A stretch of 32,212 bases of DNA from Phycisphaeraceae bacterium. Its GTDB lineage: Bacteria > Planctomycetota > Phycisphaerae > Phycisphaerales > SM1A02. The stretch covers positions 1 to 32,212 of the forward strand of contig PWVT01000298.1 of NCBI GenBank assembly GCA_003562195.1. Direction: 5' to 3'. Below are positions 1 to 32,212 of this stretch, piece after piece. Both the position numbers and the translations under genes were made by a program. Below the pieces are notes generated by a model that ran no database searches, was not told the DNA's origin, and saw only the letters and a program-made list of their open reading frames with translations. How positions within the stretch are numbered: position 1 is the first letter of the stretch; every line of letters begins with the position of its first letter.

Positions 1-539
1 AGCATGCGGCTGGCGGAAATCTGGCGGCTCGTTTCAGACTCATCGGAGACCGGTATCGGCGAGAGTGAATCATTGACGAACACGATATCATACCCTTTGT
101 CCTTGGCCTCACGCTCGATTGCATCCTTGATGCTGGAGTAGATTCGGCGGAGTGTAGCGGCCTTTTTCACATCAATTTTGCGCCTTCCCCACTCCACGAA
201 TGCACGGTACTCGTGACTGGCCAAGGCGAGCTTATTGAGCAACTCCTGATGCTGCTCGCTACCAGGCGTGTACACCTCGAGTTCCTCTTCCAACGCATCA
301 ATGGCCTTGGCGCGACGGTCACCATCGCGTTGCAACTCGTCAGCCATTTTCGTCAGATCTTCATCAGCGGCAGTCCGTTCTTCAAGCTGGTTGAACACGC
401 GCTCGAGGTCAACCGTGGCCACGATTGCCGGTTTCATGTTGGCGATATTCCGCAGCGCCACGGATTGGTAGCCGGCGAAGCTTACGAACATGGCTGCCAT
501 CAGCAGCATTGGGAGATTGAGAATCTTGTTGCGGGTCAT
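1..539 (-). CDS. OmpH/Skp-like periplasmic chaperone family protein, C-terminus cut by window edge
   Basis: Reverse-strand translation from ATG at 539 gives MTRNKILNLPMLLMAAMFVSFAGYQSVALRNIANMKPAIVATVDLERVFNQLEERTAADEDLTKMADEL...KAATLRRIYSSIKDAIEREAKDKGYDIVFVND. N-terminal hydrophobic segment, coiled-coil and the Skp-like 'VDLERVFN...ERE..GYDIV' pattern. Open at the window start, so absent from the ORF track. Confidence 0.8.
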   Translation of the reverse strand, partial: MTRNKILNLPMLLMAAMFVSFAGYQSVALRNIANMKPAIVATVDLERVFNQLEERTAADEDLTKMADELQRDGDRRAKAIDALEEELEVYTPGSEQHQELLNKLALASHEYRAFVEWGRRKIDVKKAATLRRIYSSIKDAIEREAKDKGYDIVFVNDSLSPIPVSDESETSRQISASRM

Positions 540-562
540 TGGCGTAGTGCTCCTTCCGGGAA

Positions 563-1228
563 TCAGCGTGAGGCGTTGCCCGCACGATAAGCATTGTTCA
601 TGCGTTCGATGAGGTTATTGGTGATATCAATCGCAGGATTGGTGTACAGCATGACTCTGGCAAGCATCTGCTGTTCGATCTGCGCGGTGCGCGAGGCGCG
701 TGACTCCGGATTGATCATCAGTTCACCCTGGCCGTCATCAACCAACACCAGGTCATATCCCTCGGTTTCCGCAAGTTGGTTGATCGCCCTCTTGGTGACG
801 CGGTACAAATCCTGCAGGATCAGCGCCTGCTCGAGGTCCACCTGATCGCTGGTGAACTCCATCCATGCTCGATAGCGAAGCTCCTCATACACCAATCGCT
901 CTTCAATGGCGTCTGCTTCAGGCGTCAAGTCAGGGTTCTCAATCGATTGGCGACGAAGCTGATCGTGCTCCTGGCCCAAACGGCGAATTTCTGTTTCGCG
1001 CTTCTCTCGTTCAGCGTTGATGGCTGTCCCCATGTTCCGAAGGTCCATCTCCGCTTCGCTACGCTGAGCAAGTCCTTCAAGCACGGCGGGGAGGTTGACG
1101 ACGGCAACAGTCGCTGGGTTCGCAGGAGAGGTTATCCGGTTTGCGCCTGCCTGATACGCAACAATACTCAGCAGAACCGCGATCAGTACGACCGCCGAGA
1201 CGTTCAAATTCTTCTTCATTGATTTCAT
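563..1228 (-). CDS. OmpH/Skp-like family protein (tandem paralogue of the preceding gene)
   Basis: 221-aa ORF with N-terminal TM/signal segment, 'ATVAVVNLPAVLEGLAQRSEAEMDLRNMGTAINAEREKRETEI...' coiled coil and 'AINQLAETEGYDLVLVDD', matching the architecture of the adjacent OmpH-like gene. Confidence 0.8.
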   Translation of the reverse strand: MKSMKKNLNVSAVVLIAVLLSIVAYQAGANRITSPANPATVAVVNLPAVLEGLAQRSEAEMDLRNMGTAINAEREKRETEIRRLGQEHDQLRRQSIENPDLTPEADAIEERLVYEELRYRAWMEFTSDQVDLEQALILQDLYRVTKRAINQLAETEGYDLVLVDDGQGELMINPESRASRTAQIEQQMLARVMLYTNPAIDITNNLIERMNNAYRAGNASR

Positions 1229-1307
1229 GGGACATTCCTATGGCACGGGGAGCTGGCATTCTACGATCCGGCTGCAAAAAAAGGTCGTCTTGAACTGTCC
1301 TTTTCCG

Positions 1308-3737
1308 CTAAAACGGAAGTTCCGCGCTGAAACTCAGCACCTGGGTCTCGTCGCCACGTTCCTTGAGAATCGGGAAGCCAAGGTCGAAGGCGATGGGCAC
1401 CGGCCCGAATTGCGGAATGTAAAGCCGAACGCCCGTCCCGATCGAAACACGATAGTCATCGAAGCCCACGCTGTCCGTCACCGTACCGGTATCAATAAAC
1501 ACGACACCGGTCACCTGCTCACCGAACAGCGGAAACTCGTACTGCGCACCGGCAAAGAACATCCATTCCCCACCGATCGGATCGTTGCTTGGTTCGCCCG
1601 TATCGTTGCGAATGCCTTTCGGGCTGACTTCGCGGAAGCGAAATCCGCGGAATGTTCGACCACCACGGTAGTAGCGTTCATACGTTGGAGCACGGCCCCC
1701 GAAGATATACCCCGCCTCCGTGTTCAGCCGCAAGGTTGAGCGTCTGCCGAGGAAGTCCTCCGTTACTGTCAGGAACACGGTGTACTCGGCTCCGATATTG
1801 TTGAAGCCGTAATCGCCGCCGAACGCACCAATGCGATCGTACGACATCTGGAAACGACTGCCGCGACCGGGGCGGGTGATTGTGGTGACTGTCGAACGAG
1901 TGAAGGTCATCCCCAACGCCGTGAGCAGGTCGGGACCGGCATCACGAAACAGCTCCGATGGCGCAAAGGGTGCGATGCTGGTCAACTCGACATGCTCGAC
2001 ACGCGAACGCACGCCGACACTCCAGACATCACCAAGCCGACGGCTGAGACCGGCATTCGCAGTCAGCCGTTCCTCGTCGTATCGACGGAAGAACCGCTGT
2101 TGGTACGAGCCGCCGAGATTGAGTGAATACTCCGAATCAAGCAGATGCGGCTCGGTAAAATTGATGGCGTATTGGAAAATCTCATTGCCAGGGCGAAACG
2201 CCATGGAGAATCGTTGGCCAGCTCCACGAAAGGCACGGCCTCGAAGAAGATCACCGATGGATGCAGGGGTGTCGGCGATATCGAAGTTGTCCTGTCGCAG
2301 TGAGATTTCACCGAAAAGCCCAGAGTCCGAACCCACGGCCACGCCGAAATTGACTGAGCCAGTATTCCGCTCGCGCACTTCAACCAGGATATCGCGGACT
2401 TCTGAGTCATCATCTTCAATGTCCGACTCTCGCGGTGGCTGTGCTGTGATTCGAACATCGCCGAACAGTCTCGTATCTGCGATGCGCCGTCGTGTGCGCT
2501 CAAGCTCTGTCGCGTCCAGTGGGCGACCGGGTTGCAGACGCACATGCCTCCGAATCACGCGATCACGCGTCAGGAAATTGCCTTGGACATCGACCAGTCC
2601 CACGCGAGTCGGGCGACCTTCGTCAATTTCCATCAGCAAGTCGACTTGTGCTTCTCCAGGGACGTGTAACTCAATGATTTCAACACGTTGCCGTCGCTGC
2701 ACCGGGTAATAGCCAAGCCGCCCGTAGGCCTCCTCTACGGCCTCAACAGAGCGGCGGAGTCGGTCACGCGAATAGACATCGCCGGGCCGAATATCGAGCA
2801 ACGCGGCAATCTGTTCTGCTGCGAACACGCGCAACGGTTCACCATCAACCAGTCTGGCCGTGCGAACGCTTCGCAAGGTGTACAGCGGTCCCTCATCAAT
2901 GAGAAACGTCACCGCAGCTTCGCCATGGTCTGGTGAAAGCTGAACGTGCCGATCCACACGCACCTCAAGATACCCGCGATCGCGGTAGTAGGAGGAAATG
3001 GCCGATACGTCTTCGATCAGACGATCTTCGTCAAGCTCACCACGCCGCAACGCCAGAATCGCTGTTCTGGTGGAGATTTCCCGATGCAGCAGGCGATCTT
3101 CAAATGCTTCATTGCCTTGAAACTCGATGGAGCGAATCCGGACGCGTGGGCCTTCGATGATTCGGAAGATCAGTATGCCGGATTGCTCAAGTTCAGAATC
3201 GTCAACGAGTACCGTGGCAAGATAGTGGCCACGTTCTCGATATGCCGTCTGAATCGAGCGCACTGCGTGTTGCACAAGGTAGTCATCGCGCGGGCTGCCG
3301 CGCATCAATCGTACGACTGCGAGCAGATCCTGATCGGAGATCAAGGTGTTGCCGACAACCTGGATTTCGGCGATCAGGGGCTGTTCGACCACCTGGAAGA
3401 TGACGCGGACCGTGCCATCGTCAAGCACTTCCGCCTCTGCTGTAATAGTGGCAAAGCGACCGAGCTGATCCAACCGGGCGACATCATCGCGAATCGTTTG
3501 CTCACTATATGCTTGTCCGACAGCAGTTCGTATATTGTTCAGCACCAATTGTTGGGGCACCTGCTGCAGCCCGTGGACAGTGACGTCGGAGATTGGCCGA
3601 TCGACAAGATCCGCGTCGGGTGCCGGTTGTGAGTATGCATTGGTCACACACACAAGCACCGCAAAGATGACGAGGAGGTGTACAACGCCGGGCAAGCGAT
3701 GAACTGCGCAAATAGTGGCAGGTGTGTGCAGCGCCAT
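1308..3737 (-). CDS. bamA: Outer membrane protein assembly factor BamA (POTRA repeats plus Omp85 barrel)
   Basis: 809 aa with signal peptide, repeated POTRA-like segments (e.g. 'EGPRVRIRSIEFQGNEAFEDRLL', 'RVGLVDVQGNFLTRDRVIRRHVRLQPGRPLD') and a C-terminal surface-antigen barrel ('YYRGGRTFRGFRFREVSPKG', 'FIDTGTV', 'GTGVRLYIPQFGPVPIAFDLGFPI'). Confidence 0.93.
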   Translation of the reverse strand: MALHTPATICAVHRLPGVVHLLVIFAVLVCVTNAYSQPAPDADLVDRPISDVTVHGLQQVPQQLVLNNIRTAVGQAYSEQTIRDDVARLDQLGRFATITAEAEVLDDGTVRVIFQVVEQPLIAEIQVVGNTLISDQDLLAVVRLMRGSPRDDYLVQHAVRSIQTAYRERGHYLATVLVDDSELEQSGILIFRIIEGPRVRIRSIEFQGNEAFEDRLLHREISTRTAILALRRGELDEDRLIEDVSAISSYYRDRGYLEVRVDRHVQLSPDHGEAAVTFLIDEGPLYTLRSVRTARLVDGEPLRVFAAEQIAALLDIRPGDVYSRDRLRRSVEAVEEAYGRLGYYPVQRRQRVEIIELHVPGEAQVDLLMEIDEGRPTRVGLVDVQGNFLTRDRVIRRHVRLQPGRPLDATELERTRRRIADTRLFGDVRITAQPPRESDIEDDDSEVRDILVEVRERNTGSVNFGVAVGSDSGLFGEISLRQDNFDIADTPASIGDLLRGRAFRGAGQRFSMAFRPGNEIFQYAINFTEPHLLDSEYSLNLGGSYQQRFFRRYDEERLTANAGLSRRLGDVWSVGVRSRVEHVELTSIAPFAPSELFRDAGPDLLTALGMTFTRSTVTTITRPGRGSRFQMSYDRIGAFGGDYGFNNIGAEYTVFLTVTEDFLGRRSTLRLNTEAGYIFGGRAPTYERYYRGGRTFRGFRFREVSPKGIRNDTGEPSNDPIGGEWMFFAGAQYEFPLFGEQVTGVVFIDTGTVTDSVGFDDYRVSIGTGVRLYIPQFGPVPIAFDLGFPILKERGDETQVLSFSAELPF

Positions 3738-3786
3738 GAGAATCCGGGAGCATACCGGCGGGATGCAGAGTCAACAAGGCGAATGC

Positions 3787-3794
3787 GTTTCGTG
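3787..3794. repeat. Left copy of an 8-bp target-site duplication (GTTTCGTG) flanking palindromic element copy 1
   Basis: GTTTCGTG at 3787-3794 is repeated exactly at 3893-3900, abutting both ends of the inverted-repeat element. Confidence 0.8.
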
Positions 3795-3892
3795 GGTACT
3801 GGTACAGTTTGAAAGTGGAACAGGCCTCTGGCCTGTAGATACGTTCCTCAGGCGGGACGCCTGTGCCACCGGATTCAAACTGTACCAGTACG
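3795..3892 (+). mobile_element. MITE-like non-autonomous palindromic element, copy 1 (98 bp)
   Basis: Ends GGTACTGGTACAGTTTGAA...TTCAAACTGTACCAGTACG (18/19 bp inverted repeat). Internal hairpins ACAGGCC-TCT-GGCCTGT (3820-3836) and CAGGCG-GGA-CGCCTG (3849-3863). Flanked by 8-bp direct repeats. Homologous to the element at 30078-30176. Confidence 0.82.
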
Positions 3893-3900
3893 GTTTCGTG
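3893..3900. repeat. Right copy of 8-bp target-site duplication (GTTTCGTG), element copy 1
   Basis: Exact match to 3787-3794. Confidence 0.8.
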
Positions 3901-3945
3901 CAACCGCATGGACTTTTGCGCCGTGACACGGTTCAATGGCTGCAA

Positions 3946-5019
3946 ATGAATGTCATGTCTCTCAATGAGCTTGCTGAACGGATCGGCGCTCGCGTGCTTG
4001 GTGACGGCTCGCGGAACGTTTCTCGCTGCGCTTCGATCGAGAAAGCGGGGTCTGATGAAGTCGCATTTGTTGCCAATGCCAAGTATGCCCGTTTTCTCAA
4101 CAGCACGAAAGCCGCAGCAGTGTTGGTGGATGCGGCTGTCGCTCAAGACCCACGAACGCCGAAGTCACTGACCAAACTGGTTGCGGATGACCCGTACTTT
4201 GCCTTTCGCAATGCATTGATCGAACTCAACGGCCAGCGCACGCATCCAACACCGCTGGATGCCGATGCACAGTTTGCCGATGGCAAAATCAGCCCGCGGG
4301 CGGCGATTCATCCCGAGGCCGTTGTCGGCCGTGATACCATCATTCATCCCTTTGCCACGGTCGAACGAGGCGCACGGATTGGCAACGGGTGCGTGTTGTA
4401 TCCGGGTGCGTATGTGGGGGAAGAGGCCGTGGTCGGTGATGAGTGTCTGCTGTTTCCCAACGTGACGATCTACGACCGCTGCGTGCTCGGGAACCGCGTG
4501 ACGCTCCATTCCAGCACCGTCGTGGGGCAGGATGGATTCGGCTATGCCACGCACAAGGGCGCGCATCACAAAATTCCGCAAACAGGCATCGTGGTCATTG
4601 AAGACGATGTTGAACTCGGTGCTGGTTGCGCGATCGAACGCTCTGCGATGGGGCAGACGAGAATCGGGGCGGGAACCAAGTTTGCCGACCTGATCTCTAT
4701 TGGACATGGTTGTGACATCGGCAAGCATTGCCTTTTTGTTTCCTTTGTCGGCGTGTCCGGGTCCGTGGAAGTCGGCAACTATGTCGTGCTCGGCGGGCAA
4801 GTCGGTGTGACCGGCCACCTCAAGATCGGCGACGGAGTGCAGGCGATGGCAAGAAGTGCCATCGTGCGTGATGTCCCGGCAGGGGCCAAGGTCGGCGGAG
4901 CACCGGCCGTCCCGGCGGAGATCGCCCGGCGAAATGTCATGGCGTCAGTCGATCTGCACAAACTGGTCAAACGGGTGCGCGACTTGGAACGCCAACTCGA
5001 GATTTCGAAAACTCAATAG
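3946..5019 (+). CDS. lpxD: UDP-3-O-acylglucosamine N-acyltransferase LpxD
   Basis: MNVMSLNELAERIGARVLGDGS... is the canonical LpxD N-terminus, followed by hexapeptide (LbH) repeats ('RIGNGCVLYPGAYVGEEAVVGDECLLFPNVTIYDRCVLGNRVTLHSSTVVGQDGFGYA'). The track ORF begins at 3715 but its first 77 codons read through the palindromic element; start at 3946 or 3955 preferred. Confidence 0.93.
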   Translation: MNVMSLNELAERIGARVLGDGSRNVSRCASIEKAGSDEVAFVANAKYARFLNSTKAAAVLVDAAVAQDPRTPKSLTKLVADDPYFAFRNALIELNGQRTHPTPLDADAQFADGKISPRAAIHPEAVVGRDTIIHPFATVERGARIGNGCVLYPGAYVGEEAVVGDECLLFPNVTIYDRCVLGNRVTLHSSTVVGQDGFGYATHKGAHHKIPQTGIVVIEDDVELGAGCAIERSAMGQTRIGAGTKFADLISIGHGCDIGKHCLFVSFVGVSGSVEVGNYVVLGGQVGVTGHLKIGDGVQAMARSAIVRDVPAGAKVGGAPAVPAEIARRNVMASVDLHKLVKRVRDLERQLEISKTQ

Positions 5020-5023
5020 ATGC

Positions 5024-6235
5024 TCAGCCGTGACCTGACGGTGCGCGAGCGCCGCGTTCTGCGGCAAGCGCAAGGAGTGGTATCGCATCATCATCCGACA
5101 TGCGAAGCTCACGCCTCGGCACGGTGTCGCGGGATAATCCAGCGTTCTCAATGGCCACCAGCAGACCGATGCAAAACGCAGTGAGAATCCAGCCAGTCCC
5201 GCCTGCACTGAGCAGTGGCAGTGCGATGCCCTTTGTCGGTGCGGTGCCGGTGACCACAGCAAGATTGATCAACGCCTGCAAGCCGATCGTCAGCAGAATG
5301 CCAAGGCCGAGCAATCGCGAAAACGGCGATGCAGTTCGACGAATGATCGACAGCCCGCAGAGCAGCAGTCCCGCGTACAGCACGATGACCAGCGCAGCCC
5401 CAACGATGCCCAGTTCTTCACAGATGATGGCGTAAATGAAGTCTGTGGTGGCTTCAGGCAGGTAACCGAACTTCTGCACGCTGTTGCCCAGCCCACGACC
5501 GGCAAGCCCGCCACCACTGACGGCAGCCATGGATTGCAGCACGTGATAGCCGATGCCTTGGGGGTCTTGATACGCATCAAAAAATGCAGTGATGCGATTG
5601 CGGCGATATGCACTGGTCGCCACCGCCGCCACGAACAGGAACGCACCGATGGGTATCAGCATCGCCGCCTGCCAGACTTTCGTACCAGCAGCGACGAGCA
5701 TGCACACTGCAACGGCCCCAATCAGTACGGCGGTGCCGAGGTCTTCATTGCCGATCAACGCGCAGATGATGACGACCAGAATCATCGGGGGTAGAAAACC
5801 CGTTGTGAATCGGCCCATCGCTCCAGCCCGCCGTGCAGCGTGCCACGCAAGGACGAACAGTAATCCCCACTTTGCGATTTCGCTCGGCTGGAAGCCCAGT
5901 GGCCCCAACTCCACCCACCGCTTGGCGCCATTGACCTCTCGGCCGATGCCCGGTACGTGCACCAGCAGCAACAGCACAACGGAGGCGAGGACAATCCACG
6001 GAATCGGCGACGCTAGGCCGCGCGCGTGGTAAATCCGCTCAACCGGGACCGTCGTACCAATCAGCAGCATCGCAACGGCCAACATCGCCAGCATCATCGG
6101 CCTGCCGAGCAACACATCGCTGACGGTGATGGATCGCGACGAGTCGATGGAAAGCCCGGCTGAATTGACCATGATCACGCCGAACATCAACAGCGTGATC
6201 GCGATGAGAATCAATGCATGGCCGGGGCGCAACAT
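5024..6235 (-). CDS. ftsW: FtsW/RodA/SpoVE (SEDS) family peptidoglycan polymerase, FtsW-like
   Basis: 403 aa multi-TM with SEDS motifs 'GAKRWVELGPLGFQPSEIAKWGLL', 'NEDLGTAVLIGAV', 'GRGLGNSVQKFGYLPEATTDFIYAIICEELG', 'ALPLLSAGGTGW'. FtsW versus RodA subtype not certain. Confidence 0.88.
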   Translation of the reverse strand: MLRPGHALILIAITLLMFGVIMVNSAGLSIDSSRSITVSDVLLGRPMMLAMLAVAMLLIGTTVPVERIYHARGLASPIPWIVLASVVLLLLVHVPGIGREVNGAKRWVELGPLGFQPSEIAKWGLLFVLAWHAARRAGAMGRFTTGFLPPMILVVIICALIGNEDLGTAVLIGAVAVCMLVAAGTKVWQAAMLIPIGAFLFVAAVATSAYRRNRITAFFDAYQDPQGIGYHVLQSMAAVSGGGLAGRGLGNSVQKFGYLPEATTDFIYAIICEELGIVGAALVIVLYAGLLLCGLSIIRRTASPFSRLLGLGILLTIGLQALINLAVVTGTAPTKGIALPLLSAGGTGWILTAFCIGLLVAIENAGLSRDTVPRRELRMSDDDAIPLLALAAERGARAPSGHG

Positions 6236-6277
6236 GGCGTGTTCATCGGCAACGCCTTCAGTTACCCCGTAGTTTTG

Positions 6278-6309
6278 CCGCTTGTGGCTTTGCGCGAAGC
6301 CACAAGCGG
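6278..6309 (-). terminator. Strong hairpin (13-bp perfect stem, 6-nt loop) just downstream of the prpD-like gene; putative terminator lacking a clear U-tract
   Basis: CCGCTTGTGGCTT-TGCGCG-AAGCCACAAGCGG lies 7 nt beyond the minus-strand stop at 6317. No T-run on the transcribed side. Confidence 0.5.
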
Positions 6310-6316
6310 TACTGAC

Positions 6317-7879
6317 TCACTCGAATGCGCCGCGATCGACAATCTGAAAATCATGCAACGATCGCAATTCGTCTGCGCCAGCGTTACCAATCTCGTTGAA
6401 CCGGTTGATCACTGGGATCGGGCTTTCCAGAGCAAGTTCACCGAGAAGTTTGAACTTGGTTTCGAGGATGCCATGCAGATCAGCCGTGCTGTTACGGGCG
6501 TGACCGGCGGGGTACATGACCATGCCGCTGTCATAATCCTTGCCATCTGCGGTGATGACGATGGAGGTGGGGATGCCGTCGGGGTACTTCTCATCGTACT
6601 CTTGGCCGCCGTGAACGAAGGTGATCTTCTCCATCAGCGCCCGTGTTTCCGGGTGCATGATGGCGTCCGGGCCGTAGTCGTAAGGACTGAGCATCAACGT
6701 CTTCCAGAAGGCATCGGTGCCTCCATCGGTCTGCAACTGGCCGGCCTTGGCGGCTTCGACGGCTTTGCGCAGCTTGGTGGAGACGATATAGACCATGGAG
6801 TGGTCAGCACTTTGCCGGGTGCGCGGGTCGCGCTTGGCAGGGTCGCCGATGATGCCAAACGCCGGTTCATACGCGACGATCTTGATCGTCTCAATCTTCT
6901 CCGGCTGCTGCAGAATCGCAGGATTCTCAGCGATGAGGTCAATCAGGCCCTGAAGTGCACCGGCTGATTGGTGTTCATACAGCCCCAGCTTGAAGTGCAT
7001 GCCCATCACGGCAAAGTCATCACCCGAGTGTGACAGCACCAGATCAAACGGACTTTCATCATCGCTTCGCGTTGGCTCGAACTGCCGCCAGATCGCTTCG
7101 GGGTTGCGGAAGATGTCCTTCGGGCCGATGAAGCCGGCCATTGCCCGCTTCATGCACAGCACGGCTGCCTCGGTTGAGATCGCGGCTGAGGCGCCTTTGG
7201 AATCAGAAAGCTGCTTGCCGGCCCGGATCGCGCGCCAGGGGATGTAGTGCGCGACGAACATGCCGATGGCGTGTTCGATCTGCTCCGGCGTGGCGCCAAG
7301 CATCGCGCCGTACGTGGCCGCGGAACCGATGGCACCATGGACGACGTGGTCGATCTTGTATGACTTCAAGCTGAACACCTCAGCCAGACGACCGCGGATT
7401 TCATCAAGGCACACCATGCCTCGCAAGGCAAACGCGCCATCCTTGCCGCCCAGTTGGGCGGCTGCGATGGCAACAGGGTAAAAGTCATTGTGGCCGAACT
7501 CACCTGCGGTGTGTCCCAGCGCGGGGTTATAGCCGAAATTGGTGCCGTTGGAATCCCACTCGCGCACGGCTGAACTGTTGGCGACGATGGCCTTCTCCGG
7601 CACGACAGGTGTAGTTGAGCCGAGAACTGTGGCGCCGGTGTTGGCTGGATAGGTGAGCGCTTCGTTTCGTAGCAGCGTCGGGGCGTTCGTGCCGAGCGCG
7701 AGCGCCGACATGCCGCAGAGCATGCTGTCGGTGTAAAACAGCACGGTGCGGTCGAGTACTGCTTGCGACGGTTCACCGATGCTACCGGAGAGAAAATCAC
7801 AGGCAAACTTGCCGATGCCCAAGGCCTGATTGGTATCGCGGGACAGTGTCACGGACGATGTTGATGTAGTTGTGGTCAT
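6317..7879 (-). CDS. MmgE/PrpD family protein (2-methylcitrate dehydratase-like)
   Basis: '...FLSGSIGEPSQAVLDRTVLFYTDSMLCGMSALALGTNAPTLL...GATVLGS...REWDSNGTNFGYN...AGEFGHNDFYPVAIAAAQLGG...' is typical of the MmgE/PrpD fold. Preferred start MTTTTSTSSV at 7879; the track ORF extends to 8041 and would overlap the divergent kinase ORF. Confidence 0.87.
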   Translation of the reverse strand: MTTTTSTSSVTLSRDTNQALGIGKFACDFLSGSIGEPSQAVLDRTVLFYTDSMLCGMSALALGTNAPTLLRNEALTYPANTGATVLGSTTPVVPEKAIVANSSAVREWDSNGTNFGYNPALGHTAGEFGHNDFYPVAIAAAQLGGKDGAFALRGMVCLDEIRGRLAEVFSLKSYKIDHVVHGAIGSAATYGAMLGATPEQIEHAIGMFVAHYIPWRAIRAGKQLSDSKGASAAISTEAAVLCMKRAMAGFIGPKDIFRNPEAIWRQFEPTRSDDESPFDLVLSHSGDDFAVMGMHFKLGLYEHQSAGALQGLIDLIAENPAILQQPEKIETIKIVAYEPAFGIIGDPAKRDPRTRQSADHSMVYIVSTKLRKAVEAAKAGQLQTDGGTDAFWKTLMLSPYDYGPDAIMHPETRALMEKITFVHGGQEYDEKYPDGIPTSIVITADGKDYDSGMVMYPAGHARNSTADLHGILETKFKLLGELALESPIPVINRFNEIGNAGADELRSLHDFQIVDRGAFE

Positions 7880-7957
7880 GAGATGCGCCAGTTTAGCAGG
7901 AACCGGTATTTCGGTGCCCGACTTGCCTGGAGAGGCATGTAGATTTACAACTCTTGG

Positions 7958-8731
7958 ATGCACCGATTGTGGGTCCACCATTCGTTCGCTGAACCCATGG
8001 CAGCGAGCGGGCTGAATAGCTATGACGCGATCATTCGCCAACTGAACGGTGCTTCAGCGCACATCGGTCACGGTGTCGTGGTTCTGCAAACCCAACTGAC
8101 GTTGAATGAGGTCGTAGTGCCGGTGTTTTTCAAACGGTATTTCGAACCCGAGGCGTCACTACGTTTCCTGGGACGAGTTTCCAAAGCCCGTCGGGAAACC
8201 AGGAGCTACGACACATTTGCTTCGATTGATATCCGTTGCCCACAGTGGGTGGCGTGTGGCGAGGATCGTGATGCGATGGGCCGGTTACGTAGTGCATTCA
8301 TCATCACTGTGGCCGTTCCGGGTGCAATGATGCTCGATCAATACATCCGGAAGTATTGTGCAGAGAAGACATGTCATCGTGTGCAACAAACACGTCGGAG
8401 ACTGATTGAGCAACTTGCAGCGCAAGTGCGAAACGCGCATGAACAGGGATTCTTTCACAATGATTTGCACTGGCGGAACATCATCATCAATGGTCCGGAA
8501 GACGAGCCGCTGGTCTGGTGGATCGACTGCCCGCGCGGTCGGTTTCGACGTCGGTCAATTCTCAAGCATCACTTTCGCATCAAAGACCTTGCTTGCCTTG
8601 ATCGAACAGCAATCGAACTGTGTACGCGACGTGAGCGGCTGCGATTCCTCGTCAGGTACTTGGGCCGTGGAAAGAGTTTGCTGCGACGCTTTGCTCGGGA
8701 TGTCGATGCCTATCGCAAGCGACGTTGGTAG
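7958..8731 (+). CDS. Lipopolysaccharide kinase (WaaP/InaA, Kdo-kinase-like) family protein
   Basis: 257 aa. Kinase-like catalytic motif 'HEQGFFHNDLHWRNIIINGPEDEPLVWWIDCPRGRF' and upstream 'VFFKRYFEP...RETRSYDTF'. The start could be 7997. Confidence 0.8.
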   Translation: MHRLWVHHSFAEPMAASGLNSYDAIIRQLNGASAHIGHGVVVLQTQLTLNEVVVPVFFKRYFEPEASLRFLGRVSKARRETRSYDTFASIDIRCPQWVACGEDRDAMGRLRSAFIITVAVPGAMMLDQYIRKYCAEKTCHRVQQTRRRLIEQLAAQVRNAHEQGFFHNDLHWRNIIINGPEDEPLVWWIDCPRGRFRRRSILKHHFRIKDLACLDRTAIELCTRRERLRFLVRYLGRGKSLLRRFARDVDAYRKRRW

Positions 8732-8757
8732 CGATGCCAGCCGGTCGTGGCAGTCAA

Positions 8758-9171
8758 TCATCGTGCCCAGCGAAGTTCGAGACGATGGCTCACTGCATCG
8801 GTGCTCATTGCGGAACTTCGCAATCGAACAACTTGGCGCGGCTCCATGGGAATCATTTCCCATCCCATCGTCGGCGTGACTTCCATGCCATCCTCGTCAT
8901 AGAACAGAAAGCGGTAATCGACCAAATACTGTCGGTCAGTCATATTGCGTACAGGCACCTCAACGCGATATGGCCGCGCACGGTCGTCCACGATGATGGC
9001 GGGGTGGAATCCCAGCCACGGCCGCAGTTCAGGTGAGAGCACGGAGATCTGCGGGTCATTCAGCGGAGCTGGGTAGGGGTCTCCAAGGCCGGGACTGGGA
9101 GAGAGGTCCGCCCGGCATCCAAGAACCAAAGCCGAGCAGACAAGAGCCGCGAGTGTCGTCATACGTGACAT
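8758..9171 (-). CDS. YcfL-like (DUF1425) lipoprotein
   Basis: 137 aa with lipobox-like 'LVCSALVLGC' and YcfL-like core 'VPVRNMTDRQYLVDYRFLFYDEDGMEVTPTMGWEMIPMEPRQVVRLRSSAMSTDA'. Last gene of a lipoprotein cluster. Confidence 0.72.
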   Translation of the reverse strand: MSRMTTLAALVCSALVLGCRADLSPSPGLGDPYPAPLNDPQISVLSPELRPWLGFHPAIIVDDRARPYRVEVPVRNMTDRQYLVDYRFLFYDEDGMEVTPTMGWEMIPMEPRQVVRLRSSAMSTDAVSHRLELRWAR

Positions 9172-9198
9172 GGTGAGTTCCTTTTGATCTTCATTCTA

Positions 9199-10596
9199 TC
9201 AGTTTCCAGTGACACGGCCCGTAGAGGTTGCATTCCGTTGAGGTGATCCAAGCGGTCGTGGTGGGGGCGAGTCGCGGCCGTGCATGCGGACATACACCGC
9301 CTTGGGATCGCCATACTCGCCAGGATCAAGATCGTACAGGGTCATCGTCCGGCCATCACCGATGGTCAGGCGCACATCGCCAGGCCCATCCAGTTGAAGT
9401 GGCACGAGGTACACCGACTGCGGCAGGAACTCAAGGTAACGCGTGTCAGCGCGTGCGCCGGCCTGCGTGAGCATGCCAAGAATCATGGCCCCGACTCCAG
9501 CCAGCGCCACTTCGGCTGAGTGTTGTTCAATGCCGATGTACGTTGCCACCGCACCACCGCCGATCAATATCTCGCCGATCGCAGCCTTGGCGCGGCGGAT
9601 GTCTTCCAGATTGTTCCACCGGTGGTCCATTGCCATTCGGCTGATATTGGCAACAGGGATGACACTGAGTCCGCGTCCACTAGTCGGCTGTACCGAGAGC
9701 GATGCTGCTGCAATGCTGAGTGGCTCTTGTTGTTGAAATCGCGCAAGCGCGTTGGCGGGTCCATACGCGATTTTCGTCGGGCCTTTGCCATAGTGGACAA
9801 TCAGCAGTGTGTTGTAGGCGTCCTCCCGCAGCGTTTGCGCCAGTGAGGCCAGGGAGGGATCGATCTCGACGGCAGCGTCGAACATCGCGTCACTCCCACC
9901 GGCTCCACTGAGTCGCGCCCCGATGCCCTGCATGAGAAAGCCAAGGGCGAAGTTGGTGTCGACGGCGGTGTATCCACGATCCAGAAATTCATCATCCGCA
10001 GCAGCTCGACGGGCGAGTAGCTCTGGTGTCTGATATGCGCCGAAATCTGTCAGGCGGAACAGGGCATTGGCAGATGCGGCTCGTGCGTTTTCCCAGTCTC
10101 CCATTATCGCGTACAGCGTGGCGACATAGTGGTACATCATCGCCTGTTCAAACGGTTCGCCCTTCCAGATTCGCACACCCTCGTACAGCATGATGGCTGC
10201 CGTTGTACGGTCAGCATTGAGACCGGCGGTTGAAAGCAGTTCGAAGCTGTATCCCAACGCTCGCTCAGCTTCCGCAAGATCGCCCGCGGCTAATGCTGCC
10301 ATACCCAGCCGTGCGTTGTTGAGCAGAACCTGCTCGTCATTGCGCGTCAGCGCATCCGGTCGCAGAGCTTCGCGAGCTGCGTCGTACTCATAGCCGTAGT
10401 ACGCATGAATCGCCGCAAAATTGCGCGGTGCCTGGCATCCCGCAGACAACATCACCAGCATGAGCGGAAGCAACCCTGTCAACATCCAGCAGAGCAGCCG
10501 TGCAGACACGTGGCGGCGCAACGAGACACTCCTGGTCCATGACACGCGGACACACCGCCAATGACCGAAATGGATGCGTGTTTCAAGCACCATCAT
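9199..10596 (-). CDS. COG3014-like TPR-containing lipoprotein
   Basis: 465 aa with lipobox 'LMLVMLSAGCQ' and helical repeats 'LLNNARLGMAALAAGDLAEAERALGYSFELL', 'YHYVATLYAIMGDWENARAASANALFRLTDFG'. Position between LpoB-like and YcfL-like genes supports COG3014. An internal start at 10485 is plausible. Confidence 0.7.
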   Translation of the reverse strand: MMVLETRIHFGHWRCVRVSWTRSVSLRRHVSARLLCWMLTGLLPLMLVMLSAGCQAPRNFAAIHAYYGYEYDAAREALRPDALTRNDEQVLLNNARLGMAALAAGDLAEAERALGYSFELLSTAGLNADRTTAAIMLYEGVRIWKGEPFEQAMMYHYVATLYAIMGDWENARAASANALFRLTDFGAYQTPELLARRAAADDEFLDRGYTAVDTNFALGFLMQGIGARLSGAGGSDAMFDAAVEIDPSLASLAQTLREDAYNTLLIVHYGKGPTKIAYGPANALARFQQQEPLSIAAASLSVQPTSGRGLSVIPVANISRMAMDHRWNNLEDIRRAKAAIGEILIGGGAVATYIGIEQHSAEVALAGVGAMILGMLTQAGARADTRYLEFLPQSVYLVPLQLDGPGDVRLTIGDGRTMTLYDLDPGEYGDPKAVYVRMHGRDSPPPRPLGSPQRNATSTGRVTGN

Positions 10597-10616
10597 GTCC
10601 TGTTTGATTCAACGTC

Positions 10617-11192
10617 TCAATCGAACGTTCGGCCCGAAACGGCTCGCTTGACTTCCCATGCGTCTTCCCATGCGATGGTGCCGCTGCGAAGGTCAATGAG
10701 TTGGAAGCTACATACATACGCATCTGAGCGTCCCGCTGCGGAAGTATGGGTGAGTGTGTGAAACTCTGCGGTGAGTTGGTGCGTCGGATTCATCCGTAAA
10801 CCATACGGCTCATGTGACGTGCCCAATTCATCAGCGACGATCGGCCATCGCTCAGGAGGGATGATCCAGATCAGGTTGCGACGCTGCGCGACATCAGTCT
10901 GTGCAAGCAGCGCACGCATTCTGCCGATATACATCCATCGTTCCCGTTCGGGAATGATCTGATTCGTGTGATTCACCACACGATAGATCGAGATCACCCA
11001 CGGTTCATCTTCCTCATTCCGAGTGCCGATTCGATCGTCCTGGGTGAACGAGCGAGCCATGCGATCAGTCATGTTCACCAGATCCACGCTGTTGAGAAAC
11101 GTGGTACGCGTCTGGGGAGGACTCGCGCACGCGGCAAGTGCGAGCACGAACAGCAGTGATGCACTGAAGGCGGCATGAGGATGGGAAACCAT
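10617..11192 (-). CDS. LpoB-like lipoprotein (penicillin-binding protein activator family), paralogue 1
   Basis: Start MVSHPHAAFSASLLFVLALAACASPP (lipobox) at 11192 preferred over the track's 11243. 'VDLVNMTDRMARSF...YIGRMRALLAQTDVAQRRNLIWI...DAYVCSFQLIDLRSGTIAWEDAWEVKR' matches the LpoB-like pattern of the upstream paralogue. Confidence 0.65.
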   Translation of the reverse strand: MVSHPHAAFSASLLFVLALAACASPPQTRTTFLNSVDLVNMTDRMARSFTQDDRIGTRNEEDEPWVISIYRVVNHTNQIIPERERWMYIGRMRALLAQTDVAQRRNLIWIIPPERWPIVADELGTSHEPYGLRMNPTHQLTAEFHTLTHTSAAGRSDAYVCSFQLIDLRSGTIAWEDAWEVKRAVSGRTFD

Positions 11193-11209
11193 GGCCGATT
11201 GCCTTCCAG

Positions 11210-11830
11210 CTAGTTGAACTTCACCTCGTAGGAGTTCTCCCACACAATCGCGCCAGCACCGATATCCGGACCAGTTGCTGCGTCACGCAATTGCACAAGC
11301 TGATAATTGAGCAAGTAATAGTTTGTACCACCACGTGGCAGGTCGTAGATTTCACACGTGAGGACATAATCGGCTCTTGATCGATAGGCAATGGCGCTGG
11401 AGTCGAAGTCCTTGCCGCCATACTCGCGAGTGCGCTGTTGCTCGATGTAGGCACTTTCACGGACGAATTCGAGGCCTTCACGCGCGCCGGATGAATTCAG
11501 TTGCGAACGCAACCGCGCGAGGAAGACCTGGTAGTCCGCGTGCGGGGCGCTGGTCTTGTTCTCGATCTGGCCGACAAAAATGCGAGGCGGGCTGTTTCGG
11601 TTCGTGATATCCAACCGTTGAGCGATATCCCGTGCCATGCGGTCAGTGGCATTGACGAGGTCGGCACTTCGTGGCGCCATGACACCAAGTTCAGACGGCG
11701 CATCGCTGGTGGGGTCCATCCGGTAGCCGGACGTGCCACGATTGTGCGGCGGGGGCTGGCAGGCAGTCACGGCAAGGATGCTCAGGGCAAGAACGGCTTT
11801 GATCGCAGTGTTCACGGCGTTTCCTTTCAT
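11210..11830 (-). CDS. LpoB-like lipoprotein (penicillin-binding protein activator family), paralogue 2
   Basis: 206 aa with lipobox 'LSILAVTACQ', 'SADLVNATDRMARDIAQRL...PRIFVGQIENKTSAPHADYQVFLARLRSQLNSSGAREGLEFV...ADYVLTCEIYDLPRGGTNYYLLNYQLVQLRDAATG...IVWENSYEVKF'. Confidence 0.72.
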   Translation of the reverse strand: MKGNAVNTAIKAVLALSILAVTACQPPPHNRGTSGYRMDPTSDAPSELGVMAPRSADLVNATDRMARDIAQRLDITNRNSPPRIFVGQIENKTSAPHADYQVFLARLRSQLNSSGAREGLEFVRESAYIEQQRTREYGGKDFDSSAIAYRSRADYVLTCEIYDLPRGGTNYYLLNYQLVQLRDAATGPDIGAGAIVWENSYEVKFN

Positions 11831-11925
11831 TGGCGTGGTTCCAGTCCGTTAGTGCAGACACACTTGGACGGCTGCTTGTTCCATCTCAATGCGCGATGAT
11901 ATGGCCGCCATAGGCCAAAGGTTCG

Positions 11926-11954
11926 AGAAAGAAAAAGTCCGCCGAAGCGGACTT
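11926..11954 (-). terminator. Intrinsic terminator of the 338-aa secretin-domain gene
   Basis: On the minus strand: AAGTCCGC-TTCG-GCGGACTT followed by TTTCTTTCTC. 8-bp perfect stem, UUCG tetraloop, U-rich tail, ~35 nt after the stop at 11989. Confidence 0.82.
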
Positions 11955-11988
11955 GAAAAGTCATCGGACGAGAATGATGAGGCCGGTG

Positions 11989-13005
11989 TCAAGGCCGCTG
12001 GCGATCACGATTACCGCCGCTGCTGCCTGCCTGTTCACCAATGTCGCGACCGCGGCGGACATCCTCGACGCGGATGTTGGACAAACCGCCGGAAAATCGC
12101 ACATATCGTCGTTCTGCTTGTGCTTGGGAGCGATTTGCGGGTCTGACAGCAAATGGGTAGCCGCCAATTTGTCGGTGAATGAAGTCCGGGGCACGGATGA
12201 TCAGTTGGCCGTGATAGTACCGAATGGTTGCCCAGTCACCGCCAAGGATTTCCCAGCCATCAGGTTCGATGGTCTCGGTGATCAGGTCAATGATTTGCTG
12301 GACGCGTTCTTCCTCAGTGAGGCGTTCTCTTTCCTGGCCGGGTTCACCGAAGAGGCCTCCACCACCCTGGCCGCCTCCACCGCCGCCCCCGCCACCACCG
12401 CCGCCTCGCCCACCGCCGCCCCCACCGCCACCGCCGCCTCCACCACCGCCTTGATCGAGGGCTTGGTTGAGGTCGAATTGCGGGGCATTGTCAAACAGCG
12501 GCACTTCAAAAAGCAAGTCGCGAATCGGGTAATAGCGAATCTCTTTTGCAGCCGGTGCAGCAAGGCGATCTTTCGTGCCAACTTCGAGGAAGCCATCACG
12601 AAGCTGCCATGTGGTTTCATCAAAGTCCGAGGCCTGTTCGAGTACGCGCTCCAGAATGCTCAAAGCAGGCATTTCTCGGCTGTCAAGGGTGATCGGAGCA
12701 TCGGGATCCAGCCCATGTCCAGCGCGATCAGTGCTATACCGTGCGATGATGTTGATTCCAAGCACTGTTTGCAGGTAGTCAATAGCGTCGCGTGCGGGTG
12801 TCTCCTGAAACGGTGCAGAGATATCCGTATACAGAAGCACGCTGAGAATGTGGGCCTTATCGGTATCAGCAGCGCGGGTTCGTTCCTGCTGCTGGCGGAC
12901 GTGCTCCAAGCGTTGGCCCAGCCCTTGCGCATAGGTGTCACTGCCTACGATACCAAGCAATAATGTGCCGGAAACTGCAAGTGCGAACGGTCGAATTGAC
13001 TTCAT
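11989..13005 (-). CDS. Exported protein homologous to the N-terminal (STN/N0-like) region of secretins, with polyglycine linker; no secretin barrel domain
   Basis: 338 aa with signal peptide, 'ARDAIDYLQTVLGINIIARYS...ITLDSREMPALSILERVLEQ...IRDLLFEVPLFDNAPQFDLNQALDQ' then G14-R-G12-Q-G4, then 'LFGEPGQERERLTEEERVQQIIDLITETIEPDGWEILGGDW...HRQIGGYPF'. Aligns with the secretin at 21894-24743. RBS-like AAAGGAGAGG upstream on the minus strand. Confidence 0.78.
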   Translation of the reverse strand: MKSIRPFALAVSGTLLLGIVGSDTYAQGLGQRLEHVRQQQERTRAADTDKAHILSVLLYTDISAPFQETPARDAIDYLQTVLGINIIARYSTDRAGHGLDPDAPITLDSREMPALSILERVLEQASDFDETTWQLRDGFLEVGTKDRLAAPAAKEIRYYPIRDLLFEVPLFDNAPQFDLNQALDQGGGGGGGGGGGGGGRGGGGGGGGGGGGQGGGGLFGEPGQERERLTEEERVQQIIDLITETIEPDGWEILGGDWATIRYYHGQLIIRAPDFIHRQIGGYPFAVRPANRSQAQAERRYVRFSGGLSNIRVEDVRRGRDIGEQAGSSGGNRDRQRP

Positions 13006-13219
13006 CGGCCTCTCCTTTTGGGGGCTCTACCATGACGTGAACGGCGTGCCTTTTCTTCTTACGAATTGCCGCTCACGGCCTTGTGTATGACTCTACACAG
13101 AGAAACGTCCACAAGCCATTAAAATTTCGGCCGGTTGGCACGATCGGTTGCGGATGATTGGCATCTTATCGGTACCAATTTTGCCTGCTGGTACAAAGGT
13201 CGACTGTACACTTGACACT

Positions 13220-15529
13220 GTGACGACGCTTTTCGGCAATGAAGCTGCGACCGGATACGCCCGGGTGGCGGTTGAGCGGGGGGTGGACCGGTACCCCGAT
13301 GGCCTCACCTACGCCATCCCCCAATCGCTCAGCGAGATCCGGCCGGGCGACCGGGTCATCGTACCGCTCGGCCGGGGCAACACCGCCACTGCAAGTTACG
13401 TCATCGACGTTGCCCAGAACACCACGCTTGACCCCGCCAAACTCAAGCCCATCACCCGCCGCGACGATGCTTCCGCCCGATTGCCGGGCCAACTGGTCGA
13501 ACTTGCCCGATGGATCAGCAACTACTACTGCGCGCCAATCGGCATGACGCTGGCGTCAATGCTCCCCGCAGCCGTGAAACGCAACGTCGGTTCGGTCACC
13601 AAAACCATGATCGACCTCGGCGATCCGCTGCCACTGGATGAAAAACTCCCGCCCAAGCAGCGACAGGTGTTGGAAGTGCTCGCCAAGCTCGAACCCGCCC
13701 AACGTCCGATCGAGCTTCGCACATTGGCGGATATGGCTGAGCTAAAGACCACCGGACCGATCAAAAAACTCATCGACCGCGGCCTGGTGGAGACATCCCG
13801 GCGTACAGCCGTGGAAGCACTCTGGTCACAGCACACCAGTGATGCCACCGTGCCCGAACGCCTGACCGAACCGCAAGCGAAGGTCATCGACGAAGTTGCG
13901 GGAGGCCTTGACGACGGGTTTGCTGTGCATCTGCTGCATGGCGTCACAGGTTCGGGCAAGACCGAGGTATATATCCGCCTGATCGAACGTGTAATCGCAG
14001 CTGGGAAGACCGTGCTGCTGCTGGTGCCGGAAATCTCCCTTACGCCGCAAACCAGCGGGCGGCTGATCGGCCGCTTTTCCGATCATCGCGTGGCGATTTT
14101 GCATTCAGGCCTGACCGCAGCGCAGCGTCATCAACACTGGCTCATGGCGGCTGAAGGCCGATCGCCGATTGTTCTGGGTGCGCGTTCAGCGGTGTTTGCG
14201 CCGATTCCCGATGACAAACTCGGGCTGATCATCGTCGATGAAGAGCACGACGGCTCATACAAGCAGGACCAGGTGCCCCGGTATCACGGCCGGGATGTCG
14301 CGATCCGCAGAGCGCAGCTTGCCAAGTGCCCGATTTTGCTCGGCAGTGCAACGCCTTCGCTGGAAAGCTGGCACAACGCGCACCGCGGAGGCAAGGGTGC
14401 GTTCACACTGCACCGACTGGCCGACCGCGTGCCCGGCGCGCAGCTTCCCATCGTGAAGGTTGTGGACTTCCGCGAACAGCAACGAGCCCATCAGGATCGA
14501 CGGGTGCACCTGATCGGCCCCGCGATGCAGACAGCGCTGGGGCGAACGCTCGAAGTCGGCGCGCAGGCGTTGATTCTGCTCAACCGTCGGGGATACGCCA
14601 ACTACATCGCCTGCCCTGATTTCAACTGCGGCTGGACCATGCAGTGCGACCATTGCGATGTCACGATGGTCTATCACCTCAACAAGCAATTGCCCAAGCC
14701 GGGTGCAGGATACGTGCGCTGCCATCACTGTCTTGCTGAGCAGAAGCTCCCCGCCACCTGCCCGGATTGTCACAAGCGCATCAGCACCTTCGGCCTTGGC
14801 ACACAGCGCGTTGAGGAGGAGTTGCACCGCATGTTTCCGATGCTGGTTGAAGGCGACACCATGCTGCGCGTGGATAGCGACACGATGCACGGGGCGAAGG
14901 ATTTTCACGATGCGCTCAGCCGGTTCGGTTCGGGGCAACTGCGCGTGCTGGTGGGGACGCAGATGATCGCCAAGGGGCTGGACTATCCGGGCGTGCGTCT
15001 GGTGGGGGTGATCAATGCGGATACGTCGATCAACCTGCCGGACTTTCGCGCCACCGAGCGAACGTTCCAGCTTGTCAGCCAGGTGGCCGGCCGCAGCGGC
15101 CGCGGGGCTGACCGGGGCATGGTGATCGTGCAGACGTTCAATCCGTCCGCGCCGTCAATTCAGTTGGCAGCAAAGCATGACTTTGTATCTTTCGCGCGCA
15201 TTGAACTGGCTCAACGCAAGCAGGGGGGCCTGCCGCCGCTGACGCGCATGACGCGCATCGTGCTGCGTGATGAGGATCATCTGAAATGTTTGGCATTGGC
15301 AAAAGCGACCGCCGAGCGGCTGCGTCAACTGGCGGGCGAAGCCGTGCGCGTGCGCGGCCCTGCGCCGTGCCCGATCGCGCGTATTGCTGGCAAACACCGC
15401 CAGCAGATCGAACTGCTCGCGCCGACGGCCGGCATCATGCAGACGCTGCTCGCAGCCGCGCGCAGTGAAGGCGTCATCAAGGCAGGCACTGCGATGGCGA
15501 TTGATGTGGACCCAATCGCACTGTTGTAA
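13220..15529 (+). CDS. priA: Primosomal replication protein N' (PriA helicase)
   Basis: 'LLHGVTGSGKTEVYIRLIERVIAAGKTVLLLVPEISLTPQ', 'LIIVDEEHDGSYKQDQVPRYHGRDVAI', Zn-binding 'CPDFNCGWTMQCDHCDVTMVYH...CHHCLAEQKLPATCPDC', 'VGTQMIAKGLDYPGVRLVGVINADTSINLPDFRATERTFQLVSQVAGRSGRG'. GTG start at 13220 preferred; the track ORF starts at 13148. Confidence 0.95.
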   Translation: MTTLFGNEAATGYARVAVERGVDRYPDGLTYAIPQSLSEIRPGDRVIVPLGRGNTATASYVIDVAQNTTLDPAKLKPITRRDDASARLPGQLVELARWISNYYCAPIGMTLASMLPAAVKRNVGSVTKTMIDLGDPLPLDEKLPPKQRQVLEVLAKLEPAQRPIELRTLADMAELKTTGPIKKLIDRGLVETSRRTAVEALWSQHTSDATVPERLTEPQAKVIDEVAGGLDDGFAVHLLHGVTGSGKTEVYIRLIERVIAAGKTVLLLVPEISLTPQTSGRLIGRFSDHRVAILHSGLTAAQRHQHWLMAAEGRSPIVLGARSAVFAPIPDDKLGLIIVDEEHDGSYKQDQVPRYHGRDVAIRRAQLAKCPILLGSATPSLESWHNAHRGGKGAFTLHRLADRVPGAQLPIVKVVDFREQQRAHQDRRVHLIGPAMQTALGRTLEVGAQALILLNRRGYANYIACPDFNCGWTMQCDHCDVTMVYHLNKQLPKPGAGYVRCHHCLAEQKLPATCPDCHKRISTFGLGTQRVEEELHRMFPMLVEGDTMLRVDSDTMHGAKDFHDALSRFGSGQLRVLVGTQMIAKGLDYPGVRLVGVINADTSINLPDFRATERTFQLVSQVAGRSGRGADRGMVIVQTFNPSAPSIQLAAKHDFVSFARIELAQRKQGGLPPLTRMTRIVLRDEDHLKCLALAKATAERLRQLAGEAVRVRGPAPCPIARIAGKHRQQIELLAPTAGIMQTLLAAARSEGVIKAGTAMAIDVDPIALL

Positions 15530-15619
15530 GCTTGAGCAATGTCAGGCATTCGACCGTGATTCTCACTGTTCCCGGAAGCGGTGAACAACAGGTACGATTC
15601 TGTACTTAGAGGGCAGCCC

Positions 15620-16036
15620 ATGACGACGCTCACACGCAATGTGGCCAAGCGCTTTCGCCGTTGGCGGTGGACGTTGCAGTATTGGTGGTCAGCCCCGCAG
15701 CTTCCGGAGCCGCCGGTGATTGTGCAGCGTCGAAGGCAGATGCTGTGGAGCATGGTGCCGTTCGCCATTGCGCTGGCGGTGGTTCCATTTCTCAATGTAT
15801 CCCGCTTCTGGCTGTTCGCAGCGACCATTGCAGCGTTGCTGGCCACGAAGGTCGCGTGGAGCATTGCAGGCGGTCGGTTCCGCAGGCGAGTGGTGGTCAA
15901 CAAGTACAGAGTGTGCACGCAGTGCGGTTATGTACTTCGCGGGTTGCCGGAAGAGAGCCGTTGCCCCGAGTGCGGCGTGGCGTACGAGTTGGCACAAGTC
16001 GAACGCGCTTGGAGAGCCCATCTTTGGCAAGTGTGA
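15620..16036 (+). CDS. Small membrane protein with C-terminal zinc ribbon
   Basis: From MTTLTRNVAKRFRRWRW: two hydrophobic segments ('SMVPFAIALAVVPFLNVSRFWLFAATIAALLATKVAW'-like) and 'VCTQCGYVLRGLPEESRCPECGVAYE' (two CxxCG knuckles). Confidence 0.65.
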   Translation: MTTLTRNVAKRFRRWRWTLQYWWSAPQLPEPPVIVQRRRQMLWSMVPFAIALAVVPFLNVSRFWLFAATIAALLATKVAWSIAGGRFRRRVVVNKYRVCTQCGYVLRGLPEESRCPECGVAYELAQVERAWRAHLWQV

Positions 16037-16204
16037 AGTTGGCTTGTACATGCTCCAGAGGTCCGCCCAGCCGGTGCCTGGCTCCTCACGTCACATTCCG
16101 ACCAAGTGACCGGCCGTTCAAGCCGATAATTACCGCAAGAGGTGCTAGAATTGGTTTTCGCGCGCCCGCTACGCTGCTTTTTGTCACCAAGAACCGACAT
16201 CCAC

Positions 16205-19057
16205 ATGCCTCAACGCACCCAAGAGACGCCCGAAGGGGCAATGCAACGACCGGACCTTTCCGTCAACGGCTGGAATGCTGAGTACGTGGAAGGCCTGTAT
16301 CGCCAATGGATCGACAACCCTGAATCAGTCGAGCCGCAGTGGCGGCAATTCTTTCAGGGCTTTGACCTTGGCTACCGCGTGCCGACGGACGGCGAGGCGG
16401 CTGCGGAGCCAACTTCTTCAGGAACCATTCAGGTCGCGCACTCGCTGCAGGGCAAAGTCGATTCGTTGATCTATCACTATCGCGACATCGGCCACTTCGC
16501 AGCCGACCTCGATCCGCTCGGCACCAAGCGACCCTACCCGGAATACCTCACCCTCGAGTCATTCGACCTGACCGAGGCGGATCTGGACAAGACCTTCGAT
16601 CCCGGCGTGTTGCCGCTGTCTAACCCCGCGCCGTTGCGCGACATCATCGCGCTGCTGGAGGATACGTACTGCCGGCACATCGGGGTGGAGTATATGCACA
16701 TCCAGGATCGCGAGCGTCGCAGGTGGTTGCAGAACAGGATGGAGCCGACACGCAATCGGCCGGAGCTGCCCAAAGACCAGAAGATGCGCATCCTCAGCGA
16801 TCTCATCGAAGCGGACTGCTTCGAGAACTTCATCAACACGCGATACCGCGGCAAGAAGCGTTTCGGGCTGGACGGTGGTGAATCGCTGATCCCGCTTATG
16901 CAGGAAATGATCGAACGCGGCCCCGATGAAGGCGTCAAGGAGTTCACCATCGGCATGGCCCACCGCGGCCGGCTGAACGTCCTCGCCAACATCATGAACA
17001 AGACCTACGACCAGATCTTCACAGAGTTTGAAGAAGCGTGGGTCGAGGACTTCCTCGAGGGCGGCGGCGATGTGAAATACCACCGCGGATACTCCAGCGA
17101 CAACACCACCGCTGCGGGCGAGCCGATCCGGCTGACGCTTTCGCCAAACCCGTCGCATTTGGAGCACGTGAATCCCGTCGTGCTCGGCCGGGCCCGCGCC
17201 AAGCAGCGATTGCGCAATGATGTCGAACGCAAGCAGTGCGTGCCGATTCTCATTCATGGCGATGCCGCCTTCCCCGCGCAGGGCGTTGTGGCGGAATGTT
17301 TGAACATGGCCAATTTGGACGGGTACACCGTTGGCGGCACCGTGCATGTCATCATCAATAACCAGATCGGCTTCACCACCAACGAGGCAGACGCATTCAG
17401 CGGCAAGTACTGCACAGACATCGCCAAGATGATTGAAGCGCCGATTTTCCATGTCAACGGCGACGATCCCGAGGCCTGTGCGTGGGTTGCGCAGATCGCT
17501 ATGGAATTTCGTCAGCAGTTCAAGACAGACGTGGTTGTTGAAATGTGGTGCTATCGCAAGTACGGCCACAACGAGGGCGATGAGCCGACGTTCACCCAAC
17601 CGCTGATGTACGAGCGCATTCGCAAGCAGCAGCCCGTGCTCAAGAAATACTCCGAGCAACTCATCAGCGAGGGACTGATCACTCAAGACGAAGCGGATCG
17701 GTTGTATCAGGAACTACGCGACAAGCTTGATGAATCTCAGACGCGCACCAAGGAGCAACCCGTTGAGCCGACCATTGGAGCGTTTCGCAATGTCTGGGCC
17801 GACCTGACCGAGGAGTATTCTGACGAGCCGGTGGAGACGGCTGTGAGCGTTGATGCGCTCAAGAAGGTCTCACATGCGCTCGGTCGAGTTCCTGACGATT
17901 TCAACTCTCACAAGAAGCTCAAGAAGCTCCTGGAGCTTCGTGGCAAGGCAATCGACGATGATCTGGCAATGGACTGGGGCATGGGCGAAATGCTCGCCTA
18001 CGGCACGCTGCTGCTGGAAGGCCACGCAGTCCGGTTGACCGGCCAGGATGTGGAGCGCGGCACGTTTAGCCACCGTCATGCAGTGCTGTTCGACCAGAAG
18101 ACGGCTGACGGGTACATCCCACTGAACAACATCTCCGACGGCCAGGCGCGGTTCTGCATTCATAACAGTCCGCTGACGGAATCCGCATGCGTCGGCTTCG
18201 AATACGGCTATTCGTTGAGCGATCCACAGATGCTCATCATCTGGGAGGCACAGTTTGGTGACTTCGTCAACGGTGCGCAGGTCATCATTGACCAGTTCAT
18301 CGCCTCAGCCGAAACCAAGTGGCAGCGGCATTCCGGTATGGTCATGTTCCTCCCGCATGGCTACGAGGGCCAGGGCCCGGAACACTCCTCAGCGCGGCTC
18401 GAACGATGGCTGACGCTCACCGCACGAAACAACATGGTCGTGTGCTATCCAACCACGCCGGCACAGCACTTTCATATGCTCCGCCAGCAGCTCAAGCGCA
18501 AGTTCCGCAAGCCGCTGATCGTCATGACGCCCAAGAGTCTGCTGCGTCATCCCAAGGCGACGAGCCACGTCGCGGAGTTCACCGACGGCACATTCCAGCG
18601 GGTCATAGATGATCCGGCCGTGAAGGACGCAAAGTCGATCAAACGGCTGCTGCTTTGTAGCGGCAAGGTGTACTACGACCTGCTCGCGCATCGCGACGAG
18701 ACCGGCAGCGACGATGTGGCAATCGTTCGCATGGAGCAGTTGTACCCGCTGCCGGATGATCGCATCCAACAGATTCTCAAGCGATATGAGAAGGCCGAAG
18801 TCTTCTGGGTGCAGGAAGAGCCGAAGAACATGGGTGCTTGGCGATATCTTGACGCGACCTTCCGTGAGATTCTCGAATTCAATCTGACTTACGTCGGCCG
18901 CGAGGCAAACTCCTCGCCTGCCGTGGCATCCACGAAGATGCACGCACAGGAGCAGGAAAAGATTATGATCACCGCTCTCGGCCTGCCCAGCAAAGACAAT
19001 GGCATCAAGAAGAAGGCCAAGGTCGACAAGAAGCCAGCCGCAAAGGCCAAGGCCTGA
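16205..19057 (+). CDS. sucA: 2-oxoglutarate dehydrogenase E1 component
   Basis: '[30 protein letters not shown]', '[19 protein letters not shown]', '[45 protein letters not shown]', '[19 protein letters not shown]', '[21 protein letters not shown]'. Start [11 protein letters not shown] at 16205 preferred over 16142. Confidence 0.95.
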
Positions 19058-19116
19058 CGCGGAACCGCCAAGCCCTCACTCCTGACACAAACCCCCGATT
19101 TTCCGCACTCGTCCTC

Positions 19117-20406
19117 ATGCCTGTTGACATCACCATCCCAAGCCCCGGCGAATCGATCACTGAAGTCACCCTCGGTCCCTGGCATAAGTCCTCAGGTGAC
19201 TGGGTTGAGAAGGACGAGACGCTCGTCGAGATCGAATCTGACAAGGTCACCCTCGAAGTGCCCGCCCCTGAATCGGGTGTGTTGAGCGTTTCCGCAAACG
19301 AAGGCGACGAGATGAACGTCGGCGATGTCATTGGTGAGATCGATCCATCTGCCGAGAAACCATCCAAGGACGCATCACAGCAGAGCAAAGCCGAGGATGA
19401 AACGGCTAAGAAGCCCAAACAGACCGATACGAGTGAAGCCGACAAGCGACAGCAATCCGCAGCGACGAACGAAACCGCCACCGCCACGGCCGCTGCCAAC
19501 GGCGGCGACGCACGCGTGACCTCGATGGCTCGCAAGATTGCCGAAGAGCGTGGTGTGAACCTTGCCACCGTCAAGGGAACTGGACCTTCAGGCCGCATCA
19601 CCAAAACCGACGTGTTGCGCGTTCAGGTCAACGGTGATCATGATTCTGGCGACGCCGGCAAGGAGATGGTCACCGCCGCAGGCACACGTGGAACCCGCCG
19701 CGAGAAAATGACCAAGCTTCGCCAGCGCATCGCACAGCGACTGGTCGAAGCCCAGCACAACGCGGCCATGCTCACCACCTTCAATGAGTGTGACATGACC
19801 GCCGTCATGGAACTCCGAAAGCAGCACAAGGAGTCCTTTGCGGAGAAACACGGTGTTGGCCTCGGCTTCATGTCGTTTTTCTCCAAGGCATGTGTCTCTG
19901 CGCTGCAGGCGTTCCCCCGCGTCAATGCGTACATCGTCGGCGAGGGCTCGGCGCTGGAAGTCGAGTATCACGACTACGTCGATATCTCCGTCGCGGTCGG
20001 CACCGACAAGGGGCTGGTCGTCCCGGTGCTGCGCAACGTGGAGTCCATGTCCTTTGCGCAGATCGAGCAGGGCATCAAGCAGCTCGCCACCAAGGCCCGC
20101 GACGGCAAATTGACCGTTGATGACATGACCGGCGGAACGTTCACGATCTCCAACGGCGGCGTGTACGGCTCGCTGAACTCCACGCCGATCCTCAACCCGC
20201 CCCAGTCGGGCATCATTGGTCTGCACAAGATCATGAAGCGACCTGTGGAAGACCCCAACAACCCGGGTCAGGTCGTGCTGCGACCGATGATGTACCTTGC
20301 GTTGAGCTACGACCATCGCATCATTGACGGTGCCGAGGCGGTTGGCTTCCTTGTGCACGTCAAGGAGTGCATCGAACACCCAGAGCGCATGCTCCTCGGC
20401 GTGTGA
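19117..20406 (+). CDS. sucB: Dihydrolipoyllysine-residue succinyltransferase (E2 of 2-oxoglutarate dehydrogenase)
   Basis: Lipoyl domain '[24 protein letters not shown]', E3-binding domain '[31 protein letters not shown]', catalytic domain ending '[34 protein letters not shown]'. Confidence 0.95.
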
Positions 20407-20466
20407 CCTGTTCCAAGCGCGGCCGTAGCGAAGCGAAGGCCATGGTCGCGCCCTACACTGGCGTAC

Positions 20467-21684
20467 ATGTCCGCGAAAACTCCCCAGAAACCCGCGCGCC
20501 TCGCCCTCGCAGACGGCACCGTCTTCACCGGACTTGCTTTCGGCGCGGTCGACGCGCCTGACGCAATCGGCGAAGTCGTCTTCAATACCGCCATGACCGG
20601 CTATCAGGAAGCGCTCACCGATCCGAGCTACGCCGGTCAGATTCTCACAATGACCTCGCCGATGATCGGCAACTACGGCGTTTCGCCGGAGGATGTCGAA
20701 TCCGGCAAGCCCCAGGTCGCCGGCTTTGTCATTCGTGAACTTGCGCGGGTGAGATCCAATCACCGCGCGCAAATGGATCTCGCTGAGTGGCTGTCCCAGC
20801 ACGGCGTGATCGGCATTCAGGCCGTGGACACTCGAGCGCTCGTGAGGCGACTGCGTGAACATGGAGCGATGAACGGCCTGATCAGTCTCGACTCCTCCGC
20901 AACTGACGCCCAGCTCGTGCAGAGAGCGGGAGACAGCCCCTCAATGGCTGGGCAGAATCTGGCTGCGAAACTCAGCCCAAGCGAGGCATACGACTGGTCG
21001 GAGACCCTTGGTGATTGGAAGTTGCCGCACCAGGTTGGTGCAGCCGCGGTTGATCGACCGTTGCGAGTGCTTGCGCTGGATTGCGGCGCCAAGCACAACA
21101 TCTATCGCAATCTGGCTGAACGCGGCTGTGATGTCCATGCGGTGCCGCATGATGTCTCGGCAGAGCAGATTCTGGCGATGAAACCCGACGGACTGTTCAT
21201 TTCCAACGGCCCCGGCGATCCGTCTGCTGTGCAAGCAACCATTGAGACACTGCGCGACGTGGCGGGGGAGGTGCCGACTTTCGGGATTTGTCTTGGCCAC
21301 CAGTTGCTCGCGCTGGCACTGGGCGCAAAGACTTACAAGCTGAAGTTCGGACACCGTGGAGCAAATCAGCCCGTTCGAAACATCCTGACCGGCCAGGTAG
21401 AGATCACCAGCCAGAATCACGGTTTTTGTGTTGATGGTGATTCACTGGCGGAAATTGGCTGCGAACCGACCCACATCCACCTTAATGATGGCACGCTGGC
21501 GGGGTTTCGACATACGTCCAAGCCGATTTTCAGTGTGCAGCATCACCCCGAGGCCTCACCCGGGCCCCACGACGCTTGCTACCTCTTTGATTGTTTCGTG
21601 GAAATGATGCGATCCGGTCAGCCGCTGGATGCGAATATGATGCGGCGGGCGGTCCAACAGCAGCGTACCGCCAAAATGGTGTGA
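20467..21684 (+). CDS. carA: Carbamoyl-phosphate synthase small subunit
   Basis: 'GYQEALTDPSYAGQILTMTSPMIGNYGV', 'VDTRALVRRLREHGAMNG', 'LFISNGPGDPSA...FGICLGHQLLALALGAKTYKLKFGHRGANQPV', 'FSVQHHPEASPGPHDACYLFDCF'. Confidence 0.95.
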   Translation: MSAKTPQKPARLALADGTVFTGLAFGAVDAPDAIGEVVFNTAMTGYQEALTDPSYAGQILTMTSPMIGNYGVSPEDVESGKPQVAGFVIRELARVRSNHRAQMDLAEWLSQHGVIGIQAVDTRALVRRLREHGAMNGLISLDSSATDAQLVQRAGDSPSMAGQNLAAKLSPSEAYDWSETLGDWKLPHQVGAAAVDRPLRVLALDCGAKHNIYRNLAERGCDVHAVPHDVSAEQILAMKPDGLFISNGPGDPSAVQATIETLRDVAGEVPTFGICLGHQLLALALGAKTYKLKFGHRGANQPVRNILTGQVEITSQNHGFCVDGDSLAEIGCEPTHIHLNDGTLAGFRHTSKPIFSVQHHPEASPGPHDACYLFDCFVEMMRSGQPLDANMMRRAVQQQRTAKMV

Positions 21685-21893
21685 TCCAGATTGAATCAGC
21701 GATTCGGTCGAGCGAATGCGTAGATGAAGTCCTGATTGCGGCTTGCGAACGTTTTGCCTGCAAAGTAGTCTGGTGCGTCGTCAGTCAATCTGGTACGTTG
21801 ATCGCAGCGTGTTTACTGTGTGTTCAACCTGAAATTTTGCGTTAGACTTTGCGAATTGGCCAGACGCCCGGCCGCTCGCTTAGGGAGATACGA

Positions 21894-24743
21894 ATGAAGA
21901 TGTTTGCAGAACGACGTCTCTGGTCGCTTGCCACCGCAGGCCTGGTGGGAATTGCGATCGGCACTCTGCCGTGTACAGCCCTCGGAGTGTCCCACAGTGA
22001 GGCGGCCAAGGATGAGCAGCGAGATGACGAAGTCAATCGCGCCAAGGGCGAAGCGGCGTTGGAAGATGGCAAGCGACATGCTGCTGCAGGTCGCTGGCGA
22101 CAGGCGGCCGATGCATTCACGACCGCACTCACGCATATGCCTGACAACGAACAAGCCAGGGAAGGGCTTGACCGTGCGATGACAATGGTCGATCAGGGAA
22201 CCTCGCTGCCGGAGATCGAAGCTGAACGCGAGCGCCAGCGCCAGCGAGCAATTGTTGAATTTGAAGACGCGTACGAACGATCGCGTGCCGCCCTACGCCG
22301 CGAAGATTTTTCAAGCGCTCAACAGAACATTCTGACTGCAAAGATCCGTCTCGATCGTGCCCGAACGTTCCTGCGTGAAGCCGAGCATGCCCGGATGACT
22401 GGGCAAGCTGATCAGTTGCTGAGCGAAATTGAGCAGGCGCGTGCAGCGCACCGGCTGCTGCAAGATGAACAACAGCGCCGTGAAGCTGAGCGGCAGCAGC
22501 GGGATGAGCAAGAACGCGCCCGCCAGCAGCGGCAGGCGGTTATCAATGAGAATCTCGTGCGTGTGCGTCAACTGCAAATGGAACTCAAGTACGCTGAGGC
22601 CCTGCAGGTCATTGACGAAATTCTGTTCATTGATGAACTGAATCCTGCAGCTTTGGCACTGCGAGACATAATCCAGACCAGCGAACTGTATCGCGAATAT
22701 GCCGAAGTCCAGAGACAGCGCAATCGCTCCTACGGCAATATCGCGCTTGAAAATCAGCGGGCACTGGTCGCACCGGATCGCAATATTGATGGTCCCGGCT
22801 TGCGTTCCGCAGATGGCCTGATGCAGTATCCAGAGGATTGGCCTCAACTGAGCATGCGCCGCTCGTATGACGGCGGTTTTCGCGATACGCCAGCCGACCG
22901 TGCTGTCGCCCAGCGACTTCGTGACACCACGATCCCGGTCGATTTTTCCAATAACACATTGGAACAGGTCATCAATTTCGTAGCTCAAGTTACAGGATTG
23001 AACATCTACGTCGACTGGCGAGCTCTCAATCTCGTAGGCATCGATCGTGATGACGAAGTGACGCTGCAACTGACGGAACTTCCCGTCGAAACTGCGCTGC
23101 AGCGTGTGCTTGAGCAGATCGGTGACGATTTTGAGCGACCGCAGTATGCCATTCAGGATGGCATGCTCACTATCTCCAGCGACGAAGCACTGCGACGTCG
23201 TACCGTGACATTGGTCTACGACATCCAAGACCTGCTGTTTGAAGTGCCCATCTTCGACAACGCTCCGCAATTTGACCTTAACCAGGCCCTTGATCAGGGC
23301 GGCGGCGGCGGAGGTGGCGGCGGCGGCGGCGGTGGTGGCCGCGGCGGCGGTGGTGGCGGCGGCGGTGGTGGTGGTGGCCTCTTTGGCGAGCCTGGCCAGG
23401 AGCGCGAACGCCGTACCCGTGAAGAGCTGATCGATCAGATCGTTGCCATCATTCAAGAGAGTGTCGATCCTGACGGTTGGCGTGAACTCGGTGGCGATAC
23501 CGGCTCCCTGCAGGAACTGAACGGTAACCTCATCATCAACAACACACCGGGCAACCACCGCGAAATCGATGGATTGCTCTCAATGCTGCGAGAAATTCGT
23601 GACTTGCAGATCAATGTCGAAACGCGCGTGCTCGAAGTCTCCACGAACTGGTTTGAGCAAATCGGCGTTGACCTTGATTTGTACTTCAACACGAATAACG
23701 ACATGTGGCGACGCGCTCGTCAAGCCGATCCCAACTTCCAGTTGGCGGATTTTTTCGGGCCGCAGGGCCAGCTTCGTAATCCTGTCGTGTTCGGCAGCGT
23801 TAATCAGCTTGAAGCGGCGAATGATCCGCTGAATCCGATCAACGCCATCGCCAGTGGCTCGTCCATCGGTATTCCAGATGACACCGGCCAAAACATTGCC
23901 TACATCACTGGTCCGGTCGGTGCTCCGGTGCGAAACCGTCGTGGCTTCGCGCCCATTGGCATGACGCAGAACTCGTTGAACATGGCGAACGAACTCGCTG
24001 GCCTCTCCGGCTTTGCAGCAACCGCAATGGCTGTCGGCCCGGCTGCATCAGTTGGTCTGCAATTCCTTGATGACATCCAAGTGGACTTGCTCATTGAAGC
24101 GACTCAGGCAGACCGTCGTTCCGTCGTACTGAGTGCCCCAAGGTTGACGTTCTTCAACGGCGGTGATGCATGGATTGCTGTGGCTACTGGTACGACTTTC
24201 GTGTCGTCTCTTGAAGCAGTCGTGGCAGAAGGCGGTGTGGCTTTCCGTCCCATCATCGATCGTGTGTTTGACGGTTTCGTAATGCACATTCACGGTGTGA
24301 TTTCGGCTGACCGTCGATATGTCACCCTTGCCGTGCGATTTGACTCGGCAGAGCTGGTCGAAATGGTTCCCGCAACGGCTCGTGCACAGGCCCGAGGTGG
24401 CGGCGACTTTGGCGGCGGTGTGGCTGATGCGTTTGAAGGCGATTTCGAGTTGCCTGTGCTCTCCGGCCAAAATATCCGAACGGCCGTTTCCGTTCCTGAT
24501 AAGGGCACGCTGTTGCTCGGTGGCGCGCGAACTATCAGCGAGATTGAGGTCGAAACCGGCGTGCCGGTCCTCTCAAAGATTCCCTTTATCAATCGGTTCT
24601 TCACGAACCGGATTACCTCGAAGGATGAGTCTTCATTGCTGATTCTCATTCGTCCGGAAATCATTATCCAGCAGGAGAATGAGGACATGCTCTTCCCCGG
24701 CCTCTCCGACACGCTCGGAACCGGTAGTTCAATGATGCGATAA
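21894..24743 (+). CDS. Secretin (GspD/PilQ-like) with N-terminal TPR/coiled-coil region and internal polyglycine tract
   Basis: TPR-like 'GRWRQAADAFTTALTHMPDNEQAREGLDRAM', N0/STN-like 'IPVDFSNNTLEQVINFVAQVTGLNIYVDWRAL', polyGly G14-R-G12, secretin core 'VDLLIEATQADRRSVVLSAPRLTFFNGGDAWIAV...VSVPDKGTLLLGGARTISEIEVETGVPVLSKIPFINRFFTNRITSKDESSLLILIRPEII'. Start at 21894 (MKMFAERRLW) preferred over 21849. Confidence 0.9.
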   Translation: MKMFAERRLWSLATAGLVGIAIGTLPCTALGVSHSEAAKDEQRDDEVNRAKGEAALEDGKRHAAAGRWRQAADAFTTALTHMPDNEQAREGLDRAMTMVDQGTSLPEIEAERERQRQRAIVEFEDAYERSRAALRREDFSSAQQNILTAKIRLDRARTFLREAEHARMTGQADQLLSEIEQARAAHRLLQDEQQRREAERQQRDEQERARQQRQAVINENLVRVRQLQMELKYAEALQVIDEILFIDELNPAALALRDIIQTSELYREYAEVQRQRNRSYGNIALENQRALVAPDRNIDGPGLRSADGLMQYPEDWPQLSMRRSYDGGFRDTPADRAVAQRLRDTTIPVDFSNNTLEQVINFVAQVTGLNIYVDWRALNLVGIDRDDEVTLQLTELPVETALQRVLEQIGDDFERPQYAIQDGMLTISSDEALRRRTVTLVYDIQDLLFEVPIFDNAPQFDLNQALDQGGGGGGGGGGGGGGRGGGGGGGGGGGGLFGEPGQERERRTREELIDQIVAIIQESVDPDGWRELGGDTGSLQELNGNLIINNTPGNHREIDGLLSMLREIRDLQINVETRVLEVSTNWFEQIGVDLDLYFNTNNDMWRRARQADPNFQLADFFGPQGQLRNPVVFGSVNQLEAANDPLNPINAIASGSSIGIPDDTGQNIAYITGPVGAPVRNRRGFAPIGMTQNSLNMANELAGLSGFAATAMAVGPAASVGLQFLDDIQVDLLIEATQADRRSVVLSAPRLTFFNGGDAWIAVATGTTFVSSLEAVVAEGGVAFRPIIDRVFDGFVMHIHGVISADRRYVTLAVRFDSAELVEMVPATARAQARGGGDFGGGVADAFEGDFELPVLSGQNIRTAVSVPDKGTLLLGGARTISEIEVETGVPVLSKIPFINRFFTNRITSKDESSLLILIRPEIIIQQENEDMLFPGLSDTLGTGSSMMR

Positions 24744-24780
24744 CGTTCGCTGCACAGAACTGCAAACTTTGTATATCCAG

Positions 24781-24811
24781 CATTCGCCCCCGGCATGTCC
24801 GGGGGCGAATG
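24781..24811 (+). terminator. Strong hairpin (13-bp perfect stem, 5-nt loop) between the secretin gene and dapL; putative terminator without U-tract
   Basis: CATTCGCCCCCGG-CATGT-CCGGGGGCGAATG, 37 nt after the secretin stop; followed by AAATTAAC. Confidence 0.55.
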
Positions 24812-24857
24812 AAATTAACAGTCGCCCTAAATCGCGCAGCCCACCAACAATACAGCC

Positions 24858-26132
24858 ATGCCATTGATTAACGAACACTACCTCAAGCTTGCCGGTGGTT
24901 ACCTCTTTCCGGAGATCGACCGCCGAGTACAGGCCTATGTCCACGATCATCCTGAATCTGCCGCCCACGTAATTCGTTGTGGCATTGGGGATGTCACTGA
25001 GCCGCTACCGCTTGCTGTACGTGAAGCGATGCATAAAGCTGTCGATGAAATGGGGGTCCGAGAGACATTCAAGGGGTATGGTCCACCGTTCGGTCACGAG
25101 TTCATCCGGAAAGCCATCGCGAAGAATGATTTCCAGGATTACGGACTTGATGTGGAAGCCGATGAGATTTTCCTGTCAGATGGCTCCAAGGGTGATTGCG
25201 GAGCAGTACTGGACATTCTTGCCAATGACGGGGCAAACCGAATTGGTATTACAGACCCTGTCTACCCGGTGTACGTCGATACCAATGTCATGGTCGGCAA
25301 TACCGGGCCGGCGAAAGAAGGCGGTGGATATGAAGAGTTGGTGTACCTGCCGTGTATTGCCGAGCACAATTTCGTTCCGGAGATTCCCAAGCAGTCACTT
25401 GATGTCATCTACTTGTGCTATCCGAACAATCCGACGGGTTCCATGATTACGCGTGACCAGCTTACTGCCTGGGTCCGCTACGCATTGGCAAACAACGCGG
25501 TCATTCTCTACGACGTGGCATACCAGGCATTTTTGCGAGATCCGTCCGGCGAATTGCCACGTTCGATTTATGAGATACACGGCGCCAATCGGTGCGCGAT
25601 GGAGTTCCACAGCTTCTCGAAGGACGGCGGATTCACCGGCCTGCGGTGCGGCTACACCGTTTGTCCGAAGGAACTCAAAGGCCGTCGGTCTGATGGTGAA
25701 GAGGTGTCCATGCACCGGCTTTGGAGCCGACGGTGGAGTACCAAGTCGAACGGGGTGTCCTACATCGTGCAGCGGGCGGCAGAAGCGATGTACTCAGAAG
25801 CGGGTAAGGAACAGGTCAGAGCCCTGATTGATTTCTACTTAGGTAATGCTGCAATTCTGCGTGAAGGGTGTGAGGCGATGGGTCTGGAGGTGTACGGCGG
25901 AATCAACGCGCCGTATGTCTGGGTTGGTTGTCCTGACGGGGTTGATTCCTGGGGGATGTTTGACCGGATGCTTGAACAGGCCAATGTGGTGGTGACACCG
26001 GGATCGGGCTTTGGTCGCTGCGGTGAGGGATATTTCAGAATTTCCGCATTCAACAGCCGCGAGAATGTCGAAGAAGTTGTGCGAAGGATGAAGGCGATGG
26101 CGGATCAGGGTGAGCCGCTGCATACTTCATGA
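24858..26132 (+). CDS. dapL: LL-diaminopimelate aminotransferase
   Basis: '[23 protein letters not shown]', '[29 protein letters not shown]...[18 protein letters not shown]', '[18 protein letters not shown]', '[17 protein letters not shown]', '[22 protein letters not shown]'. Confidence 0.94.
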
Positions 26133-26168
26133 AGAACTGACCCCATCGACGGACTGCCAAGATCGCCT

Positions 26169-27179
26169 ATGTCACGCTGCGTTGCAACAACTCAAATGCC
26201 TGAACACCTCTCGGGACAAACCGGACGCTATGCTGCCGATCTACCGGCTGTGCAGGAGGCGGCTACTCGAATACAACCATTCGCACGTGTTACGCCGGTG
26301 CTTACCTGCGGGCATCTGAATCAACTGGCTGGACGACAACTCTACTTCAAGTGTGAGATGTTCCAGCGTGTTGGAGCATTCAAGTTTCGTGGGGCGTGCA
26401 ACGCGGTCATGAAACTCAATGACGATGTGGCTGCACGTGGGGTTGTCACCCACAGTTCGGGTAATCACGGCCAGGCGCTTGCCTTGGCTGCGAAGCTTCG
26501 TGGCATCAACGCACACATCATCATGCCTCGAACCGCACCGCGGGTGAAAAAAGATGCTGTGGCTGGATATGGTGGGACGGTTCATTTTTGCGAGCCGACG
26601 CTGAAGGCGCGACAGACAATGACTTCGGAGATCGTCGTCAGTACCGGTGCGGAGTTGATTCCACCGTATGACCATCCGGACATCATCGCAGGGCAAGGGA
26701 CGATCGCGCTGGAGTTCCTTGAGCAGGCGACCTCGCTGGACGCTTTGGTGGTGCCAGTCGGTGGCGGGGGGATGCTTTCTGGAATCGCGATTGCTGCCAA
26801 GGCGTTGAACCCATCCATTCGAATTTTTGCCGCCGAGCCGAAAGGCGCAGACGATGTCGCCCGTTCGATGGCCTCTGGCCAACTGGTCGAGCAGCATGAT
26901 GCAAAAACGATTGCAGATGGCTTACTGACAAATCTGTGTGATGCAACATGGGCCATCATTCGTGACCATGTGGAGGCCGTGGTGACCGTCAGTGAGCAGC
27001 AGATTGTCGATTCCATGCGGCTGGTGTTTGGGCGGATGAAGGTTGTGGTCGAGCCGAGCGGGGCTGTCGCCCTTGCGGCAGTAACGTCCGACGATTTTCG
27101 TGGCATGAGTGGCATGGACCGGGTGGGTGTCGTGCTTTCCGGTGGGAACGTTGACTTGGATCGACTGCCATGGACGTAA
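26169..27179 (+). CDS. Threonine/serine dehydratase or serine racemase-like PLP enzyme (fold type II)
   Basis: 'KCEMFQRVGAFKFRGACNAVM', 'THSSGNHGQALALAAKLRGINAHIIMP', 'VPVGGGGMLSGIAIAAK', 'VEPSGAVALAAV', 'VVLSGGNVDLDRL'. Confidence 0.88.
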   Translation: MSRCVATTQMPEHLSGQTGRYAADLPAVQEAATRIQPFARVTPVLTCGHLNQLAGRQLYFKCEMFQRVGAFKFRGACNAVMKLNDDVAARGVVTHSSGNHGQALALAAKLRGINAHIIMPRTAPRVKKDAVAGYGGTVHFCEPTLKARQTMTSEIVVSTGAELIPPYDHPDIIAGQGTIALEFLEQATSLDALVVPVGGGGMLSGIAIAAKALNPSIRIFAAEPKGADDVARSMASGQLVEQHDAKTIADGLLTNLCDATWAIIRDHVEAVVTVSEQQIVDSMRLVFGRMKVVVEPSGAVALAAVTSDDFRGMSGMDRVGVVLSGGNVDLDRLPWT

Positions 27180-27200
27180 AGACGGGCTTCAGCTCTTTAC
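27176..27200. terminator. Weak inverted repeat spanning both convergent stop codons
   Basis: GTAAAGA(27176-27182)...TCTTTAC(27194-27200), 7-bp stem with 11-nt loop, placed at the convergent ends of the dehydratase and asparaginase genes. Confidence 0.3.
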
Positions 27201-27710
27201 GAATGTGCCTGCCTCACGGTCCTTGCTGACGCCGGGAAATTGCAGCACTCTGTTGTGCATGGCAACATACACGCCTGGCTGAAGCAACTGCACGGCGAGC
27301 AGTGCTTCGGTGAGATTCTGCAGTGCATCGGTCGTTCGCATGACATACGGGCGCATTGCGCCGGTCAGAACAATCGGGACTTTTGGTTCTCTAACACGTT
27401 GATAAAGCACATTCCCTGTTTGAGCCAGGCGATCTGTCCCGTGCACGATCACCACTCCGTCGTGTGATTCACATTGATGAACCGCAGCGTCCGCAATCTG
27501 CTCATGATCAGCCGTTGTCATCTCCATGCTGTCCTTGTTCATCAGTGAGATCCGATTAAGCTGGACGCCTGCAAGCACAAGCATATCCAGCATGACATCG
27601 AGTACGCTAAACCGGTTGGCAAGGACGCCGGTAAGCTCGTCATACGTCTTTTCGATCGTACCGCCGGTTGAAATCAGGGCAATATGCTTCGGGTGAACAG
27701 ACATGCGCAT
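27189..27710 (-). CDS. Short asparaginase-like protein (N-terminal amidohydrolase domain only)
   Basis: 'HIALISTGGTIEKTYDELTG', 'DGVVIVHGTDRLAQTGNVLYQ', 'PIVLTGAMRPYVMRTTDALQNLTEALLAVQLLQPGVYVAMHNRV' match L-asparaginase motifs. 173 aa; the second domain of full-length asparaginases is absent. Confidence 0.85.
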   Translation of the reverse strand: MRMSVHPKHIALISTGGTIEKTYDELTGVLANRFSVLDVMLDMLVLAGVQLNRISLMNKDSMEMTTADHEQIADAAVHQCESHDGVVIVHGTDRLAQTGNVLYQRVREPKVPIVLTGAMRPYVMRTTDALQNLTEALLAVQLLQPGVYVAMHNRVLQFPGVSKDREAGTFVKS

Positions 27711-27722
27711 ACGGTATTCGAT

Positions 27723-30011
<2,289 letters not shown>

Positions 30012-30069
30012 GCATGATGGTACGCGCGACTGGGCAGAGATCAGCAGATTATCAGCAGGGTGAAACTGC

Positions 30070-30077
30070 GAACACTG
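30070..30077. repeat. Left copy of 8-bp target-site duplication (GAACACTG) flanking palindromic element copy 2
   Basis: GAACACTG at 30070-30077 is repeated exactly at 30177-30184, abutting both element ends. Confidence 0.8.
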
Positions 30078-30176
30078 GGTAGTGGATCAGTTTGAAAGTG
30101 GAACAGGCCTCTGGCCTGTTCAGACCATGTACAGGCGGGACGCCTGTGCCACCTCTATTCAAACTGACCCACTACC
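30078..30176 (+). mobile_element. MITE-like non-autonomous palindromic element, copy 2 (99 bp)
   Basis: Ends GGTAGTGGATCAGTTTGAA...TTCAAACTGACCCACTACC (18/19 bp inverted repeat). Core AGTGGAACAGGCCTCTGGCCTGT and CAGGCGGGACGCCTGTGCCACC identical to copy 1, separated by a different 12-nt spacer. Flanked by 8-bp direct repeats. Confidence 0.82.
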
Positions 30177-30184
30177 GAACACTG
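30177..30184. repeat. Right copy of 8-bp target-site duplication (GAACACTG), element copy 2
   Basis: Exact match to 30070-30077. Confidence 0.8.
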
Positions 30185-30226
30185 CTGGCAGCGTGTCGTT
30201 CTGTTTCCGGTTCGAATGTGCTGCGG

Positions 30227-32212
30227 TCACCAATCCAATGGCGATCGCCATGCATTTCGAAGCGCATCGAGGGGGATGTTCGCTCCCGCGACTACCATGT
30301 TAGTTGTGTTGTTGAATTCGCCAATCACTGCATGCGGTAGATCATGAAACACTACCTGGAACTGAGCCCAATGCTCCATATTCAACTCAAGCAGATAGCG
30401 CGAAGGTGTTTCACTAAACGCGCGAGTGCAGGTGTCGCCTTCTCCAGGCACCTTGGAAAGGTCAAGTGACACACCAAGCCCGCCGGAAAACGCCATTTCA
30501 GCCGCAGCGACAAGCAGTCCGCCGTCACTGCAATCATGGGCGGAGCAGACCAATCCTGCTGTGATGGCCTGATGAACCGCCAGGGCCAGAGCCGGGCCCT
30601 GTTTTAAATCAACTTGAGGCAATGGATCATCCGAAGCGCCGTAAAGCATTTCGAAATGTGAGCCGCGCAGGGTGTCGTGTGTTTCACCGACGACGACAAG
30701 CATATTACCGGCTTGCTTCGCATCCATTGTCACGCACCGGCGTACATCCTCAACAATGCCCATGCCGGAAATCAGCAATGTCGGTGGGATCTGGATGGTG
30801 CGGCCGTCCTCGGTGGTGAACTGGTTGTTCAGTGAGTCCTTGCCGGAGATAAACGGTGTGCGATACGCCTTGGCCCCGTCGTAACACGCTTCGGCTGCGC
30901 GAACGAGCGAACCGAGATTCTCCGGCTTCTTGCAGCTCGGCCAGCAGAAATTATCCAGAATGGCGATGCGCTGCGGGTCGGCCCCGGTGCAAACCATGTT
31001 GCGCACACACTCGTCAATGGCGGCGAGGGTCATGAGATACGGGTCATCGCTGAAGCCGGTCGCCAGGCCGTTGCCGATCGCCAGACCGCGTGTGGAGCCC
31101 TCCACCGGCAGGATCACAGCAGCGTCCGACGGCCCCTGACTGTGCGTACCGACCAACGGTTTCACTACTGAATTCCCCTGGACCTCATGATCGTACTGCT
31201 GAATGATCCAGTGCTTGGATGCGATGTTTGGATGAGACAGCAACGCGACTAGCGCATCGCTGATGTTTGGTGGCGTGGAAGTGGTCGGCTCGATCGGCTG
31301 ATGACTCTTCGTGTCGAACGTCGCTTCACGAACCGACTGCGGAATCCCTTCGTGCAGGAATTGCATTGGCATGCGGCCGACCTCGGTGCCCTGATAGTTG
31401 AGGATTAGATCACGGTCAGATGTGCCGAAGTGGCCCAAATCACACATTTCCACATTATGCTTGGCACAGATCGCTGCCAGCGCATCGACGTTGTTCGATG
31501 GTACAGCGAGGACCATGCGCTCCTGGGCTTCGCTAATCCAGATTTCCGTCGGGCTGAGGCCGGCATACTTCAGTGGTGCTTTTTCAAGATGGACTTCCGC
31601 GCCGAGTTTCTCACCCATCTCGCCGACCGCGCTGGAGAAGCCTCCGGCACCGCAGTCGGTAATGGCGCTGTACAGGCATCTGCCGTCTTCGCCGGGCGTG
31701 TCGCGTGCCTCGATGATTGCATCGAGCATTTTCTTCTCGGTGACCGGATTGCCGATCTGCACTGCGTGGCTGAACTCATCAGCGTGGGTGTCGGTCAGTT
31801 CCGCGGAACTGAACGTCGCGCCATGGATGCCATCACGCCCGGTGCGACCGCCGACAGCGATGATACGATCACCCGGCCGGGCATCACCGCTGATCATGTC
31901 GCGCGGCATGACGCCGATGCAGCCGCAGTACACCAGTGGATTGCCGATGTAGTCATCGTGGAACCACACTGCGCCGTTGAGTGTGGGGATTCCCATGCGG
32001 TTGCCGTAGTCCCGAACGCCCGCAACGATCTGCTGCAAGACCCGCCGTGGGTGTAGCACGCCGGTGGGCAGGGATCGAGGGATCGAGGCATCAATAGCTT
32101 GATCCCTTGATGCCGTGTTGCCTTGTTGCCTTCCACTCAACCAATGATCCGGATACGCGACACAAAACACGTCCGTCGCCGCGATAGGCCTTGCCGCCAA
32201 ACCCGTTCCGAT
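30227..32212 (-). CDS. purL: Phosphoribosylformylglycinamidine synthase, PurL subunit/domain; N-terminus beyond window edge
   Basis: Minus frame open to the window end (IGTGLAARPIAATDVFCVAYPD...LHPRRVLQQIVAGVRDYGNRMGIPTLNGAVWFHDDY). 'PGDRIIAVGGRTGRDGIHGATFSSAEL', 'AITDCGAGGFSSAVGEMGEKLGAEVHLEKAPLKYAGLSPTEIWISEAQERMVLAVP', 'PFISGKDSLNNQF', 'AHDCSDGGLLVAAAEMAFSGGLGV'. The M at 32200 is unlikely to be the true start. Confidence 0.92.
   Translation of the reverse strand: MGTGLAARPIAATDVFCVAYPDHWLSGRQQGNTASRDQAIDASIPRSLPTGVLHPRRVLQQIVAGVRDYGNRMGIPTLNGAVWFHDDYIGNPLVYCGCIGVMPRDMISGDARPGDRIIAVGGRTGRDGIHGATFSSAELTDTHADEFSHAVQIGNPVTEKKMLDAIIEARDTPGEDGRCLYSAITDCGAGGFSSAVGEMGEKLGAEVHLEKAPLKYAGLSPTEIWISEAQERMVLAVPSNNVDALAAICAKHNVEMCDLGHFGTSDRDLILNYQGTEVGRMPMQFLHEGIPQSVREATFDTKSHQPIEPTTSTPPNISDALVALLSHPNIASKHWIIQQYDHEVQGNSVVKPLVGTHSQGPSDAAVILPVEGSTRGLAIGNGLATGFSDDPYLMTLAAIDECVRNMVCTGADPQRIAILDNFCWPSCKKPENLGSLVRAAEACYDGAKAYRTPFISGKDSLNNQFTTEDGRTIQIPPTLLISGMGIVEDVRRCVTMDAKQAGNMLVVVGETHDTLRGSHFEMLYGASDDPLPQVDLKQGPALALAVHQAITAGLVCSAHDCSDGGLLVAAAEMAFSGGLGVSLDLSKVPGEGDTCTRAFSETPSRYLLELNMEHWAQFQVVFHDLPHAVIGEFNNTTNMVVAGANIPLDALRNAWRSPLDW
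32069..32132 (-). repeat. Degenerate 8-bp tandem repeat arranged as an imperfect palindrome, inside the purL reading frame
   Basis: Minus strand: AAGGCAAC AAGGCAAC ACGGCATC AAGGGATC AAG CTATT GATGCCTC GATCCCTC GATCCCTG. Left-arm octamers and the complement of the right-arm octamers follow the same AAGGSATC/GAGGSATC pattern. Confidence 0.7.

Follow-up and report, generated by a model that had tools for sequence, protein, structure and literature searches.

One of the questions that this locus raises is what kind of repeat has entered the short region between the divergent genes bamA and lpxD, which enzyme could have brought it there and what it may do between the two genes. We analyzed the window, a stretch of 32,212 nucleotides on one contig of a Phycisphaerales-like Planctomycetota MAG (2.75 Mb, 306 contigs, 79% complete). 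An earlier, sequence-only reading had taken the insert for a MITE mobilised by a DDE-type transposase rather than for a REP element. The features at the locus, together with a second copy further along the window, are:

1308–3737, reverse strand: bamA (TIGR03303, 412.8 bits)
3787–3794, no strand: left target-site duplication (TSD) copy GTTTCGTG, 8 bp, exact match to the right copy
3795–3892, forward strand: non-autonomous element of subfamily A, 98 bp, best read as an IS1-type MITE; one of about 36 host copies, 20 of them in subfamily A (88–100% pairwise identity)
3795–3813, forward strand: left terminal inverted repeat (TIR) GGTACTGGTACAGTTTGAA, 19 bp, from sequence and repeat analysis; related ends occur on full-length IS1-type elements
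3815–3836, forward strand: REP hairpin 1, GTGGAACAGGCCTCTGGCCTGT, a GTGG tag followed by AACAGGCCTCTGGCCTGT; REP family found alone in relatives
3849–3869, reverse strand: REP hairpin 2, CAGGCGGGACGCCTGTGCCAC, inverted, reading GTGGCACAGGCGTCCCGCCTG on the minus strand; REP family found alone in relatives
3874–3892, reverse strand: right TIR TTCAAACTGTACCAGTACG, 19 bp; its outermost base differs from the complement of the left TIR
3893–3900, no strand: right TSD copy GTTTCGTG, 8 bp, exact match to the left copy
3955–5019, forward strand: lpxD (TIGR01853, 319 bits)
30078–30176, forward strand: second copy in the window, subfamily B, 99 bp, with an exact TSD GAACACTG at 30070–30077 and 30177–30184

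The 98-bp unit, its 19-bp TIRs with one terminal mismatch, the two hairpins and the exact duplication of GTTTCGTG outside both ends, all described by the earlier reading, were confirmed to the base. The TIRs are complementary at 18 of 19 positions, the outermost base being the sole mismatch. Hairpin 1 contains the stem-loop ACAGGCC-TCT-GGCCTGT (3820–3836; 7-bp stem, 3-nt loop) and hairpin 2 the stem-loop CAGGCG-GGA-CGCCTG (3849–3863; 6-bp stem, 3-nt loop), with a 12-nt spacer between the two hairpins and GTGG at the outer foot of each. The element strand has a predicted folding energy of −62.8 kcal/mol, compared with −28.6 ± 3.3 for shuffled sequences (z = −10.3). Like other MITEs the element is short, is bounded by TIRs and has no ORF of its own in its 98 bp. 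An Rfam search of the window gave no match.

Spread through the host genome

A search of the host assembly with the 98-bp unit found about 35 further copies, for a total of about 36; they fall into two subfamilies, A and B, that are 78% identical to each other. The 20 copies of subfamily A have a mean pairwise identity of 94%, and one A/B recombinant is found among the 16 copies of subfamily B. The subfamily-B copy of the window has a thioredoxin-domain (DUF255) gene on one side and an AIRS-domain gene on the other. Elsewhere in the window, two GGC/GGT-rich tracts (12355–12519 and 23229–23379) match each other in inverted orientation and probably code for glycine-rich stretches on opposite strands.

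The duplication seen at the bamA–lpxD copy could have been a chance repeat, in which case the flanks of other copies should consistently lack it. By comparing flanks at fixed ends, we found an exact 8-bp repeat in 17 of the 34 assessable host copies and a repeat with one mismatch in 6 more; exact repeats of 5–7 or 9–14 bp were found in none of the 34, and 1000 re-pairings of the flanks gave no exact 8-bp match. A TSD of fixed length, as is expected of a MITE, is found across the host copies. The recombinant (L190:340-540, on contig C88 of the host assembly) has one subfamily-B end and one subfamily-A end and is flanked by its own exact TSD, TCATGGCC, which suggests that hybrid A/B elements have transposed. 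Another copy (L003) sits inside an open frame, which closes after 333 codons with the insert in place, and the deletion of exactly 106 nt (the element and one TSD) restores a frame of 699 codons; no Pfam family was matched by the left part of this frame. A preference of the copies for intergenic DNA was also considered, with 16 intergenic copies and 20 'in ORF', and this count was found to be unusable because the greedy ORF method called the lpxD copy in-ORF as well. No copy was found in viral contigs searched for the end-plus-REP pattern.

Full-length relatives and the transposase

The end pattern was searched in 400 genomes of the same order. Full-length elements with the GGTA(C/G)TGG...CAGTTTGAA ends, for which the earlier reading had proposed looking, were found as six end pairs 2.2–4.5 kb apart in six genomes, with 8-bp TSDs that are exact in five cases and contain a single mismatch in one. 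In these elements (L131–L136) extra open frames are seen beside the transposase. Each of the four elements tested has one frame of ~300 amino acids beside one end, and this frame encodes an IS1-type DDE transposase. The best profile matches of the four are PF03400 (DDE_Tnp_IS1), at 23.9–45 bits against a Pfam cut-off of 24.1 that one of them just misses, and the NCBIfam IS1 profile NF033558. Since their NF033558 scores of 55–82 bits all fall under the cut-off of 100, the transposases, as judged from sequence profiles, belong to a divergent IS1-type branch and not to canonical IS1. They are 52–56% identical to the first one and have invariant D, D and E motifs in common. Two MITE-bearing genomes, G090 and G152, also contain IS1-type transposase genes with a related end directly behind the gene.

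The IS1 family is characterised by GGNNNTG ends and a TSD of 8–9 bp, and the GGTACTG/GGTAGTG ends and 8-bp TSD of the element fit both. An IS1-family MITE is the best reading of the unit, because its TSDs are consistently 8 bp and an IS1-type DDE transposase is encoded by the four same-ended full-length elements tested. The insertion by a DDE-type enzyme that the earlier reading proposed is supported by the same two observations, the first of them over many copies. The full-length elements belong to families of the order other than that of the host, and none has the subfamily-A ends (GTACTGGTACAG). The host assembly, 306 contigs that are 79% complete and lack about a fifth of the genome, yielded neither an IS1-type transposase nor an autonomous partner with the same ends. 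Such partners do occur elsewhere in the order, and fragmented MAG assemblies often lose repeats. That the transposase acted in trans is therefore our inference.

Several other DDE families (IS1595, ISL3, IS66, and IS256) also make 8-bp duplications, and some of their ends start with GG, so that a MITE of one of these families could look similar. We regard such an origin as very unlikely, as the four full-length elements with the same ends match IS1 best and the single IS1595 match, at 19.9 bits, is weak and far under the cut-off of that family. IS1595, the one of these four families whose profile was searched in the host, was rejected as the partner, since its transposase (PF12762) is absent from the host assembly and the same-ended elements are closer to IS1.

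The REP pair between the ends

Another question is whether an element of this kind can be opposed to REP sequences, as it was in the earlier reading. The part of that reading which proposed a DDE-mobilised MITE stands, given the 8-bp TSDs and the IS1-type full-length elements, and the part which set it apart from REPs does not, since two GTGG-tagged REP hairpins in inverted orientation, which together have the structure of a REP/REPIN, fill nearly all of the interior. The either/or between a DDE MITE and a REP fails; the element is both. GTGG was reported in O. terrae as a variant of the GTAG tag of REPs, and REPs are known in planctomycetes (PMC3733652). REPINs are inverted REP pairs (PMC3116915).

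The GTGG-tagged hairpin is matched 56 times in relative G003, 31 times in G009, 10 times in G056 and 6 times in G081, and those inspected are single hairpins or inverted pairs, mostly without IS1-type ends. In the host only 2 of 37 hairpin matches lie outside MITEs, so nearly all are MITE-borne. G003 also contains divergent versions bounded by the ends, one with an exact TSD (L203) and one with a single mismatch (L202). Ends of this type surround another REP family, CGAGCCGCGACYGTNAGGNAGCGG, in G129, G144, G152 and G090, where it stands singly or in pairs. This family has 64–185 copies in each of the four genomes, where 13 of 22 end-bearing places have such a REP at most 170 bp away and two more are cut by a contig end; one element of G129, 83 bp long, contains no REP. 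In G009, G167 and G394 the CGAGCCGCGACYGTNAGGNAGCGG family has 65–108 copies, and no MITE-like end pair was listed there. With up to 185 copies per genome it is spread over several families of the order (G152, G144, G009, and G167). Because an unrelated REP family lies within the same ends in four other genera, REP cargo has been acquired by IS1-type MITEs at least twice. The simplest order of events, we infer, is that a REP was inserted into a pre-existing MITE.

Y1/RAYT-like genes are found in the host and in G003, which is compatible with the REPs having a mobility of their own. At the G003 locus one REP lies ~1 kb from the domain of the gene; at the host gene examined (L211) neither IS1-type ends nor REPs were found within the 2.1-kb locus. 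These genes, together with the tagged inverted pair, could favor a plain REPIN/BIME that was spread by a RAYT (an HUH tyrosine transposase), its outer repeats being an extension of the hairpin as in TIRtrons (Di Nocera, 2013), and RAYT genes with long flanking TIRs have been described (PMC3733652). Yet 8-bp TSDs are the rule among the element copies, the ends are found in other genera around another REP family or around no REP at all, they bound full-length elements with a DDE transposase, and they are missing, as are REPs, from the host RAYT-like locus. An 8-bp duplication is not a known outcome of HUH transposition, and we give this origin hardly any credence. Our literature search found no description of IS1-type MITEs that contain REP pairs, which does not prove that there is none, and no paper on ISMhu11 or IS1-type MITEs in planctomycetes.

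The bamA–lpxD site and known systems

Among named genomes, those nearest to the host are MAGs of Phycisphaerales and other Planctomycetota. Seven of the eight closest, several of which are near-identical to one another, have bamA divergent from lpxD with 85–121 bp between the starts and no element. In the window the starts are 217 bp apart, and 111 bp would remain without the element and one TSD, in agreement with the proposal that the insertion roughly doubles the gap. Of the empty sites expected in relatives, the element-free gap is found; the single GTTTCGTG is not visible at this distance of relationship. An OmpH/Skp-like gene (PF03938; 563–1228) adjoins bamA on the same strand.

As a scan of 3650–4050 for sigma-70 and terminator consensus sequences found nothing, the placement of the promoters rests on the motifs of relatives:

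3749–3777, reverse strand: predicted core promoter of bamA, TTGTTG-17-TATGCT; three relatives have a similar motif, prediction only
3909–3937, forward strand: predicted core promoter of lpxD, TGGACT-17-TTCAAT, located downstream of the element; comparison with ten relatives, weak match

On the bamA side the motif of the three relatives is TTGTGG/TTGTGA-17-TATCCT/TATTCT. Upstream of lpxD a sigma-70-like motif, TTGACC-17-TA(G/C)NNT, is found in 10 of 10 relatives, 18–22 bp before the start in nine of them; the motif of the window lies 17 bp before the start, and an equally good score is reached in 12.5% of shuffles. The loci in which the conserved lpxD motif stands back to back with bamA are L224–L230, L238, L240, and L245. 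The element separates the two predicted −35 boxes and leaves both predicted core promoters intact, and it displaces whatever sequence stood upstream of the two. The insert may insulate bamA and lpxD or alter their regulation. That the REP pair is retained mainly as such an insulator or regulator, with its mobility incidental, could be argued from its position between the predicted −35 boxes and its very stable predicted fold, yet this is scarcely believable when ~35 other host copies adjoin other genes or fall within open frames, the relatives have no element at this site and purifying selection would anyway leave insertions that spare both core promoters.

The explanation that fits our data best, and which we hold with considerable confidence, is an IS1-type MITE with a REPIN-like interior that has spread to about 36 copies, one of them between the bamA and lpxD promoters. 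Its ends would derive from the long-element branch of IS1-type DDE transposons with a single transposase ORF, and an independent, REPIN-like inverted pair of GTGG-tagged hairpins would have ended up between two such ends. An IS1-type transposase, from elsewhere in the genome or from an ancestor, may have recognised the GGTA(C/G)TGG..CAGTTTGAA ends, and a staggered cut at insertion would have duplicated 8 bp. The composite would then have multiplied into about 36 copies and two subfamilies, and the copy that entered between bamA and lpxD would have moved the predicted −35 boxes from ~25 to ~131 bp apart.

As a MITE the element is ordinary, and the recurring composite of REPs in an IS1-type MITE may be the new part. 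REPs or REPINs and MITEs are treated as separate classes that are spread by unrelated enzymes. One speculative option, to which we give a minor chance, is a recurrent two-engine repeat, in which REP hairpins, as substrates of RAYT/HUH enzymes, are repeatedly placed within IS1-type MITE ends in several genera, so that a double-strand DDE enzyme, and perhaps a single-strand HUH enzyme as well, can spread one and the same repeat. A stable hairpin interior may favor the capture or persistence of such MITEs. IS1-type ends around two unrelated REP families in different genera offer a route by which REPs can spread without a RAYT of their own, and the presence or absence of TSDs is a way to distinguish the two modes of spreading genome by genome. 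The well-defined insertion between divergent promoters of outer-membrane biogenesis genes makes insulation by a MITE testable at this site.

With the IS1 family, of which an ISAba3-like element has the TIR GGTGGTGTTTCAAAAAGTATGCTG and an 8-bp TSD (PMC6382973), the element has in common the GGNNNTG ends, the 8-bp TSD and an IS1-type DDE transposase in its presumed parents. It differs in that these parents are 2.2–4.5 kb long, have a single ~300-amino-acid transposase ORF with other open frames and score below the NCBIfam IS1 cut-off, while the MITE itself has no ORF. Other bacterial MITEs (MITEAba12, PMC6382973; NEMIS, RUP, and Nezha) are likewise non-coding, about 100 bp long and present in many copies with TIRs and a TSD of fixed length, but the interior here is an inverted REP pair that exists independently, without a recognisable remnant of a parent IS. 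As in REPINs and GTAG-tagged REPs (PMC3116915, PMC3733652), two inverted hairpins with a GTGG tag are separated by a short spacer and RAYT-like genes are present in the genome; the difference is that almost every copy in the host has IS1-type ends and TSDs around it. Judged by these sequence features, the host REP pairs read as having been moved by a class of enzyme other than that of REPINs.

Follow-up and report, generated by a model that had tools for sequence, protein, structure and literature searches.

REP-like hairpin pairs between IS1-type ends: a probable MITE family in a Phycisphaeraceae genome

The DNA analyzed here (the window) is a 32,212-nucleotide stretch from a Phycisphaeraceae bacterium (contig PWVT01000298.1), and it contains two copies of a short repeat whose outer arms differ in a paired fashion, raising the question of whether such arms are kept for an RNA fold or have another origin. 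Copy 2 is a 99-bp element at 30078–30176, located in the gap between a PurL-like gene (30227–32200) and a YyaL/DUF255-type gene (27723–30011), both on the minus strand. As the earlier note had described, it has its own 8-bp duplication, GAACACTG, at both flanks (30070–30077 and 30177–30184). Its terminal inverted repeats are of the A type, the left one (30078–30096, plus strand) reading GGTAGTGGATCAGTTTGAA and the right one (30158–30176) reading GGTAGTGGGTCAGTTTGAA on the minus strand. Copy 1, a 98-bp element at 3795–3892 (plus strand) with the ends GGTACTGGTACAGTTTGAA and TTCAAACTGTACCAGTACG, is flanked by a different target site duplication, GTTTCGTG (3787–3794 and 3893–3900). The comparison of the two copies made in that note was reproduced in full: the core blocks AGTGGAACAGGCCTCTGGCCTGT (30097–30119, plus strand; 3814–3836 in copy 1) and CAGGCGGGACGCCTGTGCCACC (30132–30153, minus strand) are common to both, and the 12-nt spacers are of equal length and different sequence, AGATACGTTCCT in copy 1 and TCAGACCATGTA in copy 2 (30120–30131, the subfamily A version in the subfamily alignment). 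In the arms, copy 1 has C-G at position 5, T-A at position 9 and A-T at position 10, where copy 2 has G-C, an A/C mismatch and T-A, in that order. Copy 1 occupies the gap between a BamA-like gene (1308–3737, minus strand) and an LpxD-like gene within the ORF at 3715–5019 (plus strand), and may therefore lie within a divergent promoter region.

The core consists of two GTGG-headed hairpins inverted relative to each other, the head of the second being on the minus strand, as in REPINs and BIMEs. Both halves carry the conserved tetranucleotide head and the short hairpin by which REPs are recognized, and the core is probably REP in nature. Among GTAG-tagged REPs, the tag is GTGG in most GTAG-20 elements of Opitutus terrae (PMC3733652). 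For the 23-mer AGTGGAACAGGCCTCTGGCCTGT, the expected number of matches in shuffled sequences is 0. The alternative long-hairpin fold of the core, noticed earlier, is present and is the MFE structure (about −60 kcal/mol, z about −8.8); taken with the arms, it gives −59.9 and −62.8 kcal/mol (z −8.8 and −10.3) over the two strands. Core halves without the ends are found in related genomes, including the second hairpin alone, and in the genome CSMAG_386, with only a few in the host genome of the window (G000), where nearly all such hairpins lie within an end-bounded element. Genes with PF01797 (Y1) domains are present in all seven genomes searched, G000 included; in G060, inverted GTGGCACGGGCATCCTGCCCGTGC palindromes lie on both sides of a Y1_Tnp-containing stretch, and no matching hairpin was found close to the two PF01797 loci of G000.

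As a separate observation, the valyl-tRNA synthetase of two genomes, G001 and G060, from two Phycisphaerae-related genera contains an in-frame IS200-like Y1 transposase domain (PF01797) in its middle part (L256, 1–3204, plus strand; L255, 1–3204, minus strand). In the synthetase of G060, inverted GTGG palindromes stand on either side of the Y1 domain, and the open frame continues through them. A RAYT has apparently been domesticated or tolerated within an essential gene.

The host genome is a MAG of 2.75 Mb in 306 contigs, 79% complete, and a genome-wide search recovered about 36 copies of the element. These are non-coding, 98–99 bp in length, with terminal inverted repeats (arms) of 18–19 bp, and fall into two subfamilies. 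Subfamily A has 15 copies, mostly of 99 bp, with the ends GGTAGTGGATCAGTTTGAA and GGTAGTGGGTCAGTTTGAG, and includes copy 2, with ...GAA at its right end; subfamily B has about 20 copies, mostly of 98 bp, with the ends GGTACTGGTACAGTTTGAA and CGTACTGGTACAGTTTGAA, and includes copy 1. The 8-bp target site duplication is found family-wide: at least six of the eight positions match at 27 of the 38 candidate places, perfectly at 17, whereas six or more match in only 0.36% of cases in a control with flanks exchanged between copies, and identity at the ninth flanking base is down to background, all of which supports a duplication of exactly 8 bp. Of 29 empty sites, 11 fall within ORFs of 150 aa or more, compared with 85% of random positions, and the copies are therefore mostly intergenic. 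Two copies, L018 (C83) and L040 (C88), combine an A end with an opposite B end, mispaired arms and a perfect 8-bp duplication; in L040, the junction between the two halves appears to lie within the hairpins. When the B end was searched phylum-wide in 392 genomes, many copies were found in G000 only, and the other matches inspected were single sites without a MITE.

The same ends bound much larger, transposase-bearing elements. On the Mesorhizobium loti plasmid p_1, a 3370-bp element bounded by GGTAGTGGGTCAGTTTGA, with the perfect 8-bp duplication CGCTGGTG, carries an annotated IS1 family transposase; the left arm of copy 2 matches 17 of the 18 letters of GGTAGTGGGTCAGTTTGA, and in an end comparison the first 18 letters of its right arm, read as above, are identical to both ends of the plasmid element. 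Annotated IS1 transposases are likewise carried by a 4224-bp element of a Hoeflea plasmid (near-identical ends GGTAGTGTCTCAGTTTGA, perfect duplication GATGATTG) and a 2634-bp element of an Acidiphilium plasmid (GGTAGTGTCTCAGTTTGA, one end GGTAATG..., perfect duplication AAGCCGAG), and a Methylocapsa element has A-type ends with unequal flanks. Eight viral-contig elements of 1.9–4.3 kb (L130, L135, L139, L147, L229, L233, L238 and L248) have this type of transposase between facing A-type ends and are flanked by perfect 8-bp duplications; 13 further elements bounded in the same way, 153–1958 bp long, have no detectable transposase. The A-type end GGTAGTGGRTCAGTTTGA (18 bp) matches at least 120 stretches in viral contigs, which suggests that phages, or mobile DNA that was mis-binned, carry a large and little-described group of IS1-type transposons. 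Proteins from complete plasmids that are about 50% identical to the viral-contig transposase are annotated as IS1 family transposases. Given that the transposase scores below the curated cut-off of the NCBIfam IS1 model (NF033558; E 1.5e-15, 57.6 bits against 100), and that the scores against Pfam PF03400 (DDE_Tnp_IS1) are near the cut-off (23.9 and 26.5 bits against 24.1), these enzymes form a divergent IS1 branch. Eight-bp duplications are common to the plasmid, viral and MAG elements, and target duplications in the IS1 family are 8–9 bp long.

The exact B-type end, GGTACTGGTACAGTTTGAA, is also found in viral contigs, beside the same type of transposase and methylase genes. In L119, genes for an IS1-like transposase and an N6-methylase lie between two facing B ends, the element's own duplication being unconfirmed at the right end because the two ends carry different flanks; in L116, the exact B end lies just past a transposase fragment and a methylase. 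A transposase is linked to the B end in few cases, fewer than for the A end, and in a transposase tree with only three B rows, A and B ends were not resolved by clade. Methylase genes adjoin the transposase in these viral-contig transposons (N6_Mtase in L119, N6_N4_Mtase in L116). On another viral contig, L141, a 200-bp element (6963–7162) with A-type IS1 ends and the perfect 8-bp duplication GATCAAGG contains a tRNA-Asp gene (7014–7089, minus strand).

Because the ends match those of transposase-bearing transposons letter for letter, the elements in the window are very probably IS1-type MITEs, A and B tracking two end specificities. The family has the features of such elements: it is short and non-coding, with terminal inverted repeats, its dispersed copies carry duplications, and an autonomous transposon has the same ends. 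The IS1-type transposase would be encoded elsewhere, having been lost, being missing from the assembly or being brought in by phages or plasmids, and would act in trans, binding both ends, inserting the element and duplicating 8 bp. Two subfamilies would exist because the two end types (GGTAGTGG... and GGTACTGG...) match two kinds of autonomous transposon, and since both arms must suit the enzyme, the arms of one copy would differ together. The inverted REP-like hairpin pair in the interior would be carried as passive cargo. Copies probably exchange halves through its palindromes, and this would account for the same core standing behind different ends. Relatives of the viral-contig transposase were not found in G000, G067 and three other MITE-bearing MAGs, all incomplete and fragmented and searched without a positive control. 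A PF03400 search of G000 gave no match either, a result of little weight because even proteins closely related to the right transposase reach no more than the cut-off with this profile. In the literature searched, which lay mostly outside subscription journals, no description of IS1-type MITEs with REP cores was found.

The surprise came from comparing genomes: foldback cores lie between the same ends in three Phycisphaerae genomes, with different REP stems and loops, as well as in another planctomycete and a Bacteroidota MAG; the MITE-bearing relatives with names are Phycisphaerae. CSMAG_386 has about 25–30 copies with the same ends and the core GGGGAGCATCGGCCTCTGGCCGGT...ACCGGCGGGACGCCGATGCTCCCC, and in G067, which matches PMV_1.43, related ends enclose five or more different REP-like cores. 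The planctomycete WB-IL-13 has a core of the TCATTCTGAG...GAAGAATCTCG type between B-type ends, with A-type ends in one copy, and a Chitinophagaceae MAG has about 40 copies of an ACCGC...AAGACGC-type core with the same ends. At a fixed boundary, 13 of the 30 copies from CSMAG_386 and 10 of the 30 from the Chitinophagaceae MAG have perfect 8-bp duplications, with more when a one-base shift is allowed. It is conceivable, though we regard it as doubtful, that IS1-type MITEs of several phyla systematically enclose host palindromic repeats, with ends and cores exchanging freely; the enclosed repeats are REP pairs in Phycisphaerae, TCATTCTGAG...GAAGAATCTCG in another planctomycete and ACCGC...AAGACGC in Bacteroidota.

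The presence of unrelated foldback cores behind the same ends in G000, G067, CSMAG_386, WB-IL-13 and the Chitinophagaceae MAG also favors a reading in which the hairpin core is needed for transposition or maintenance, for example by joining the ends or insulating sites, and has hence been selected in every lineage. Between lineages, the stems differ (ACAGGC/GCCTGT, ACGGGC/GCCCGT and TCGGC/GCCGA) and loops such as TCT and GGGAC recur (GGCC-TCT-GGCC, GGC-GGGAC-GCC); judged by inspection and not by statistics, these would be the only paired changes beyond those between A and B. Against such a requirement stand small viral-contig elements with the same ends and interiors that are not REP-like, one of them with the tRNA-Asp gene, the lack of covariation within families (below) and an ascertainment effect, as searches with palindromic relatives or a single end sequence were what led to the genome elements. 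A required core is unlikely, and it is a refinement of the MITE explanation rather than an alternative to MITE identity.

The earlier note had read the paired changes of the outer stem as a sign of structure, or of hairpin-templated correction of the ends, and had proposed a covariation test on all copies. The paired differences turn out to be fixed differences between subfamilies A and B, and within families, double changes are not clearly above shuffles. None was found within A (11 distinct sequences) and one within B (19 distinct; shuffle mean 0.1; 40 of 300 shuffles as high), and most single changes in A and B break pairs. CSMAG_386 (26 rows) gave two double changes (shuffle mean 1.0; 73 of 300 as high) and the Chitinophagaceae MAG (26 rows) four (shuffle mean 2.2; 43 of 300 as high). 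Pooling A and B produced the sole set exceeding the shuffles, with 22 cells in three pairs, and nearly all of this signal is essentially one difference between two founders. Persistent mismatches and the two mixed-end copies speak against templated correction: the A-C mismatch at 9/9' is retained in 13 of 14 A copies and the G-G mismatch at 1/1' in 12 of 18 B copies, whereas correction would remove them. Either the mixed ends can be mobilized or the exchange occurred after insertion, and arm complementarity at these positions is therefore not required. A simpler reason for the matching arms is that the terminal inverted repeats of the two subfamilies belong to different IS1-type transposons.

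It is very unlikely that the element is kept for its fold, as a structured RNA, an RNA processing site or a terminator located downstream of purL. The very stable hairpin on both strands (z about −8.8 to −10.3), the position between purL and yyaL, both read from the minus strand, and the rarity of copies in genes would suit such a role. However, a terminator/promoter scan gave nothing, with no T run and no terminator-like match, an Rfam scan gave no match, covariation within families is lacking, copies sit at unrelated loci with duplications, and any MITE whose core is palindromic would be expected to fold back. A further reading, a REPIN/BIME-type element mobilized by a RAYT (a single-strand Y1 transposase) with the outer arms merely as its extension, would fit the inverted GTGG-headed hairpins, the PF01797 genes in every genome searched, the palindromes bracketing the Y1_Tnp stretch of G060 and the solo halves in related genomes and CSMAG_386, but it is highly improbable in view of the 8-bp duplications (IS200/IS605-type Y1 enzymes are not known to make any), the confinement of nearly all such G000 hairpins to end-bounded elements, the ends shared with IS1-transposase elements and the two G000 PF01797 loci with no such hairpin close by.

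With the IS1-type MITE as the preferred explanation, the element can be placed among known systems. The divergent single-ORF branch of the IS1 family, annotated by NCBI as 'IS1 family transposase' on Mesorhizobium, Hoeflea and Acidiphilium plasmids, has identical or nearly identical terminal repeats (GGTAGTG...TCAGTTTGA) and the same 8-bp target duplication, but its plasmid transposons are about 2–4 kb long with cargo genes, whereas the element is 98–99 bp long and lacks the transposase gene. Bacterial MITEs such as RUP, NEMIS/Correia and Nezha are alike in shortness, lack of coding, terminal inverted repeats, duplication, copy numbers in the tens and strong foldback; in contrast to them, the element has IS1-type ends and an inverted REP-like pair as interior, which is replaced by other palindromic repeats in other genomes. 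REPINs and BIMEs mobilized by RAYTs share the inverted GTGG-headed hairpin pair, the variable spacer and the long-hairpin alternative, but not the enclosing DDE-transposon ends with an 8-bp duplication (PMC3116915, PMC2817692). TIRtrons and TIRYT repeats also combine terminal repeats with REP-type biology, but they flank tyrosine (Y1) transposase genes, whereas the repeats of the element match IS1-type transposons; degenerate GTAG-1 units joined to unrelated stem-loops have been described as well (PMC3733652).

The finding supplies a transposon source for an abundant family of short palindromic repeats in uncultured Planctomycetota, and it illustrates that paired arm changes in a repeat can stem from transposase specificity instead of RNA structure. 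If the enclosure of host palindromes is systematic, common intergenic palindromes would owe part of their spread to a DDE transposase that acts on borrowed ends, with the foldback core aiding mobility or tolerance. With the repeated joining of an IS1-type end to a REP-like pair, the hitch-hiking of REPs on a DDE transposase, besides their movement by RAYTs, becomes testable.
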